From Saprospiraceae bacterium (GTDB lineage: Bacteria; Bacteroidota; Bacteroidia; Chitinophagales; Saprospiraceae), in NCBI GenBank assembly GCA_020629515.1, contig JAHDDE010000003.1:62001-126000 (forward strand): a stretch of 64,000 nt of DNA, in the 5' to 3' direction. Each line of letters begins with the position of its first letter. Positions within the stretch are counted from its first letter, which is position 1. Of the stretch, positions 1 through 64,000 are shown one piece after another. Below the pieces are notes generated by a model, which saw only the letters and a program-made list of their open reading frames with translations, was not told the DNA's origin and did not search any database. Made by a program: the position numbers and the translations under genes.

Positions 1-308
1 AGCGTATCATTTACTACCTGGACATCATAAAATTCTCTTACATTTTCATATCCTTCTACATAAACAATATTCTCGAGATGAGGATTAAACTGCACTTCAT
101 GAAAACTGATATATAAATGGCTATACTCAACTATTAATGTATCTGCAAAATATTCGCCCTCCGCCAGCTGAATGCCTGGAGAACATTTTGGTTCTCTCAA
201 CTCAACTTGGGTACTTACATAATAGGCATACCCGATGGCAGAAAAAATTAAAAGGAATAAAATGAGTATCAATGTTTTTTCACTCTTTGTTATTTCTATA
301 TTCTTCAT
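1..308 (-). CDS. Membrane-anchored protein of unknown function, C-terminus beyond the window
   Basis: The reading frame stays open from an ATG at 308-306 to the left edge, giving about 102 residues. It starts MKNIEITKSEKTLILILF, has one hydrophobic segment at about residues 12-32, and continues as a hydrophilic chain rich in Val, Tyr and Glu, so an anchored protein facing the periplasm is likely. The start lies 29 bases inside the GntR gene, which suggests translational coupling as the fourth gene of the operon. I do not recognise a family. The link to the ABC genes rests only on the overlap. Confidence 0.6.
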   Translation of the reverse strand, partial: MKNIEITKSEKTLILILFLLIFSAIGYAYYVSTQVELREPKCSPGIQLAEGEYFADTLIVEYSHLYISFHEVQFNPHLENIVYVEGYENVREFYDVQVVNDT

Positions 309-648
309 AGAGTTGTTTGATTTTTTCTATATCAATGTGAAGTAATTCCATTTTACTAAACAACTGTGGTAGTTCATTTTGTAAGAATTCATTTTCACGA
401 GACCTACGTGATATCTCATAAGCATCTTCACTTATAAAATAGCCTACTCCACGTTTATTAAAAATTAGTCCTAAATCACTTAAATAAGTATATGTCCTAG
501 CTATTGTGTTTGGATTTACTTCAATTTCTGATGCGAGTTCTCTTACAGAGATTATTCGTTCGCCCTGCTTCCACTCATTCATGATAATTTTATCTATTAT
601 ATATTGAGCTATTTGAAGATATATTGGGTTGCTATCTTTAAAATTCAT
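280..648 (-). CDS. GntR family transcriptional regulator, YtrA subfamily
   Basis: This 122-residue protein is short, as is typical of the YtrA subfamily: a winged helix-turn-helix (residues about 10-75, with the motif SVRELASEIEVNPNTIARTY and wing GVGYF) and only a short helical C-terminus instead of a ligand-binding domain. YtrA-type regulators usually repress the ABC transporter operon in which they lie. Here the gene follows the permease by one base and overlaps the next gene. A matching AGTGTA...TACACT operator lies before the ATPase gene at 2399-2424, so autoregulation of the operon is the natural inference. The inducer cannot be read; cell-envelope stress is a common theme for relatives. 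Confidence 0.88.
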   Translation of the reverse strand: MNFKDSNPIYLQIAQYIIDKIIMNEWKQGERIISVRELASEIEVNPNTIARTYTYLSDLGLIFNKRGVGYFISEDAYEISRRSRENEFLQNELPQLFSKMELLHIDIEKIKQLYEEYRNNKE

Positions 649-649
649 A

Positions 650-1543
650 TTAAGCCTCTAATTCTGTAAATCTCAAATAACTCAAGAACAAAGCTCCCAA
701 TGCACCTAATATTATAGCGACATATTTTATTGTAACCATTAATTCTGTAGGCAATCCTTGTTTTACATACATCTGATTACCCAAGATATATGACATGTGA
801 CTAGTCCTATTGAGATAACTATCCATATATTTTATATCAAGATCAGGAAGTAAAATGATCATGCTGAGATTAATGACTATAATCAAAATAAAGTATAGCA
901 CCAATGCGGATAAAGTAAGCTTAAAAAAAGAATACTTCCTAAATACTACGGCTCCCAGAAATACAAAACATTGCGCCACCACATACCATCTGATATAATA
1001 CCAAGTATAAGGATCAAAAAAATGTAATCGCACATATTCTAAGCCTTTTGAGTTGCCCCACTGATAGGTGATTAAAGCAAACAATTGATAAATAGTTAAA
1101 AATAAAATAGGAAATAGTACAGCTGATATGATCAATTTTGAAATCCATTTTTCTACACTCATTGCTGGAAGTGCAATATGAAATCTACGAGATGTGATCT
1201 CTCCATACTCCATAAACAATAAGGATGTAATTATAAAACCTGTCAAAAAGAGCGCTTTGGGAAAATATTCTAAATGGTATTTCAAAAAATGCAAGTTTTG
1301 GGCTATTGGTCCTGTCGATGAATAGTAAAACGTCGTAACAGTCCTCGATGAATAGCTTACTTGCTGATTGGGATTAAAAATAAGATCCAGAAAAGATGAG
1401 ATAGAAAAAGAATTGTTGAAAAAGAGGAATGTAAGCACTCCAAAGCAGGTTAATAGTACTGAAGCATACAGGTACTTTTTATTCTTTATATCAGTAAGTA
1501 TTAACCATAGTATTCTCTTATACGAAGTATCTATAATGATCAT
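650..1543 (-). CDS. ABC transporter permease of a YtrA-type operon
   Basis: The 297-residue product has about six hydrophobic segments (roughly 25-45, 97-113, 135-160, 186-201, 210-234 and 270-290) with a polar region after the first one, as in ABC-2 type membrane subunits. The start overlaps the stop of the upstream ATPase gene by four bases, so the two subunits are probably made together. The substrate is not predictable. The neighbouring GntR regulator points to an exporter or envelope-stress transporter rather than an importer; no binding protein is present. Confidence 0.8.
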   Translation of the reverse strand: MIIIDTSYKRILWLILTDIKNKKYLYASVLLTCFGVLTFLFFNNSFSISSFLDLIFNPNQQVSYSSRTVTTFYYSSTGPIAQNLHFLKYHLEYFPKALFLTGFIITSLLFMEYGEITSRRFHIALPAMSVEKWISKLIISAVLFPILFLTIYQLFALITYQWGNSKGLEYVRLHFFDPYTWYYIRWYVVAQCFVFLGAVVFRKYSFFKLTLSALVLYFILIIVINLSMIILLPDLDIKYMDSYLNRTSHMSYILGNQMYVKQGLPTELMVTIKYVAIILGALGALFLSYLRFTELEA

Positions 1544-2388
1544 GACTGGCCTGCTTTAAGTATGTGAGAGAAAACTTTTTTATCAGTCATAACCGCATTA
1601 AACAATACTTCCATATCAACCTCCAATGACTCTGGACGTCCACCTCCTTCCTTGAGGCACATATATCCTCCTGGCACTCTTTCTGAGTATAAATTTGACT
1701 CTTCATCGGGTTGAGTGCGGCAAACTTCAAAGCTTATTGCTCTTTCGATCATCATGATACTGTTGTCTACAATTACCTCCCCATTATCTAATATTATCAT
1801 GTGATCAATCAGACTATGTAAATCCCTAATCTGATGAGTTGAGACTATAAATAATCTTTTGTCATCAATCATATGAGAAATTATTTTTCGGAATTGTCTT
1901 TTAGAAGGTATGTCTAACCCATTAGTAGGTTCATCCATTATTAACAATGGAGTATGAGTGGCTATAGCAAAAGCGATTAATGCTTTTTTCTTTTGGCCAA
2001 AAGATACTTTTTTGAAATGCAACATCTTAGGCAACTCAAATTCTCTCAAAATTTGAAAAAAGTGATCAATATTGAAGTTCGGATAGAAGGGTGAGTAAGA
2101 CTCAATATATTCCTTCATCGTTATCTCTGGCAAGTATGGATCTTCTGGGATAAAAAAGTATGATTCCAAGAAATTTCTATTCCTATTCTTAGGATTATGC
2201 CCCCCAACTACGAGATCTCCACTTGTACCACGTCTTAATCCTAATAAATTCTTTATCAATGTAGTTTTACCTGCTCCATTCTTACCCAACAAACCATAGA
2301 TTGTACCACTAGATAAATTGAGATTCAAATTGTTAAAAACAGCTTGTCCTGATGGATACTTATAAGTCAAGTTTTTGATATCGATCAT
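1540..2388 (-). CDS. ABC transporter ATP-binding protein
   Basis: The 282-residue ATPase carries Walker A GLLGKNGAGKTT at residues 32-43, Walker B LLIMDEP at 148-154 and the switch histidine in STH at 183-185. The signature is degenerate: VSFGQ at 128-132 in place of LSGGQ, a variation often seen in ATPases paired with GntR/YtrA regulators. It is the first gene of the operon; its start codon lies ten bases downstream of the operator. About 70 C-terminal residues past the nucleotide-binding core have no motif I recognise. Confidence 0.9.
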   Translation of the reverse strand: MIDIKNLTYKYPSGQAVFNNLNLNLSSGTIYGLLGKNGAGKTTLIKNLLGLRRGTSGDLVVGGHNPKNRNRNFLESYFFIPEDPYLPEITMKEYIESYSPFYPNFNIDHFFQILREFELPKMLHFKKVSFGQKKKALIAFAIATHTPLLIMDEPTNGLDIPSKRQFRKIISHMIDDKRLFIVSTHQIRDLHSLIDHMIILDNGEVIVDNSIMMIERAISFEVCRTQPDEESNLYSERVPGGYMCLKEGGGRPESLEVDMEVLFNAVMTDKKVFSHILKAGQS

Positions 2389-2398
2389 AAAATTGCGT

Positions 2399-2432
2399 TA
2401 GTGTACTATTGTTCTAATACACTACAAGTGTA
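2399..2432 (-). promoter_or_regulatory. Putative YtrA-type operator
   Basis: Arms TAGTGTA (2399-2405) and TACACTA (2418-2424) form a perfect 7-base inverted repeat with a 12-base spacer. A third half-site, AGTGTA at 2427-2432, forms a second inverted repeat with TACACT at 2418-2423 across three bases. As I recall, the B. subtilis YtrA operator is AGTGTA and TACACT separated by a similar distance, so this fits the GntR protein encoded in the operon. Binding is inferred. Confidence 0.65.
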
Positions 2433-2455
2433 AACAACATGAACCAATAAAGCAA
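2425..2455 (-). promoter_or_regulatory. Putative promoter of the ABC/GntR operon
   Basis: Read on the minus strand there is TTG at 2455-2453, a 20-base spacer, and TACACTTG at 2432-2425, one base off the Bacteroidota -7 consensus TAnnTTTG. Transcription would start near 2418, inside the operator, so a bound repressor would cover the start site. Confidence 0.45.
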
Positions 2456-2533
2456 GTTTTATTAAAACATTTAGCTCAATACTTTCGACAATTGGACAAA
2501 AGTTTAAGAGATTGAGCTCAAGAAATATTGAAA

Positions 2534-3808
2534 ATGTTGAAAGATGTAAACTATCGCTCTGACCGCACTTTTGCTCTTGATATGGATCAAAATGATCACC
2601 TCAAAAGCTTCAGAGATCTATTTTTTATCCCAAAAAATAATAATGGTTCAGACTCTATCTATTTCTGTGGAAACTCACTTGGATTACAGCCCAAAAATTG
2701 CAAAACAGAAATCGATCAAGTCCTCAACGCATGGTCTAAAAGAGGTGTAGAATCTTGGTTTGAGTCGGATGCATCATGGATAAACAGTCATTCTACTCTT
2801 AAAGAGAGCATGAAAAAACTAGTCGGATGTATGAATAGTGAAATTGCCATAGCAAATTCGCTTTCAGTCAATTTGCATCTTCTCCTCCTTTCTTTTTATC
2901 GACCTAACCAAACACGATACAAAATTATCATTGAAGCTAATGCATTTCCGTCTGATCAATATATCGTTAAATCTCAAGCTCATTTTCATCAATATGATGT
3001 TAATGATACTATCATCACCATCTCACCTAAAAAAGGAAAAATCAATATAGAATACGATGACATAGCAACTTGTCTTCAAAACCATGGTCATCAGACATCG
3101 ATAATTCTCCTCGGTGGTGTTAATTATGTAAATGGTCAAGTACTCAATCTTAAAAAAATCACCCAATTAGGACATCAGTATGGATGTATGGTAGGATTTG
3201 ATTTGGCTCATGCCGTGGGCAACATACCTCTAAATCTGCATGATGATGAAGTAGACTTTGCAGCATGGTGCAATTACAAATATCTCAATGCAGGACCAGG
3301 AAGTGTGGGGGCATTTTATATACACCACAAACACCATTCATCTAACCTACCCAGATTGGAAGGATGGTGGGGCAATAGTCTCGATAGCAGATTCTTAATG
3401 AAAGATAAGTTTGATCCAAGTTATGGAGCTGAAGCTTGGGTGATGAGTACTCCATCTCAACTGAACTATGCAGCTCTAAGGGCATCTTTAGAGATATTTG
3501 ACATGACCACAATCGAAGATCTACGTCAGAAATCAATTCTCCTCACGGGATATTTAGAATACCTCATTGAAAATCTAAGTAATACTGATATAGAGTTGAT
3601 CACACCAAAAGATCGCAATCAACGAGGCTGTCAGCTTTCATTAAAAATTAAAAATGGTAAAGAAGTATTTGAAGGTCTTATTAATAGCGGAGTCATCTGT
3701 GATTGGAGAGAACCTGATATAATTCGTATAAGCCCGGCACCATTATACAACACGTTTGAAGAAGTCTACAATCTTGTATTAATATTATCAGACTTAGTGT
3801 CAAAATAA
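2534..3808 (+). CDS. kynU: Kynureninase
   Basis: Kynureninase is a PLP enzyme that cleaves kynurenine or 3-hydroxykynurenine to anthranilate or 3-hydroxyanthranilate plus alanine. The 424-residue product has the usual length and family motifs: IYFCGNSLGLQP near the N-terminus, GVNYVNGQVLNL, GFDLAHAVGN, and the PLP lysine in WCNYKYLNAGPGS (about residue 249). The ATG at 2534 is preferred to an in-frame TTG at 2528. No other tryptophan-catabolic gene is adjacent, so the gene stands alone in this window; a role in tryptophan use or NAD synthesis would need partners elsewhere. Confidence 0.93.
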   Translation: MLKDVNYRSDRTFALDMDQNDHLKSFRDLFFIPKNNNGSDSIYFCGNSLGLQPKNCKTEIDQVLNAWSKRGVESWFESDASWINSHSTLKESMKKLVGCMNSEIAIANSLSVNLHLLLLSFYRPNQTRYKIIIEANAFPSDQYIVKSQAHFHQYDVNDTIITISPKKGKINIEYDDIATCLQNHGHQTSIILLGGVNYVNGQVLNLKKITQLGHQYGCMVGFDLAHAVGNIPLNLHDDEVDFAAWCNYKYLNAGPGSVGAFYIHHKHHSSNLPRLEGWWGNSLDSRFLMKDKFDPSYGAEAWVMSTPSQLNYAALRASLEIFDMTTIEDLRQKSILLTGYLEYLIENLSNTDIELITPKDRNQRGCQLSLKIKNGKEVFEGLINSGVICDWREPDIIRISPAPLYNTFEEVYNLVLILSDLVSK

Positions 3809-3810
3809 AA

Positions 3811-3836
3811 AAGGCTAACTCATTATTGAATTAGCC
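3811..3836. terminator. Bidirectional terminator between kynU and the sigma factor gene
   Basis: AGGCTAA (3811-3817) pairs with TTAGCCT (3830-3836). The A-rich run before it gives a U tract to minus-strand transcripts from the sigma factor gene; in the plus direction the U tract is poor. Confidence 0.6.
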
Positions 3837-3867
3837 TCTATGTATAAGGTATCTAAAAGATTATTTC

Positions 3868-4452
3868 TTAGGATTGTAGTTGAAGATGACGCTCTTCAAC
3901 CATTTTTCTCATATTAATTAATGCATATCTCATTCGACCCAAGGCAGTATTTATACTTACCCTCGTTAATGATGCTATTTCTTTAAAACTCATGTCTGCA
4001 TAATGTCTCAAAATCACCACTTCCCTTTGTTCTGCAGGTAGCATATTCACTAATTCTTTGATTTTTGCATAAGTTTGATTTTTAACCATAGTGGTCTCCA
4101 TATTATCATCCTTTACTTCTAAAACATCAAAGATATCGAAGGTTTCGGATGGAGAAACTTTAGTTCTTCGTTTTGACCTTCTGAAGTAGTCTACGCACAA
4201 GTTATAAGAAATTCTCATAGCCCATTGCAAGAACTTTCCTTCATGATTGTATTTCCCTTTTCTTAGGGTATCTATTATTTTTATAAATACTTCTTGGAAG
4301 ATGTCCTCGGCTAAATCGTGATCTTTTACGAACAAATAAATGGACGTGTAAATTTTTTCTTTATGTCTATTTAATAAAACTTCGAAAGATTTTTGATCGC
4401 CAGTGAGGTATAATTCGATCAAACGCTGATCATTCAATTTCTTATAATCCAT
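3868..4452 (-). CDS. ECF-type RNA polymerase sigma factor
   Basis: The 194-residue protein has only the two domains of group 4 sigma factors. Region 2 (about residues 10-95) includes DLAEDIFQEVFIKI and the -10 binding stretch FLQWAMRISYNLCVDYFRR. Region 4 (about 135-185) includes LPAEQREVVILRHYADMSF and the helix-turn-helix EIASLTRVSINTALGRMR. It would direct RNA polymerase to a stress or envelope regulon. No anti-sigma gene follows it: the next gene downstream, kynU, is convergent. The control of its activity is therefore not visible here. The linker of about 40 residues is charged and variable. Confidence 0.92.
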   Translation of the reverse strand: MDYKKLNDQRLIELYLTGDQKSFEVLLNRHKEKIYTSIYLFVKDHDLAEDIFQEVFIKIIDTLRKGKYNHEGKFLQWAMRISYNLCVDYFRRSKRRTKVSPSETFDIFDVLEVKDDNMETTMVKNQTYAKIKELVNMLPAEQREVVILRHYADMSFKEIASLTRVSINTALGRMRYALINMRKMVEERHLQLQS

Positions 4453-4758
4453 ATCTCTAATAACTTATACTGTTAATGAAAAAATCAATAATTAATTAGA
4501 GTAGAATTTTATCTATAAATATATTTTTAAGAAATGAATGAAATTAGAAGTGAACTTTCTAAATACGATTCAAATAAAGAATTCATTTTTAATAAAGTCA
4601 AGTCTTAAGTTAAATTTAATTGATATTAATTCAGTTATACTTAGGGAAAACCATTAATATCATATTTATTAACGTAATACTCAGGGTTTTCTTACCTGTG
4701 TTTGTCTTAAGTATATTAAGGTTTATTTTTAAATTGATTACATATCAACCATAAAGCA
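4453..4758. other. Divergent intergenic region between sigma factor and H-NOX genes
   Basis: This 306-base AT-rich stretch contains no open frame worth calling. It should hold promoters for both flanking genes, but I see no full TTG-N19-22-TAnnTTTG match for either. It does contain the direct repeat at 4637-4686 and a loose 8-base inverted repeat (4532-4539 and 4581-4588). Confidence 0.6.
4637..4686 (+). repeat. Direct repeat ATACTYAGGG upstream of the H-NOX operon
   Basis: ATACTTAGGG (4637-4646) and ATACTCAGGG (4677-4686) match at nine of ten positions and start exactly 40 bases apart, about 75-120 bases before the H-NOX start. GAAAACC (4646-4652) and GGTTTTC (4685-4691) at their edges also form an inverted repeat. 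LytTR regulators usually bind paired direct repeats, but their spacing is typically nearer 21-22 bases, so the site may belong to another regulator. Confidence 0.4.
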
Positions 4759-5307
4759 ATGAAAGGAATAGTTTTTACAGAATTTTTGGAGATGGTAGAA
4801 AAAGAATTCGGATACGATACTGTCGATGACATATTGGAAAACTCCGATCTGCCTTCTGGAGGGGTATATACTGCGGTCGGAACCTATGCTCACGGAGAAA
4901 TGATACAGCTAATATCGAATCTTTCTTCAATTACTAAAATTACAGTTCCCGAATTACTCAAATCCTATGGCCAATACTTATTCAATACATTTTTAAGGTC
5001 TTATCCTGCATTCTTTGAAAGGTCAAAAAATTCTTTTGATTTTTTAGAATCAATAGATAATCATATACACGTGGAGGTAAAAAAGTTATATCCAGATGCT
5101 GAGCTACCAAGATTTGAGACCTCGAGAATTGATGAAACGACCTTAGAGATGATTTATACCTCTCAAAGAAAAATGAGTGCTTTTGCTGAGGGGCTCATAG
5201 AAAAAACTCTAGAGCACTATGGCGATAACATTTCATTAAAAAAAGAAGCAATAGACGAAGAAGGAACACAAATTAAATTTACCATAGTAAGATCTAAAAT
5301 GTCGTGA
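4759..5307 (+). CDS. H-NOX (heme NO-binding) sensor protein
   Basis: This 182-residue stand-alone H-NOX domain binds heme and senses nitric oxide in the cytoplasm. The porphyrin-contact motif YxSxR is intact (Y133, S135, R137). By alignment to the soluble guanylate cyclase pattern HxxxxxxYP, the proximal heme ligand is His104. The position five after R137, where oxygen-binding members have a distal tyrosine, is Phe142, so a NO-selective rather than O2-binding pocket is inferred. Its stop overlaps the GTG start of the hybrid kinase, the classical H-NOX/kinase pairing in which ferrous-NO H-NOX controls kinase autophosphorylation. NO response is inferred from the family, not shown. Confidence 0.92.
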   Translation: MKGIVFTEFLEMVEKEFGYDTVDDILENSDLPSGGVYTAVGTYAHGEMIQLISNLSSITKITVPELLKSYGQYLFNTFLRSYPAFFERSKNSFDFLESIDNHIHVEVKKLYPDAELPRFETSRIDETTLEMIYTSQRKMSAFAEGLIEKTLEHYGDNISLKKEAIDEEGTQIKFTIVRSKMS

Positions 5308-7811
5308 CCACAGACATTGAAAAGTTACAAAGAAGGATAGAGCGCGAGCGCAAGGCTCGAAAAGCTGCAGAAGCTATACTCGAAGAGAAGGCCTTGCAAT
5401 TGTATGATGCTAATCAAAATCTCCTACACCTTAATAAAGGTCTTGAAGCAAGAATAAACGAAAGAACTCAAAAATTAAAAGAAAGTGAAGCAAGATTTAG
5501 GACTCTTGTAGAAACTGCTACCGATGTGATCTTCAACACAGATCAGAATGGCGTTTTCACCTATATGAATAGGACTGGATTGCGTATATATGGATATGAA
5601 GAGAAAGAAGTAATAGGTAAGCACTTTCTGGACTTTATAGATAATCAGGATAGAGAGAAGTGCTATGATCATTTCATGGACTTGTTGGAAAATAAAATTG
5701 AAGAAAGCTATTTTGAATTTAGAGTACTAAAAAAGTCGAACGAAGTGATCTGGGTCGGTCAGAATACCAAAAGGTTAGATATTGATGGAATCACCTCGTT
5801 CACGGCGGTCGCACGTGACATTACGGCTAAAAAAGTGGCAGAGATTAATCTGGTTAAGGCCCGAGAAGCCATTAAAAAAAGTGAGCAGAAATACCGTAGC
5901 ATGATAGAAAATATGCAGCTTGGTATATTAGAAGTAGATCTCGAAGGCTATATCATAAGAGCATATGATCAATTCTGCATTATGGTAGGCTATAAAGAAG
6001 AAGAATTAGTTGGTCAAAAATCTGATGTTATGCTCATCAGTGAAGAATTCCAAGTAGAAATATCGAATAAGCGAGAAAATTTGGAATCACATGCTTCTGA
6101 ACTACAGCTCATCAAAAAAAATGGAGAGCACATTTGGGCGATCATGAGTGGTGCACCGATGTATAATGAGTTCAATGAAGTCATTGGCACTGTAGGGATA
6201 TTTTTTGATATCAGCGAACAAAAGGAGCTTCAAGAACAACTACATGGGGCAAGGATTACTGCAGAAAATGCTCAATTAGCTGAAAAGCATTTCTTGGCAA
6301 GTATGAGCCATGAGATAAGAACTCCGTTAAATGCTATAATTGGCATGGCTCATCTCCTAAAGGACACTCCTCTCAGTACAGATCAATCTGAATATTTAGA
6401 CATCTTAACTAACAGCGCAAGTTTACTACTTGGATTAATCTCTGACATCTTGGACATTTCCAAAATTGATGCAGGAAAAATGGACTTGCAAGAAAACCCT
6501 GTTAATCTCCATAAAATCATCAGGGCCATTGAGAAGACCTTCAGAATGAAGCTCAAAGATAAAAACGTTGAAGTCTTAACATTTATAGATAAAGATATTG
6601 ATACTCTACTACTAACAGACCAGATGGTGCTTAATCAGATATTGATTAATCTTGTCGGCAATTCAGCTAAATTCACTTCCGATGGTAGCATCAGAATTAA
6701 TGTGATACAAGAACAAAAATATAGTGGTAAAAGAAAAATTCTTTTTGAGATAATCGATACTGGCATTGGGATAAGTACGGATAAGCACGACCTCATTTTT
6801 GACAAATTCAAACAAGCTGATAGCAATATTATCAACACTTATGGCGGCACGGGATTGGGCTTAAGTATTACAAAGAAGCTAATCAATCTCATGGGTGGTG
6901 AGATCTACCTCGAGAGCGAAGTTGGTAAGGGTTCTAAATTTTTCTTTTCTATACCTATAAAGGATAGTGGTATAGCTCTTGAAAACGAGGTGATTCCTGA
7001 CACTCAAGAATTAACCAGTGAAAAAATCAATCAGGATTTATACATTTTAGTCGTGGAGGATAACCTAATGAACCAAAAATATATCTGTACCCTCTTCAAT
7101 AAATGGAATATACATTATAAAGTAGCACAGAATGGAAAGGAGGCAGTAGAAAAATGTATGGAAGAAAAGTATAGTCTAATACTTATGGACCTGCAGATGC
7201 CTATCATGACAGGAATAGAGGCGACTGAGAAAATAATCAATGAAGAAGGATTAAATAATAATACTCCAATAGTTGCGCTGACAGCTTCGACCTTTTTATC
7301 TAAAAAGCAAGCTGCACTGGAGGTTGGAATGAAAGACTTTTTGTCTAAACCTTTTACTCCAGATCAGCTCATACGGGCAATTGAAAAAAATATTGCTGGA
7401 GAAATAGTCAACATACAAAATGATGAAATAATGGGATTTAAATTTTCGGAACAACTCGATACCACTTTTTTGGAGGAGGTTTATGGAGATGATATGGAAT
7501 ATGCCATGGATATTTTCGAGATATTCATTGAGACTTTTGATGAAGAATATGACTTACTCAAAGTTGCTATAGCCGAAGGTAGCAGCTCCGATGTAAAAAG
7601 TATCGCACACAAAATGAAACCAACATTTAGCATGGTTGGATTATCTGATATCACCTCACTATTTCAACAATTAGAAAAATTAGGACTCGAGGCGAACACA
7701 GTGGGATATCAAGAACATTTTGAAAGTATTGATGAGAATTTAAATAGAAAGCTTAGTTTAGTAAAGCAAGAATTAAAAAATATTCAAGAATATCTCTCTA
7801 AAGCTGAATAA
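5304..7811 (+). CDS. Cytosolic hybrid histidine kinase with two PAS, receiver and Hpt domains, H-NOX partner
   Basis: The 835-residue protein lacks membrane segments. Domains in order: coiled coil (1-62), PAS (63-180), PAS (190-308), HisKA with phospho-acceptor His336 in MSHEIRTPLN, HATPase (about 435-552; N box N453, G1 box DTGIG from 485, G2 box GGTGLGL), receiver (578-695; acidic pair E585/D586, phospho-acceptor D629, K682) and Hpt (about 712-830; His769 in IAHKMK). All relay residues are present, so phosphate could pass H336-D629-H769 and then to the LytTR regulator encoded directly downstream. The GTG start overlaps the H-NOX stop. The coiled coil or first PAS is a plausible docking surface for H-NOX; this is inference. 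Confidence 0.92.
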   Translation: MTTDIEKLQRRIERERKARKAAEAILEEKALQLYDANQNLLHLNKGLEARINERTQKLKESEARFRTLVETATDVIFNTDQNGVFTYMNRTGLRIYGYEEKEVIGKHFLDFIDNQDREKCYDHFMDLLENKIEESYFEFRVLKKSNEVIWVGQNTKRLDIDGITSFTAVARDITAKKVAEINLVKAREAIKKSEQKYRSMIENMQLGILEVDLEGYIIRAYDQFCIMVGYKEEELVGQKSDVMLISEEFQVEISNKRENLESHASELQLIKKNGEHIWAIMSGAPMYNEFNEVIGTVGIFFDISEQKELQEQLHGARITAENAQLAEKHFLASMSHEIRTPLNAIIGMAHLLKDTPLSTDQSEYLDILTNSASLLLGLISDILDISKIDAGKMDLQENPVNLHKIIRAIEKTFRMKLKDKNVEVLTFIDKDIDTLLLTDQMVLNQILINLVGNSAKFTSDGSIRINVIQEQKYSGKRKILFEIIDTGIGISTDKHDLIFDKFKQADSNIINTYGGTGLGLSITKKLINLMGGEIYLESEVGKGSKFFFSIPIKDSGIALENEVIPDTQELTSEKINQDLYILVVEDNLMNQKYICTLFNKWNIHYKVAQNGKEAVEKCMEEKYSLILMDLQMPIMTGIEATEKIINEEGLNNNTPIVALTASTFLSKKQAALEVGMKDFLSKPFTPDQLIRAIEKNIAGEIVNIQNDEIMGFKFSEQLDTTFLEEVYGDDMEYAMDIFEIFIETFDEEYDLLKVAIAEGSSSDVKSIAHKMKPTFSMVGLSDITSLFQQLEKLGLEANTVGYQEHFESIDENLNRKLSLVKQELKNIQEYLSKAE

Positions 7812-8513
7812 ATGGGCCTGAAAACAATCATAGTAGACGACGATCAAGTCGCAACAAAGTCAATGGAAAGGCTCTGTGGCAAAAAAGAGCAAATAGATCT
7901 TCAAGGTTCGTTCAATAATCCAATAGAGGCTATTAAGTTCTTAGGTCAGAATGAAATTGACTTATTACTATTGGACATAGAGATGCCAGAACTGACTGGT
8001 CTGGAGCTATTAGATCAACTCAGTGTTATGCCACAAGTCATATTTACTACCAGTAATAAAGAATATGCCTATGATGCATTCGAATATGATGTAACAGATT
8101 TTCTTAAAAAACCTATAACTCAAGAGAGATTTTTTAAGTCTATTGACAAAGCTATTGATCGAGATGAAAACTTAAAAGATGTTGCTAAAAATAGTAACTT
8201 AAAAGAAATCTACATCCGTACCGATGGCAAATTGATTAGAATCGCAATAGATGACATTTTATACTTTGAAAATGTGGGTGACTACGTTAAAATAATCACT
8301 CAAGACAAAGTCCACGTCATCAATATAGCCCTTAAACATCTACACGTTAAATTGAATCATCCGAGACTTCTTAAAGTACATAGATCCTATATTGTCAATA
8401 TGGATAAAATAAAAGACATCCAAGAGAATACCCTTTTGATCAACAAAAAAGTAATCCCGATCAGCAGGGCCCATAAATCTATAGTGATGAACACTATCAA
8501 CATAATAAACTAA
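7812..8513 (+). CDS. LytTR family response regulator
   Basis: The 233-residue protein joins a receiver domain (residues 4-120; acidic cluster DDD at 9-11, phospho-acceptor D55 in LLLLDIEMP, conserved lysine in FLKKPI) to a LytTR DNA-binding domain (about 135-233) with the family signature ILYFENVGDYVKI and LLKVHRSYIVN. The ATG follows the kinase stop codon with no spacing, so it is the likely output of the H-NOX phosphorelay. LytTR regulators commonly control extracellular polysaccharide, adhesion or quorum genes; the target here is unknown. Confidence 0.92.
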   Translation: MGLKTIIVDDDQVATKSMERLCGKKEQIDLQGSFNNPIEAIKFLGQNEIDLLLLDIEMPELTGLELLDQLSVMPQVIFTTSNKEYAYDAFEYDVTDFLKKPITQERFFKSIDKAIDRDENLKDVAKNSNLKEIYIRTDGKLIRIAIDDILYFENVGDYVKIITQDKVHVINIALKHLHVKLNHPRLLKVHRSYIVNMDKIKDIQENTLLINKKVIPISRAHKSIVMNTINIIN

Positions 8514-8516
8514 AAA

Positions 8517-8545
8517 AATCCCTTGAAGTTTTTCAAGGGATTTTT
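8517..8545 (+). terminator. Rho-independent terminator of the H-NOX operon
   Basis: AATCCCTTGAA (8517-8527) and TTCAAGGGATT (8532-8542) form a perfect 11-base stem with a 4-base loop, running into TTTTT. It lies four bases after the LytTR stop codon. Confidence 0.88.
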
Positions 8546-8762
8546 CTTTGGGGTTAAAGAGTCAATTGGTTTATTGGTTATAGTTTTTTGGGTTAACTAT
8601 AACTCTTTGATTGTTTCTGACTACAAGATAGATCAGACTAAGAGACATCGATTCCCAAATTCGATACATGGACGAGATACCTATATTTTTGGTGTTCTGA
8701 GCCCGGAAAGTTGTAAATGAGTTCTAATTGATATTATAACCTTTCTTCTATACGACCTACGC

Positions 8763-10874
8763 TTATCTAATATGATACTTTAATCTTAACCCAGATGTGG
8801 TATAATTAAACCCTGTAGCAGAAGATTGAGCAGCGTTGCTATAATTATAAAAAGCTGTGAACTCTAAGTCATGACTCAATCTATAACCAAGACTTGTTTC
8901 TATTCTAATTGTACTTTGACTTAATTGTTCTTCAATTTTTTGAGTACCTAATGCCAAAAATGCCCTATATATTATTTTGGCTCTGACATTACTACTGTTT
9001 TCTGTAGACAAGAAGTATTCTAACGAATAAAATCTCGAAGGACTAAAATATACTATTGGTCTTTGCAGCTCATACTGAAAAAATAGAAAATTGAACCCTG
9101 TTTTAATATTTGGAATCTTCTTTAGATCGTAATAAGGTGATATAAACATAAGAAATCGAGTATTATCATCATTTTGCGTAGTACCCATAAATTGTGAATA
9201 AATACCTAATCCTCTGAATGTCGTTGCGAAATAATTTAATTCAAAATTATGTGAAGACAGCCCCTCATTAACCAATCCAAATGTAAAGTCCTGAAAATCA
9301 GTAAAATATTTAAATGTGAAATTATGGTGTTTTTGGACTATAGTCTTAAAAGTTAAAGTGGCATTCAATTGATTTCCATTTGATATCTCAGCTGAAGTAT
9401 TTTTTGCCAAGCCTATTGAAGCATTAATTGAGCTATTGGCATTTATGATATAATTTGTACCTGCAGCAAATCTCGGAATGCTCAGCTTTTGCCCACCCTG
9501 TAATGTATACGAAGATCTACTCTTGAAATTCACAAAGGGTTCCCATCTTTTATAAGAATTGAATTCTATCTGTGCATACATATTATCAGAAAGATTGCCT
9601 CCATTATCCTCTCCTCTGTAGTATTCTAACCGCATTGTGGTTGAGTTTTCTCGATCTATCTGATTTTGTAATCTAATCACATCAGGTTGATTAGGAATGA
9701 TGGTAGATGATTTTTTTAAATATTCTTGCGCATGACTATCCTCCTTAAAATTTCTCATAAGATCAACCATATTCATATTGACATCATAGACATCCTCATT
9801 TTGGGGATACAATAAACTATATAACTCTTTGGCTTTTTCTTTATCCCTACTCCAGAGGTGCAACCTTGCTTCGGCTAATTCAATATCTAAATGATTTGAA
9901 GCGACACCTTTAATTATGTCTAACAATTCAAAGGACTTCCTGAAATTACCAACTATCCCATACGCGTTGATCTCTGTTATTTTTGCCTTAACTAATTCAT
10001 CGTTATTTACGATATGATCATCCACATACTTCGAGGCCTTTTGGGCGTAATTCAAAGACTTTTGGGGATTATGGAGCAGTAGGTTGGCATATGATAGACC
10101 AAGATAACCCTCTAAACTATCGATATCGTTGTCAAGTAGTTTTTCGTATACTGGGATGGATTGTTTGATTTTCCCCCAGAGAATATAATTAATAGCTTGA
10201 TTCAACAGAGCAAGCCTATCTTTTGGCATTATTGAGAGTATTTCTGACAGATATCCATCTGCTGAATCATAGTCTGCACTTTTTCTCGCATCAGCTGCCA
10301 ATCCCAAAAGAATAAATTTCTTTGAGTTTAATGCGCCAGCATCATCTGGGACAACAGAAAGTGCCCTATTAATTAGTAATTCAGCTGTCAAATACTCTTT
10401 TAAATTCGAATAGGTATTTGCCCCACCAAGTAATGCCACAAAATTGTTAGGATGATCTTGTAGAATTTCCTCATAAGCCAATTTTGCTTTGGGGTATAAA
10501 TTTTGCCACAGCAATGATTCTGCATAGTTCAATTTGATCTCAAGATCATCGGGATATTCTATTAGCATATCATTGAATAATTCAGTAGACTTTTGTGCTT
10601 GGCCAGATAAGCCCAATGCTCTCGCATAACAAAGTTGAGCAGTTTTGTCACTGGGATTACTTTCAAGGTAATCCTTAAAAAATTCTTTGGCATCTAAAAA
10701 CGATCCGCTCTCAAGCATATCAAATCCCTTTTGCATAGGGGATTGTCCAGTTATACCTGTCGATATAAATAGATAGAGGAAAACATAGACAAAAAGTTGT
10801 CTAAAAAAGGTCCAATGATAAATTAATAGTGAACGTACAGTCATTTTCTTATTGAAGGTGATGATGTGATACAT
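8763..10874 (-). CDS. TPR protein with C-terminal YaiO-like outer-membrane beta-barrel
   Basis: The 703-residue product has an N-terminal signal segment (hydrophobic stretch about residues 24-42, cleavage likely near TGQS), then TPR-type helices to about residue 400, then an aromatic-rich region of alternating strands (about 410-703) ending in LKYHIR, as in the YaiO barrel family. TPR plus barrel is the architecture of polysaccharide exporters such as PgaA and BcsC. The gene faces away from the GT4 gene over 74 bases, and the locus holds other polysaccharide enzymes, so export of a polymer through the barrel is the working inference. A second in-frame ATG at codon 11 is an equally possible start. 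Confidence 0.75.
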   Translation of the reverse strand: MYHIITFNKKMTVRSLLIYHWTFFRQLFVYVFLYLFISTGITGQSPMQKGFDMLESGSFLDAKEFFKDYLESNPSDKTAQLCYARALGLSGQAQKSTELFNDMLIEYPDDLEIKLNYAESLLWQNLYPKAKLAYEEILQDHPNNFVALLGGANTYSNLKEYLTAELLINRALSVVPDDAGALNSKKFILLGLAADARKSADYDSADGYLSEILSIMPKDRLALLNQAINYILWGKIKQSIPVYEKLLDNDIDSLEGYLGLSYANLLLHNPQKSLNYAQKASKYVDDHIVNNDELVKAKITEINAYGIVGNFRKSFELLDIIKGVASNHLDIELAEARLHLWSRDKEKAKELYSLLYPQNEDVYDVNMNMVDLMRNFKEDSHAQEYLKKSSTIIPNQPDVIRLQNQIDRENSTTMRLEYYRGEDNGGNLSDNMYAQIEFNSYKRWEPFVNFKSRSSYTLQGGQKLSIPRFAAGTNYIINANSSINASIGLAKNTSAEISNGNQLNATLTFKTIVQKHHNFTFKYFTDFQDFTFGLVNEGLSSHNFELNYFATTFRGLGIYSQFMGTTQNDDNTRFLMFISPYYDLKKIPNIKTGFNFLFFQYELQRPIVYFSPSRFYSLEYFLSTENSSNVRAKIIYRAFLALGTQKIEEQLSQSTIRIETSLGYRLSHDLEFTAFYNYSNAAQSSATGFNYTTSGLRLKYHIR

Positions 10875-10948
10875 TAAGTATCAATTAATAGACACTTTAA
10901 AAAAGGCTTTCCCCGACAATACATAAAAAATCACTGAAATAACCCAGA

Positions 10949-12166
10949 ATGAGAAAAATCAAATTAGCCATTGTGTCTCCTTATCCGCCGAGTAAGGGAA
11001 CGTTAAATGAATATGCATTTCACTTAGTACAGCAGTTCAAGAAAAAGGAAGAGATAAGTGAATTAGTACTTATCACAGATATACTTCCTGACAATAAGGA
11101 ATATCCTATCGAGGATGCTCCAATACCCGTAACCATTATTGATAATTGGTCCTTCAACAATTGGTTTAACAACTTTAAAATATTAGGTGCGCTAAAAAAA
11201 CAAAAAGTTGATGTAGTACTATTCAATCTTCAGTTTTTATCATTTGGAGATAGTAAGATAGCTGCAGCTCTTGGGCTTCTCACTCCCTTTATGTGTAGAC
11301 TTAACGGTATTAAAAATGTCGTCCTACTTCATAATATCATAGAAACAGTGGACCTTAGCTCTGCGGGTATATCTAAGAATCCGGTTATGAAATGGTTGTA
11401 TACTACCATCGGAACCTTATTGACAAGGATCATATTATTGACTAATATGATGACCGTAACTATCGCTAAGTATGTCACTATTTTAGAGAAAAAATATAAC
11501 GCACAAAATGTAGCTCTTGTCCCACATGGCAGCTTCGAACTACCAGAAATGCCAGACTTTGATAAAGAGGGTCCTCTAAAGGTCATGACTTTTGGCAAGT
11601 TTGGTACTTACAAGAAAGTTGAAGCAATGATAGAAGCCACAGATATAGTACGCAAAAAACTTGGCCTGGATGTAGAAATAGTAATTGCGGGAACAGATAG
11701 CCCTAATAGAAAAGGATATCTCGATGCTATGAAAGAAAAATATAAGCACTTAGATAACATTACCTATACTGGATATGTCGAGGAGGAAGATGTCCCAAGG
11801 ATTTTTTCTGAAAGCACAGTTTGTGTGTTCCCATATACCAGTACAACAGGAAGCTCAGGAGTATTGCACCAAGCCGGTAGTTATGGGAAAGCCGCTATAC
11901 TGCCTAATATAGGTGACCTTAAAGCATTGGTTGAAGAAGAAGGTTATTCAGGAGCATTTTTTGAGCCAGATAATGTAGCCAGTTTAGCAGAGGCCATAGA
12001 AAGGACTCTTAGTGATAAAGAGTATCGAGTTAAACTCGCCCAAAAGAATTACGCCGCAGCCGCATCACTTCCTATGGAAGATATTGCAGATTGGTATCTC
12101 ATGCACTTTATGTACTTATTAGACCCTATTTCAAGTACTTCTGGATCACGTCTATCGATAGCTTAG
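10949..12166 (+). CDS. Glycosyltransferase of the GT4 family
   Basis: The 405-residue protein has a GT-B outline: N-terminal half with VSPYPPSKGTLNEYAF (family start motif for acceptor side) and C-terminal half with LKVMTFGKFGTYKKVEAMIEA and ITYTGYVEEEDVPRIF typical of GT4 enzymes. The usual Glu-x7-Glu pair in the donor site appears as Thr300 and Gln308 (TGSSGVLHQAGSYGKAAIL), so the enzyme is either a divergent branch or works differently. Hydrophobic helices near 105-115 and 150-170 may rest on the membrane. Its 3' end overlaps the convergent hydrolase gene by 41 bases. It probably builds the glycan of this locus. Confidence 0.82.
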   Translation: MRKIKLAIVSPYPPSKGTLNEYAFHLVQQFKKKEEISELVLITDILPDNKEYPIEDAPIPVTIIDNWSFNNWFNNFKILGALKKQKVDVVLFNLQFLSFGDSKIAAALGLLTPFMCRLNGIKNVVLLHNIIETVDLSSAGISKNPVMKWLYTTIGTLLTRIILLTNMMTVTIAKYVTILEKKYNAQNVALVPHGSFELPEMPDFDKEGPLKVMTFGKFGTYKKVEAMIEATDIVRKKLGLDVEIVIAGTDSPNRKGYLDAMKEKYKHLDNITYTGYVEEEDVPRIFSESTVCVFPYTSTTGSSGVLHQAGSYGKAAILPNIGDLKALVEEEGYSGAFFEPDNVASLAEAIERTLSDKEYRVKLAQKNYAAAASLPMEDIADWYLMHFMYLLDPISSTSGSRLSIA

Positions 12167-13688
12167 CGGTTGAGTCAATTTTAATTAATCCGTAGGCTTT
12201 CTGTGGTATTTTTTTCCAAGGTAATGGCCCAACAACCTGATTTGGGATATCCTCAAAATCATATAAAGTCCAAAGGGCGAATGAAGTATGGATATCTGAA
12301 CTGATGGCATCAAGCATTTCTTCATAATATCTCGCTTGATCATTTTCGCTATTTCCTGCGATCAACAAGTTGAATGTAGATAATCCCAACTCTTCGATTA
12401 GTATGCTTTTCTCTCCATCAATTGAGTCTCGCAACTCATGTAAGTTGCTTAGAAAGTTTTCAGGTTTTTCATAATAATGAAAAGAAACAAAATCAACCAC
12501 TTCATGATACTCAGGGGCAGCTAAAGGATCTAACCATCCAATGGTGATCGGAGTGGTTTGATCATATTCTCGTAATCTGGTAATAACAAAGTCTAACCAC
12601 CTCTTTACTCTATCTTTTCCGTAATGTTCAAAATCAAGATCTGGTTCGTTCTTGATATCCCAAGCTAAAAGTGCTGGTTTGTTCTTAATGCTATCTGCTA
12701 TTATTTCCAATTGTCTTTCTATCGCTGGATAACTCATAACATCAAAATAATATAAGAAATCAAAAAGAGTTACGATGACCTGTAGCCCGGATTCTTCAGC
12801 AATGTCCAATAGGTTTTGCAATTTTTCGACTTCACTAATTTTTACGTTTCCTTTACCAAAATGTTCATAAGGGATGAATACTCTCACAGTATTAAATCCC
12901 AAACTATCTATCAATCTAAAATCTGTACTAATGATAGTGTCATTATAAGAAGACCAGAAGTCATGCCATGGCGTTTCTCTGGGATAATAATTCACGCCTT
13001 GTACATTCTCTATTTCTGTAAGATATCCCTCACGACCTGTTCTTGCCAATGTATCAGTATTTAGGGGCTGTATTGTATCTGCAACAATATGTCTAATACG
13101 CCATCTTCCATCTTCTAAAGTCATAACAACCTGAAAGTCCATAATCAACTCTTGCTCACTGATGATATCGTTACTCTTCTTATCAACTACACGTTTGATC
13201 AAATTGACTCCATAATCTTCAAATGCACATATCTGTAAGTCCGGCGCCATCCAATTAAGCCGTAGAGTATGTGACAGATCTGCGCGCCTTACTTCAAAAG
13301 ATGGCTCGTTTTCAAAAGAAGAAGAGGCTAATGCAATGCTACTTCTCGGAATTTCGCTAAAATTATCTTCTAAAGATATAGGCTTGCCATTTTTAATAGA
13401 TAGATTTAATAAATACCACGAGTTGATATAGTTTTCTTCAATTTCCTTTATTAAAAATTTGTTTTGTCCGAGATTTTCTTGAATTCTTGGATCAGGTTCA
13501 AGCCATTCTATTTTTGGAGTGTGCTCAAGGATGATATTGGGAGAAAGGTTCAAGGCATCTCCAGGCTCTGTACCTGTATTAAAATAGTGTAAAAGCCTTC
13601 CTATAGCAAAAGTACACAGAACTACAAACCCAATAGATATGATCAATATAGCTATTCGATGAACCCACTTTCCTCTTTTATATGACAT
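12126..13688 (-). CDS. Membrane-anchored GH5-like glycoside hydrolase
   Basis: A single N-terminal transmembrane segment (about residues 11-30) is followed by an NTF2-like-looking region (about 75-205) and a (beta/alpha)8 hydrolase domain (about 225-520). The clan GH-A marks are visible: WDIKNEP with acid/base E348, SFHYY at about 402-406, and a probable nucleophile E433 in LIEELGLS. Topology puts the enzyme in the periplasm. Synthase-dependent polysaccharide systems commonly carry a periplasmic hydrolase that trims the polymer (PslG, PgaB, AlgL as examples), which fits the neighbours. It starts two bases after the lipoprotein stop. Substrate unknown; the exact GH family is uncertain. Confidence 0.78.
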   Translation of the reverse strand: MSYKRGKWVHRIAILIISIGFVVLCTFAIGRLLHYFNTGTEPGDALNLSPNIILEHTPKIEWLEPDPRIQENLGQNKFLIKEIEENYINSWYLLNLSIKNGKPISLEDNFSEIPRSSIALASSSFENEPSFEVRRADLSHTLRLNWMAPDLQICAFEDYGVNLIKRVVDKKSNDIISEQELIMDFQVVMTLEDGRWRIRHIVADTIQPLNTDTLARTGREGYLTEIENVQGVNYYPRETPWHDFWSSYNDTIISTDFRLIDSLGFNTVRVFIPYEHFGKGNVKISEVEKLQNLLDIAEESGLQVIVTLFDFLYYFDVMSYPAIERQLEIIADSIKNKPALLAWDIKNEPDLDFEHYGKDRVKRWLDFVITRLREYDQTTPITIGWLDPLAAPEYHEVVDFVSFHYYEKPENFLSNLHELRDSIDGEKSILIEELGLSTFNLLIAGNSENDQARYYEEMLDAISSDIHTSFALWTLYDFEDIPNQVVGPLPWKKIPQKAYGLIKIDSTAKLSIDVIQKYLK

Positions 13689-13690
13689 AT

Positions 13691-14932
13691 TTAATCATTT
13701 GGATTTGTGTAAATAAAAGAAAAATGAGAATCTAAACCTCCAATATATGCTTTGCACTCATAGGAACCTGACACATAAGATTTCATTGGGATATTCCAAT
13801 AATAATAACCATGGATCAATTCTCCTGTATATGTATTCCACTCTTTAGCGTTTATTGGTTTTAGCTCAAAAGACAAAATGACCCCATTTGCTACAAATTG
13901 CTCAAGAGGACCTAATACAGGACCAAATACAAGTTGGGATTCAATAGAGTCATAGGATATAGGAATCTCCCTAATTGATTGATCAAAACTAAGATTTAAG
14001 ATATTAGATCGATTAGATTGGTCTACATACGCAAATATCTCCCAGAATGTAGCTTTATCGGGATTTTCAATTTGCACCTCACCACGACCGCTGACACTAT
14101 AACTTACAAAGTTAGAAATCAAATCATCTTCATCCTTTATTTCAAAATTGATAGTTGTACCATCTGCTATGGTATTGCCGTATCTATCTCTGATGATCGA
14201 TGTCCTGAGCTTCAAGACTTGTCTTTGTTCTGCGAACGGCAGATAATCTATGATCTCCAATTGAAAAGGGTTAGGCCAGGTAGGAGTCACAAGCACCTCT
14301 CGTTCAACCGAGTGAGCGGTTTCGCTTTTTATACCTGTGAAGATTTTACCCGCTTTAGTCGTTGCATCAATCCTAACCCCATTTAATAATTTTTCAACTT
14401 TCTTATTCACACGTCTGACATAACCATCAGGATATCTAATAGTAAAAGATACTGGAGTACCATCGGCCACTGGATTATCAAATTCGTCTTTCACTATGGC
14501 CGTAACTAAATGCCAATCTATCCCAGAGGACTCTATGGTAGCTGGTCCAGAATAACTTTCTACCAGATTATAAGGGTCTCTCGGTTTTATACTTAGCTGC
14601 TTCTGGCCAATTGGATGGCCTTCAGATAATATTTGAGTAAAAATATGTCCTCTTTTTTGGGTTAGATTCGGATCAATAATAATCTTATTATCTCCTGCAC
14701 TTAACACATATGGATAGACAGACTCTCCATGAGAATGCGTCACAAGAAGTTGTACATCTATACTATCATTAGGCTCAACCAGCGAAACATCAAGCGACAC
14801 GCTATCTCCTGCGACATATGATTCTTTATCAGTTGAAATTGTAATCACCGGTTTTTTCCACACCTCAGTTGATATCTCCTTTTGTCCACAGGAGATAAGT
14901 ATGAAAATTAATATGAACCAAATTAACTTCAT
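13691..14932 (-). CDS. Lipoprotein with repeated Ig-like domains
   Basis: The 413-residue protein has a short lipoprotein signal ending LISC (Cys15). Two segments share the invasin/Big-like motif: TAIVKDEFDNPVADGTPVSF (about 145-165) and SIIRDRYGNTIADGTTINF (about 247-267). The other parts are also beta-rich, so three or four Ig-like domains are likely. It has no catalytic motif that I recognise. Its start overlaps the stop of the large GT-C-like gene by four bases, and the hydrolase follows at two bases, so the three are co-translated. A scaffold or polymer-binding role at the envelope is a guess from context. Confidence 0.75.
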   Translation of the reverse strand: MKLIWFILIFILISCGQKEISTEVWKKPVITISTDKESYVAGDSVSLDVSLVEPNDSIDVQLLVTHSHGESVYPYVLSAGDNKIIIDPNLTQKRGHIFTQILSEGHPIGQKQLSIKPRDPYNLVESYSGPATIESSGIDWHLVTAIVKDEFDNPVADGTPVSFTIRYPDGYVRRVNKKVEKLLNGVRIDATTKAGKIFTGIKSETAHSVEREVLVTPTWPNPFQLEIIDYLPFAEQRQVLKLRTSIIRDRYGNTIADGTTINFEIKDEDDLISNFVSYSVSGRGEVQIENPDKATFWEIFAYVDQSNRSNILNLSFDQSIREIPISYDSIESQLVFGPVLGPLEQFVANGVILSFELKPINAKEWNTYTGELIHGYYYWNIPMKSYVSGSYECKAYIGGLDSHFSFIYTNPND

Positions 14933-17900
14933 GGATTTCCTACAAATGCGTTGATATCAAAATTTATATAGTCATAACATTCGTTCTCCTGAGGGATATA
15001 GTCGTATCTTTTCCAATTAGAAGATTTTTTTAGCCCAGCATATTTTTTTATAGTTCCCCCATTAACAAATAAGTTTTCTTCTGATCCTTCCATTACGATG
15101 TGAACATCATCAATATTCTTAAACGGTATCTCAAAGGGTTCTTTCCTTTGTTGACGCGCTCCATACGACAGATAATTTTTATCAAGCCAGACAATCCTTT
15201 TTTCATGGTCAGAATAAGCAATTAAAATCTGTGGGATAGATACATGCTTGGGACCATAATTGAAGAAATCTCCTTTAATAATATCTCTTTCAGTTGAGAT
15301 TGAGATATTTTGCAATCCTACTCTTTTATAGGTAAATCCATCCTCCACTGACGAGGTAGCAAATACCACAAAATTTACTGGTTCTTCTAAAAATTCAAAA
15401 GGGTCTACCAACTCAGGATCATAAGAAGAAGGAATCTTGTCGTAAGATTTATCCCACGCCACAGATTCGAAACTTACTTTAAAAGGTGTAGTCTCTTTAG
15501 GGTATAGGACGTGACTCATCTCATCTTTGGCATTATATGACACTATTTCATTATCATACTTATCATATAACACTGCCTTGACATTAATAAAGGCAGGGTC
15601 GTTATCAACATTTTGCAGCTCGCCTACTACGAAGTAATCATTGTCCTTTTTAACCAATCTCGCAGATAAAATATTAATTAATGGTCGATCCAAAATATCC
15701 TCATGAAAAGACTGTTCAGTATTTGCCTCTCTTCTACCTTGATTATGGAAAACTACATCGGGAATATTAATCAATTGATCTGGAGGAGTTTTCTTTTCAA
15801 CACCCTCATATATCAGATTCCAACCATTAGATCTCTTGATTAATTCGAATTCATGTGTTGTAGAATATCCTTGCAACGAAGTTATCCAATGCGCGGTAAC
15901 TTTAGCCACTTTATGATTACTCTTTTCACTCTCTACTATATCTATATCAATACTATTGAGTTTAGCATATGAAGACAATACACCATCCTCGATGGACAAC
16001 TCTAACATGTACTGATCAAAATCAGGTCTTGTAATAGGATCGAAGAGATCATGCGCATTTTGAAAATACTTGAAATCTATAGCATTAAAATAGGCCTTTA
16101 CTACATTTTTGGGTGAGTATCTCACCGTATTGTGTGTATAAATTTTAAAAGAGACATAACCAAATATTATACACATCAAACAGAACCATATCAGGTGAAT
16201 ACCCCAATAGTTCCTCTTTCCTCTTTCTACTTCACCCATCAGATAAAATCTATCTTTTAGACGATCAGGCTTAAAATATGATTGGGCCAATATAGGTAGT
16301 AGGATAATTACTAATATGGCTGTCAACAAAGCAGTAATAGCTGAGCTGCCCCACATCACCTTTTGGTACTTAGGAATATTCTTTCTTGGGAGCAAGGTTG
16401 GTATTTTTGGTACATCTGGACGCTCCCAAACCATAATACCATTCTCTAAAAGTCCGGCTCTCTTCCATCCTGTGAAATGGAGCAGAGGATCGTAAAACTT
16501 ATCATTCGAGAATATATACTTGAGATTGTACTTGTCAGGTACAGTTAGGAACTGTTGTAGCGAGCCAATACCTTGAAAACCTAAGTATTTAGCATTTTCT
16601 AACCGCTCCACTGCTCTTGATGTAAGTTCTGGAAGTCTACGCGCACTATGATAGTTTCCATCAACACTGAGGGCAGTAGTATTAGCTGCTAACCAAGCTA
16701 CTTGATCCCCAAATCCCAAAGTGAGATAACGCCACTCCTCATGTTGATCAGTATGCAAAAAATTAACTATTGGGACGATATCGACCTTCTCAGGCTGTAA
16801 AGGTCTCCAGTAACCCAGATTTACAATAAAAATATTGAACAGAATACAACCTATTATAAATACTGAAATAACTGCGTAATAGGTCAAATCTGTCCACTTC
16901 TCTCGTAGATATTCTTTAAAGTTCCCTGCGAACAACTCTCTGATGAAAAGACCCCAGAAAGGCATTGAAACCAAGGTGCCCCAATAAGTAAATCTGTCAA
17001 GAGTTAATATATTAAAAGCATTTTCACCCAACATCAATTTGGGTAAGGGAGTAGTACCACCAGTTCCAAAAAGAAATAGAAGACATACTGAAATTCCTAA
17101 AAAGATGTTTCTTTTTCTGAATGTCTTCATAAATAAAAAAGGTAAAAAGAACAGCATCATCGCCCATGGAATAAGAAAGAAAGCCATTCCTGAGGAAGCC
17201 ACCTCTATAAAATTATCTCTACTTCCATGAGGTATGGATACTTGTGCTATAGGATCGGTCTTAGACCAATACCAGTAGGGGAATACAAGAATAATTATCA
17301 TTGCTATCGCCATAACACCAAAACCAATAGCTCGGGGAAGTACAGCTATGACTTCTTTTAAAAAAGTAGAAAACTTTAGCTCTTTTAAAGATCCAACTTT
17401 TTCTATGGTCCTGTCTATCACTGCTAATCCAATGGTAGGAGCGATAAAAAAGACCATACCAAAAATAGTGGTCACATGATGGGCCGTTGTAGTGATAGCT
17501 AGGAATGATAAACCTCGGAGGAGATATCTCTTTTTATGTGTTTTAAAATAATAATAAAATTCTGGTAGGGCATTAAGCAAAAATGTAGACCCAGTAATAC
17601 TCGGGAGTTGACCAAAAACATGTAAAGCCTCAACAAACGAAAAACAAAACGGTGCAGCTAATGCTGCCCAAGATGCAGTCTCTTCATCGACCCAAATTTT
17701 AGAAAATTCAAATACACCCCTTACAAACATCATACAAACAATCATGGACCAAATCAAAAATCCAAACTTCAATCCAACGATAAATGACAATAGTGCTATA
17801 ACATGATGTACCAAAGGTGGGTAACTGGTCACTGTAAATCCAGTATACCATCGATAATCCCAGTTCTCAAACCAATCTCTGGCATAATGATCTGCAAAAA

Positions 17901-18018
17901 ATAGATGCACATTGGCATCATAGGTCTGTTCGAAAGTGAAAAACAATACACTTCCGTGAAATAGAACAGATAGCACAAGTGCTATTTGTATATTTTTTCT
18001 AACCTGATAATTTTTCAA
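14929..18018 (-). CDS. Large GT-C-like integral membrane protein (PTPS-related family)
   Basis: The 1029-residue protein begins with many membrane segments (about 11 in residues 10-400, one more near 560-580 and one near 615-635), followed by periplasmic domains to the end. The first external loop reads YDANVHLFFADHY (D34, H38, D43, H44) and then RWYTGFTVTSYPPLVHH, the pattern of the so-called 6-pyruvoyl-tetrahydropterin synthase-related membrane proteins, which resemble GT-C lipid-linked sugar transferases. An NTF2-like segment follows near 650-740. It is the first gene of the operon with the lipoprotein and hydrolase. A glycan transferase or polymerase at the outer face of the inner membrane is inferred. 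Confidence 0.7.
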   Translation of the reverse strand: MKNYQVRKNIQIALVLSVLFHGSVLFFTFEQTYDANVHLFFADHYARDWFENWDYRWYTGFTVTSYPPLVHHVIALLSFIVGLKFGFLIWSMIVCMMFVRGVFEFSKIWVDEETASWAALAAPFCFSFVEALHVFGQLPSITGSTFLLNALPEFYYYFKTHKKRYLLRGLSFLAITTTAHHVTTIFGMVFFIAPTIGLAVIDRTIEKVGSLKELKFSTFLKEVIAVLPRAIGFGVMAIAMIIILVFPYWYWSKTDPIAQVSIPHGSRDNFIEVASSGMAFFLIPWAMMLFFLPFLFMKTFRKRNIFLGISVCLLFLFGTGGTTPLPKLMLGENAFNILTLDRFTYWGTLVSMPFWGLFIRELFAGNFKEYLREKWTDLTYYAVISVFIIGCILFNIFIVNLGYWRPLQPEKVDIVPIVNFLHTDQHEEWRYLTLGFGDQVAWLAANTTALSVDGNYHSARRLPELTSRAVERLENAKYLGFQGIGSLQQFLTVPDKYNLKYIFSNDKFYDPLLHFTGWKRAGLLENGIMVWERPDVPKIPTLLPRKNIPKYQKVMWGSSAITALLTAILVIILLPILAQSYFKPDRLKDRFYLMGEVERGKRNYWGIHLIWFCLMCIIFGYVSFKIYTHNTVRYSPKNVVKAYFNAIDFKYFQNAHDLFDPITRPDFDQYMLELSIEDGVLSSYAKLNSIDIDIVESEKSNHKVAKVTAHWITSLQGYSTTHEFELIKRSNGWNLIYEGVEKKTPPDQLINIPDVVFHNQGRREANTEQSFHEDILDRPLINILSARLVKKDNDYFVVGELQNVDNDPAFINVKAVLYDKYDNEIVSYNAKDEMSHVLYPKETTPFKVSFESVAWDKSYDKIPSSYDPELVDPFEFLEEPVNFVVFATSSVEDGFTYKRVGLQNISISTERDIIKGDFFNYGPKHVSIPQILIAYSDHEKRIVWLDKNYLSYGARQQRKEPFEIPFKNIDDVHIVMEGSEENLFVNGGTIKKYAGLKKSSNWKRYDYIPQENECYDYINFDINAFVGNP

Positions 18019-18052
18019 CTCAATATCCTTATTATCACATTAAAATTAATTA

Positions 18053-18087
18053 TAATTTATAATCTATTGATATTCAATTATAAATTA
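18053..18087. promoter_or_regulatory. AT-only inverted repeat before the GT-C operon
   Basis: TAATTTATAAT (18053-18063) and ATTATAAATTA (18077-18087) are perfect 11-base arms with a 13-base spacer, 35 bases upstream of the GT-C start codon. It is made only of A and T, so chance is more likely than for a mixed sequence, but its place suits an operator. Confidence 0.35.
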
Positions 18088-18174
18088 ATAAAATAATGTG
18101 AAGCGATGATGCTTTTTATTTAAGGACATAAATCAAGAGAAAATCACCTACAAATCATTAAGAAACTTCGGAGG

Positions 18175-20826
18175 CTAATAAAATCTATAAGTCAGCTTTA
18201 ACAAAAAAACATTGGTACCTTCCTGTCCAAATAAATCATCTTGAAGGGATCTAAAAATTCCTTTTTCTGGGTCGCCAGAATTGGTATTACTCTGGGTCCA
18301 AACCACAAAAAGTTCTGATCCTGGCTTATACTCCCATCTGAATACTAAATTGGATCTATACTGTAAAAAATTAAAATCTGGATTGGAAAAACTAAAGTCT
18401 TGTACTCTGTCGTAGTCTTCATCCAAAAGGTATTGATCGTGGCCCTCTGATAAGGTCAATTGCTCATTATCATAGAGACGAAATCTATTCAAATAACCCT
18501 TGGCCAATGGATTCGTAATGTATTTGAACTCCGAATAATTACCCTTTGATAAAAAGGGTTGCCCCCAGTATTCCAAAGTCATGTTAGGAGAAAGGCTATA
18601 ATTTAATCTAAAAGACATATTAAATGTCTGCTGATTCACCCGAGCTGTGATATATCTATCTTCTTCTCCAAATGTATAATATGCTACATTTTGTATAGCC
18701 CTATTCTGTTTAAAATAACCCGGATTAAAAGAAAGCCTAACTGAACTAATAGGTTGATAACTAACCCAAATATTATAGTTTCTCGCATTCAACGCTCCTT
18801 TATCGCTCCCAATAGAGCTAAACCCAAATGTATTGAGTCCAATATTAACTTTTTTCCTATTATCAGACTGTATATATATCCATGATGCCAAACCTACATT
18901 CTGTCTCAATAAAGGCCCTCCAAATAATGCTTTAGTGGATATGTCCTTCATCTCAAAGGTGGTACCCGTCCCAGCACTCCAAAAATTCTTAAAATTAAAA
19001 TGCATGTTTACATTGGCCGCTTGATATAGATGTTCTCCACCATAAGTCCATCTATTATAATGATTAAGATTAACCCCCAAACTTCGAAATATAGAAAATG
19101 CTTTTGGACTTCTGTAGCCAGCCCAGGTGACATGATCAATTTGATCAGCGGTGTTTAAAAATCCTATATCATTCAATTCTATCTCTGGACTACGCCAAGT
19201 CACCCCCGTCTCGAAGCTTATATTATCCTTTCCACCGTAATTCGCTAAAGAAAGGGTTCCGCCATGACCTGTAAGACCAGTTTTAGTATCATCTACCGTG
19301 AGGTGCTCAGCATCCGGACGTTGAAAATAATGCTCAAATGAGCGCTGTGTACTTGAAATCTTTTCTTGACTTCCTTGTACATGACTGAAAATAAAATTCC
19401 CTTTTAGTTGCCACTCTCTATTGCTCCAGCTATGAAACAAATTGAGACCTCCCGAATAAGCCTTGCTGTGATATTGATCGATCAATTCAGTCCCAGCTAA
19501 ATCTCTATTCAATGCTGTAAAAGAAAATCCTACTCTGCTCTCCCCTTCTTTTATGTCTTGAGAAATACTCCCTACTAAATAGTTAGTCAGTGGCTCAACT
19601 AGCTTTTGGGATACTTGACCTTCGTGGCTTATCTGAGCGTACTCCTTGGAGGTGACACTTTCTAAAAGTCCAACAGAAAGTCCTTTCTGAGTTTTACCAC
19701 TAAATTTAGCAGAAGCTAATATGGTGGTAAAGTCTGGATAATCTACATATGCGCCGTCCTCTACATTAATTCGCCCTCTAGGAGCACCACCTATCCTTCT
19801 TGAGTAAAACAGATTATCATTGCCAAATGGCCCGCCAGCATTAAGGTTGGAAATCTGAAATGAAAAAAGATTGGAGTTTTCTACAAAAAAAGGTCGTCGT
19901 TCATCAAAAAATATTTGAAATCCATCTAATGTCAACCGAGAGGGGTCCGCTTCTACTTGACCAAAATCTGGATTAATAGTAAAATCCAAAGTAAGGTCAG
20001 ATGTAACGCCAATCTTACCATCAAGACCGATATTGATACCACTTTCTGACCCAGTAGCAAAAGGGTTACCTTCAGTCTTAGGAAATGAGCTACTTCTTAA
20101 CACAGTATAGGGTTGAATCTCTATCTGCCTTTTCGGCTTGATACCTTTAATATTGTGAAGTTCTCCAAAATTACTCACCCATCCAGCTGCATTTTGAGGT
20201 ATCCACTGCCACGTGCTTCTCTCATCTGCGCCGAAATCTCTGCGCATCACATTTATACCCCAAACATGATTTTCTTTTACCCCAAATCTCAATTGACTGA
20301 GGGGAATTTTTATTTCGGCAGTCCATCCGTCTTCAACAATCTTACTTGATCCATACCAAATTGGATTCCAGTTGGTATCCCAATTATTCCCATTACCAGT
20401 TATGAATTCATCCCCTTTAACCCCCGATACTGAAATGGTAAAAGAAAAAGCAGTACTCTTATCGAAATAACTATCAATATTAACTTCAACCCAATCTCCA
20501 GGAAAATTATCTCTACGACTTAACCTTCTTTCGATCTGCGAAATATCTTCATGTAAACAATGGTAGGCCAAATAAAGATGATCGTCGTCAAATAGTACTT
20601 TAAATTTAGTTTGTCTTTTTGGTTGGGCACCGTTATCAGGACGATGGACAGTAAATTCTGATTGCCAATCTACCATCTCCCACGCTCCATCCGACACATC
20701 TCCGTCTATTTCAATTTCTTGATTTGTCTTAAGTTTCTGAGTTTCGAAAATTCGCTTTTCAATTGGTTCTTGGGATTGACATAAAAGGCTCCAGCACAAA
20801 AATGAAATACTTAAAAATAATCTCAC
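18175..20826 (-). CDS. DUF5916 outer-membrane protein with N-terminal CBM9-like domain
   Basis: The 883-residue product has a signal peptide (cleaved near CQSQ), a family 9 carbohydrate-binding-like domain at about 36-220 (EIDGDVSDGAWE, VLFDDDHLYLAYHC, DGWTAEIKIPLSQLRFG), then a long beta-strand region to a C-terminal LKLTYRFY, typical of an outer-membrane barrel with terminal aromatic residue. These proteins are widespread in Bacteroidota and mostly uncharacterised. It lies upstream of the polysaccharide operon on the same strand, 156 bases away, so a link to glycan handling is possible. No TonB box or plug domain is apparent. Confidence 0.85.
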   Translation of the reverse strand: MRLFLSISFLCWSLLCQSQEPIEKRIFETQKLKTNQEIEIDGDVSDGAWEMVDWQSEFTVHRPDNGAQPKRQTKFKVLFDDDHLYLAYHCLHEDISQIERRLSRRDNFPGDWVEVNIDSYFDKSTAFSFTISVSGVKGDEFITGNGNNWDTNWNPIWYGSSKIVEDGWTAEIKIPLSQLRFGVKENHVWGINVMRRDFGADERSTWQWIPQNAAGWVSNFGELHNIKGIKPKRQIEIQPYTVLRSSSFPKTEGNPFATGSESGINIGLDGKIGVTSDLTLDFTINPDFGQVEADPSRLTLDGFQIFFDERRPFFVENSNLFSFQISNLNAGGPFGNDNLFYSRRIGGAPRGRINVEDGAYVDYPDFTTILASAKFSGKTQKGLSVGLLESVTSKEYAQISHEGQVSQKLVEPLTNYLVGSISQDIKEGESRVGFSFTALNRDLAGTELIDQYHSKAYSGGLNLFHSWSNREWQLKGNFIFSHVQGSQEKISSTQRSFEHYFQRPDAEHLTVDDTKTGLTGHGGTLSLANYGGKDNISFETGVTWRSPEIELNDIGFLNTADQIDHVTWAGYRSPKAFSIFRSLGVNLNHYNRWTYGGEHLYQAANVNMHFNFKNFWSAGTGTTFEMKDISTKALFGGPLLRQNVGLASWIYIQSDNRKKVNIGLNTFGFSSIGSDKGALNARNYNIWVSYQPISSVRLSFNPGYFKQNRAIQNVAYYTFGEEDRYITARVNQQTFNMSFRLNYSLSPNMTLEYWGQPFLSKGNYSEFKYITNPLAKGYLNRFRLYDNEQLTLSEGHDQYLLDEDYDRVQDFSFSNPDFNFLQYRSNLVFRWEYKPGSELFVVWTQSNTNSGDPEKGIFRSLQDDLFGQEGTNVFLLKLTYRFY

Positions 20827-20907
20827 TTGATAAGGTTTTTTTCAATGGGTTATACAAGTCTACAGACTAAAGACACCTAAAGAATAGAATAGTAGACAAA
20901 CCCTATC

Positions 20908-20939
20908 AAATTATCTACGAATATCGTCGTAGATAATTT
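20908..20939. promoter_or_regulatory. Perfect 13-base palindromic hairpin between divergent genes
   Basis: AAATTATCTACGA (20908-20920) and TCGTAGATAATTT (20927-20939) pair fully across a 6-base loop and are followed by TTT. The element looks like a terminator in the plus direction, yet both flanking genes start away from it, so it may instead be an operator or an attenuator in the MbnP leader. Confidence 0.6.
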
Positions 20940-20989
20940 TTTGATTTAAAAGCACGGTTTATAATCAAAATCATCATCACCACGTTCAT

Positions 20990-21733
20990 ATGATTATGAA
21001 AAGAATAATGCTACTTATCACAATTGTCATTCTGACAATGTCATGTTCTAATAAGGAAAGCGATCTCAGTATGGATTTTACTATGACATATGACAATCAA
21101 CCATTGGTGATATTGGAGAATTACAATTATCCAGACGGAAGGACCATTCGCTTTACTCGAGTCAGTTTTTTTATTTCAGAATTAGTGATAGCCAATGGAA
21201 TCGAGGAAGTTTTATTGAGTGAAGTTAACATGATCAATCTTACTTCGAGTCATATGGATCTGACCGGAGCTGAAGAAGGTGTTAGTATAGAATACGAAAA
21301 ATTGGACATTGAGAATATAAATGAGGTGAGATTTAATTTAGGCCTATCAGCAGCTCAAAATTCAAAAATTCCTGCTGACTATCCTATCGACAATCCACTA
21401 TCAAATAGTGCAGAGTATTGGCCTGGGTGGTCGAGCTATGTCTTTGCCAAAATTGAAGGTTTTATTGATACTGACAATGATGGCACAGCCGAAAGCACTT
21501 TCGCTATGCATTTAGGTAGTGATCAAATAAAGAGGAATATTGTGGTTTCCAACAATTCTGATCAAGACGATATAGATTTAGAATTCAAAATTGACCTCAA
21601 AAAAATATTTGAAGGCGATCAAGTATACGACATCATTGGGACACCCAATATTCATAGTCCAGCTCAACTTGAGGAGGCTAACTTTTTGATAAATAATTGG
21701 AAAAAGCAATTGGAAAATCCTCTACAGGATTAG
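20990..21733 (+). CDS. MbnP family lipoprotein
   Basis: The 247-residue protein has a lipoprotein signal ending LTMSC and the conserved course of MbnP-like proteins: FTMTYDNQPL, FTRVSFFISEL, a middle part EVRFNLGLS, and YWPGWSSYVFAKIEGF. MbnP partners in methanotrophs take part in copper handling and kynurenine formation with the diheme enzyme MbnH. No MbnH-like cytochrome gene is next to it here, so the role is open. An ATG two codons later (20996) is an equally good start. It ends four bases inside the convergent cystathionine gamma-synthase gene. Confidence 0.78.
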   Translation: MIMKRIMLLITIVILTMSCSNKESDLSMDFTMTYDNQPLVILENYNYPDGRTIRFTRVSFFISELVIANGIEEVLLSEVNMINLTSSHMDLTGAEEGVSIEYEKLDIENINEVRFNLGLSAAQNSKIPADYPIDNPLSNSAEYWPGWSSYVFAKIEGFIDTDNDGTAESTFAMHLGSDQIKRNIVVSNNSDQDDIDLEFKIDLKKIFEGDQVYDIIGTPNIHSPAQLEEANFLINNWKKQLENPLQD

Positions 21734-22869
21734 CTCAATGCTTTATCGAGATCACCGATTAAATCATCAATATGTTCTATACCCACACTTAGCCTGATCA
21801 AAGAATCAGTTAATCCTACTTTTAATCTCTCTTCTTTAGGTATTGAGGCATGTGTCATACTCGCTGGATGGCCTATCAATGATTCGACCCCTCCTAAAGA
21901 TTCTGCTAAAGAAAAATAGTGTGTATTACTTAATACCTTTTTTGCACTTTCAAAAGTATTTTCATGTAAATCAAAAGATACCATTGCTCCAAACAGCCTC
22001 ATCTGTTTTTTAGCAACTTCATGATTTGGATGATCTGTAAATCCAGGATAATATACTTTAGATACTTTTGGATGATCCTTTAGAAACTGCGCCACTTTTG
22101 ATGCATTCTCACAAGCCCTTTGAACTCTAACATGCAATGTTTTAATACCTCGCAAAATTAAAAAACAGTCCATAGGCCCTGGTACTGCCCCTGCTGCATT
22201 TTGAATAAATCTCAACTTATTAGCAATTTCTTCATTATTGGTCATCACACATCCATGTACCACATCAGAGTGCCCACCTATGTACTTAGTGGCCGAATGA
22301 GTAACTAAATCAGCACCAAAGTCTATTGGATTTTGAAGATATGGAGAGCAAAAAGTATTATCAACACAAACTAATACTCCTTTACTGTGTGCGATATCGA
22401 CTAATGCCTTTATATCCACTACATTGAGCATGGGGTTAGTTGGCGTCTCGATCCACAGTAGTTTAGTAGCTGGAGAGAAATTCGACTCCATGTCTTGTGC
22501 ATTTTGCATATCTACAAATCTGCTTTTCAAACCAAATCCTTCAAAAATCTTGGTTAGAAGTCTATAGGATCCACCATATAGATCATTAGTAGACAATATC
22601 TCATCACCAGGTTTAAACATTTTTAAGATGGCATCCATCGCAGCCAGTCCACTTGAAAACGAAATCCCATATTTTGCATTTTCAAGAGCAGCGAGATTAT
22701 TTTCAAGGGCGTTGCGTGTGGGATTTTGAGTTCTGGCATATTCGTATCCTTTATGAACTCCAGGTGCTTCTTGGACGTAAGTAGATGTTTGATAGATAGG
22801 AGTCATTATTGCACCAGTCGATGGATCTGGTACTACTCCAGCATGAATCGTTTTAGTCTCAAACTTCAT
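21730..22869 (-). CDS. Cystathionine gamma-synthase/gamma-lyase family PLP enzyme
   Basis: The 379-residue enzyme belongs to the Cys/Met metabolism PLP family. It shows YEYARTQNPTRNALE (substrate and PLP phosphate contacts), SFSSGLAAMDAI, the VDNTF aspartate, and PLP lysine K195 in SATKYIGGH. Late motifs SLGGVESLIGHPASMTH and IRLSVGIEH are complete. The sequence cannot settle synthase (methionine branch) against lyase (transsulfuration to cysteine); naming metB or a lyase would be a guess. It is monocistronic, between MbnP (convergent) and HU. Confidence 0.9.
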   Translation of the reverse strand: MKFETKTIHAGVVPDPSTGAIMTPIYQTSTYVQEAPGVHKGYEYARTQNPTRNALENNLAALENAKYGISFSSGLAAMDAILKMFKPGDEILSTNDLYGGSYRLLTKIFEGFGLKSRFVDMQNAQDMESNFSPATKLLWIETPTNPMLNVVDIKALVDIAHSKGVLVCVDNTFCSPYLQNPIDFGADLVTHSATKYIGGHSDVVHGCVMTNNEEIANKLRFIQNAAGAVPGPMDCFLILRGIKTLHVRVQRACENASKVAQFLKDHPKVSKVYYPGFTDHPNHEVAKKQMRLFGAMVSFDLHENTFESAKKVLSNTHYFSLAESLGGVESLIGHPASMTHASIPKEERLKVGLTDSLIRLSVGIEHIDDLIGDLDKALS

Positions 22870-22913
22870 CTCAAAAATTATTTTGTTCTTAATTCACAAT
22901 AATAAAACTAAAA

Positions 22914-22938
22914 AAGGACTGGCGTAATACCAGTCCTT
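22914..22938 (-). terminator. Terminator of the HU gene
   Basis: AAGGACTGG (22914-22922) and CCAGTCCTT (22930-22938) form a 9-base stem with a 7-base loop; the A run before it gives a U tract to minus-strand transcripts leaving HU. Confidence 0.85.
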
Positions 22939-22969
22939 AGATCTTCTAAAACATTTATGTAAACTACAA

Positions 22970-23242
22970 TTAGTTCACCGCTTCTTCTAAAGCCTTACCA
23001 GCTTTAAATTTCACTAATGTCTTAGCTTTAATTTTTATTGTTTCTCCTGTTGCTGGGTTTCTTCCATCTCTAGCTTTTCTATGTGAAGTAGAAAAAGTAC
23101 CAAATCCTATGAATGCAGCTTTCCCGCCTTTTTTCAATGTTCCTTCTATAGATCCAAAAACTGTATCTACAGCTGTTGCCGCCTGAGCTTTTGTTAGTCC
23201 AGCTGCTTCAGCAACTGCAGAAATCAATTCTCCTTTGTTCAT
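22970..23242 (-). CDS. HU family DNA-binding protein
   Basis: The 90-residue protein is a standard HU subunit: helical dimerisation part starting MNKGELISAVAEAAGLTKAQ, core GKAAFIGFGTFSTSHRKAR, and the DNA-binding arm with GRNPATGETIKI. It bends and compacts DNA as a dimer. The gene has its own promoter and terminator, which fits high-level independent expression. Confidence 0.97.
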   Translation of the reverse strand: MNKGELISAVAEAAGLTKAQAATAVDTVFGSIEGTLKKGGKAAFIGFGTFSTSHRKARDGRNPATGETIKIKAKTLVKFKAGKALEEAVN

Positions 23243-23280
23243 TTTTAAATGATTTATTAGTTAAATTATTTTTAGTGGAC

Positions 23281-23311
23281 CAAATGTATATTTTAATAAT
23301 TACACATACAA
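23281..23311 (-). promoter_or_regulatory. Promoter of the HU gene
   Basis: On the minus strand, TTG at 23311-23309, a 20-base spacer and TACATTTG at 23288-23281 match the Bacteroidota consensus TTTG/TTG and TAnnTTTG exactly at the -7 element. The expected start near 23275 would give a leader of about 33 bases. Confidence 0.65.
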
Positions 23312-23509
23312 TATTAATTCATATAAACGCCAAAAATCCCCAAAATTAGGCCATTACCCTAAGTTTTTATTCGTATATAAATATTAAATTATTTCAATTA
23401 TATTATAGTATAATTAAATATTTTTTAATCTCCTCTAACTTTATTTTATACTGCTTCTTTGAAATTCCATCTTGGGACAAAAAAAATTCAAATCAACTCA
23501 ATTTTCACT

Positions 23510-24526
23510 TTATTTATTCAAACTATGACGTTCTACTATTGCATTTAGTGTCAAAATAATTAGGAAAAGTAAAGATCCTGGAAAAACAGCTAACCACCAT
23601 GCAGGGATATACTCTTTCGCATCTCTCAACATTGACCCCCATGTTGGAATATCATGTGGAAGTCCTACATTCAGAAAAGATAATGTACTCTCAAGTAAAA
23701 CGGCACTTGAAAAAGTAAAACAACAGGCTACTAATAATGGGTTAATAACATTGGGCAATAGGTGTGATGTAATTATTCGCCAATGTCCAAGTCCAGTTAT
23801 TTGCGCATTCTTAATATAATTCTGTGATTTTGCTCTTAAGATTTCAGCTCTGAGCAATCGAGTTTTATTTGGCCAAGACATGAGTCCTAATATAAGGATC
23901 ACATTCAAAATTCCGGGATCAGAATTAACTGCAAAAAAAGATAGAATAATAAATAATGCAGGAATAGTTTTGAATATTTCTATCATCTTAATAATCAAAG
24001 TATCTACAGGCAGATGGAAGCTCGACAGTGGCACATATTGAGACCAATAAACTACCAGTATTAAAACTAATATAAACAGCAACTTATATATCAATGCTAT
24101 CGGTTGCGAAAAATAAAATCCAACTATAGGAAGTAGACAAAACAACAAAAGCACCTGCAGTAAATTGAATGAAATCCGATCATTCCCCACATATCCTGCT
24201 ATGAGAGCAAGAATTACAGAAAGGACCAATGATATTAAAACCACACCCGCACCAATCATCATAGCCGTGCGTGTACCATAAATTAATCTTGAAGCCACAT
24301 CGCGCCCTAAACCATCCGTACCTAACCAGTGTATGGCTTGATCGCCCTCTTTGGTCAATGGCGACTTGTAATAAACTCCTGTAGCCAGTTCATTAGGTTC
24401 ATAGGCTATCAAAGAAGTCTTGCCCACAAGTAACGGCCCAAACAGTGCGAGCATAACTAATAGTCCAAAAAACTTCTCTGGCCACCCTAATCCCTTTATT
24501 ACTCCAGCAAAACCTTTCTTAAACAT
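23510..24526 (-). CDS. Peptide-type ABC transporter permease, OppC/DppC-like
   Basis: The 338-residue permease has an N-terminal membrane segment, the conserved HWLGTDGLGRDVASRLIYGTR that marks OppC/DppC subunits, and the EAA loop AEILRAKSQNYIKNAQITGLG followed by HLLPNVINPLL. It forms the heterodimeric membrane channel with the OppB-like protein, whose gene overlaps it by eight bases. An extra hydrophobic stretch at about 118-165 is longer than in classical OppC. No ATPase gene is in the operon, so the energy subunit must be encoded elsewhere. Substrate likely oligopeptide; not proven. Confidence 0.9.
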   Translation of the reverse strand: MFKKGFAGVIKGLGWPEKFFGLLVMLALFGPLLVGKTSLIAYEPNELATGVYYKSPLTKEGDQAIHWLGTDGLGRDVASRLIYGTRTAMMIGAGVVLISLVLSVILALIAGYVGNDRISFNLLQVLLLFCLLPIVGFYFSQPIALIYKLLFILVLILVVYWSQYVPLSSFHLPVDTLIIKMIEIFKTIPALFIILSFFAVNSDPGILNVILILGLMSWPNKTRLLRAEILRAKSQNYIKNAQITGLGHWRIITSHLLPNVINPLLVACCFTFSSAVLLESTLSFLNVGLPHDIPTWGSMLRDAKEYIPAWWLAVFPGSLLFLIILTLNAIVERHSLNK

Positions 24527-25901
24527 TGGTCAGGATTTTGTCTGCCATCTTTGGAAAAAAGATGAGATATAATAAATCTGCTAAAAGATAACTTATCACA
24601 GTAACTCCTCCCACCAATAGTATAATAGTAAAACTGACTGGCCAGTCGTTATTATAAATCGAATCAAGCATTAGCTTTCCTACACCAGGTATATTAAAAA
24701 TTGTTTCGATTATGGCAGAGCCCACTATTGTCCGTGGCAGAGCTCCTGTAATTATAGTGATGAAGGACATTAAGGCATTGGGCAAAATATGCTTCCATTT
24801 TAATCTCGCATTATCAACTCCTTTTGATCTTGCAGTAGTTATATAAGGAAGCTTCAATTCTCTACCTAAGTCAGAAAGTAGCTGTCTTGATAGATAGGCC
24901 ATACTTACTAAAACCATACATAAGACAGGTAAAATTAATTGTCCCGAAAATTGGAGTATCATTCCCCAAAGTGATGTGGTTTGATTCCAATAGCTGATTC
25001 CAACACTAGGAAAAATATTTGTCCATACTCCATAATCCTCCGTAGTGAAAAACACCACCATCACCGTCGCCAACCAAAAAAGTGGGACAGCATAAAAAAC
25101 ATACAATGTGGTAGAAATAATTTTGCTCAACATATCAGTCCTACCAAACTGCCACATCGCTAATATGAGCGACAAGCCTACTCCTATGAGTAAAGCAATG
25201 ATTGACAGTGTTAATGTCCATTTTAAGGCTTGGAATATTTTTGGCAGAACTGGTCGGCCATCAACAAGAGACTTCCGTGAGTTTGAATCAAATATATGAG
25301 TAACCCAAAAGTGGAATTGATTCTGGCTGCCGTGCCATTCTATTTTTGGTCTGGGAAATTCTTGAGAATTTTTAAACTCTTTGATCATTCCTATCAAAGA
25401 CATAATTTCAGCAGGATAAATATCCTCATAGCTTTCCAATATATTAACAAAAGACTTAGCTCGCGATATTGTATTTGCTTTTTGTAATTGGTTAAGCTGA
25501 AATAGTAGATTTCTATCAGCTGTTTTCAGTTCTAGCCGTTTTTTGAAAGAAGATAATTGTTGATGATAATCATGGACAATTTTCCAATCTTTGATTTCTT
25601 TGTTTAACTCAAAGAGTGCTCGTTTATAAGTCACAGGTATTATATTGCCAGATTCATTTGGCTCATAGTGAGGACGCAACGTGATGTAAAATAATGGGAG
25701 TTGGAGTCCTAATTTTTTTTGCTCTTCCCTATATATTTTTTCAAACTCCTCAGTCCTGTATTGTGTAGCCTGCCCCTCAGTCATCAGTCGACTGTAGACT
25801 TCATCACCAGGTGTAAGTTTACTCAATAAAAAAGTCAGTATCAGTACTACTATAAGAGTAGGTATCACAAGTATCAAGCGTCTGATAATAAAGGTCAGCA
25901 T
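24519..25901 (-). CDS. Peptide-type ABC transporter permease, OppB/DppB-like, with insertion
   Basis: The 460-residue permease begins with the OppB pattern RRLILVIPTLIVVLILTFLL and LTPGDEV, and ends with five membrane segments and the EAA loop TTARSKGVDNARLKWKHILPNAL. Usual family length is about 310-340 residues. The excess lies mainly at about residues 76-188, between KLGLQLPLFYITL and the segment QFHFWVTHIFDSNSRKSLVDGRPV that aligns with the normal periplasmic loop. The insertion is charged and helical with no membrane span, so it should sit in the periplasm, perhaps to dock the binding protein. Confidence 0.88.
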   Translation of the reverse strand: MLTFIIRRLILVIPTLIVVLILTFLLSKLTPGDEVYSRLMTEGQATQYRTEEFEKIYREEQKKLGLQLPLFYITLRPHYEPNESGNIIPVTYKRALFELNKEIKDWKIVHDYHQQLSSFKKRLELKTADRNLLFQLNQLQKANTISRAKSFVNILESYEDIYPAEIMSLIGMIKEFKNSQEFPRPKIEWHGSQNQFHFWVTHIFDSNSRKSLVDGRPVLPKIFQALKWTLTLSIIALLIGVGLSLILAMWQFGRTDMLSKIISTTLYVFYAVPLFWLATVMVVFFTTEDYGVWTNIFPSVGISYWNQTTSLWGMILQFSGQLILPVLCMVLVSMAYLSRQLLSDLGRELKLPYITTARSKGVDNARLKWKHILPNALMSFITIITGALPRTIVGSAIIETIFNIPGVGKLMLDSIYNNDWPVSFTIILLVGGVTVISYLLADLLYLIFFPKMADKILTNV

Positions 25902-25911
25902 TAATAACAGG

Positions 25912-27669
25912 CTACCTTATAGGTTTAAAAGAGTTGACGAAAAATCCAGGACGCTTGGACGAAATAAGTGGATCAAAATCCTTTGAAACAACAATTCTTT
26001 CTACTGGAGCATATAAAAACAATACTGGTTGCTCTTCAGCGATAATTTCCTGAAACTCCCTATAAGCTTGAGATCTTTCATCTTCATCCTTAGTAGTCCT
26101 AATTGTCTCCATCAATTGATCCGCTCGATCATTACTGAATCCAGACATATTTGATCCAGAAGTCCCTGATGCACTCGAATGCCACGAACCAAAAGGATCT
26201 GGTTTGGCCTCTCCTGTTATAACTTGGGCCGTCATTTCGAAATCTCCTGTACTAACATGTTCACTTCTGGTTACTTTACTTGATTTTGTGAGTATCTCGA
26301 TATTAATTCCTGCTTTGAGAGCATTCTCTTTTAATACAGTCGATATCGTAGTACTCAACTTACTTCCAGTGATAAAAAATCTCAAATTGAGCTCTTCCTC
26401 TACTCCATTAGTTATTTTTTCTCGTATACCGTCATTATCTCTATCCATCCATTGTGCCTCCTCTAAAAGATTAATGGCCTCGTCAATATCATAAGCCACA
26501 AGGGCTATCTCTGAATTATATTCTGGCCTCTTGGGATGAATTGGGCTATTTATTCTTGTTCCCATTCCGCCCTCTTGAATATCAATTATTTTATCTACGT
26601 CAAGTAAATGTGCTAACGCCTTCCTTACTTTTTTATCACTCAATCTTTTGTCCTGGTTATTAAGTAGGATATAATATAATCTAAAAAGGCTCGGCGTTTC
26701 GAATTGGTACTTCTCTATATCTTTATTTGTATTTTGGAGATCAGTATAGACCTGTACTGGGAGTGAAGTTAATGACATCAGATCAATATTTCCACCCTTC
26801 ATTTGAGTTAATGCTACAGTAGCATCTTTGATCATCTGATAAACTATTTTTTTCGGAAAAGCTCTTAAAAGTGTTCTTTCTGGATATTGATCACCCCACC
26901 AATTATTTTTCTTGTTGAGCACAATATATTGGCCCGTTTCCCAACTCTCTATTTTGTATGGACCTGCCCCTTGGATACCGCTTTCTTTAGTCATTTTAGG
27001 GCTCGAGAAAACGTCTGCGAATTTTTTGTATATAGAAAAATCTTCCTTTTCATCTTCCCAGTCTTTACCTTTCAACTCTATAAAACTTTGATCTTTTAGA
27101 ATATTATCTCCATCGTAAATATGACTTGGATATATCTCTGCCGTCAAAATTCCTTCTTTTTGCAAAAAATAATCTCCAGAAAGTATCACCACAAATTTTT
27201 TCGGATTAGTCTTATCGACTTGAATATCAACCACGGATTCCAGCATACGTTTCCATAAAGGAGAGTCGACATATGGCAGCGATAATATCTTTAGTGTAAA
27301 TACTACATCCTCCCCAGTGATAGGTGTACCATTATCCCATACTGCATCTTCTAATATTTCTATAGAATAAGAAGTAATGGTTGTTCCATCATCTCCTATA
27401 CTAGATACACCTTCAGGGACATCAGTGGTCAATACAGGAACCATCTCTAAACTGACAGGGTCATAGTCACAAAGAGATAAAAAAATGTGTTCTGAAACCA
27501 TTCTCTCATATCCAGAAGTCTCAAGAATTGGGGATATCCTCTGAGGCTCTTGTTGCAAGTGCACCACTATTTGTTCCTTCGAATTACCGTCTTTATTATC
27601 GGACTGGCATGATACCAACCATAAAATGGATAGAACTAATGAGCTCAGGATATAACTTCGGATGATCAT
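25912..27669 (-). CDS. ABC transporter substrate-binding lipoprotein, family 5
   Basis: The start at 27669 gives a clean lipoprotein signal, MIIRSYILSSLVLSILWLVS then Cys21; a further upstream TTG frame start would place 26 extra residues before it and is less likely. The 585-residue product has the SBP family 5 course: QQEPQRISPIL, TVWDNGTPITGEDVVFTLK-like segment with WDNGTPITGEDVVFTL, GAGPYKIESWETGQYIVL, and the C-terminal MSGFSNDRADQLM and QEIIAEEQPVLFLYAP. It would be tethered in the periplasm and hand peptides to the two permeases encoded after it. Confidence 0.9.
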   Translation of the reverse strand: MIIRSYILSSLVLSILWLVSCQSDNKDGNSKEQIVVHLQQEPQRISPILETSGYERMVSEHIFLSLCDYDPVSLEMVPVLTTDVPEGVSSIGDDGTTITSYSIEILEDAVWDNGTPITGEDVVFTLKILSLPYVDSPLWKRMLESVVDIQVDKTNPKKFVVILSGDYFLQKEGILTAEIYPSHIYDGDNILKDQSFIELKGKDWEDEKEDFSIYKKFADVFSSPKMTKESGIQGAGPYKIESWETGQYIVLNKKNNWWGDQYPERTLLRAFPKKIVYQMIKDATVALTQMKGGNIDLMSLTSLPVQVYTDLQNTNKDIEKYQFETPSLFRLYYILLNNQDKRLSDKKVRKALAHLLDVDKIIDIQEGGMGTRINSPIHPKRPEYNSEIALVAYDIDEAINLLEEAQWMDRDNDGIREKITNGVEEELNLRFFITGSKLSTTISTVLKENALKAGINIEILTKSSKVTRSEHVSTGDFEMTAQVITGEAKPDPFGSWHSSASGTSGSNMSGFSNDRADQLMETIRTTKDEDERSQAYREFQEIIAEEQPVLFLYAPVERIVVSKDFDPLISSKRPGFFVNSFKPIR

Positions 27670-27753
27670 AAGACTTGATTTTAATAGTCGCGGAAAGTTA
27701 ATTATAAACAATGAGAACAGAAATCTCCTTAAGTATATAAGATACAATAAAAG

Positions 27754-28656
27754 ATGTCAAAAATACTTATAGCAGGAGGGTCTGGATCAATAGGAAAAGC
27801 TTTTAGCAAAATTGCAAGAGAAAACAACTACGAAGTGAAAATCCTAACAAGACAGAAAAAGTTGTGCACTGCAGATAGTTCCTATTTGTATTGGTCACCC
27901 ATTAATGGTGAATTAGAGCTAAACGGATATCAACCTAATCATGTCGTCAATCTATCTGGAGCGGGTATCGCTGACGAAAAATGGACCAAAAACAGAAAAA
28001 AACTCATCATAGACAGCAGAGTTAAGACCACCAAATTTCTAATAACTCAATTTAAAAAACTTGGCTATCAACTGGACTCTTTTATCTCAGCTTCTGCCAT
28101 TGGCTATTATGGTGACACTGGAGATAACTTGGTGGACGAAACCTCTGACCCCATAACAGATGAATTTATTTCAGAGGTATGTGTTCTATGGGAACAAGCT
28201 GCAGCAGAAGCAACTTCAATATGTAGTAATTTAACCATCCTGCGTATCTCAACAGTTTTATTCAGAGGAGGCGGTGCTCTTTCTAAGATGGACAAAACTA
28301 TCCCTTTTGGCATGGCCAATTACCTTGGGAACGGCAAGCAATACTTAAGTTGGATTCATATCGAAGACCTGTGCCATATGATATTACATACCTTTACTCT
28401 CCCCGAAGGACATCATATATTCAATGCAGTAGCGGACGAAACCCCAACTAATTTTAATTTTACTAAAACACTAAGAGACGTAATCAACCCAAAGGCTCTA
28501 CTAATGCCTGCCCCTTCATTCTCATTAAAATTAATATTGGGAGAGATGTCTAAGATAGTACTTAACAGCTCGTTGATAAGCAACGAAAAAATTAAGCAAA
28601 ATGGATTCTCTTTTAAATATCCAAATTTAAAAGAGGCTTTAAAAAACCTGTACTAA
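27754..28656 (+). CDS. TIGR01777 family SDR-type oxidoreductase (epimerase-like)
   Basis: The 300-residue protein has an N-terminal Rossmann motif GGSGSIGKAF, the family element VNLSGAGIADEKWTKNRKK, and SASAIGYYGDTGD in place of the usual active-site Tyr-x3-Lys region, followed by YLSWIHIEDL. These nucleoside-diphosphate-sugar-epimerase-like proteins (YfcH group) have no firmly established substrate. The gene is convergent with the HAD gene, the stop codons overlapping. Confidence 0.9.
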   Translation: MSKILIAGGSGSIGKAFSKIARENNYEVKILTRQKKLCTADSSYLYWSPINGELELNGYQPNHVVNLSGAGIADEKWTKNRKKLIIDSRVKTTKFLITQFKKLGYQLDSFISASAIGYYGDTGDNLVDETSDPITDEFISEVCVLWEQAAAEATSICSNLTILRISTVLFRGGGALSKMDKTIPFGMANYLGNGKQYLSWIHIEDLCHMILHTFTLPEGHHIFNAVADETPTNFNFTKTLRDVINPKALLMPAPSFSLKLILGEMSKIVLNSSLISNEKIKQNGFSFKYPNLKEALKNLY

Positions 28657-28669
28657 GATTCAGGTTTTT
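28642..28669. terminator. Bidirectional terminator carrying both stop codons in its loop
   Basis: AAAAACCTG (28642-28650) and CAGGTTTTT (28661-28669) form a 9-base stem with a 10-base loop. The loop contains TAA of the plus-strand gene (28654-28656) and TAG of the minus-strand gene (28655-28653). Each direction ends in a U tract. The arms encode the last residues of both proteins. Confidence 0.8.
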
Positions 28670-29087
28670 CAAATACTTCTATTTCCTTATTTACTTTAAT
28701 TAGATCTGTAAAGTGCCCTTTAAACCTCGTAGCTCTTACCATATGGTTATCAATCCAATGGTAATTACCTCCCCGAGGTTTATTCATCAATAATCCATGA
28801 TATTTAAAACCATGTTTTTTTAACCATGTTTCTGTTACGGTGCGATGCTCTTCAGTACGAGAAGTAAAAAACGTTATTATATGACCTTCGTCAAACCATT
28901 TGTTTAGTATATCTAATGCATCGGGATACGGTTGACAAGTAACCATTCTTTCAGGTTCTTCGTTAGGAACATCATCTGTGATAGTTCCATCGATATCTAT
29001 TAGATAATTCTTTACGTTTTCTGGAAGTATAGGACTCAGCGTCTTTCCTTCACTGTCTTTTAATTCTTTTAAACTGGCCTCTTTCAT
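28653..29087 (-). CDS. HAD superfamily phosphatase-like protein
   Basis: The 144-residue protein carries HAD motif I, DIDGTITDD (about residues 31-39), motif II in FFTSRTEEHR, and lysine/acid motifs later (LLMNKPRGGNYHWIDN). This small, capless form is sometimes annotated as phosphoheptose isomerase in Bacteroidota, which the sequence does not support; it resembles LNS2-type HAD domains. The start overlaps the M23 peptidase stop by four bases. Substrate unknown. Confidence 0.78.
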   Translation of the reverse strand: MKEASLKELKDSEGKTLSPILPENVKNYLIDIDGTITDDVPNEEPERMVTCQPYPDALDILNKWFDEGHIITFFTSRTEEHRTVTETWLKKHGFKYHGLLMNKPRGGNYHWIDNHMVRATRFKGHFTDLIKVNKEIEVFEKPES

Positions 29088-29959
29088 AATTCAAAATTTA
29101 TAAAGTCTTCAGGATTTACGGGCTTACCATTATGCCATAACTCAAAATGCAAATGGGGCCCACTCGATAGCGTTCCGGTATTGCCTATAATTGCAAGCGC
29201 CTCTCCTGCTCGCACAAATGTACCTTTCTCTTTCAACAAAATCGAGTTATGCTTATAAAATGATAAAATATTACCTGCATGTTGAACTCCTATAGTGTAG
29301 CCTGTTTCTAAGTCCCAACCCGAACTAAAAATAAAGCCATCCATCATGGATTTAACTGGTGTATCCTTGGGAGCCAATACATCCACACCAAAGTGTCTAA
29401 CTTCAGGCATAAACTTTGAGCTTATCACTCCTTCAACTGGCTGGATAACCTTAGCTGTCCTAAGCGTAGAGTATATATCAAAATTATCTCCGACTTTTAC
29501 ATCACTAACTTCTACAGTAGTTTGGGTTTTATTCTCTTCTCCAATGTCACTTTTTAGGTCAGAAGTGTTAATTACATTATTACTGCCTCCCTTATATCCC
29601 TGAGAGGTGCCCTCCCAATTAGGGGTTAATATTAGCTTGCGTAAAGCGGATAAGTATGTGTCTTGTGACTCTATTTGATAAGTTATATCATCAACATCTT
29701 CAATAAGCTTGATAAAATCTTGATTTACTTCAATCTGCCCGTAACCTGGTATTAATTTTTTGAGAGGCGTATAGGCGAATAACAGATAAAATGTGAACAA
29801 TGATAAGAGGGAAACAATGCTGATCATGGTATAAATACTTGCCAAACTTAGATTAAAAGATCTGACTTCTTTAAAATCATCAGCTCTGAACACTACTAAC
29901 TTGTATTCTTCTTGCAATTTTTTAGTAAATGATTTATCTATTTGCTCATTATCCGCCAT
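29084..29959 (-). CDS. M23 family metallopeptidase, membrane anchored
   Basis: The 291-residue protein has one transmembrane segment (about 38-62), a coiled region, and a C-terminal LytM-like M23 domain. The zinc ligands are present: His and Asp in RHFGVDVLAP and His-x-His in GPHLHFELWHNGKPVNP, so it should be an active endopeptidase on peptidoglycan in the periplasm. M23 proteins of this layout act in cell division or shape control. It is the first gene of a pair with the HAD protein. Confidence 0.92.
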   Translation of the reverse strand: MADNEQIDKSFTKKLQEEYKLVVFRADDFKEVRSFNLSLASIYTMISIVSLLSLFTFYLLFAYTPLKKLIPGYGQIEVNQDFIKLIEDVDDITYQIESQDTYLSALRKLILTPNWEGTSQGYKGGSNNVINTSDLKSDIGEENKTQTTVEVSDVKVGDNFDIYSTLRTAKVIQPVEGVISSKFMPEVRHFGVDVLAPKDTPVKSMMDGFIFSSGWDLETGYTIGVQHAGNILSFYKHNSILLKEKGTFVRAGEALAIIGNTGTLSSGPHLHFELWHNGKPVNPEDFINFEL

Positions 29960-29966
29960 AGATCAA

Positions 29967-29974
29967 CAAATGTA
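29967..29974 (-). promoter_or_regulatory. Possible -7 element before the M23 peptidase gene
   Basis: CAAATGTA on the plus strand reads TACATTTG on the minus strand, a perfect TAnnTTTG, seven bases before the start codon. No TTG is found at the usual -33 distance, so the call is tentative; if used, the leader would be nearly absent. Confidence 0.35.
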
Positions 29975-30152
29975 TCTCATAATATTTTAGTAATAAAACT
30001 GTTATTGTAATGCTCTTGTGATTAGAATTTTCCGATATACTGTAAAAGTTGGTAATTTTTAAAAAATACATCTCAAAATATCGAAAATGGAGCTATTCTT
30101 GAGTTAGAGCAATAGTCAAGTAAAACTTTTTTTTCTCAGTAATATTGAACCG

Positions 30153-33095
30153 TTGAGACAATTTATATTTTTATTAAGTTTCGCTACCGCCACAATCTTT
30201 ATCAGTTCATGTGCTGCCAGCCATAAAACTAAGGATGAAGCAGGCCTGGTAGGCACGAAATTTCATGATCTTACAGCGAGATACAACGGTTATTTCAATG
30301 CTAAGGAACTTTATAAAGAAAGTAAACTATTGCTCGAAGAAAGCCATCAAGATAATTTTAATCGAATTTTATCTATCTATCCATTTGAAGCAGTAGAAGA
30401 TCCTAATTCTGTTGAAGCAGATATGGATAAAGCTATAGAGAAAGTAACCAAAGTGTCCAGCATTCATCATATCAGCAAGTGGGTTGATGACTGTTATGTA
30501 TTGATGGGTAAAGCTCAATATCTGAAAGGCGATTATGAATCAGCTCAAGAGACTTTTGAATATTTCATAGATGACTTTAATCCAAAAGATCCTGACTCCA
30601 GAGTATATGAAACCCCAGACCGTAGAGAAGATGCAAAAGCAAGAAAAAAAGAACAAGAGCGAGAAAGAAAAATAAAACAAGAAGAACGAGAAAAGGCTCA
30701 AAAAGAAAAGGAAAAAGAACGAGATCGCATCAAAAAAGAACGAAAAAAGTCCAGAAACAAAAAGGATAAAAAAAGAACAAAAAAAACTGATGCAGAAAAA
30801 CAAGCTGAAATAGCTGCAAAGGAAAATAAAGAAAGAGGTAATAAAATCGAAGGAATAGCAAGTTCAAGTGATGAAATTCCTATCAATGAAGATGAAGCCT
30901 ATTTAGCGAGTATAGAAAAGAGTAAGGCTGAAAACAAGAAAAAAGCGGATAACCCTTTTGAGGGAGGATTTCTCAAACATAGACCATCATATTACGAAGG
31001 GATGTTATGGCTTTCTAAATCGTATATCAAGAGAGAAAAATGGCTTGATGCCAAATATTATTTAGATAGAATTGAGGAGGAAGGTTTTGCCAGTAAGGAG
31101 GTATTAAATGAAGTGCCCGTAGTCAGAGCTGATATGCTACTTAAAATGAAAGACTATAATGCTGCTCAAAAAGCGTTATTACTCGCCATAGAAAAATCCT
31201 CGGATAAGAGAAAAAATGCCCGATTGACATTTATCCTGGCACAACTTTATCAAATGAAAGGCGATGCTGAAAAAGCCTCTGCTACTTTTGAACAAGTAGA
31301 TGATTATAAAGCCAGCTTTGAAATGCAACTTCACGCCCAAATGAATCAGCTTAAAAACGCATGGGCTGCAAATACCTTAATGAGCAAGGAAGCCATCAAA
31401 AAACTAAATAAACTCGCCAAGGATAGCAAAAATGAACCTTATAAGGGAAGCATTTATTTCACACAAGCTGAGATACTTTTAGCTGATGGAGATGAAACTG
31501 AGGCATTAGAACATTTTAATAAGGCCCTCCAACACAGTAACAGTACTAACAAAACAGAAATTTACTACAGACTGGCATCTCTCTTTTTGTCACGAGAACG
31601 CTACGTCGATTCTAAAAACTACTTTGATAGCACATTAACTATCATGAATAAGAAAGATGAGCGCTTTTCTACTGTTAAGCGTTTTGCTAACAATCTCTCA
31701 AGTATTGCTAACAACATAATCCTTATAGATACAAAAGATAGCCTTTTGAGATTGGCAGCATTAAGCCCAGAAGAGCAAAGAAAAATTGCCGAAGCAACAG
31801 CACAGAGAGAAGCAGAGAAAAAAAGAGAATCGCAACAAGAGGCTTTAAATATTAATACTACGACCACAATACTTTCTGGTAATAGTAAATTTTTCGCTTA
31901 TAATCCCTCCTCAATACAAAAGGGCCGACAAGACTTTGTTAAAAGATGGGGAACAAGAGTCCTGGAAGATGATTGGCGAAGGTCTAATAAAACAAGTAGT
32001 ATTATTGATCAAGAAGAGGAGGGGGCAATAATTGAAGAAGAATTAAAAGAAGATCTAACAGTCGAAATTGAGAAATTACTTAGAGGGATCCCTAATTCTC
32101 CAGCAGAAAAAAATAATGCAAATGAGATTCTCGAAAAAGCTTATTTTGAATTAGGCACAGGATATAGAACCTATATTGAAAATTTTGAGAAATCTAACAA
32201 AACCCTTAAATCTCTCATATCCAAATATCCTCAAACAGAATATAGAGTAGAAGCCTACTATTTCATCTATTTGAATTATCTCGATCTTGATGAACAAGGA
32301 AATGCACAAGAATACTACAATAAAATTTTAGCAGAATTTCCGCAATCTGCTTTTGCTCTCTATTTAAAAGATCCAACAAATAAGAATGCTCTATTGACAC
32401 CAGAGAAACAGATAGAAATCTACTACGAGAATACCTACCGAGAATTTGAAAATGGTAACTACAAGTTGGTTTTTGACCGATTAGAAAAAGCAAGAGAAGA
32501 GTACGGCCAAGAACACCATATGATACCAAAGTATGACCTACTTAGAGCCATGTCCATTGGCAATATATCCGGTCAAAATGAATATATAAATGCCTTAAGA
32601 GGGGTCATATTAAAACATAATAACACGCCAGAACAGACCTATGCTAAAGAGATGTTGCGATTTTTAAGAGGAGATGAAGAAGCATTTGATGAAGGAGACA
32701 ATCAATCTGATCTGTCAGAATTCAAGATAGAAAATGACAAGCTTCATTATATTATCGTATTGCTCTATAATGGTAATGGCAACGATGTAAACAATATCAA
32801 AAAAGATCTAAATGCATATAATGAATCTAAGTTCTCTGATTGGCGCTTAAGATCGACGAGCATGTATCTAAACCAAGAAAAGAAAGTCCATCTTATATTG
32901 CTGCGTCGTTTCGCCGATAGAGAGCAGGCTATGGAATACTATAATCAATATCAGGCTAATCCTGATGAATTCTTAGATCCTGACAAGTACTCCTACGATG
33001 TGTTCGCCATCAATCAATTAAATTATAGACAAGTGATCACCAAAAAATCTGCTAATTCATACAGAAGATTCTTTGAAAAGGAATATTTGAAGTAA
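30153..33095 (+). CDS. sprE: SprE/PorW-like type IX secretion TPR lipoprotein
   Basis: The 980-residue lipoprotein (signal ending IFISSC, Cys20) shows the SprE/PorW start FHDLTARYNGYFNAKELYKES and IHHISKWVDDCYVLMGKAQY, then TPR repeats through most of the chain. SprE/PorW is an outer-membrane lipoprotein needed by the type IX secretion system and gliding. A segment at about 150-255 is almost entirely Lys, Glu, Arg and Asp and looks disordered. The TTG start at 30153 is chosen because it directly begins the signal peptide and no ATG precedes it. PorP/SprF genes lie 1.4 kb downstream. Confidence 0.85.
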   Translation: MRQFIFLLSFATATIFISSCAASHKTKDEAGLVGTKFHDLTARYNGYFNAKELYKESKLLLEESHQDNFNRILSIYPFEAVEDPNSVEADMDKAIEKVTKVSSIHHISKWVDDCYVLMGKAQYLKGDYESAQETFEYFIDDFNPKDPDSRVYETPDRREDAKARKKEQERERKIKQEEREKAQKEKEKERDRIKKERKKSRNKKDKKRTKKTDAEKQAEIAAKENKERGNKIEGIASSSDEIPINEDEAYLASIEKSKAENKKKADNPFEGGFLKHRPSYYEGMLWLSKSYIKREKWLDAKYYLDRIEEEGFASKEVLNEVPVVRADMLLKMKDYNAAQKALLLAIEKSSDKRKNARLTFILAQLYQMKGDAEKASATFEQVDDYKASFEMQLHAQMNQLKNAWAANTLMSKEAIKKLNKLAKDSKNEPYKGSIYFTQAEILLADGDETEALEHFNKALQHSNSTNKTEIYYRLASLFLSRERYVDSKNYFDSTLTIMNKKDERFSTVKRFANNLSSIANNIILIDTKDSLLRLAALSPEEQRKIAEATAQREAEKKRESQQEALNINTTTTILSGNSKFFAYNPSSIQKGRQDFVKRWGTRVLEDDWRRSNKTSSIIDQEEEGAIIEEELKEDLTVEIEKLLRGIPNSPAEKNNANEILEKAYFELGTGYRTYIENFEKSNKTLKSLISKYPQTEYRVEAYYFIYLNYLDLDEQGNAQEYYNKILAEFPQSAFALYLKDPTNKNALLTPEKQIEIYYENTYREFENGNYKLVFDRLEKAREEYGQEHHMIPKYDLLRAMSIGNISGQNEYINALRGVILKHNNTPEQTYAKEMLRFLRGDEEAFDEGDNQSDLSEFKIENDKLHYIIVLLYNGNGNDVNNIKKDLNAYNESKFSDWRLRSTSMYLNQEKKVHLILLRRFADREQAMEYYNQYQANPDEFLDPDKYSYDVFAINQLNYRQVITKKSANSYRRFFEKEYLK

Positions 33096-33257
33096 TACTA
33101 TTTATATAATTATTGTCGCATATAAGTGGCTTCAATTTGGATTGACTCAATAGTAAAAATACTCGTCAGAGTTGAAGCTATTTAATACTTTTTGACGACT
33201 AATCAAGTCTTTATAAATCCACTACGAAACTACATATTATAAATAACCTAAGTATAT

Positions 33258-33641
33258 TCACCCTTTTGGCTTTGCTAATTTGGTCAAAAAATAGACTTCG
33301 TGAACAGTGAAAATCACGTAGACAACTATATAATTAAGCACGTGCATATTATTATTAGGATCAAATAGACGTTCCCATAATAGAAGAAATCCGATCGACA
33401 TAATCAGCTTGATTAAAAATGATGCGGAAACGACATTATTAAAAGAAAAAAGTTGATCTGATTGAGATGTGGTATAACCGTAAAAGAATATAAATACATT
33501 AAAAATCACAAATACGAGTGCCGCGTATAAGTACAACTCTAAGAATCCCTCGAAACTTCCGGCCCAACTGACTAGTGAAGCTAAAAACACAGTTATAGCG
33601 AACAATAAAAGAGTCTCAATGGCAAATCTCTTGATCGTCAT
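33258..33641 (-). CDS. Four-span membrane protein, AtpI-like
   Basis: The 127-residue protein has four hydrophobic segments (about 9-27, 35-54, 68-90, 103-120) and an N-terminal positive charge. In Bacteroidota, proteins of this size and position commonly follow AtpZ and precede the F1Fo ATP synthase a-subunit gene, as an AtpI-like helper of c-ring assembly or cation transport. Here no atp gene follows. The start overlaps the AtpZ-like stop by four bases. Family assignment is from context and topology only. Confidence 0.6.
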   Translation of the reverse strand: MTIKRFAIETLLLFAITVFLASLVSWAGSFEGFLELYLYAALVFVIFNVFIFFYGYTTSQSDQLFSFNNVVSASFLIKLIMSIGFLLLWERLFDPNNNMHVLNYIVVYVIFTVHEVYFLTKLAKPKG

Positions 33642-33859
33642 TTAGGATTCTTGGGAGGAGAAAGATCTCTGATCAACTTATAAAAGAAACCTATCAAGAA
33701 TAAAAACATGAGTGACAATGCAAATACGGGCTTGCTCATATCAAAATATCCATCTATCCATGAACCTGCTAACCAACCGAATAATAATATAAAAAACATT
33801 TGGAAGGCTATTCCAGTATACTTAAGATATTCTGAACCAGGAGTCTTTTTAGCAGACAT
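33638..33859 (-). CDS. AtpZ/AtpI family protein
   Basis: The ATG at 33859 gives a 73-residue protein with two membrane segments (about 12-32 and 43-63) joined by GSWIDGYFDMSKPVF, the AtpZ pattern in which an acidic residue sits near the second helix. AtpZ helps ATP synthase assembly or Mg transport. A longer frame beginning inside the bactofilin gene (33925) is rejected because its extra residues are unlike the family. It forms an operon with the bactofilin gene 15 bases upstream. Confidence 0.78.
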   Translation of the reverse strand: MSAKKTPGSEYLKYTGIAFQMFFILLFGWLAGSWIDGYFDMSKPVFALSLMFLFLIGFFYKLIRDLSPPKNPK

Positions 33860-33873
33860 ATTATGATAGGTTC

Positions 33874-34290
33874 TTACTTTGAAGAAGAAGGCTGAGAAGC
33901 TATCTTTTTTCCTCCCATTTCGCACTTTACATTGAATACTGCCCCAGATTGGACCATAAGCTTAGCAGTATTGATTTCACCTTTTATTTTTGCAGATTCT
34001 TTGACCTGAAGTAGATCTTTTACAAGGAGGGTTCCTTCTATTTGGCCCTCTACAACAGCGCTTTGACATTCAACGTGGCCATTTACTTTTCCTTTAGGTC
34101 CTAAAATCAACTTTCCAGAGCACTTAAGATTACCTTCGAGTTCTCCATCAATTCTTATATCATTTTGAGCTATTAGATCACCAGTTACTTTAGTACCTAA
34201 GCCCAGGCTATTAATGCCACCATTTAGAGCACTTTCTGAAGAGGATGAAGCCATATTTCCACTTTCTTTTTTTGAGTTATTGCCAAACAT
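33874..34290 (-). CDS. Bactofilin family cytoskeletal protein
   Basis: The 138-residue protein has a disordered Ser/Asn-rich head (1-28) and a bactofilin core (about 29-125) of short right-handed beta-helix turns: GTKVTGDLIAQNDIRIDGEL, GNLKCSGKLILGPKGKVNGH and similar repeats. Bactofilins polymerise without nucleotide and scaffold envelope processes such as peptidoglycan remodelling. An M23 peptidase, a common bactofilin partner, lies about 4 kb away but not in this operon. Confidence 0.93.
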   Translation of the reverse strand: MFGNNSKKESGNMASSSSESALNGGINSLGLGTKVTGDLIAQNDIRIDGELEGNLKCSGKLILGPKGKVNGHVECQSAVVEGQIEGTLLVKDLLQVKESAKIKGEINTAKLMVQSGAVFNVKCEMGGKKIASQPSSSK

Positions 34291-34473
34291 AAATTTTCAA
34301 ATCATTCTCTGAATCGAAAAGATATGACAATATCAAAGATTTAACCTATGACTTACGAAATGATTTATATATAAAATTAAGTGTAATATATAACTGAGTA
34401 ACCGCTAACAATTATTATTCAGCAGCTCAAATAAATTGAGGGAATAAATTCAGGATTTTAAGAGAATAAAAAT

Positions 34474-35529
34474 CTAAAATACTGGACAAAATACTCCTTG
34501 AGAAACGTCGCCAAATAAGTAGCTCAATGATAACTCAAATGAACCATTACCTGGTGATGATTGTCCAAGGTCAGATATATTGTAATCATAGCTAAATCCT
34601 ATGCCATACACATCATAGTCCAAGCGAGCAGTAAGTATTATAGCATCCGAATGCACACCTCCTTCAACTTTATTTCCTAATCTATACCAAGTACCTAACT
34701 CAAAAAACTGGCCTGTAAAAGAAGTACTGCGATTACTGCCTTGAGTCTTAAATCTAACACTGGCACCTCCATTTAACTCCTTGTGAGGGCCTTGAGACAT
34801 ATAAATAAAATTCGGCTTAACACTTACTTTATTATTGATTGGATATTCTCCTCCTGCATGAAAAGTCAATCGACTGAATAAATTTTCTTGTTCATTGAGA
34901 AATGAAACATTCGGCTGATTCATATGATGTAATGCTGTACCCAAATAGAAATTCTTTCTATCTCCTAAATTACTAAACCACATTAATCCTCCCGATAAAT
35001 CAGGATATGTAAAATTATTATCTGGTATTACCTCTCCGGCTCCACAAGACGGACAAAATTCAGCATTGGAGTCCACTTGTGTTAACCATCTCAAATCACC
35101 TTGTCTTATTCTCCTTTGGGTCATTCCAGCATCTGCTCCAAATGATACATAATGAGACACCTTTCTTGATCCCGCTATTTTTTTGCTAAATGAGAATGAT
35201 ACTCTTGCTTGAGTAGACCCAAATTTTGATTCGCCAGCTACATCACTCCACAGAGTGCCTCCAACTCCAAAATAGTCCTCTTGACCTACAGATAGCCTCC
35301 TATCATAAGAAGCACTGTAAGTATTGTAAGCTGATGATCCGATAACTCCAGCCCATTGATTTCGATAATTGACTATAACTCTTTGTCCACCATTAACTAA
35401 TCCAGTCATAGCAGGATTTAGATTGAGCGGAGACATATAGAATTGTGAGAAATGGATGTCCTGAGCAGATGCGCTAAAAGCACACGCTAACCAAAAGATG
35501 GCTACAGTAAGTTGTTTAAAATAAGTCAT
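34474..35529 (-). CDS. PorP/SprF family type IX secretion outer-membrane protein
   Basis: The 351-residue protein has a signal peptide cleaved near ASAQD, and the family start DIHFSQFYMSPLNLNPAMTG followed by RVIVNYRNQWAGVIG and SASYDRR. The chain is a probable 14-strand barrel. SprF/PorP proteins accompany type IX secretion and help place specific cargo on the cell surface. It is a paralogue of the gene immediately upstream, lying 79 bases downstream of it in the same direction. Confidence 0.92.
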   Translation of the reverse strand: MTYFKQLTVAIFWLACAFSASAQDIHFSQFYMSPLNLNPAMTGLVNGGQRVIVNYRNQWAGVIGSSAYNTYSASYDRRLSVGQEDYFGVGGTLWSDVAGESKFGSTQARVSFSFSKKIAGSRKVSHYVSFGADAGMTQRRIRQGDLRWLTQVDSNAEFCPSCGAGEVIPDNNFTYPDLSGGLMWFSNLGDRKNFYLGTALHHMNQPNVSFLNEQENLFSRLTFHAGGEYPINNKVSVKPNFIYMSQGPHKELNGGASVRFKTQGSNRSTSFTGQFFELGTWYRLGNKVEGGVHSDAIILTARLDYDVYGIGFSYDYNISDLGQSSPGNGSFELSLSYLFGDVSQGVFCPVF

Positions 35530-35608
35530 TACAGGTTTTTTGTATAGTTCGTCCTAACCTTTAGACAACCATTTATGTAAACTACCCTACGTTTCGGAAC
35601 TAAAATAT

Positions 35609-36712
35609 TTAAAATCTTGGACTCAAATAGCCCTTGAAGTTAGGATCATACAATAAATAGGTCACTGACAGCTCAAAAGCACCATTGGCAGCAGCGGCTT
35701 GGCTTAGAGCAGAAGTATTATAATCATAACTAAAACCTATGCTATAATTGCCAAAAGAAAACTTCGAATAAACTACGATAGCATCACTACCAATAGAGGT
35801 ACTTGACCCATTCCCAGAATTTTTAACTATTCGACCCCACAGTCCTAATTCAAAATAATCCTTGATACCTTCATATTCTCCTATGTTGATCCTTACTGCA
35901 CTTCCTGGCAAAATCTCAAGATGAGGGCCCTGAGACATATATATCAAGTTAGGCACTATTGATAAGGACTTATTTAACCTTAGCTCACCACCAGCGTGGA
36001 TAGTGAGTCGAGAGAATAGGCTTTCTTCCCGATTTAAAAAACTAACATTAGCTTGATTTAGATGATGCAATGCTGCACCTACATAAAAACTATTATTTTT
36101 TTGGTCTAATCCATAGATCATCAAACCACCTGTAAGATCTGGATAAATAAAATTATCATTGGGTATATTTTCACTAAATCCTACAGACGGGTCATATTGA
36201 CCATTGGAAACTTGAGAGGGCCATCTAAGGTCTCCTGTAGTTACTCTTCTCTGGGTAAAGCCAGCATCAGCTCCGATCGAAAGATACAACCCTGCTTTTT
36301 TAAGATTTCTTCTTACTTGTTTTGACCAACTTCCCCCTACTTTCTTAGTATAAGCGAAAGACACTTTTGCTTGCGTGGTTCCAAAATTGGCATCACCTGC
36401 TACATCACTCCATAATGTTCCTCCAAATCCAAAATAATCAAACTGCCCTACTTCTGCTCTTCTATCATAGGAAGCAGAGTATGTATTATATGCACCTGAT
36501 CCAGCTACCGCCGCCCATTGATTCCTATAATGTACCGTAACTCGTTGCTGCGCATTCATCACACCAGTTAAAGCTGGATTCAAATTAAGTGGAGACAAAT
36601 AAAATTGAGAAAAATGTATATCCTGAGCTTTTATGGTCCCTGATGATCCTAAGCAAAACAACGCCAATAAGATAGTTTTCAATAGGATTGTGGTAGCTTT
36701 CGACATATTCAC
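35609..36712 (-). CDS. PorP/SprF family type IX secretion outer-membrane protein
   Basis: This 367-residue paralogue of the downstream protein shares DIHFSQFYLSPLNLNPALTG, VHYRNQWAAVAGSGAYNTYS and a C-terminal barrel ending in a Phe. The signal peptide ends near IKAQD. The pair probably arose by tandem duplication; differences are concentrated in the loop near residues 150-190 and the C-terminus, which could reflect different cargo. No long cargo gene with a C-terminal secretion signal is beside them, which is unusual because SprF genes often follow their cargo. Confidence 0.92.
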   Translation of the reverse strand: MNMSKATTILLKTILLALFCLGSSGTIKAQDIHFSQFYLSPLNLNPALTGVMNAQQRVTVHYRNQWAAVAGSGAYNTYSASYDRRAEVGQFDYFGFGGTLWSDVAGDANFGTTQAKVSFAYTKKVGGSWSKQVRRNLKKAGLYLSIGADAGFTQRRVTTGDLRWPSQVSNGQYDPSVGFSENIPNDNFIYPDLTGGLMIYGLDQKNNSFYVGAALHHLNQANVSFLNREESLFSRLTIHAGGELRLNKSLSIVPNLIYMSQGPHLEILPGSAVRINIGEYEGIKDYFELGLWGRIVKNSGNGSSTSIGSDAIVVYSKFSFGNYSIGFSYDYNTSALSQAAAANGAFELSVTYLLYDPNFKGYLSPRF

Positions 36713-36818
36713 TTACTTGTAGAAAATATTTGTTCTGAAATCATTAGATAAACAATCTAACGGATCAGATGAATCATTATTATTATGCTAAGATATGCGA
36801 TTCGAGAATCTTTTCAAT

Positions 36819-37802
36819 ATGAATCTAAGAACTGAACTAAAATTAGCTGTTTCCCCTAACCAAATTAACCATAATCATACCTTATTATGCGTTGGATCTT
36901 GCTTCAGCGTCAACATAGGCAATAAATTAATAGAAGATAAGTTCAGATGTACAGTTAATCCCTACGGCACACTATACAACCCTATTAGTATTATAAAAAA
37001 TCTAAATGGTGCTATAAATTCAATTGCGATTGATCAACAAAAAATTGTACAACGAGACTCTTTGTTTTACCATTTTGACTTTCATAGTGATATATGTGCA
37101 GATAGTATATCTCAACTTTCAGACGATATCATTAACATTCAGAATCAAACTCGTGAGTCGTTATCAAAAGCTGACTATCTAATACTCACTTTTGGCAGCT
37201 CCTATGTCTTTAGATATCATGACCATAATTTTATTGTAGCCAATTGTCACAAAATTGATAATCAAAAGTTTTCGCGAATACTCTTAGATAAGAAGGCTAT
37301 TGTCGATGACTTCAATGAATTAATAGTCGCACTTAAAAAATTTAATCAACATTTGAAAATTATCCTCACAGTCAGCCCAGTTAGACATATGAGAGATGGG
37401 TTAATCTTTAACAATTTGAGTAAATCCATTCTTATACAGGCGTGCCATGAACTAAAAGATACCCATGAGCAAATAGAATACTTTCCATCTTATGAGTTGG
37501 TACTTGATGATCTAAGGGATTATAGATTTTATAAGGAGGATTTAATTCATCCAAGTGATCTGGCTATAAATTACATCTATGACAAATTCAGTTATAAATA
37601 CTTTGATAGTAAGACAACTAATAATATTCAGAAAATCAAAAAGATTATTCAGGCAATAAGACATAAGCCTTTTAAACCTAACTCTCCAGAACACCAAATC
37701 TTTATCCAAAAACAAGTTTCTATAGCAGAGCAATTAAGCGATCAAATTGGGATAGACTTTACTACAGAAATCAATCAACTCAAATCTTTTGTCCTAAATT
37801 AA
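36819..37802 (+). CDS. GSCFA domain protein
   Basis: The 327-residue protein shows the family name motif as LLCVGSCFSVNIGNKL and then NPYGTLYNPISI, with LTFGSSYVFR and the closing HPSDLAINYIYDKF. GSCFA proteins resemble SGNH/GDSL hydrolases, the Ser in GSCF and the HPSD pair being the likely catalytic set; substrate unknown. The ATG at 36819 (MNLRTELKL) is preferred to one eight codons earlier because the family usually begins close to this point. Convergent with the amidohydrolase, overlapping by nine bases. Confidence 0.88.
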   Translation: MNLRTELKLAVSPNQINHNHTLLCVGSCFSVNIGNKLIEDKFRCTVNPYGTLYNPISIIKNLNGAINSIAIDQQKIVQRDSLFYHFDFHSDICADSISQLSDDIINIQNQTRESLSKADYLILTFGSSYVFRYHDHNFIVANCHKIDNQKFSRILLDKKAIVDDFNELIVALKKFNQHLKIILTVSPVRHMRDGLIFNNLSKSILIQACHELKDTHEQIEYFPSYELVLDDLRDYRFYKEDLIHPSDLAINYIYDKFSYKYFDSKTTNNIQKIKKIIQAIRHKPFKPNSPEHQIFIQKQVSIAEQLSDQIGIDFTTEINQLKSFVLN

Positions 37803-38972
37803 TTTCTTTACTCCCTTTGCTTCTGAAAGGTTGAACCCTTCGTCGGTAATTTTTATATCAATCAAATTTAGACCCGGTGTTTTACCTATTTCTATACTTC
37901 CTAATTGATTATCATAACCTAATGCTGAGGCCCCATTGATTGTGGCCCATCTAATGATTTCCAAATCATCTACAAATGATTGATATTTTTTAATAGTCAT
38001 CATTTCAGATAAAATACACAATGTCCAATTACTTGAGAGGCTGTCGGTACCTATACAAAGACGAGCATCGGAGTTGATAAATCTTTCGTATCGAGGCAAT
38101 TTATTCTCTATGTATAGATTGGCATTTGGACATGTAACCCAATAAACATAATCACTCCAACCATGAGCTCTTTCTATATCAGCTATATTGGTTTGTGTAT
38201 TATGTACAAAAAGTGTTTTTTGATTAGGGTCCATATTATCGATGGCATAACGAATTGAATTTTGACCAATAGGCTCGAACCTATCAAGACTTATGTCAAA
38301 ATCTCTATAAAAATCAATGAATGCTCCAGTTTTATTTAGAAACAACTCATTTTCAGCAGCTAGCTCTTGGTTATGTATACTTACGGTACTTTGGGCATCA
38401 TTCGTTTGATTGATGAGAGAAAATAACTTTTGAGATACAGAATATGGAGCGTGTGGAACTACGCTTTTTTTATTTTTAGCTGCGACAGACTGTTGATTAT
38501 ATACCTCCATATAATTTTCGAAAGTCGTTTGAGCACTTTCTTCTTGAAGAAAATCAAACATCTCAACAAAAGTATAATAGCATATTGGAGAATTGTCTTT
38601 TACTCCCTTAGTATCGATTTTATTAGAAATATCTCCTACTGCTACAATTCCATTATTAAGCATTAAAAGGTCAGCTTCTTTTATTTTTTGATCGATTATG
38701 TCCTGAGGAAAATCTCTCAATGTAACCACTCCCTTGATAAAAGGAATCAATCCCGTCCCGGTCTGAATCTCTCCTTGTAAATGTGACAACTCCAAATGAC
38801 AGTGCGCATTGACGAATCCTGGAGTAATGATCCCATCGTAATGCTCGATATCTCTACTACCGTCATTTGGTCTTATATGTAGTATTTCGCCCACATCGCT
38901 AACAACAATGTGATGATTTTTTAATGGAGCCGTAGAATTTGTGATAATTAACTCAGCTGACAACTTTCGCAT
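37794..38972 (-). CDS. Amidohydrolase family metal-dependent deaminase-like enzyme
   Basis: The 392-residue enzyme carries the metal-binding start GFVNAHCHLELSHL, a later His in VPHAPYSVS and SIHNQE, and the aspartate in LCIGTDSLSSNW, all typical of the chlorohydrolase/cytosine-deaminase group of amidohydrolases. A deaminase of a purine-like or thio-adenosine substrate is possible. The start codon at 38972 overlaps the stop of the GbsR-like gene as TAATG, so coupled translation is likely; an earlier ATG (38999) would overlap more. Confidence 0.85.
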   Translation of the reverse strand: MRKLSAELIITNSTAPLKNHHIVVSDVGEILHIRPNDGSRDIEHYDGIITPGFVNAHCHLELSHLQGEIQTGTGLIPFIKGVVTLRDFPQDIIDQKIKEADLLMLNNGIVAVGDISNKIDTKGVKDNSPICYYTFVEMFDFLQEESAQTTFENYMEVYNQQSVAAKNKKSVVPHAPYSVSQKLFSLINQTNDAQSTVSIHNQELAAENELFLNKTGAFIDFYRDFDISLDRFEPIGQNSIRYAIDNMDPNQKTLFVHNTQTNIADIERAHGWSDYVYWVTCPNANLYIENKLPRYERFINSDARLCIGTDSLSSNWTLCILSEMMTIKKYQSFVDDLEIIRWATINGASALGYDNQLGSIEIGKTPGLNLIDIKITDEGFNLSEAKGVKKLI

Positions 38973-39463
38973 TACCGCATCATGATTTTTGATAGCCATT
39001 CCAACTTAGTACTTGTTAATGCATCAAAAGCATGATCCACTTTTTTGCTATATGCATTTAGCTGATTCATCATTTTACAAAATTCATCAGAATCGTCACA
39101 CTTGGGCTTAACAACCTTAAGGTCATCTAATAATTGCAGCAAAGGATCGAATTCTTTTTTCTTTCTATTTTCCACTATTATCCTGAACACCTTGCCCAGA
39201 TCCTTCTCGGCCAGATAATAGTCCTTTCGACATCCTGTTTTTGATTTTTTCTCTATGAGTCGCCAATCCAATAGAGCCCTTAAGTTCATGTTTACATTAC
39301 CTCTGGATATTTGCAATTCTTCCATTATATCATCAGCACATAAGGCACTTTTGGATATTAATAGAAGTGCATGTATCTGTCCCATAGCTTTATTTACTCC
39401 CCAACTATTGCAGAGAATACCCCATTCATGCACAAATTTATTTCGAGCTTCAAGCAGGTTCAT
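38972..39463 (-). CDS. GbsR/MarR family transcriptional regulator
   Basis: The 163-residue protein has the N-terminal signature FVHEWGILCNSWGVNKAMGQ of GbsR-like MarR proteins and a winged helix-turn-helix at about 40-95 (CADDIMEELQISRGNVNMNL, then RLIEKKSKTGCRKDYY). Its role is probably repression of neighbouring genes; the amidohydrolase is translationally coupled to it. Several Cys residues (18, 42, 78, 122, 129) might allow redox sensing, but this is speculation. Confidence 0.9.
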   Translation of the reverse strand: MNLLEARNKFVHEWGILCNSWGVNKAMGQIHALLLISKSALCADDIMEELQISRGNVNMNLRALLDWRLIEKKSKTGCRKDYYLAEKDLGKVFRIIVENRKKKEFDPLLQLLDDLKVVKPKCDDSDEFCKMMNQLNAYSKKVDHAFDALTSTKLEWLSKIMMR

Positions 39464-39523
39464 AGTTTCTTACTTCGTAATTACAAGCACAGAAAATGAA
39501 CATTGTTTAAAATAATAAGGATT

Positions 39524-41530
39524 TTATCCTTTAAATACTCTAATATCTTGTATTACATCTCCTTGTTGAATGCGATGTACTACCTCCATCCCTTTGATAA
39601 CTTTACCAAAAATTGTATAACGACCATCAAGATGAGGTGTTGGACTGTGTGTAATAAACCATTGTGCTGATTCTGTATCTGGCCCAGCAGAGGCCATTCC
39701 TATATAACCCTCATTATCATAATGCTCCATATTGAATTCAGACCGTATACTATAATCCAAACTACCATAACCATCACCCCTTGTACAACCTGCCTGTACA
39801 ACAAAATTAGGGACTACACGATGAAATGTATTGCCATCATAAAAATCGGATTCAATTAATTTTATAAAATTAGCCACACTCCCAGGTGCGCTTTTAGGGT
39901 ACACTTCTATCTCTAACTGGCCTTGAGAGGTTACCACGTATATACGGGTAGAATCTGATAAAGTATTTAACATATTCCAATCGATCGGATGGTTATAATC
40001 CAATGCTTCTTGTACGAATTCTCTGTCTTCGAGATAAGCTAAAGTTCTTTGTAATTCAATTTTCGTTTCTACCTCCTGTGGTACTTTCATTTTTCTGATA
40101 GCGGCTCTAAGAGGCTCTTTTTCTATTACCTCTTCTTTCAATTGGAGATTAGCATCTCTTAGTAGATTGGCAGCAGTAGCCATCGCACCAATATTATTAG
40201 AATTGAATACATTCATCAGATATTTAGTAATATCTCCTCTGACCTGTTTTTGTCCTAGTCTCGTCGGATAAGTCCTATCAAATTTGTTACTCGTCAATAT
40301 ATTCCTAAATGCTAAGACCCCATTTGTCGCTACTACTTGATCACCAGATTCTAATGCTTGCTCATAGATAAGTTTATAATTCAATGGATCTTGAGACAAT
40401 GCATCTATAAAAGCAGTCTTTTCATATATAGTTAAGCTTTTACCCAAATCATCAACTATTTGAGAAGTCAATGATTTGCGAGTATTGTAATAATAATAAG
40501 GCATGGACCTTCCTGCTCCAGATAATAGGTTTGCTCTTATTATTGGATCATTTTGTGATACTGCCACTTGTATCAGATTACGAGCATCTTGTGCATCACA
40601 TTGTGATTTGATAATTTCTGACGTTGTGATGGCTACAGAACGATTGTCGTCAGACAAATAATTGATGATACTATCTCTATAGAGTTGATAAGGGTAATTA
40701 GCTAAAGCCCTAATTCCATTTATTTTGACCCTATAATCTTCATCTTGTTTTATTTTCTCTAAGATCGTAGGAAGTTGGGTTACATCTTTGCTTCTGGCCA
40801 AAGGTACTATTAATGACATCCTTATTCTTGGATCTTGAGCATCTGACAATACTGTATTAATTGAATTTATATGATCTGTTAAATCTATTCCCTTCATGCG
40901 ATATAGATAGTTTGCCGCCATTACTCTGGCCTCCACTGGATTTTTTTCATCCTTTAGCAGGTCAACTATTTTCTGCGTACCACTAGAAGTTGTAATTCCT
41001 CTTAACCCGAATTGATATAGACCTCTTGATAGTCCCAAAAGTAATTTGTCATCTTGGTGAGTATAAGACGATACACTTGCTAATAGATCAAGGGTTTTTT
41101 CCGTTCCAACTTTTCCTACTGCCTCTAATATCGCCATCCTTATCGCAGAGTTAGCATCTGCTGTATCCTGCTTTGCAAAAGCATCAATTAGCAGACTTTC
41201 TGCCATTGGCGAACCGCTTTGTCCCAACGCATATGCGGCATTCTCTCTGATATAATTAGATGGATCGCTGACCAACAATCCAGATAAATCCTCCAATACC
41301 GAAGTATCCTTTATAGATCCAAACGATTCTACTGCCAAGAACCTTTTTTCGTAATTAGAATCTTTAAGATACGTAGCCAATAAATCAGCTCTTCTTTTAT
41401 CCCTAAGATCTACTATGGCCTGAAGTTCGGCGTTACCCCAATCTATATTTGGAGCACCCAACTTTTCAGATTCAGGTGGAACACAAGAGTAGATGCTCAA
41501 AAATATAAGAAATAGCAAAATTTTCTTCAT
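39524..41530 (-). CDS. Lipoprotein with HEAT repeats and C-terminal cyclophilin domain
   Basis: The 668-residue protein has a lipoprotein signal ending IYSC (Cys16), an alpha-solenoid of HEAT-like repeats (about 35-480; for example VLEDLSGLLVSDPSNYIREN followed by AAYALGQSG) and a cyclophilin-type peptidyl-prolyl isomerase at about 525-668 (NFIKLIESDFYDGNTFHRVV, FVVQAGCTRGDG, SAQWFITHSPTPHLDG). The catalytic Arg is present in FHRVV. An envelope-bound folding factor with a protein-binding solenoid is inferred. It follows the epimerase gene by 65 bases on the same strand. Confidence 0.9.
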   Translation of the reverse strand: MKKILLFLIFLSIYSCVPPESEKLGAPNIDWGNAELQAIVDLRDKRRADLLATYLKDSNYEKRFLAVESFGSIKDTSVLEDLSGLLVSDPSNYIRENAAYALGQSGSPMAESLLIDAFAKQDTADANSAIRMAILEAVGKVGTEKTLDLLASVSSYTHQDDKLLLGLSRGLYQFGLRGITTSSGTQKIVDLLKDEKNPVEARVMAANYLYRMKGIDLTDHINSINTVLSDAQDPRIRMSLIVPLARSKDVTQLPTILEKIKQDEDYRVKINGIRALANYPYQLYRDSIINYLSDDNRSVAITTSEIIKSQCDAQDARNLIQVAVSQNDPIIRANLLSGAGRSMPYYYYNTRKSLTSQIVDDLGKSLTIYEKTAFIDALSQDPLNYKLIYEQALESGDQVVATNGVLAFRNILTSNKFDRTYPTRLGQKQVRGDITKYLMNVFNSNNIGAMATAANLLRDANLQLKEEVIEKEPLRAAIRKMKVPQEVETKIELQRTLAYLEDREFVQEALDYNHPIDWNMLNTLSDSTRIYVVTSQGQLEIEVYPKSAPGSVANFIKLIESDFYDGNTFHRVVPNFVVQAGCTRGDGYGSLDYSIRSEFNMEHYDNEGYIGMASAGPDTESAQWFITHSPTPHLDGRYTIFGKVIKGMEVVHRIQQGDVIQDIRVFKG

Positions 41531-41595
41531 ATCAAGTATTGTAATGGTGCTTCTGACCAGCTTAGAAGAGACAAATATAAGTCGATATACCTCGG

Positions 41596-42606
41596 CTATT
41601 CTATATCGAAAATAGAATATGATCTATTATTTCTTTTTGCCTCGACAAAAGCTTTTGAACAATCCCTGATGGTGGATTGGATGCTATGATATTGCATAGA
41701 TATTAACTCTTTGGATAATTGATTGTCATACTCAAGATGAAGATTAGAAATCCTGAGCGCCTCAGGATATACCCTCTGGTCAAAATGAAACCAGGCATTA
41801 AGTCTTGAGTAAATCTTGGCTAACAAAAATGAGACACCAGTTAAAGGTTTAGTGGGTCCAGTCACATCGATCATTTGAGCAATAGAATGAGATAACTCCT
41901 CTATCGAAATATTGCCAGCTGAACAGACAACTTTCTTCCCATCGCCATCACTATGCTGTACTAATTTAACAATACATCGAGCCAGATCTCTGACGTCCAC
42001 AAGTCCATTACTCCCCATGGGATAGTAACTTATTCCTTTGGCGATCTCAGCTGTTATAGAAGTATAGGCTTCGGTATACCCTGCTCCCATCACCATAGGT
42101 GGAGCTACGATCGCCACATTCAACCCCTCAGCTTTACCTCTCCAAACTTCTTGTTCACCCAGATATTTGCTCAAGGCATAATTTGATTTGATAGGTCCAT
42201 CACTCCATTGAGTTTCTTCGCCAATCTTTTTATTTGGATGGTATCCCATTGCAATTGTAGAGCTTACATAGATCAGTTTTTTGATTGAATGAGAGAGGCA
42301 AGAATTTACAACATTGGCCGTTCCATCCACATTGACAGCAAAAATTCGATTCTTATCTTTAGGCTTCATAGAGATCAATGCCGCAGCATGAATAACTATA
42401 TCATGTCCCTCAATAGCTTCATCCAGACCTATTACATCTTCGATATCACAATCTATCCAATTAATCGAAGCAGATATATCCTTGACTAAACTTAAGTCTG
42501 ATTGTGCTCTTTTTATAGCAGTGATAGAAAGACTGTCCTCCCTAACCAATGTTCTCAAAACATATGCTCCAATAAAACCAGTACCTCCTGTTATGAAAAC
42601 TTTCAA
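41596..42606 (-). CDS. NAD(P)-dependent epimerase/dehydratase family protein
   Basis: The 336-residue extended SDR has the nucleotide motif GGTGFIGAYV at residues 7-16, the serine region LIYVSSTIAMG and the active Tyr-x3-Lys in NYALSKYLGE. It resembles dihydroflavonol-reductase-like or sterol-dehydrogenase-like SDRs. The substrate is unknown. The gene lies between anmK and the HEAT-cyclophilin gene, each about 65 bases away, and may share their transcript. Confidence 0.88.
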   Translation of the reverse strand: MKVFITGGTGFIGAYVLRTLVREDSLSITAIKRAQSDLSLVKDISASINWIDCDIEDVIGLDEAIEGHDIVIHAAALISMKPKDKNRIFAVNVDGTANVVNSCLSHSIKKLIYVSSTIAMGYHPNKKIGEETQWSDGPIKSNYALSKYLGEQEVWRGKAEGLNVAIVAPPMVMGAGYTEAYTSITAEIAKGISYYPMGSNGLVDVRDLARCIVKLVQHSDGDGKKVVCSAGNISIEELSHSIAQMIDVTGPTKPLTGVSFLLAKIYSRLNAWFHFDQRVYPEALRISNLHLEYDNQLSKELISMQYHSIQSTIRDCSKAFVEAKRNNRSYSIFDIE

Positions 42607-42672
42607 TTAAATCATTTGAATTCAAAAAAGAAACAATCTTTCTCTTAATGAGATCACAAAAAGATGAATTAT

Positions 42673-43740
42673 TTAAGGTAAATATAGTGCACCTCCTATT
42701 GTTTCTTTTGATGCCCCTGTGACTGAAGGTATATTATTAGCTACTTTTTGAGCCCTAAGAAAACCCATAAGACACATCAAGATAGCTTCTTTCATGTCTA
42801 CAATTTCTTTTTTGGGTTTATGAATAGCCACGTCTACACTTGTATATTCATCAATCAATTGCATCAAAAAATCATTATGAGCTCCTCCTCCTGTTATGAA
42901 AATAGAATTTTTGGCTCCCGCTAATCGATTAACCCTGATATGTTCGGCTATGGTTTGAGCCATAAATTCAGTTGAAGTCCTTAATGCATCTCTTACCGAT
43001 ATCTCCAAATCTTCAATTTTCTTGTAAAATCTTTTTTTGATCCAGTTATTATCCAATGATTTGGGGCCTTGTATTTTAAAATATTTCATGTTATTCCATT
43101 GACTCAATAGTCTATCATTTACTTTACCCATTCTGGCATTATAGCCTTCAGGATCATAGACTAATCCTAACTCATTGGCCAATCTATTGAGTACTTGATT
43201 GCATGGACATACATCGTAAGCCAATATTTTATCTCCTTCATGAATACTGATATTAGCAATCCCTCCAAGATTTAGAAAAAATCTATGTTCAGCAAATAAG
43301 TATTTTTCTGCTATTGGTGCAATCGGTGCTCCCTGTCCACCCAAAGCTATATCGTTCATTCTGAAATCACATATAGTTGGGATACCAGATATTGCGGCTA
43401 TGGTTCCGCCATTTCCAACCTGAAGGCTATAGCCCTCCTGTGGATGATGCAATACCGTATGTCCGTGCGATGAGATATAATCAATTGGCGTCAATACATT
43501 TTGACCTATTTCAGCCACACAAGATGCCGTAAATTTAGCAATCATATTGTCAACTGTGAGTATCTCATCGATTGAGGCCTCTCGGATGTTTTTAAGCCTA
43601 CCTTTCAACTCATTTGAAAAAGGGAAAGTATGGTACTTAATTAATTCCCAATTCAGCTTTTCGGATGTTTTGTTAAATTGACAAATAGCTATGTCAAGAC
43701 CATCTAAAGAACTTCCACTCATAGTCCCCGCTATTATCAT
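42673..43740 (-). CDS. anmK: Anhydro-N-acetylmuramic acid kinase
   Basis: AnmK phosphorylates and opens 1,6-anhydro-N-acetylmuramic acid, returning peptidoglycan turnover products to metabolism. The 355-residue protein has the family ATP motif GTMSGSSLDGLDIA at the N-terminus, SHGHTVLHHP, LGGQGAPIAPIAEKYLF, FLNLGGIANIS and ITGGGAHN, in the right order. It is divergent from the TetR efflux operon. Confidence 0.95.
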   Translation of the reverse strand: MIIAGTMSGSSLDGLDIAICQFNKTSEKLNWELIKYHTFPFSNELKGRLKNIREASIDEILTVDNMIAKFTASCVAEIGQNVLTPIDYISSHGHTVLHHPQEGYSLQVGNGGTIAAISGIPTICDFRMNDIALGGQGAPIAPIAEKYLFAEHRFFLNLGGIANISIHEGDKILAYDVCPCNQVLNRLANELGLVYDPEGYNARMGKVNDRLLSQWNNMKYFKIQGPKSLDNNWIKKRFYKKIEDLEISVRDALRTSTEFMAQTIAEHIRVNRLAGAKNSIFITGGGAHNDFLMQLIDEYTSVDVAIHKPKKEIVDMKEAILMCLMGFLRAQKVANNIPSVTGASKETIGGALYLP

Positions 43741-43810
43741 ATATCTCTATTTATAGCAATAAAAAAACTGGCGTTTAAGTAAGTTAATCAATAATTAATA
43801 ATTTTTGCAG

Positions 43811-43859
43811 AAACTTTTGAACCTATTTGAGTTTCCAAAGTTTATTTGTCATAATTTTG
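43811..43859 (+). promoter_or_regulatory. Promoter and probable TetR operator of the efflux operon
   Basis: TTTG (43826-43829) and TAATTTTG (43852-43859), 22 bases apart, form a Bacteroidota-type promoter. AAACTTTTGAA (43811-43821) and TTCCAAAGTTT (43833-43843) are inverted arms that match at ten of eleven positions and centre on the -33 element, so a bound repressor would block polymerase. The -7 element ends only four bases before the GTG start. Confidence 0.55.
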
Positions 43860-43863
43860 TTTT

Positions 43864-44475
43864 GTGGACACCACTCAGATTGAAAATATTCAGAACGCCG
43901 CCATGGCACAATTTATGTCACTTGGGATTAGATCAGTATCCATGGACGATATTTCTTCTGGTCTGGGCATATCCAAAAAGACATTATACAAGTACTTTTC
44001 CAATAAGAATCAGCTTGTAGATGTATGTATCACCAACTTCATCGAGCAAGAGAAAAAATTAATGGATCATCTCAAAGTACAATCAATTGATGCTTTAGAC
44101 GAGATGAGGCAATTGGCCCATCATATAATTTCCATATTCAGGACCACCAAGCCAATATTGCTGAATGACTTGCAGAAATACTACAAAGAGGTATGGCAGA
44201 AGGTCAAGAATATGCAGACGGTCTACATCAAAAATCAGATGTCTCTCAATATCGAAAGAGGCAAAAGGGAGGGATTCTATCGCCCAGATATCGATTCCGA
44301 TATTATATCCAATTTATATGTTGAGAAAGCTTGGATAATCTCTGATTATATGAACCAATATCACGGAGAAAAATTAGAAAAAATATTTGAACAGCATTTC
44401 TTATATCATCTCTATGGGATACTATCAGAAAAAGGAATCAATCATTTTAAAAAAATAGAGCTATTCAAGAATTGA
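43864..44475 (+). CDS. TetR/AcrR family transcriptional regulator
   Basis: The 203-residue protein has an N-terminal three-helix DNA-binding domain: IQNAAMAQFMSLGIRSVSMD then SSGLGISKKTLYKYFSNKNQL. The C-terminal part (about 60-203) is the ligand domain, without recognisable specificity. GTG at 43864 is the only start that keeps helix 1; an in-frame stop lies at 43852. It is the first gene of the efflux operon, the TolC-like gene starting five bases after its stop, so it likely represses itself and the pump. Confidence 0.92.
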   Translation: MDTTQIENIQNAAMAQFMSLGIRSVSMDDISSGLGISKKTLYKYFSNKNQLVDVCITNFIEQEKKLMDHLKVQSIDALDEMRQLAHHIISIFRTTKPILLNDLQKYYKEVWQKVKNMQTVYIKNQMSLNIERGKREGFYRPDIDSDIISNLYVEKAWIISDYMNQYHGEKLEKIFEQHFLYHLYGILSEKGINHFKKIELFKN

Positions 44476-44480
44476 CAAGA

Positions 44481-45896
44481 ATGAAACAAATGGTTTTAAG
44501 GGTATTACTTTTCATGCTTATGAGTTCAGGTTATTTTTACGGTCAAGAGACTTTTTCGTTAGGAGAGGCGATCTCTTATGCACTCGACCATCATCCAACT
44601 CTCAGAGTCGCTAAGCTTGATAGCGACAATGCCGTATGGGAATATAAGGAAGCTAAGGCTTACGGAATGCCAAAGTTAAATGGCAACCTAAACTATACTT
44701 ACTTTTATCAGGTCCCGGCCAGTCCTGTTCAAGACTTTATCTCACCTGCTATATATGGTGTATTAATACAAGAACAGGTTACCACCGAAACTGGTACAGT
44801 CTCTCCTGCAGACCTACCCGAATTACAAACGTTCAACTTTACATTTCAGCAAAAGAATAATTTCAGTCTAGGGTTAAATGGGGAGGTTCTTTTATTCGAT
44901 GGCAATTATCTCAAAGGGCTCAAAGCAGCTAAGCTTTTTATCAACCTTGCAGAAAAGCAAATTGAATTGACACAACAAGATATAATCCAGAATGTAGCTC
45001 GGGCGTACCAAAATGTGCTAATAGCAGAAAAAAATATAGAAATCATAGAAAATAATATTAGCACCATAGTAAAGTCCTTGGATGAAGCAAAAATTGTTTA
45101 CGAGAATGGATTCATAGAAGAATTAGATGTAGATAGACTTGAGCTTTCGAAACAAAATCTTGAATTCGAAAAAAAGAAAATTGAAGAAATCATCGATGTC
45201 AGCCATGGGGTACTCAAGTATCAGATGGCGTACCCAAAGGATCAACAAATCGCTCTATCAGAGGATCTCGAAACTGTTGTCAATATCATGACATTGGACT
45301 ATGAACAGTCTGATTCGATAGACTATAAAAATAGAGCAGAATACCGACTTCTTATTGATGCTATCGAATTGGACGAGGCAGATCTTGTAAGAATAAAACA
45401 AGGCTACTATCCTTCGGTCACAGGAAAATTTGGTTATGGTCAAACTCTCCAAAGAAACAATCTGTTTGATGGAAATGAAACTGGATTCTTAGGAAACGGA
45501 TCTGTGGGAATAAGCGCACGAATACCTATTTATGATGGTGGATTTACTAAATCAAAAATTGAACAGAAAAAAATTGAAATCGAAAAGAGAAATATTGAGC
45601 TCTCAGAATTCCAACGGGCAATGACCTTACAGATCATGAACGCCGAAACTCAATATAACAATGCAAAAAGAAGCCTCGAAAATGCAAATAGAAGCCTCGA
45701 ACTCAATGAAAAGATATTCAAAAAAACACGTATAAAATATGCTGAGGGAGTAGGCAGCAGTGTTGAGGTTACTCAAGCGGAAGCCTCGTTATATCAAGCT
45801 CAAGCTACTTATATCAACGCACTATACGATGTATTGAGCTCAAAAACAGAACTGGATATAGCAACAGGAGAGATTTCCAAAAACTTTACTAAATAA
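44481..45896 (+). CDS. TolC family outer-membrane efflux protein
   Basis: The 471-residue protein has a signal peptide cleaved near YGQE and the two internally repeated helical barrels of TolC-like proteins: QNVARAYQNVLIAEKNIEII in the first half and TLQIMNAETQYNNAKRSLEN then YAEGVGSSVEVTQAEASLY in the second. It forms the outer-membrane channel of the tripartite pump. The ATG at 44481 is chosen; the TTG nine bases upstream overlaps the TetR stop. Confidence 0.92.
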   Translation: MKQMVLRVLLFMLMSSGYFYGQETFSLGEAISYALDHHPTLRVAKLDSDNAVWEYKEAKAYGMPKLNGNLNYTYFYQVPASPVQDFISPAIYGVLIQEQVTTETGTVSPADLPELQTFNFTFQQKNNFSLGLNGEVLLFDGNYLKGLKAAKLFINLAEKQIELTQQDIIQNVARAYQNVLIAEKNIEIIENNISTIVKSLDEAKIVYENGFIEELDVDRLELSKQNLEFEKKKIEEIIDVSHGVLKYQMAYPKDQQIALSEDLETVVNIMTLDYEQSDSIDYKNRAEYRLLIDAIELDEADLVRIKQGYYPSVTGKFGYGQTLQRNNLFDGNETGFLGNGSVGISARIPIYDGGFTKSKIEQKKIEIEKRNIELSEFQRAMTLQIMNAETQYNNAKRSLENANRSLELNEKIFKKTRIKYAEGVGSSVEVTQAEASLYQAQATYINALYDVLSSKTELDIATGEISKNFTK

Positions 45897-45921
45897 AATA
45901 TACTTGATCAAAGTCATCGAG

Positions 45922-47073
45922 ATGAAAAAAATAATCAATTTAATAATTATCACCGCAAGCATTATCACATGGCAATCATGTGATAATGAAAAAGCCGAAA
46001 GCCCAATAACGCTTGAAGATAAGCAAGCGGTTTTAGCTGAAAAAAAACAACAACTAAAATCACTCCAAGAGGAGATCGAGCTCTTACAAGATGACATCAT
46101 CAGTCTAAGTCCCGAACTTCAAGAAAAGTCAAAACTTGTTGATACAATGATCATCGTTAATAGTGATTTCAAACGTTATATTGAAATACAAGGCTCCGTA
46201 ATCGCAGATGACGTTGTCAATGTGGTGAGTGAAATACCAGGGAGGATTAATTATCTCAAAGTTAGAGAAGGAGACCCTATACGTAAAGGGCAAGTAATCG
46301 CTACCGTTGACATGGAATCTGTCGAGCTCCAGATTGCTGAGATCCAGACTGCTTTATCTCTTGCTAGTGATGTATATGACAGGCAAAAAAGACTATGGGA
46401 TCAAAATATAGGAAGTGAAGTACAATTTCTCCAAGCAAAAAATAATAAGGAGAGGTTAGAAAAGTCATTAGAATCAGCTCAGTTCCAATTGACAAAATCT
46501 AAAATCTATGCGCCTATATCAGGTGTTGTAGACCGAGAGATATTAAAATTGGGAGAGATTGCCTCGCCAGGTATGCCTATCGTCAGTCTCATCAATACAC
46601 GAAAGGTAAAAGTGAATACTGACCTCCCAGAACGCTTTCTGAAAATCATCAGAAAAGGAGATAGAGTAAATCTATATTTCCCAAGTATAGATTTGGAAAT
46701 GACAGGAAGAGTTAGTCTTATGGGTAGATCAATAGATCCAACTAATAGGACTCTTAATGTTGAGATAACACCAGCTAAATACTCCGAGCTATTGAAACCA
46801 AACTTATTGGCAGAAATCAAAATTTTGGAAAAACAAGAAGATAATGTTGTTACCATACCAGTAGAATATGTATTGCAATTAGTGAATGGCCAAGAATTCG
46901 TGTATCTCGCAGACATACAAGATGATCGCATAAGAGCCAAACGTCAGTTGGTAGAGACAGGTGATGCATCAGGTAACGACATAATAATAACTTCTGGATT
47001 AGAACCAGGAACTACTATAGTGAGTAAAGGTTCGAGAAACATAAGTGAAGGAGATCTTCTCAAATTTGATTAA
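45922..47073 (+). CDS. RND efflux periplasmic adaptor lipoprotein (membrane fusion protein)
   Basis: Starting at ATG 45922, the 383-residue protein has a lipoprotein signal ending ITWQSC (Cys20), a coiled coil right after it (KQAVLAEKKQQLKSLQEEIE), a lipoyl-like half motif GRINYLKVREGDPIRKGQVI, the hairpin region, and the second lipoyl half with KIYAPISGVVDREILKLGE. It bridges the RND pump and the TolC-like channel. The early coiled coil before the first lipoyl motif is unusual in classic AcrA. Confidence 0.92.
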   Translation: MKKIINLIIITASIITWQSCDNEKAESPITLEDKQAVLAEKKQQLKSLQEEIELLQDDIISLSPELQEKSKLVDTMIIVNSDFKRYIEIQGSVIADDVVNVVSEIPGRINYLKVREGDPIRKGQVIATVDMESVELQIAEIQTALSLASDVYDRQKRLWDQNIGSEVQFLQAKNNKERLEKSLESAQFQLTKSKIYAPISGVVDREILKLGEIASPGMPIVSLINTRKVKVNTDLPERFLKIIRKGDRVNLYFPSIDLEMTGRVSLMGRSIDPTNRTLNVEITPAKYSELLKPNLLAEIKILEKQEDNVVTIPVEYVLQLVNGQEFVYLADIQDDRIRAKRQLVETGDASGNDIIITSGLEPGTTIVSKGSRNISEGDLLKFD

Positions 47074-47082
47074 TAGATATCT

Positions 47083-50000
47083 ATGAGCAAGGAGAATAAA
47101 AAATCAAGAACCTTTGGACTGAGTTCTTTCGCTGTAGATAATGGCACCAGTATTTTCATCCTCATATTGATGATTTTTATTTTTGGATTTAGGGCTTATC
47201 AAGATATGCCTAAAGAGTCCTATCCAGATGCCAGTTTTCCTACCGTGTATATCAATACTCCCTACTTTGGCAATTCAGCAGAAGAGATAGAAAATCTTAT
47301 AGCTCGACCCATTGAAAATGAAATAAATACGATAAGTGGAGTTAAGCGGATGAACTCCACGTCAATTCAAGACTTTTCAGTGATATTAGTCGAGTTTGAC
47401 CCAGATCAAGACCAAGATATAGTAGTCAGAAAAGTAAAAGACGCTGTAGACAAGGCTAAATCAGAATTGCCAACTGACTTAGACCAAGATCCACTCGTAC
47501 AAGAAGTTAACTTCTCTGAACTCCCTATCATGACCATTAATATCTCTGGAGAGTATGGTATGGACGAACTGAGAACCATAGGAGAATATCTCCAAGATAA
47601 GATAGAAAGCATGTCCCAGATCAACAGGGTCGATCTCAAGGGTGCCTTGGATAGAGAAGTAAAAGTGGATATAGATCTTATCAAGATGCAGTCGCTGCAA
47701 GTTTCCTTTATGGATGTAGAGGCTGCAATAGCGCAAGAGAACATGTCCATGTCAGCGGGAGAGTTAGTGACTAATGATTTCAGAAGATCGATTAGAATCA
47801 TTGGAGAATTTGAGACAACAGATGAAATTCAGGAGGTTATAGTCAAATCAGAAAATTTAAGACCTATTTACCTCAAAGACTTTGCAACCGTAGAGTATGG
47901 GTTTGAAGAAAGATCGAGTTATGCTCGTTCCAATAGCCTACCTGTTATATCACTTGATATCATAAAGAGAAAAGGTGGAAATATCATAGATGTAGCAGAA
48001 GAAATTAAGGTACTATTAGAGAATGAAAAAACCAATCTACCACCAGATATTAATCTGGCATTATTCAATGACACGTCTAAGTACATAGAGGAATCAATCG
48101 CAACACTTGAAAATAGTATTATATCAGGGGTAATACTGGTAGTTCTCGTTCTTTTATTTTTCTTAGGTTTCAGAAATGCACTTTTTGTTGGTATGTCCAT
48201 ACCATTGAGTATGTTGATGGGCATATTATTCTTGCATATTACTGGTAATTCTATGAATATCATTGTACTCTTTGCATTGATATTAGCCCTTGGGCTATTG
48301 GTAGATAATGCCATTGTGGTAGTGGAAAATATATATCGCTACATGCAAGATGGTTATAGCTCCTATGAGGCAGCCAAGTATGGTGCTGGAGAAGTAGCAA
48401 TGCCTATTATTGCTTCGACAGCGACTACCTTAGCGGCATTTATCCCTCTGGCTATGTGGCCAGGAATCATGGGAGAGTTTATGCGCTTCTTTCCTGTAAC
48501 ATTGATCGCGGTCTTGACTTCTTCACTTTTCGTGGCACTTGTTATCAATCCTGTACTCACATCAAGATTGATGAAAGTTCAGCAAGATAATCACGAAGAT
48601 CAAGACATACCTCGTCGTATGAGAAATGTATTAATAGGGACAGCCATACTTATACTTCTTGCTATAGGATCACATATTGGTGACATACTTTGGCTACGTA
48701 ACATACTAAGTATCACCGCTATCATGTCAATAGTTTCATTCTTTTTATTTAGGCCAGCTACAGCATTTTTTCAACACACTGGACTACCGTTTTTAGAAAA
48801 GATCTATGATAGGTTTATCAATTTTGTATTAAGTGGCGTGGGACCTTACATAACATTTTTTGGTACGTTCTTACTTTTGATCGGTGCCATTCAACTATTC
48901 AATCGATTCACTCCAGATATTGAATATTTTCCTACAAGTGATCCAGCTTATGTAAATGTATTTGTAGACTTACCTCTCGGATCTGATATCGAAGCGACTA
49001 ATCATATCGTTAAGTCAATAGAATCGGATATGATTGATGCTCTGGAGCCATTTGACTTTATTGTAGAAGAAGTATTGACTCAAATAGGAGAAGAAACTTC
49101 CGATCCTCAATCTCCTCCAGAACCAGGTATAACACCTCACAAAGCGAGGATCACTGCCTCTTTTTTAGCTTACAAAGACCGTGACGGCATGTCCTCGATG
49201 GACGCTATGAAAGCCATAAGAGATGGGATCCAAGAATATCCAGGTGCCAATATCGTAGTCGCTCAGAATGTTGATGGACCGCCAGTAGGCCTTCCTATCA
49301 ATATTGAAGTAACTGGAGAAGATCTTGATCAGCTCTCTGACTTAACGGAAGAAATGGTTACTTATCTCAATAGTAAGAGAATACCTGGTATAGAGGGATT
49401 AAAAAGAGATGTAATTCTTGCCAAGCCTGAACTTGAGGTGACAATTGATCGAGAAGCAGCACGTAGATATGGACTTTCGACTGCCCAAATAGCCAGCGCA
49501 ATAAGAACTTCTGTCTATGGAAAAGAGGTATCAAAATTCAAAGTTGGTGAAGATGAATACCCGATAATGATACGTCTTAATGAAGACTATAGATACAATA
49601 CCAGCGCTCTAATGAATCAAAAAATAACTTTCAGAAGTCAAGCGACAGGTAGAATTGTTCAAGTTCCTATAAGTAGTGTAACCGATTATAATTACCAGAC
49701 TTCATATAATGCTGTCAAAAGAAAAGACCAAAAAAGAATAATCACTATATATTCAAATGTCTTAAAAGGATATAATGCTAACGATATTGTAGATGAATTA
49801 AAATATGCAATGACCAGCTATGAAATTCCAGAGGGAGTATCATTTGAATTTACTGGAGAACAAGAACAACAAGGAGAAGATATGGCCTTCTTGATGAATG
49901 CTTTTGTGTTAGCCTTGTTCACAATTTTCATCATTCTTGTCGCCCAATTTAATTCAGTTTACAGTCCATTTATTATCATTATAACAGTTGTATTCAGTAC

Positions 50001-50526
50001 CATAGGTGTTTTACTTGGCTATGTCGTCACAGGTAAAACATTGGGAGTGATTTTTACGGGCGTTGGTATAATATCTCTTGCTGGCATAGTTGTCAACAAC
50101 GCCATAGTATTAATAGACTATATAAATCTATTAGTACAAAAGCGTAGAGAAGAACTTGGTCTGTCTAATATGTTAGATATGGACAAGGATGATGTAAAAC
50201 AAGCCGTTATAAAAGGAGGTGCAACCAGACTCAGGCCTGTGTTATTGACCGCCATTACTACGGTATTAGGGTTGATTCCATTAGCCATAGAGTTCAACAT
50301 CAATTTTTTTACCATTATAACCGATCTTGATCCTAAAATTTATTTTGGAGGGGACACAACTGCCATGTGGGGTTCATTAGCATGGACTGTGATTTATGGA
50401 TTAGTGTTCTCCACATTTTTGACTTTAGTAGTTGTTCCAGCTATGTATTGGGTAGCTTATAGATTAAAATATAGAACCGAAGGGTACTTTTATTTCAAAA
50501 AACAGAAAAACATTGAACAAGGATAA
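47083..50526 (+). CDS. RND family efflux transporter, inner-membrane pump
   Basis: The 1147-residue pump has the RND layout: a first membrane segment (21-38), a large periplasmic loop from YPDASFPTVYINTPYFGNSA, five more helices with the motif ALILALGLLVDNAIVVVENI, then the same half repeated with GIISLAGIVVNNAIVLIDYIN. The proton relay site reads VDNA where AcrB has VDDA, so one of two aspartates is Asn. A cytosolic or loop insertion at about 500-530 (KVQQDNHEDQDIPRRMRN) is longer than usual. Substrates (drugs, dyes, metals or lipids) are not predictable. Confidence 0.93.
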   Translation: MSKENKKSRTFGLSSFAVDNGTSIFILILMIFIFGFRAYQDMPKESYPDASFPTVYINTPYFGNSAEEIENLIARPIENEINTISGVKRMNSTSIQDFSVILVEFDPDQDQDIVVRKVKDAVDKAKSELPTDLDQDPLVQEVNFSELPIMTINISGEYGMDELRTIGEYLQDKIESMSQINRVDLKGALDREVKVDIDLIKMQSLQVSFMDVEAAIAQENMSMSAGELVTNDFRRSIRIIGEFETTDEIQEVIVKSENLRPIYLKDFATVEYGFEERSSYARSNSLPVISLDIIKRKGGNIIDVAEEIKVLLENEKTNLPPDINLALFNDTSKYIEESIATLENSIISGVILVVLVLLFFLGFRNALFVGMSIPLSMLMGILFLHITGNSMNIIVLFALILALGLLVDNAIVVVENIYRYMQDGYSSYEAAKYGAGEVAMPIIASTATTLAAFIPLAMWPGIMGEFMRFFPVTLIAVLTSSLFVALVINPVLTSRLMKVQQDNHEDQDIPRRMRNVLIGTAILILLAIGSHIGDILWLRNILSITAIMSIVSFFLFRPATAFFQHTGLPFLEKIYDRFINFVLSGVGPYITFFGTFLLLIGAIQLFNRFTPDIEYFPTSDPAYVNVFVDLPLGSDIEATNHIVKSIESDMIDALEPFDFIVEEVLTQIGEETSDPQSPPEPGITPHKARITASFLAYKDRDGMSSMDAMKAIRDGIQEYPGANIVVAQNVDGPPVGLPINIEVTGEDLDQLSDLTEEMVTYLNSKRIPGIEGLKRDVILAKPELEVTIDREAARRYGLSTAQIASAIRTSVYGKEVSKFKVGEDEYPIMIRLNEDYRYNTSALMNQKITFRSQATGRIVQVPISSVTDYNYQTSYNAVKRKDQKRIITIYSNVLKGYNANDIVDELKYAMTSYEIPEGVSFEFTGEQEQQGEDMAFLMNAFVLALFTIFIILVAQFNSVYSPFIIIITVVFSTIGVLLGYVVTGKTLGVIFTGVGIISLAGIVVNNAIVLIDYINLLVQKRREELGLSNMLDMDKDDVKQAVIKGGATRLRPVLLTAITTVLGLIPLAIEFNINFFTIITDLDPKIYFGGDTTAMWGSLAWTVIYGLVFSTFLTLVVVPAMYWVAYRLKYRTEGYFYFKKQKNIEQG

Positions 50527-51166
50527 AGACGATATAAGATCATTAAGATCGTCCTACGAACAAGGGTCACTCAACGTAGATGAAGTATCAGATAATCCCT
50601 TTGTTCAATTCAATCGATGGTTCAACTTTGCTATTGATCAAGAGATCTATGAGGCCAATGCTATGACACTCGCTACCTGTGGATCAGATGGACAGCCATC
50701 TGCGAGAACAGTACTATTAAAAGAAATTGAAGTAGATGGGTTTCTATTCTATTCCAATTATCTTAGTAAAAAAGGACTTCAACTTAAAGAAAACAATAAG
50801 GCATCACTTTTATTCTTTTGGAAAGAACTGGAAAGACAAATTAGAATAGAGGGAATAGTAGAAAAAATTACTCCAGCGCATTCTGAGGACTATTTTCATT
50901 CAAGGCCAAGGGGCAGTCAAATTGGTGCTTGGGTAAGCCCTCAAAGTCAGCAGATCACACGATCAGAATTAGACAACAGAAAAACTGAATTTGAAAATAA
51001 ATTTGCAGATCAAAAGAGTATACCTATACCAGATTATTGGGGAGGATATAAACTAAAACCTCATTATTTTGAATTTTGGCAAGGCCGTAAGAATCGTCTT
51101 CATGATAGGATATCCTACTCACCTATAGATCCAGACAAGTGGCAGATTAAGAGGATAGCTCCATAA
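50513..51166 (+). CDS. pdxH: Pyridoxamine 5'-phosphate oxidase
   Basis: This FMN enzyme oxidises pyridoxamine or pyridoxine phosphate to pyridoxal phosphate. The 217-residue protein has the conserved DNPFVQFNRWF, EANAMTLATCGSDGQPSART, LLFFWKELERQIRIEG, SRPRGSQIGAWVSPQSQ and the C-terminal FWQGRKNRLHDRISY followed by W-Q-I-K-R-I-A-P. The TTG start overlaps the RND pump gene by 14 bases and is favoured because the family starts about ten residues before the first conserved block. It is a metabolic gene at the end of the efflux operon. Confidence 0.93.
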   Translation: MNKDKDDIRSLRSSYEQGSLNVDEVSDNPFVQFNRWFNFAIDQEIYEANAMTLATCGSDGQPSARTVLLKEIEVDGFLFYSNYLSKKGLQLKENNKASLLFFWKELERQIRIEGIVEKITPAHSEDYFHSRPRGSQIGAWVSPQSQQITRSELDNRKTEFENKFADQKSIPIPDYWGGYKLKPHYFEFWQGRKNRLHDRISYSPIDPDKWQIKRIAP

Positions 51167-51272
51167 TTGTGGATTGTTCAAGATAGAGATGTTTTATAAT
51201 AGTCACGCCACCCTAAAAAATTAACAATCTCTTCAACTATTATTTAATTTTTTACTCTATCTATGGATTACA

Positions 51273-51322
51273 AATATTAGAAAACTAATATTATTCATAG
51301 AGAAGTATACACGCATACTTCT
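51273..51322 (+). promoter_or_regulatory. Two tandem hairpins upstream of the SulP gene
   Basis: AATATTAG/CTAATATT (51273-51280, 51285-51292; 4-base loop) and AGAAGTAT/ATACTTCT (51301-51308, 51315-51322; 6-base loop) are both perfect 8-base stems, 8 bases apart. They lie 17 bases before the start codon. They may end the pdxH transcript or act as operators or leader structures for SulP. Confidence 0.5.
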
Positions 51323-51338
51323 TTCAATTATTACTAAA

Positions 51339-53195
51339 ATGAAGAAATTATTTGATTTAGATTTCTCTCACTTTAAGGGTGATCTATTCGGGGGTATAAC
51401 AGCAGGAATCGTTGCTCTTCCATTGGCTTTAGCTTTTGGAGTCCAATCAGGACTTGGCCCAAGTGCAGGATTATATGGAGCGATGTTTATAGCATTTTTT
51501 GCTGCTCTTTTTGGTGGCACCAATACTCAGATTTCTGGTCCTACTGCGCCAATGACTGCTGTGAGCATGCTCATCGTAGCGGGTATGGTGGCAGCCAATG
51601 ATGGGGATGTTGCTAAAGCATTACCTTCTATCCTCGTAGTATTTTTATTAGCCGGATTGATTCAGATAGGCCTTGGAGTTGCGGGCATTGGAAAATACAT
51701 TAAATACATCCCTTACCCCGTTGTTTCAGGATTTATGACCGCTATAGGTGTGATCATATTAGTGACTCAAATTCTTCCTGCAATAGGTTATTATCCTAAG
51801 GAGGATATAGAATACGTCAATCAGTTCAAACCTCAAGCAAAAGAAGTAATCTTAGAAAATATATTAAAAGAAGAAGCTGGGGAAGAAATATTGTTAATAA
51901 GACACTTTGAAGAGACGATTAAAAGAGCACCTGAAATTTCTACAATAGCAATCGAAAAAGAATCAAAAACATTAGCCGGTGCAGCTACAAGTGGAGTAAT
52001 TGGGGCACTTAAAATATTGCCAAGGGCGATTCAAAATATCAAATGGTTAGAACTACTAATTGCATTATCGACCATCATTATAATTTATGGATTTAAGCGC
52101 ATTACCACAGCTGTTCCGAGCACATTAGTAGCCCTATTTTTAGTAAGTGTAGTGTGTGTTATAGCCAAAGTAGATTACTACCCAATCGAAGAGATACCCA
52201 GTGGTTTCCCACTCCCTCAATTGAGTATGTTTTCTGATATGACCTTCTCAAGTATACAACCTTATATAGTAACCGCATTTTTATTGAGTCTATTAGGTGC
52301 TATAGACTCACTGCTAACCTCTATAGTCGCAGATAATATGACCAAAACAAAGCATAAACCCAATAAAGAACTTATTGGACAAGGTATTGGTAATTCTATT
52401 GCCGCGATCTTTGGTGGCCTACCAGGAGCGGGAGCCACAATACGAACAGTTGTCAATATTAATGCTGGTGGGAAAACACGAATCTCTGGAATGATCGCTG
52501 GTATACTCTTATTAGTGGTTCTATTATTATTAGGCCCGATAGCCTCTAAAATTCCAGCAGCCGTATTGGCAGGTATTTTGATCACGGTGGGTATCGGCGT
52601 CATGGACTATAAGGGAATAAAGGCTATACCTCATATGCCAAAGGAAGAAGTAGCAATTATGCTTACCGTATTAGTGATCGCCTCATTCTACGATCTAATA
52701 GCCGCTGTAGGAATAGGGCTTGTTATAGCTTCTTTAATATTTATGAAAAAAATAGGAGATCTCACTGCAAAAGAATCAGATGTCAAATCATTAATAGAAG
52801 AAGTAGAATGGGATGATGAAAAACGTTTTCCCAAAAATCTTAAAGAAGAGGTCTTTATTAAACATATCGAAGGTCCGTTATTTTTTGGCTCAACAAGCGA
52901 CTTTCAACAAATAGCAATGCAAATACCAGAAACTGCATCAAACGTTGTAATTAGAATGGATAGAGTCCCATATATGGATCAGTCTGGCTTATATGCCATG
53001 GAAGATATATTAGTTGACTTAGCAGCGGCTGGAACAAAAATTCTTCTTTGTAAACTTCGAGAACAACCGAGATATATGATGGAAAAAATTGATATAATTC
53101 CAGATCTGATCCCTAAAGATCAAATTTTTGACAATTTTGATGATTGTCTCAATTGGATCAAAGAAAATGTCAAAGACGAATATCCTAAGGATTAG
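51339..53195 (+). CDS. SulP family anion transporter with C-terminal STAS domain
   Basis: The 618-residue protein has about 12 membrane segments with the SulP marks DLFGGITAGIVALPLALAFG and GPTAPMTAVSM, plus AAIFGGLPGAGATIRTVVNI in the second half. A STAS domain (about 505-615) ends it, with VIRMDRVPYMDQSGLYAME around the site where anti-sigma antagonists have the regulatory Ser. Family members carry sulfate, bicarbonate or dicarboxylates, with sodium or proton coupling; the substrate is unknown. A segment of about 60 residues between helices (155-215) is unusually long and charged. Confidence 0.92.
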   Translation: MKKLFDLDFSHFKGDLFGGITAGIVALPLALAFGVQSGLGPSAGLYGAMFIAFFAALFGGTNTQISGPTAPMTAVSMLIVAGMVAANDGDVAKALPSILVVFLLAGLIQIGLGVAGIGKYIKYIPYPVVSGFMTAIGVIILVTQILPAIGYYPKEDIEYVNQFKPQAKEVILENILKEEAGEEILLIRHFEETIKRAPEISTIAIEKESKTLAGAATSGVIGALKILPRAIQNIKWLELLIALSTIIIIYGFKRITTAVPSTLVALFLVSVVCVIAKVDYYPIEEIPSGFPLPQLSMFSDMTFSSIQPYIVTAFLLSLLGAIDSLLTSIVADNMTKTKHKPNKELIGQGIGNSIAAIFGGLPGAGATIRTVVNINAGGKTRISGMIAGILLLVVLLLLGPIASKIPAAVLAGILITVGIGVMDYKGIKAIPHMPKEEVAIMLTVLVIASFYDLIAAVGIGLVIASLIFMKKIGDLTAKESDVKSLIEEVEWDDEKRFPKNLKEEVFIKHIEGPLFFGSTSDFQQIAMQIPETASNVVIRMDRVPYMDQSGLYAMEDILVDLAAAGTKILLCKLREQPRYMMEKIDIIPDLIPKDQIFDNFDDCLNWIKENVKDEYPKD

Positions 53196-53212
53196 TCAAT
53201 CAAAATCAAAAA

Positions 53213-53240
53213 AGGGTCGATATCATTAGATACCGACCCT
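53213..53240 (-). terminator. Terminator between SulP and porin genes
   Basis: AGGGTCG (53213-53219) pairs with CGACCCT (53234-53240), with an inner TATC/GATA extension. The A run at 53207-53213 yields a U tract for minus-strand transcripts from the porin gene; SulP may share the hairpin. Confidence 0.7.
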
Positions 53241-53266
53241 AAACTATATTAATTCAAGACTATCAG

Positions 53267-54229
53267 TTAAAATCCATATACCGCTGCTAACATAAACGAT
53301 GATAATCCTTCTACTTCATCAGCACTGAATGAATCAACTCTAAACTCAGGGATAATAGTAAGGTTGCCGATAGTATAACCTGCACTTACAGTGAAATCTA
53401 CCACACTACTCTCTCCAAGTGATCCTACGATCCCTCCTGTTTTATCTTTGAAGTACTCGACTCTCGCCCCTAATTTAAGTGCATCGGAAGTGGCCAACTG
53501 CAGATAACCCGCAAATCCTGTAAAAGCATCGCTAGCATCTGTAGCATTAACTCCTATATAGACTGCGTCGGTCACATTTACTCCTGCAGTTAAATCTATC
53601 TGAAAGAAACCATCTGTGAATAAAGTATTCAACCATGCTCCACCCTTATCAAATTCATATCCTAATTGTGCACCACCATAGTAATCCGATCCATCTGGCT
53701 GAAATTCCGTCGCATCCGTTTCATTAAATACACCTAACATTAGTGATAATCCACCACCTAATGATATATCCGTTTTTAATCCAGTATGACTGAATGGACC
53801 ATATGAAAACATATAAGACGTGCTGTAATTAAAATTACCTGTTGGTGAGATTACCTCATATCCTAAAAACGTATTGAAGTTACCGAGTGTAAAAGTTACA
53901 TTATCCGAAACATTCCAATAGGCATATAACTGGTTTACAATATTTGAACTTCCTACAGACCCAAATACAGCTTCTTCTCCTCTTGGTCCAAATACTAAAT
54001 CTCCAACGAAACCCACATTATTTGCTTCATGCTCTGCAATAAGGTTTACCATACCTAAGGCGAAACCATTTTTGTTAGCGAATGAAGTTGCTGGTGCATC
54101 TCCTGTGCTTCTAAAATATGCGTCAACTGACCCACTTAATGAAAGTCCGCTCTCTTCAGCTACCTCCTCTTGAGCATAAATAGCTATAGTAATAAATGCT
54201 AAAACAAATGATAGTAAAATCTTTTTCAT
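53267..54229 (-). CDS. Outer-membrane porin of the BBP2 type
   Basis: The 320-residue protein has a signal peptide cleaved near IYAQE and a beta-barrel course with NGFALGMVNLIAEHE, GFVGDLVFGPRGEEAVF and a C-terminal MLAAVYGF. In Bacteroidota this OmpL-like porin is often found next to the ammonium transporter and PII genes, as here, which suggests a part in nitrogen uptake. It is 224 bases from amt with a terminator between, so it probably has its own promoter. ATG 54229 is preferred to TTG 54238. Confidence 0.82.
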   Translation of the reverse strand: MKKILLSFVLAFITIAIYAQEEVAEESGLSLSGSVDAYFRSTGDAPATSFANKNGFALGMVNLIAEHEANNVGFVGDLVFGPRGEEAVFGSVGSSNIVNQLYAYWNVSDNVTFTLGNFNTFLGYEVISPTGNFNYSTSYMFSYGPFSHTGLKTDISLGGGLSLMLGVFNETDATEFQPDGSDYYGGAQLGYEFDKGGAWLNTLFTDGFFQIDLTAGVNVTDAVYIGVNATDASDAFTGFAGYLQLATSDALKLGARVEYFKDKTGGIVGSLGESSVVDFTVSAGYTIGNLTIIPEFRVDSFSADEVEGLSSFMLAAVYGF

Positions 54230-54391
54230 GATCTTCAATTTTAATTTTGTAGAATGTTCTTTTTAAAAAATAGAGTATGGGAAGCCTTATGAAAAATTTT
54301 CATTTTTCAGATTATTAATTACATTTGTTCCAGTTGTATGAAAAATCTGGGACAATGCTTCCCAAAAAAATGTGTTTGATAAACTAACTTT

Positions 54392-54424
54392 AAAAAAGCT
54401 CCCCGCTCATCGAGGAGCTTTTTT
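54392..54424. terminator. Terminator after the ammonium transporter gene
   Basis: AAAAAAGCTCC (54392-54402) and GGAGCTTTTTT (54414-54424) make an 11-base stem with A and U tracts on both sides, so it can act in both directions. It ends the minus-strand glnK-amt transcript. Confidence 0.88.
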
Positions 54425-54452
54425 GTTATTCTGATCTCATCGATTGGTTCAA

Positions 54453-55796
54453 TTAGTTGTAGGCTCTTAACTCATGTTCTGCCATATCCAAGCCTCTTTC
54501 TTCTTCCTCAGCCGATACTCTTATTCCCATTGTAACTTTCAATATGTAGAACAAGATGAATGATACGATGAAAGTAAAAGCACCAATTGCCACGATCCCA
54601 GTTAACTGAGCTGTAAACGAACCACAATCATCACAATCTCCGAATAATGCTACAGCCAATGTACCCCAGATACCACAAACTAAGTGAACAGAAGTGGCAC
54701 CCACAGGATCGTCCAATTTCGCTTTATCAAATGCTGTTACTGATAATGGAATAATAATACCAGCAATAAAACCTATGATGATTGAATCTGTGATTGACAT
54801 AATATCAGCTCCTGCTGTGATACCTACTAAACCTCCTAAGAAACCATTCAGCACCATAGAAAGGTCATGCGACTTAGTCATGATATAACTACACACGAAT
54901 GCACCAATTCCACCTGCGGCAGCTGCTAAAGAGGTGGTTGTAAATACTAATGATACTAACTCAGGGTCAGCACTTAATACTGAACCACCATTAAATCCAA
55001 ACCATCCAAACCATAGTAAGAATACTCCAATAGCCGCTAAAGGCATACTATGTCCTTGTATAGGTCTTATTCCTTTTGCGGTATACTTACCCAATCTTGG
55101 GCCCAACAATATGATACCAGCCAAAGCAGCCCAACCGCCAACTGAGTGTACTAATGTAGATCCTGCGAAATCGTAGAAGCCCATAGCATCTAACCATCCG
55201 CCTCCCCACTTCCAACTACCAGTAATTGGATAACTTAGAGCTACGAAAATCGTAGAAAAAATAAGGAATGGAATTAACTTAATTCTTTCAGCAACTGCTC
55301 CAGAAACTATAGTAGCACCGGTAGCTGCAAACATAGCTTGGAAAATAAAATCTGACCAATACGTGTAATCCGCATACGCAGCTGTCATATCATCTGGACC
55401 TGGACTCAGTCCAAAACCTGCAAATGCAAAAAATCCTGAACTATCCTCTGCAAAACCAGGATACATCAAGTTGAATCCACATAAGCAGTATGTCAATAAT
55501 CCAATACATATAATCATGGCATTCTTAAATAGAATGTTCACTACATTCTTCTTTCTTACAAATCCTGCCTCTAAAGCAGAGAATCCTAAGTGCATGATAA
55601 AAACTAAGGCAGCAGCGATTAATATCCAAAGGTTATTCACTGTGAACTGCGCAAAATCAGCACTGGTTTGAGCAGCAGTAGCTGCCTCAAGGGCTTTATC
55701 GACATTAGCTTGAGCTGCTGCAGCTGCAGCTAATGCTTGATCTACTGTCTCTTGAGCAGTAGGAGTTATCGTTGATTGTAAATATGCTAATAACAT
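54453..55796 (-). CDS. amt: Ammonium transporter Amt with N-terminal extension
   Basis: The 447-residue protein has the eleven membrane segments of Amt/MEP/Rh transporters: MHLGFSALEAGFVRKKNVVN, then GATIVSGAVAERIKLIPF, LVHSVGGWAALAGIILLGPR with pore His, and SVHLVCGIWGTLAVALFGD with the second His. It conducts ammonium or ammonia into the cell. Before the first helix (from about 52) there are about 50 residues rich in Ala and Gln (ALAAAAAAQANVDKALEAAT) with heptad spacing; this is not part of the usual AmtB. It lies 25 bases after the PII gene in one operon. Confidence 0.95.
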   Translation of the reverse strand: MLLAYLQSTITPTAQETVDQALAAAAAAQANVDKALEAATAAQTSADFAQFTVNNLWILIAAALVFIMHLGFSALEAGFVRKKNVVNILFKNAMIICIGLLTYCLCGFNLMYPGFAEDSSGFFAFAGFGLSPGPDDMTAAYADYTYWSDFIFQAMFAATGATIVSGAVAERIKLIPFLIFSTIFVALSYPITGSWKWGGGWLDAMGFYDFAGSTLVHSVGGWAALAGIILLGPRLGKYTAKGIRPIQGHSMPLAAIGVFLLWFGWFGFNGGSVLSADPELVSLVFTTTSLAAAAGGIGAFVCSYIMTKSHDLSMVLNGFLGGLVGITAGADIMSITDSIIIGFIAGIIIPLSVTAFDKAKLDDPVGATSVHLVCGIWGTLAVALFGDCDDCGSFTAQLTGIVAIGAFTFIVSFILFYILKVTMGIRVSAEEEERGLDMAEHELRAYN

Positions 55797-55821
55797 TATA
55801 TTCTAATTTTCAGGTGATGAA

Positions 55822-56160
55822 CTAAAGTGCGTCGTTTCCGCTTTCTCCAGTTCTGATTCTAATAAATTGTTCTACAGGTGTCACTATGATTTTTCCATCA
55901 CCGATATTTCCTGTTCTTCCTTCAGCCATAATCGCTCCGACTACGTCTTCAACTTTTTCGGAGGGAACAATAATTTCTAATTTCATCCTTGGGATATCTC
56001 CAGAATCATACACTGCTCCACGGTACGTCACAGTATCGCCTTTCTGCTTACCATGACCGTTTACTTCTAAGTAGGTGAAGAAGTTGATCCCAATCTTTTC
56101 GAGTGCTTCTTTGATATCCTCGAATTTCGAGAATCGCACGATAGCTTCTATTTTTTTCAT
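55822..56160 (-). CDS. PII nitrogen regulatory protein
   Basis: The 112-residue PII protein starts MKKIEAIVRFSKFEDIKEAL and has the T loop (about 36-56) with GDTVTYRGAVY, in which Y51 is at the uridylylation site, then IVPSEKVEDVV and GDGKIIVTPVEQFIRIRTGE. PII (GlnK type) binds ATP, ADP and 2-oxoglutarate and plugs the Amt pore when nitrogen is plentiful. Coupling to amt supports the GlnK role. Confidence 0.95.
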   Translation of the reverse strand: MKKIEAIVRFSKFEDIKEALEKIGINFFTYLEVNGHGKQKGDTVTYRGAVYDSGDIPRMKLEIIVPSEKVEDVVGAIMAEGRTGNIGDGKIIVTPVEQFIRIRTGESGNDAL

Positions 56161-56314
56161 ATTTAAGAATTGAAAGGGTTTGTCTATTATTTAATTTCGA
56201 TCGCAATTTTACTGTATCATTGTACTTCTCAATAATTGTATTCGTTAATAAATGTTATCCTTAAGGAATAGTAACAAAAATGTAACTGGCTGATTATCAG
56301 AATTTTAAATCCTA

Positions 56315-56322
56315 TATCTTTG
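56315..56322 (+). promoter_or_regulatory. Perfect -7 element directly before a start codon
   Basis: TATCTTTG matches TAnnTTTG and ends two bases before the ATG at 56325. No TTG is present at 19-22 bases upstream, so the -33 part is weak. If used, transcription would start at or just inside the start codon. Confidence 0.45.
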
Positions 56323-56324
56323 TT

Positions 56325-57848
56325 ATGCCGATATCCAATTCACAATACCTTTTTAAGCTTGTTAAATCACTAACTAAAGCGGATAAGAGAAATTTTAAGC
56401 TCTACGCTAAAAGGGTGCAGAGTGACGATAATCTAAAATTTATCCAACTTTTTGATGTACTCGATAAAATGCCATCTCTTGATGAAGCTAAAATTATTGA
56501 GAAAATGGACGGTATAGAAAAAGGTCAATTATCTAACCTTAAAAGACATCTATACAAACAGTTATTGACAAGTCTTCGATTAATTAATATCGGTCGGATC
56601 AAATCGATAGAAGTAAGGGAGCACATTGACTTTGCAAATGTCTTATATTCTAAGGGGCTATTTCATCAAAGTTTAAAGCTATTACAAAGAGCTAAAACCA
56701 TGGCAGTAAAAGCCGAATTGGAGATGGAAGTGCTTCAAATAATTGAATTTCAAAAGTTAATTGAATCACGACACATTACAAATTCTGGCCCTGTAAAAAA
56801 TGCAGCTATTGTAGCTGAAGCTCAAGAGCGACTCGAAAAAGTACAATCAGCTACTATCCTCTCTAATTTAAGAGTAAGATTACATAGTTATTATATCAAA
56901 AATAGTCATGTAAAAAGTGAGAAAGAGGAAGCAGAAATTATAGACTTCTTGTCCAACAATCTACCTAACATCAATGAAGAGAATTTAGGTGATTTCGAAA
57001 AAATATATTTTAACCAATGTATGGTTTGGTACTATTACATTCTTTTGGACTTTGACGAGTGCCTGAAATTTGCCAAAAGATGGGTGAAAATTTTTGACGA
57101 CAAGCCAGAGTTAAAGTTTGTCGACACAGACCTCTACATGAGAGGGTATCACTATGTATTGACAGCGGCCTATAATCAAAAGAATATCACTGAGTTGCAA
57201 AATTCTTATAATGAATTACAATCTTTTAGAAAAAACAACTACGCCAAATTCAATGAGAATTCTAAAATATTTTCCTTTTTATATACTCATTGGGCTCGGC
57301 TTAATATTCATTTTATAAATGGCACCTTCAATCAAGGGGTGAAAGATGTGCCTAATACCTTGAAAAGAATCAAGCGTTGGAAAAATACTATTGCCCCTCA
57401 TAGAATAATGCTCTTTTACTATAAAATAGCTTGGATGTATCTCGGCAATAATGAGCCTGGCAAAGCCGTCAATTATGTCAATAAAATCATCAATGCTACT
57501 CATAATGACTTTAGAGAAGATATACAGACCTATAGTAGACTATTATTTTTAATGGCGCATTATGATCTGGATAATATTGATCTAATGCCCTATCTGGTCA
57601 ATACTGTAGAATCATTCTACAAAAAAATCAAGACTAAAAATCAACTACAAACCAGCACTCTTCAATTTTTTAAAAAAATTAGTTCTGTGAGCATCTCCGA
57701 CAGGACTGCCGTATTAGTGCAATTTGAAGATGAATTAAAACGACTTGAGAAAGATCCATTTGAAAAAAGAGCCTTCCTATACTTAGATATACCTAATTGG
57801 ATAAGTTCTAAAATTACCAAGCAACCTTTAGCTGGATTAATAGAATAA
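56325..57848 (+). CDS. Helical repeat protein of unknown function
   Basis: The 507-residue protein has no signal peptide or membrane segment. It is rich in helices with TPR-like spacing, for example SKGLFHQSLKLLQRAKTMAV and NNEPGKAVNYVNKIINAT. The N-terminal LFKLVKSLTKADKRNFKLYA is conserved in relatives I recall from Bacteroidota, so the ATG at 56325 is likely correct. A cytosolic protein-binding or assembly role is possible; I cannot name a function. Monocistronic, followed by a terminator facing the YugP gene. Confidence 0.75.
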   Translation: MPISNSQYLFKLVKSLTKADKRNFKLYAKRVQSDDNLKFIQLFDVLDKMPSLDEAKIIEKMDGIEKGQLSNLKRHLYKQLLTSLRLINIGRIKSIEVREHIDFANVLYSKGLFHQSLKLLQRAKTMAVKAELEMEVLQIIEFQKLIESRHITNSGPVKNAAIVAEAQERLEKVQSATILSNLRVRLHSYYIKNSHVKSEKEEAEIIDFLSNNLPNINEENLGDFEKIYFNQCMVWYYYILLDFDECLKFAKRWVKIFDDKPELKFVDTDLYMRGYHYVLTAAYNQKNITELQNSYNELQSFRKNNYAKFNENSKIFSFLYTHWARLNIHFINGTFNQGVKDVPNTLKRIKRWKNTIAPHRIMLFYYKIAWMYLGNNEPGKAVNYVNKIINATHNDFREDIQTYSRLLFLMAHYDLDNIDLMPYLVNTVESFYKKIKTKNQLQTSTLQFFKKISSVSISDRTAVLVQFEDELKRLEKDPFEKRAFLYLDIPNWISSKITKQPLAGLIE

Positions 57849-57945
57849 AACCCCACATGATGATAGGCTCACAGTCTGAATAAAAGTCTTAATCGATCAA
57901 AATAATTACAGACCCTATTTATCATATCTTGATTGGGCCATAAAA

Positions 57946-57970
57946 AAAGGCTATCCAATGGATAGCCTTT
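57946..57970. terminator. Bidirectional terminator between helical protein and YugP genes
   Basis: AAAGGCTATCC (57946-57956) and GGATAGCCTTT (57960-57970) are perfect 11-base arms with a 3-base loop. The longer A run (57942-57948) favours minus-strand termination after the protease gene. Confidence 0.85.
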
Positions 57971-57995
57971 GAAAATATATATGGATATATTTCTA

Positions 57996-58694
57996 TTAGT
58001 CTCTTCCCATAAATTGTAGTAGAAAGTACAAGAACATCGCCAATGCTGATAATGCACTCGCTACATAGGTCATTGCTGCCCACCAAAGAGCGTCTTTTGC
58101 ACCATCATATTCTTGCCCTCTTGTAGTACCTGTGTTATCTAACCAAACCAAGGCTCTCTTACTTGCATCAAATTCTACAGGTAACGTGATAAGTGCAAAT
58201 AGAGCGGTCATTCCGAATGTGATAACTAATGCCAACATAAATATTTGACCAAGCCCCATCATACTTCCCCCAACACCAAACATAAAGCCCATAAATAAAA
58301 ATTGCTGAATTCTCGATGACGCTTGTACGGCAGGAACCAATGCCGACCGTACTTTCAGCATTTGATACGCTTCTGCATGTTGTACAGCATGACCGCACTC
58401 ATGAGCAGCCACTGCAGCAGCAGCAATACTCCTTCCTCTATAAACATCAGGACTCAATGCGATCGTCTTTTTGAGAGGATTGTAATGGTCGGAAAGAAAT
58501 CCACGACCTTCCACAATTTTCACATCATGTACTCCATAATGGTTCAACATTTCCTGAGCTACTTCAGCCCCAGATTGACCAGAACTAATTCCTATCTGGC
58601 TGTATTTTTTGAATTTAGATTTCAATCTCCCGCTGACTACCATACCGAGTACCGTAAATATGCCAACGATTATCATATAACCCATATCAATCAT
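57996..58694 (-). CDS. YugP-type zinc metallopeptidase, membrane bound
   Basis: The 232-residue protein has an N-terminal membrane segment, the zinc motif HECGH (residues 98-102) in AAHECGHAVQHAEAY, a preceding substrate region FLSDHYNPLKKTIALSPDVY, and three further hydrophobic segments (about 120-140, 150-175, 210-230). YugP/DUF2230-type proteases act on membrane proteins; the target is unknown. It lies 15 bases after serS on the same strand, an operon. Confidence 0.88.
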   Translation of the reverse strand: MIDMGYMIIVGIFTVLGMVVSGRLKSKFKKYSQIGISSGQSGAEVAQEMLNHYGVHDVKIVEGRGFLSDHYNPLKKTIALSPDVYRGRSIAAAAVAAHECGHAVQHAEAYQMLKVRSALVPAVQASSRIQQFLFMGFMFGVGGSMMGLGQIFMLALVITFGMTALFALITLPVEFDASKRALVWLDNTGTTRGQEYDGAKDALWWAAMTYVASALSALAMFLYFLLQFMGRD

Positions 58695-58709
58695 AGTCTG
58701 TATATAATT

Positions 58710-59990
58710 TTATTTTATTAAATCAAATCTTGTGTAAGAAGTCAAAACTTCAGGAATCTTTATCCCTTCAGGAGTTTGATTGTTCTCTAATAAAGAAGCA
58801 ACAATTCGAGCTAATGCCAATGCACTGCCATTCAACGTATGCGCTAACCTCTTCTTTCCTTGCCCATCTTTATATCTTAACTTCAACCGATTAGATTGAA
58901 AAGTTTCGAAATTAGAAACCGAACTCACTTCGAGCCATTTCTTTTGAGCCGCAGAATATACTTCAAAATCATAAGTTAATGCTGAAGTAAATCCTAAGTC
59001 TCCACTACATAAACGCAAAATCCTATAGGGCAGTTCCAACTTCTTTAAAAGTCCTTCAACATGCGCTATCATTTCCATCAATACTTCATAGGACTTATCC
59101 GGATGCGCTATCTGCACAATCTCAATCTTATCAAACTGATGGACTCTGTTTAAACCTTTTACATCAGAGCCGTACGAACCTGCTTCTCTTCTGAAGCAAG
59201 GAGTATGTCCAGTCAATTTGATTGGAAAATCATTCTCACTTATTATGACATCTCTATAAATATTAGTCACAGGTACCTCAGCAGTTGGTATAAGATAGAG
59301 GTCATCTTTTTCCATGTAGTACATTTGACCTTCTTTATCTGGAAGTTGTCCTGTTGCCCTGGCTGTAGATTCATTTACCAATAATGGTGGTATAATTTCC
59401 TCATATCCCGCTGCGGCCGCCTCATCTAAGAAAAAACCTATTAAAGCTCTTTGTAATCGAGCACCTTGTCCTCGATACAATGGAAATCCTGAACCAGTTA
59501 TTTTAGTACCTAACTCAAAATCAATTAAATTATATTTTCGTGCCAAATCCCAATGAGGTTGTGCAGATGCATCAAGTTGAGGGAGATCGCCACTCCAAGA
59601 TTGATACACCTCATTATCGTCCTCAGAACTTCCCTTCGGGACACTTTCATGCGGCACATTGGGAATATTTAACAATTGACTTTCTATTTCTCTTTTTAAG
59701 TCTTTTTGTCTAGTCTCCAATTCTCCAGATGTAGCTTTGATATCAGCTACTTTCCGTTTGAGTGCATTGGCCTCATCCGCTTTCCCGCTCTTAAACAAGG
59801 ATCCAATTTCTTTGGAAATAGAATTAATCTCACTTAGCAACTGATCAAGTTCAGTTTGAGTGCGTCTGCGCGCATCATCTAATTCTATAACCTTACCCAC
59901 AATTTTCAACTGTTCATCGGACCATCCTCTTTTGACTAATCCTTTAATGACTCTTTCTTTCTCTACCTTGATTGCTTGTATTGTTAGCAT
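58710..59990 (-). CDS. serS: Serine--tRNA ligase
   Basis: The 426-residue class II enzyme charges tRNA-Ser. It has the long antiparallel coiled arm (about 25-105), the ATP-binding TGQLPDKEGQMYYMEKDDLY, motif 2 FRREAGSYGSDVKGLNRVHQ and motif 3 EVSSVSNFETFQSNRLKLRY with the closing NGSALALAR and RIVASLLENNQTPEG. Complete, with usual length. Confidence 0.97.
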   Translation of the reverse strand: MLTIQAIKVEKERVIKGLVKRGWSDEQLKIVGKVIELDDARRRTQTELDQLLSEINSISKEIGSLFKSGKADEANALKRKVADIKATSGELETRQKDLKREIESQLLNIPNVPHESVPKGSSEDDNEVYQSWSGDLPQLDASAQPHWDLARKYNLIDFELGTKITGSGFPLYRGQGARLQRALIGFFLDEAAAAGYEEIIPPLLVNESTARATGQLPDKEGQMYYMEKDDLYLIPTAEVPVTNIYRDVIISENDFPIKLTGHTPCFRREAGSYGSDVKGLNRVHQFDKIEIVQIAHPDKSYEVLMEMIAHVEGLLKKLELPYRILRLCSGDLGFTSALTYDFEVYSAAQKKWLEVSSVSNFETFQSNRLKLRYKDGQGKKRLAHTLNGSALALARIVASLLENNQTPEGIKIPEVLTSYTRFDLIK

Positions 59991-60060
59991 ATTCTATTTC
60001 TAATGAACTGTAAATGTCCAAAATATTTTAAAAAGGTATTTCATTTATCAATTATTAATG

Positions 60061-60068
60061 TACTTTTG
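60061..60068 (+). promoter_or_regulatory. Possible -7 element of the rho promoter
   Basis: TACTTTTG matches TAnnTTTG; the -33 position lacks a clear TTG. Transcription from here would start near 60073 and give a rho leader of about 150 bases. Confidence 0.4.
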
Positions 60069-60080
60069 CGTCAGATTAAA

Positions 60081-60152
60081 TCCTGTTTATCTACTCTTCT
60101 TTAATCTATCATTCAAAAAATAGAAAAGTTGGTCCTTCTCAAGTAAACAGGA
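60081..60152 (+). repeat. Inverted repeat in the rho leader
   Basis: TCCTGTTTA (60081-60089) and TAAACAGGA (60144-60152) are perfect 9-base arms separated by 54 bases, within the region between the -7 element and the rho start. They could fold the rho mRNA leader. Confidence 0.45.
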
Positions 60153-60221
60153 GCAAATATTTATGATATAATCTTTATTAAAAGTCTATTAATAAAAACT
60201 TTCCCCTTACAATCTTAATGT

Positions 60222-61799
60222 ATGTATGATATTCTGCAATTAAATGAAATGCTGGTACCCGAATTGAGGGACATAGCAGAAAGTCTCAATATGAAATCTT
60301 ATAAAAGATTGAGTAAAAAAGACCTTATCTATAGAATTCTTGATGAACAAGCGGTAAGTGATAAAGTGGTAACTAAACCGGAACCTAAGGCTGAAACTAA
60401 GGACTCAAAACCCAAAGAAAGAAAGAAGCCTCAGAGAAAAACTCCAGCAAAAAAAGAGGAAGTAACAAAAGAAGTTGTTAAGGAAACGGAAGAATCACCA
60501 AAATCCATAGCGGAAACTCCTGATACTCCTGAAGCTAAAGAAGACACTAAACAACCTCAAAGGGAGCAAAGAGAACAAAGAGAACAAAGACAAAATAGAG
60601 ATCGTCGAAACAATCGTGATCAACGCCAGAATAAAGAACCTCGAGAACCGAAAAAAGAAAAGAAATTCAATGTGGAGTTGGAAGGTCTTGTTGAAGGCGG
60701 TGGAGTTTTAGAAATGATGCCTGATGGTTATGGTTTTTTACGTTCATCAGATTACAACTATTTAACTTCGCCAGATGATATTTATGTATCACCGTCCCAA
60801 GTTAAATTGTTTGGTCTAAAAACAGGTGACACCGTATTAGGAGCTATAAGACCACCTAAAGAGGGAGAAAAATACTTTGCACTGCTAAAGGTTTCAAGCA
60901 TCAATGGATTAGAACCAAGCCAAATTAGAGATCGAATACCATTTGATTATTTGACACCTCTATTCCCTGAAGAGAAATTCAAATTAACCTCTCATCCTGC
61001 TGGTAAAGACTATGGCAATAGGATGATAGATTTGTTTACTCCTATTGGTAAAGGTCAGAGAGGTCTTATTGTGGCTCAACCAAAAACAGGTAAAACATTT
61101 TTATTAAAAGATATAGCGAATGCTATCGCAGACAACCATCCTGAGTGTTATCTGATAGTCCTCCTTGTTGACGAGCGTCCAGAAGAGGTAACCGACATGA
61201 AGAGAAGCGTCCGAGCAGAGGTAATATCATCAACATTTGATGAACCAGCAGATAATCATGTTAGAGTGGCTAACATAGCTATTGAGAAGGCCAAAAGATT
61301 AGTTGAATGCAGGCATGATGTAGTCATATTGCTGGATTCAATCACCAGATTAGCCAGAGCATATAATACAGTTGCTCCATCAAGCGGAAAAGTATTATCA
61401 GGAGGTGTTGAAGCTAATGCATTACAGAAGCCAAAGAAATTTTTTGGTGCTGCGAGGAATATCGAGAATGGTGGTTCATTAACTATTCTTGCTACAGCCC
61501 TTATAGATACTGGGTCAAGAATGGATGAAGTAATTTTCGAAGAATTTAAAGGTACCGGCAACATGGAACTTCAATTGGATAGATCTCTTGCTAATAAGCG
61601 ATTATATCCATCTATCGACTTAACTAAATCCAGTACGAGAAGAGAAGATCTATTGCTCAACGAGATGACATTAAAGCGTATGCATATCTTGAGAAAGCAT
61701 TTGGCAGACATGAAGCCTGATGAAGCTATGAACTTCTTAAGAAAACATATGATAGGAACTCAAAACAATGAAGAGTTCATGGCATCTATGAATGGATAA
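60222..61799 (+). CDS. rho: Transcription termination factor Rho with charged linker
   Basis: The 525-residue Rho has a Rho-N helical domain (about 1-45), a low-complexity Lys/Glu/Gln/Arg segment (about 50-148, including [20 protein letters not shown]), the RNA-binding cold-shock-like domain from [20 protein letters not shown], and the hexameric ATPase with Walker A AQPKTGKT and Walker [18 protein letters not shown] plus the R loop [18 protein letters not shown]. All catalytic motifs are intact. The linker type is common in Bacteroidota Rho. Confidence 0.97.
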
Positions 61800-61815
61800 A
61801 AGATCTGTCAATAGA

Positions 61816-61846
61816 TTTGATTTAATAATAAAAAGGGCTACTTTTG
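61816..61846 (+). promoter_or_regulatory. Promoter of rpmH, inside the rho terminator
   Basis: TTTG (61816-61819), a 19-base spacer and TACTTTTG (61839-61846) match the consensus exactly. The -7 element overlaps the first arm and loop of the rho terminator, and the start expected near 61850-61853 lies in its second arm, so the new transcript cannot form that hairpin. Confidence 0.65.
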
Positions 61847-61857
61847 CAGCCCTTTTT
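61831..61857 (+). terminator. Terminator of rho
   Basis: AAAAGGGCT (61831-61839) and AGCCCTTTT (61848-61856) form a stem with an 8-base loop and a U tract. It lies 31 bases after the rho stop. Confidence 0.88.
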
Positions 61858-61869
61858 ACATTGAAAGGA

Positions 61870-61899
61870 AGATGTTAAAGAAAACTACGATTAACATCT
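61870..61899 (+). repeat. Hairpin in the rpmH leader
   Basis: AGATGTTAA (61870-61878) and TTAACATCT (61891-61899) are perfect 9-base arms around a 12-base loop, ending 20 bases before the L34 start. No U tract follows, so it is not a terminator; a translation or stability control is possible. Confidence 0.55.
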
Positions 61900-61919
61900 C
61901 GAAGTAAAAATTCAAGATA

Positions 61920-62075
61920 ATGAAAAGAACATATCAGCCGTCAAGAAGAAAAAGAGCTAATAAGCACGGATTCAGAAGCAGAATGAGTTCTAAAAATGGT
62001 AGAGCGGTATTAGCAAGTAGACGTGCGAAAGGTCGCCAAAAATTAACAGTTTCAGACGAAAGATCACATAAGTAA
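61920..62075 (+). CDS. rpmH: 50S ribosomal protein L34
   Basis: This 51-residue frame reads [20 protein letters not shown] and continues with [20 protein letters not shown], the L34 pattern. L34 is a small basic protein of the large ribosomal subunit. It is followed by rnpA, the standard bacterial gene order. The ATG at 61920 is well supported. Confidence 0.97.
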
Positions 62076-62104
62076 TTTCTTAAGTGATATTTTTATCTTT
62101 CTAT

Positions 62105-62130
62105 TGTACTCTAATCCTTAGATTAGTACA
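62105..62130 (+). repeat. Hairpin between rpmH and rnpA
   Basis: CTAATC (62111-62116) pairs with GATTAG (62121-62126) over a 4-base loop, extended by TGTA (62105-62108) with TACA (62127-62130) past a 2-base bulge. It ends ten bases before the rnpA start and has no U tract. Confidence 0.45.
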
Positions 62131-62139
62131 AAGTCAACA

Positions 62140-62538
62140 GTGAAAACTAACTCACTTAACAAATACGAAAGATTAAAGTCTAAAAAAATAATTGCAGAGC
62201 TTTTCAGAAATGGAAACTCTGTTTTTGTTTATCCTATCAAGTTAGTCTACCACTATAATCCTTATGAAGGATTCCCAATGTTGTTCTCGTGTTCTGTATC
62301 AAAGAGAAACTACAAAAAAGCCGTTGACAGAAATCAGATAAAACGTCACATTCGTGAAGCTTACAGAATAAACAAAGATGATCTCTTAAATTATACTACC
62401 CAACACAATATATACCTGTCCCTAATGTATATCTATGTAGGCAAGTCCATAGATGACACCACTAAACTTATGCAGAGTATCCCAAAAATTAATAGAATGT
62501 TATTAGAACAAATTCAAAAAGATAAGTTTATAGTTTAA
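62140..62538 (+). CDS. rnpA: Ribonuclease P protein component
   Basis: The 132-residue protein has the RnpA fold marks: YERLKSKKIIAELFRNGNSV, FSCSVSKRNYKKAVDRNQIK and the conserved RNQIKRHIREAYR, which binds the RNA subunit and pre-tRNA leader. The start is GTG at 62140. Its C-terminal SIDDTTKLMQSIPKINRMLL is ordinary for Bacteroidota. Likely in one transcript with rpmH. Confidence 0.95.
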   Translation: MKTNSLNKYERLKSKKIIAELFRNGNSVFVYPIKLVYHYNPYEGFPMLFSCSVSKRNYKKAVDRNQIKRHIREAYRINKDDLLNYTTQHNIYLSLMYIYVGKSIDDTTKLMQSIPKINRMLLEQIQKDKFIV

Positions 62539-62560
62539 GCAAATTAAGTAGCTTAGTACA

Positions 62561-63079
62561 ATGACATTTGGCCAATTTCTTCTCTCACTTTCCTTATTGT
62601 TTTTTATAACCAATCCTTGTATCAGTCAGGTTTACCTCCAATTAGAAAAAGCTAATTCTACCAAGGTGATCAAATACGCTCCAGATTCCTATATAGAATT
62701 TAAAACTAAGAGATATGACGAGTACTGGCAAAATGGTAAGATTTACAAAATTCTCCCACAAGACAACGCTTTAGCATTTGGCGACCGAATAGTACATATT
62801 GACGATATAACCTATTTTAGATATTATAGAAAGTGGCCTCAAGCCATAGGCACTAATCTGGTTAGATTTGGGATATCCTGGTTTGCCTTTGCTGGTATTG
62901 TAGAAGCTACTAATGCCATTGGCGTCCTTGATTCACCCTATTCCTTTGGAGTAGATACAGCGATAATAGGGGGTACTGCAATAGTCTCTGGATACCTTAC
63001 AAAAAAACTCTTTACCACCGTTACCAAAAAAATAAACAATAAAAATCGTCTAAGGATAATTGATCTACACTTTGGTTGA
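62561..63079 (+). CDS. Secreted protein of unknown function
   Basis: The 172-residue product has an N-terminal signal segment (about residues 6-22, cleavage near ISQVY), a beta-rich middle with SYIEFKTKRYDEYW and IVHIDDITYFRY, and two hydrophobic segments near 105-120 and 133-150 that may be membrane helices. It lies 22 bases after rnpA and ends 15 bases inside convergent aroQ. I do not recognise a family. The position behind rnpA, where yidC or a hemolysin-like gene often occurs, gives no real clue. Confidence 0.65.
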   Translation: MTFGQFLLSLSLLFFITNPCISQVYLQLEKANSTKVIKYAPDSYIEFKTKRYDEYWQNGKIYKILPQDNALAFGDRIVHIDDITYFRYYRKWPQAIGTNLVRFGISWFAFAGIVEATNAIGVLDSPYSFGVDTAIIGGTAIVSGYLTKKLFTTVTKKINNKNRLRIIDLHFG

Positions 63080-63493
63080 TAATAGAAAATCGATACCCAT
63101 GCGGTAACCGTTTAACCCTTTACCGATGATCGATGTAGCGGCATGAGCTGCAATATAAGAATGATGTCTAAAAGATTCTCTTTCGTGAATATTCGAAATA
63201 TGGACCTCGACAACTGCAGTACTGATTGCTTTAACAGTATCACACAATGCAACAGATGTATGTGTATAACCCGCTGGATTAAACACAATTCCATAGTAAG
63301 AAAAACCAACCTCCTGTAACTTATCAATCAATTCTCCCTCATGATTAGACTGAAAATATTGTAAAGAAACTTGGGGGTATTCTTCTTGCAGCTCTTCAAA
63401 AAAATCTTCGAAAGATTGATGCCCATATATTTCTGGTTCACGTCTCCCTAATAGATTGAGATTTGGACCATTAAGAATTAGTATTCTTTTCAT
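63065..63493 (-). CDS. aroQ: 3-dehydroquinate dehydratase, type II
   Basis: This shikimate-pathway enzyme converts 3-dehydroquinate to 3-dehydroshikimate. The 142-residue protein has the type II active-site loop NGPNLNLLGRREPEIYG with the Arg and Tyr, FNPAGYTHTSVAL, EVHISNIHERESFRHHSY and the closing GYRMGIDFL. Complete. It lies six bases after the recQ stop on the same strand. Confidence 0.96.
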   Translation of the reverse strand: MKRILILNGPNLNLLGRREPEIYGHQSFEDFFEELQEEYPQVSLQYFQSNHEGELIDKLQEVGFSYYGIVFNPAGYTHTSVALCDTVKAISTAVVEVHISNIHERESFRHHSYIAAHAATSIIGKGLNGYRMGIDFLLSTKV

Positions 63494-63499
63494 CGGATT

Positions 63500-64000
63500 C
63501 TAATTAGCCACATCAGATAAAAATTTAAGCCTAACTAATCGAATCTCTTCGAGTGTGATATCGTCTTCTTTGAGTTCATTGTAAGCTGCATCAATTGACT
63601 CGCTCTCGGCCTCATTAAAATAATCATAAATGTCCTCCATAACATCCTCATCCATATTATCCTCAAGATAGTAGTTGATATCTAATTTGGTCCCTGATAA
63701 GACTATCATATCCATCTCATCTAACAAATCATCCATCTTCAACTCTACGGATTGCGCTATATCCTCTAATGGAAGTTTACGATCTACTCCAAGTATTATG
63801 GATACTTTAGATTTGGATTTATTCGCCACCTGCTTAACGACGAAGTCACTTGGTTTTTCGATCTCATTTTCTTCGACATAATCTTTGATCAACTCGATAA
63901 AAGGACCACCATACTTAATTGCTTTTCCTTTACTTACACCAGAAATATTAGCCATATCATCAATAGAAGTAGGATAATACGTAGCCATATCTTGAAGCGA
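63500..64000 (-). CDS. recQ: RecQ family DNA helicase, C-terminal part only
   Basis: The frame is open to the right edge, giving about 166 residues from SLQDMATYYP to VAN. It matches the RecQ C-terminus of Bacteroidota: HRDC domain (MATYYPTSIDDMANISGVSK, then YGGPFIELIKDYVEENEIEK) and the following acidic tail with SGTKLDINYYLEDNMDEDV and EEIRLVRLKFLSDVAN. The helicase core lies beyond the window; an internal Met near the edge is not the true start. aroQ follows six bases after the stop. Confidence 0.9.
   Translation of the reverse strand, partial: SLQDMATYYPTSIDDMANISGVSKGKAIKYGGPFIELIKDYVEENEIEKPSDFVVKQVANKSKSKVSIILGVDRKLPLEDIAQSVELKMDDLLDEMDMIVLSGTKLDINYYLEDNMDEDVMEDIYDYFNEAESESIDAAYNELKEDDITLEEIRLVRLKFLSDVAN

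Follow-up and report, generated by a model that had tools for sequence, protein, structure and literature searches.

A probable nitric oxide-sensing H-NOX phosphorelay with a LytTR transcriptional output in a Saprospiraceae bacterium

The closest described H-NOX systems are HnoX-HnoK of S. oneidensis and V. cholerae (with HnoB, HnoC and HnoD), Vibrio HqsK and Caulobacter HnoK. HnoX-HnoK has a stand-alone H-NOX beside a histidine kinase, as the present locus does. Its H-NOX is of the cysteine-zinc kind, and it mainly controls a c-di-GMP phosphodiesterase (PMC8738867). The same review agrees with the original prediction that the outputs established so far lie mostly in c-di-GMP or quorum circuits. 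One transcriptional output is listed there, the transcription factor HnoC of S. oneidensis, which is a further likeness to the operon described here. Vibrio HqsK and Caulobacter HnoK are H-NOX-controlled hybrid kinases with a receiver (PMC12329717, PMC6769237). HqsK passes phosphate on to LuxU, a separate protein of the quorum circuit, and Caulobacter HnoK has no known target. No description of an H-NOX-to-LytTR pathway was found in the accessible parts of the literature searched, including texts that name both, although this is no proof of absence.

The window analysed here is a stretch of 64,000 nucleotides from a Saprospiraceae bacterium (contig JAHDDE010000003.1, positions 62,001 to 126,000). 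A three-gene operon of an H-NOX, an Hpt-bearing hybrid kinase and a LytTR regulator, with overlapping or abutting genes, had been predicted in it. The open reading frames and Pfam domains bear out this layout. The GTG start of the kinase overlaps the stop of the H-NOX gene, and the regulator begins immediately 3' of the kinase stop. The features are as follows.

4637-4686, + strand, two ATACTYAGGG copies at a distance of 40 nt, 5' of the operon; weakly supported as a possible operator
4759-5307, + strand, H-NOX (HNOB) haem sensor, 182 aa (ORF, Pfam)
5304-7811, + strand, hybrid histidine kinase, 835 aa, PAS-PAS-HisKA-HATPase-REC-Hpt (ORF, Pfam)
5313-5462, + strand, conserved N-terminal helix of the kinase (alignment A1), proposed H-NOX input module (profile, prediction)
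5493-5822, + strand, PAS domain 1 of the kinase (Pfam)
5922-6218, + strand, PAS domain 2 of the kinase (Pfam)
6285-6476, + strand, HisKA with the phospho-acceptor His336 (Pfam, residue check, conservation)
6618-6959, + strand, HATPase_c of the kinase (Pfam)
7044-7385, + strand, kinase receiver with Asp629 (Pfam, residue check, conservation)
7512-7760, + strand, Hpt of the kinase with His769 (Pfam, residue check, conservation)
7812-8513, + strand, LytTR response regulator, 233 aa (ORF, Pfam, regulator tree)
7827-8144, + strand, regulator receiver with Asp55 (Pfam, residue check, conservation)
8229-8480, + strand, LytTR DNA-binding domain of the regulator (Pfam)
8512-8547, hairpin terminator, assigned to the - strand in the scan, its sequence being symmetrical; perfect 14-nt inverted repeat at 8514-8545, loop of 4

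The inverted repeat closes the operon at its 3' end. The 5' neighbour is a divergent ECF sigma gene (3868-4452, - strand), and the 3' neighbour is a convergent gene (8763-10874, - strand). The operon differs from HnoX-HnoK in that its kinase is a hybrid carrying a fused Hpt and its regulator is of the LytTR kind. It differs from HqsK and Caulobacter HnoK in that the Hpt is fused to the kinase and the operon itself encodes the regulator.

The H-NOX protein matched HNOB (PF07700) over residues 2-161 with 153.9 bits (curated cut-off 25.5). It has the proximal His104, the Y133xS135xR137 motif and the hinge glycines G71 and G145. The His104 column is conserved, with His in 129 of 131 H-NOX rows (the exceptions are one R and one X), and His104 is therefore the probable haem ligand. 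His102 was rejected as the ligand, its column being variable (H, Y, V and others). The distal residue is F142, as predicted. No Tyr was found in this column among 63 rows of the same type; we take the column to be equivalent to Tyr140 of the O2-binding protein. The window protein contains no cysteine and thus lacks the three cysteines that mark the Cys-zinc redox-sensing H-NOX proteins (groups 2-4 of PMC7108781). Its best sequence matches were the solved structures 6bde, 6bdd and 6ocv (174.5, 171.8 and 153.1 bits), in whose alignments F stands opposite F142 of the window protein. These structures presumably hold the sensor alone, and 6bde and 6bdd are presumably the Kordia algicida protein. 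The PDB entry of 6bde/6bdd calls it an aldolase.

The kinase gene lies directly 3' of the H-NOX gene and its core is intact, as expected of an H-NOX-associated kinase. The Hpt scored 32.1 bits (Pfam cut-off 24.6), and the Response_reg and LytTR domains of the regulator scored 70.1 and 67 bits, both above their cut-offs. The relay residues H336, D629 and H769 and D55 of the regulator are all intact, which confirms the prediction. The first three are invariant in 56 of 56 kinases with REC and Hpt, and D55 is kept in 34 of 34 LytTR regulators encoded in the fetched stretches.

The window regulator belongs to a LytTR subfamily found beside H-NOX genes. In the regulator tree it grouped with support (98/90) in a set of 15 regulators that all come from H-NOX operons, and eight other LytTR proteins of the same genome fell outside this set; the tree leaves out a tenth LytTR place (L233), which has an internal stop and was not recovered. 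BtsR, LytR and AgrA have the same REC and LytTR architecture, and the window regulator scored below the NCBIfam equivalog cut-offs of all three (124.9/246, 74.3/375 and 38/400 bits, respectively).

ATACTYAGGG occurs three times in the window against 0.14 expected. As a LytTR operator it was rejected: it is no genome-wide motif, with 12 genome sites against 14 for the reversed control. It was not seen by eye in the last 260 bases 5' of 27 other LytTR-type loci, and 19 upstream regions scanned for direct repeats and k-mers gave nothing above shuffles and no common DNA motif. Position 4637, where the original prediction began the operon, lies 5' of the first gene and corresponds to one ATACTYAGGG copy.

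A feature that adds to the original prediction is a conserved helix of about 50 residues at the kinase N-terminus, which no Pfam family covers. Structure prediction gave a helix of 70 residues (aa 2-71) that contains the conserved block (pLDDT 72-93). Residues 1-67 of the window kinase had no Pfam match, and among the 72 N-termini of this NT type a few coiled-coil families were matched, each by one or two members. Alignment A1 omits two of 30 sequences that failed a regular expression. Because the same expression fixed part of the A1 motif, conservation was taken from a different analysis.

Other kinases encoded behind H-NOX genes have the same helix as the window kinase. Searched against 395 genomes of the phylum, the profile of the helix gave 14 matches in 13 genomes, all 14 directly behind an H-NOX gene, with five A1 rows (the window, L139, L140, L144 and L150) belonging to both profile and sample. 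The helix stood directly behind 14 of the 30 H-NOX places in these genomes. The profile gave 18 matches in 303 genomes from the class to which a Glaciecola genome belongs, a sample that shares one A1 row (L036) with the profile. All nine matches of at least 45 bits were directly behind H-NOX, whereas one of the nine below 40 bits was; the helix stood directly behind 10 of 21 H-NOX places. A generic coiled coil was tested and rejected as an explanation; high-scoring matches were confined to H-NOX neighbours and low-scoring ones were not. Weak helix matches thus also exist apart from H-NOX, and L241 has one on a GGDEF-EAL-like protein.

The LytTR output is of a kind not usually linked to H-NOX, and the arrangement recurs in related bacteria, among them the cultivable environmental Runella (L006). 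LytTR was present in 25 of 46 Bacteroidota operons with the NT-helix kinase type; for such operons in the phylum sample the figure was 8 of 13. None of the 27 H-NOX rows outside Bacteroidota had LytTR. It was not seen in the remaining 21 of the 46, six of which are cut by the end of the stretch. Of the 131 H-NOX rows, 72 stand next to a kinase with the NT helix and 45 next to one with HNOBA; in 12 no kinase follows directly, and in 2 the kinase belongs to neither type. The HNOBA kinase adjoins the second H-NOX type in 45 of 50 rows, the other five being without a kinase directly behind. In the 131 rows, neither H-NOX type ever occurred with the other type's kinase. L161 and L183 had been removed before counting as duplicates of L005 and L038 (identical neighbourhoods), the broken H-NOX of L048 counts as two rows, and L143 was scored NT on a partial match. 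On the H-NOX tree, which leaves out three of the 131 rows (too short or holding X), the kinase-type split is one change on one branch (SH-aLRT 100, quick method), while outputs change often. The clean pairing goes back to this one ancient split, and it therefore counts as one event, not as 116 independent ones.

We consider that the operon probably encodes a dedicated NO-sensing multistep phosphorelay with transcriptional output, in which H-NOX acts through the kinase helix. H-NOX would bind NO at a ferrous haem held by His104, with no distal Tyr, and would change shape around the Gly71/Gly145 hinge. It may then act on the kinase at its N-terminal helix, which continues into PAS domain 1. As with the characterised H-NOX kinases, that of Caulobacter excepted, autophosphorylation of the kinase would most likely be inhibited by H-NOX in its NO-bound form. 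Without NO, phosphate would pass from H336 to D629, H769 and D55 of the regulator, which would then bind DNA; with NO, the relay would stop and the LytTR regulon would change. In Caulobacter, Fe(II)-NO H-NOX gave no inhibition of its kinase (PMC12329717), which warns against assuming NO control of the window kinase. Of the predicted NO-to-transcription pathway, comparison bears out the joint recurrence of sensor, kinase and regulator in Bacteroidota, and the high-scoring matches to the kinase helix lie behind H-NOX genes.

The claim that the pathway is complete in three genes may be too narrow: FIST inputs share the Hpt and LytTR in related operons, and two candidates for such an input occur in this genome. 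It is possible, though doubtful, that the relay has inputs besides the H-NOX kinase, with FIST/NosP-linked hybrid kinases that carry a receiver but no Hpt also feeding His769 and the LytTR regulator. In seven related operons (L133, L135, L145, L147, L150, L151 and L152, of which L151 is of the window's own family), the gene order is REC, H-NOX, kinase, FIST protein, kinase, Hpt and LytTR; a single Hpt and LytTR there serve both H-NOX and the FIST protein with its kinase. FIST is absent from the window operon, and FIST proteins are encoded elsewhere in the genome. The best two of 20 other receiver matches in the genome (60 and 43% identity) are on kinases beside FIST proteins (the C31 and C77 kinases); both have a receiver and no Hpt match, and no regulator or Hpt was seen by eye among the ORFs of at least 100 aa beside them. 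However, these kinases lie on other contigs than the window operon, and the receiver likeness may simply mirror kinase paralogy. FIST N and FIST C were both found in two of the genome's three FIST proteins, which were scanned for both, and the third has at least FIST N. Two of the three were scanned against the NCBIfam NosP model and missed its cut-off, one with 85.1/450 bits and one with no match.

The occurrence of FIST near group 1 hnox genes has been published before (PMC8738867 section 10). A wider proposal, possible though doubtful as a whole, is that H-NOX and FIST/NosP converge on a single dedicated Hpt-LytTR module in Bacteroidota, an NO hub in which input units (H-NOX with an NT-helix or HNOBA kinase) would be exchanged while the output stays, and that in this genome His769 of the H-NOX kinase would be the Hpt common to two FIST-linked hybrid kinases without one of their own, so that one LytTR regulator would integrate three haem-type sensors.

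It is improbable that H-NOX senses a signal other than NO (redox state, haem occupancy or CO) carried by the same relay. In Caulobacter, the Fe(II)-NO form is inactive and cysteine oxidation is active (PMC12329717), but this redox mechanism needs a cysteine-zinc site. As the window H-NOX has no cysteine, the redox reading was not retained. Cellulophaga and Runella proteins are named in the group without the site (PMC7108781 section 14). A kinase driven mainly by its PAS domains, with H-NOX as an accessory or haem-handling protein, is very unlikely: the window kinase has two PAS domains and the number of PAS matches varies among relatives, from zero upwards, but the feature that the relatives share is the helix, several kinases of 564-589 aa have the helix and no PAS match by profile, and H-NOX type and kinase N-terminus change together on the H-NOX tree.

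Section 5 of the 2022 review (PMC8738867) records no high-resolution H-NOX/partner complex as solved, and the conserved helix shows where to look for H-NOX docking. The helix would also predict the kinases or cyclases that respond to an H-NOX. A dedicated NO-sensing phosphorelay ending in a LytTR regulator would provide a defined transcriptional output for NO signalling in Bacteroidota.

The H-NOX operon of the window consists of three genes, and Pfam confirmed their domains:

4759-5307, + strand, ORF, H-NOX protein gene (HNOB)
5304-7811, + strand, ORF, hybrid kinase gene (PAS, PAS, HisKA, HATPase, REC, Hpt)
7812-8513, + strand, ORF, LytTR regulator gene (REC, LytTR)

Successive genes overlap or abut on the + strand, as the original prediction of an H-NOX, Hpt-bearing hybrid kinase and LytTR operon held. 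The relay residues were also found where it had placed them: H336 (HisKA), D629 (REC) and H769 (Hpt) of the kinase, and D55 in the regulator receiver. They were invariant among 56 kinases carrying both REC and Hpt, and among 34 LytTR regulators. The operon looks self-contained because the flanking genes on either side have the opposite orientation. A perfect 14-nt hairpin lies 3′ of the regulator gene. The motif ATACTYAGGG occurs twice 5′ of the operon, 40 nt apart (window 4637-4646 and 4677-4686); three copies were observed in the window against 0.14 expected, and genome-wide there was no enrichment. An operator of the LytTR regulator was searched for and not found. A kynureninase match lies at window 2528-3808 (434.5 bits, cut-off 246.4); its ORF begins at TTG in the ORF list, and the actual start may be further in. 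The genome carries one H-NOX, three FIST places and ten places with LytTR, of which one contains an internal stop.

The best solved relatives of the window H-NOX were 6bde/6bdd and 6ocv. Its proximal histidine is likely His104, and the YxSxR motif and both hinge glycines are present. Column 142 is F, L, V or W across 63 rows (H-NOX entries) of the type found in the window. The protein contains no cysteine, and one study groups Cellulophaga and Runella proteins with H-NOX lacking the cysteine-zinc redox site (PMC7108781). Given these sensor residues, the missing cysteine and the published grouping, haem-based NO sensing is the simplest reading.

Genomes with PF07700 numbered 27 of 395 in the phylum, 57 of 298 in the order (56 above the cut-off) and 78 of 199 in the family, the window's genome included each time. 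A protein search of genome contigs with the window H-NOX gave 48 loci. Wider flanks were taken for all 29 further H-NOX places of the phylum sample and, mostly for top-scoring places, as 31 stretches out of 83 places listed in the family and 20 out of 60 in the order. A LytTR regulator stood in the same gene run in 31 of 131 H-NOX rows, as detected with a profile that was seeded with the LytTR domain of the window and that divergent LytTR may escape. It accompanied 25 of 46 Bacteroidota operons whose kinase starts with a conserved helix of about 50 residues (NT kinase), 6 of 45 operons whose kinase N-terminus matches HNOBA, and none of 27 rows (26 loci) whose record titles place them in other phyla. 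Six of the 21 Bacteroidota NT operons without LytTR reach the end of the available stretch. In the phylum sample alone, window excluded, LytTR occurred in 8/13 NT and 3/10 HNOBA operons.

The H-NOX start and the kinase type went together. Among 50 rows starting MYG or MHG, 45 adjoin an HNOBA kinase (all 45 N-termini matched HNOBA by Pfam), and in five no kinase follows directly. Rows starting MKG (n = 63) adjoin an NT kinase in 58 cases, none in four and another kinase in one; for the 18 rows with other starts, the numbers are 14, three and one. No crossing of H-NOX type and kinase type was seen among the 131 rows, and HNOBA was absent from the 25 most frequent of the 36 families matched by the 72 NT-type N-termini. 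An H-NOX tree of 128 rows, made with a quick method, carries long-branch warnings; on it, the coupling-type split required one change (SH-aLRT 100) and LytTR presence 17, at least six by starred branches. The sequences therefore indicate that sensor and kinase N-terminus were inherited as a unit while the output was exchanged. The pairing goes back to a single ancient split, not to many independent events.

The first ~60 residues are common to the 72 NT-type kinases, which come from several phyla. E23 and E27 are invariant, and R14, A18, R19, A22, L26, K29, L33, L40 and L47 are conserved in at least 90%. Residues 1-67 of the window kinase had no Pfam match; AlphaFold2 predicted a single helix at 2-71, followed by PAS1 (pTM 0.46; helix block pLDDT 72-93). 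The number of PAS domains differs between NT kinases and the helix is constant. A helix profile built on 28 NT-type N-termini found 14 places in the 395 phylum genomes; matched by coordinates to the 30 H-NOX places there, all 14 lie directly behind an H-NOX, with recall partly built in by five profile rows from this sample (window, L139, L140, L144, L150). The lack of further matches there is not an artefact of the profile rows. The profile was also run on 303 genomes from the class to which a Glaciecola genome belongs: 10 of 18 matches lie directly behind an H-NOX (10 of 21 H-NOX places), including all nine of at least 45 bits, one of which (L036's) is a profile row. Of the others, one lies 1.2 kb and one about 12 kb from an H-NOX on the same contig, and six are on contigs without a listed H-NOX. 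The 20 non-Bacteroidota genomes that gave loci held three extra matches, two of them behind an H-NOX by reading. The third (L241:4111-6243) starts a protein reading as PAS-GGDEF-EAL without an adjoining H-NOX; this protein may answer to its genome's H-NOX in trans. For S. oneidensis HnoK, Rao and others (2017) reportedly located H-NOX binding in the N-terminal domain, which would fit the helix as input module.

A tree combined the 34 regulators found in H-NOX stretches with eight further LytTR proteins encoded in the window's genome. The window regulator grouped, with support (98/90), in a set of 15 whose members all come from H-NOX operons, and the genome's other LytTR proteins fell outside it. 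A second set of 12 (100/99), standing behind both H-NOX types, came from another family of the class, probably Flavobacteriaceae, plus locus L151 of the window's family. The Hpt-LytTR pair that follows the H-NOX operon at L149:7471-9742 appears duplicated, with a second ORF reading like Hpt and a closely similar second regulator.

FIST proteins occurred within the operon in 12 of 131 rows, and both FIST domains were confirmed in the two proteins checked. In seven of the 12, Hpt and LytTR follow the FIST protein, in the order REC, H-NOX, kinase, FIST, kinase, Hpt, LytTR; L151 is one of these. The occurrence of FIST proteins close to group 1 hnox genes has already been published (PMC8738867). 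In the Myxococcota locus L042, the genes behind an NT-type H-NOX kinase encode a FIST protein and another kinase, and the pairing of H-NOX with FIST extends beyond Bacteroidota. The stretch L173:3375-9900 (- strand) combines the two H-NOX types, each accompanied by the kinase type proper to it, with a single LytTR regulator behind them; L006 is similar, except that the NT kinase there is present only as a fragment of 128 aa. In the window's genome, the receivers closest to that of the H-NOX kinase belong to two hybrid kinases linked to FIST proteins (60 and 43% identity), in which no Hpt was matched, and this suggests that they may share one Hpt with the H-NOX kinase. One, at L239:5747-9263 (contig C31), follows a FIST protein and has the 60% identical receiver; the next ORF resembles a nitronate monooxygenase by reading only. 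The other is at L237:3394-6302 (contig C77), and its FIST protein scored 85.1 bits against NCBIfam NosP (cut-off 450).

Each part of the H-NOX, kinase and LytTR system is already known. The literature searched, a limited collection, yielded no LytTR output for H-NOX or its spread in Bacteroidota, no description of the H-NOX-linked kinase helix and no single LytTR common to H-NOX and FIST sensors. NO would most likely inhibit the relay, because characterised H-NOX systems behave so (PMC8738867, PMC7108781); Caulobacter is an exception (PMC12329717). The best reading is that H-NOX would signal through the kinase helix to H336, from which phosphate would pass to D629, H769 and D55 and so to the LytTR regulon.
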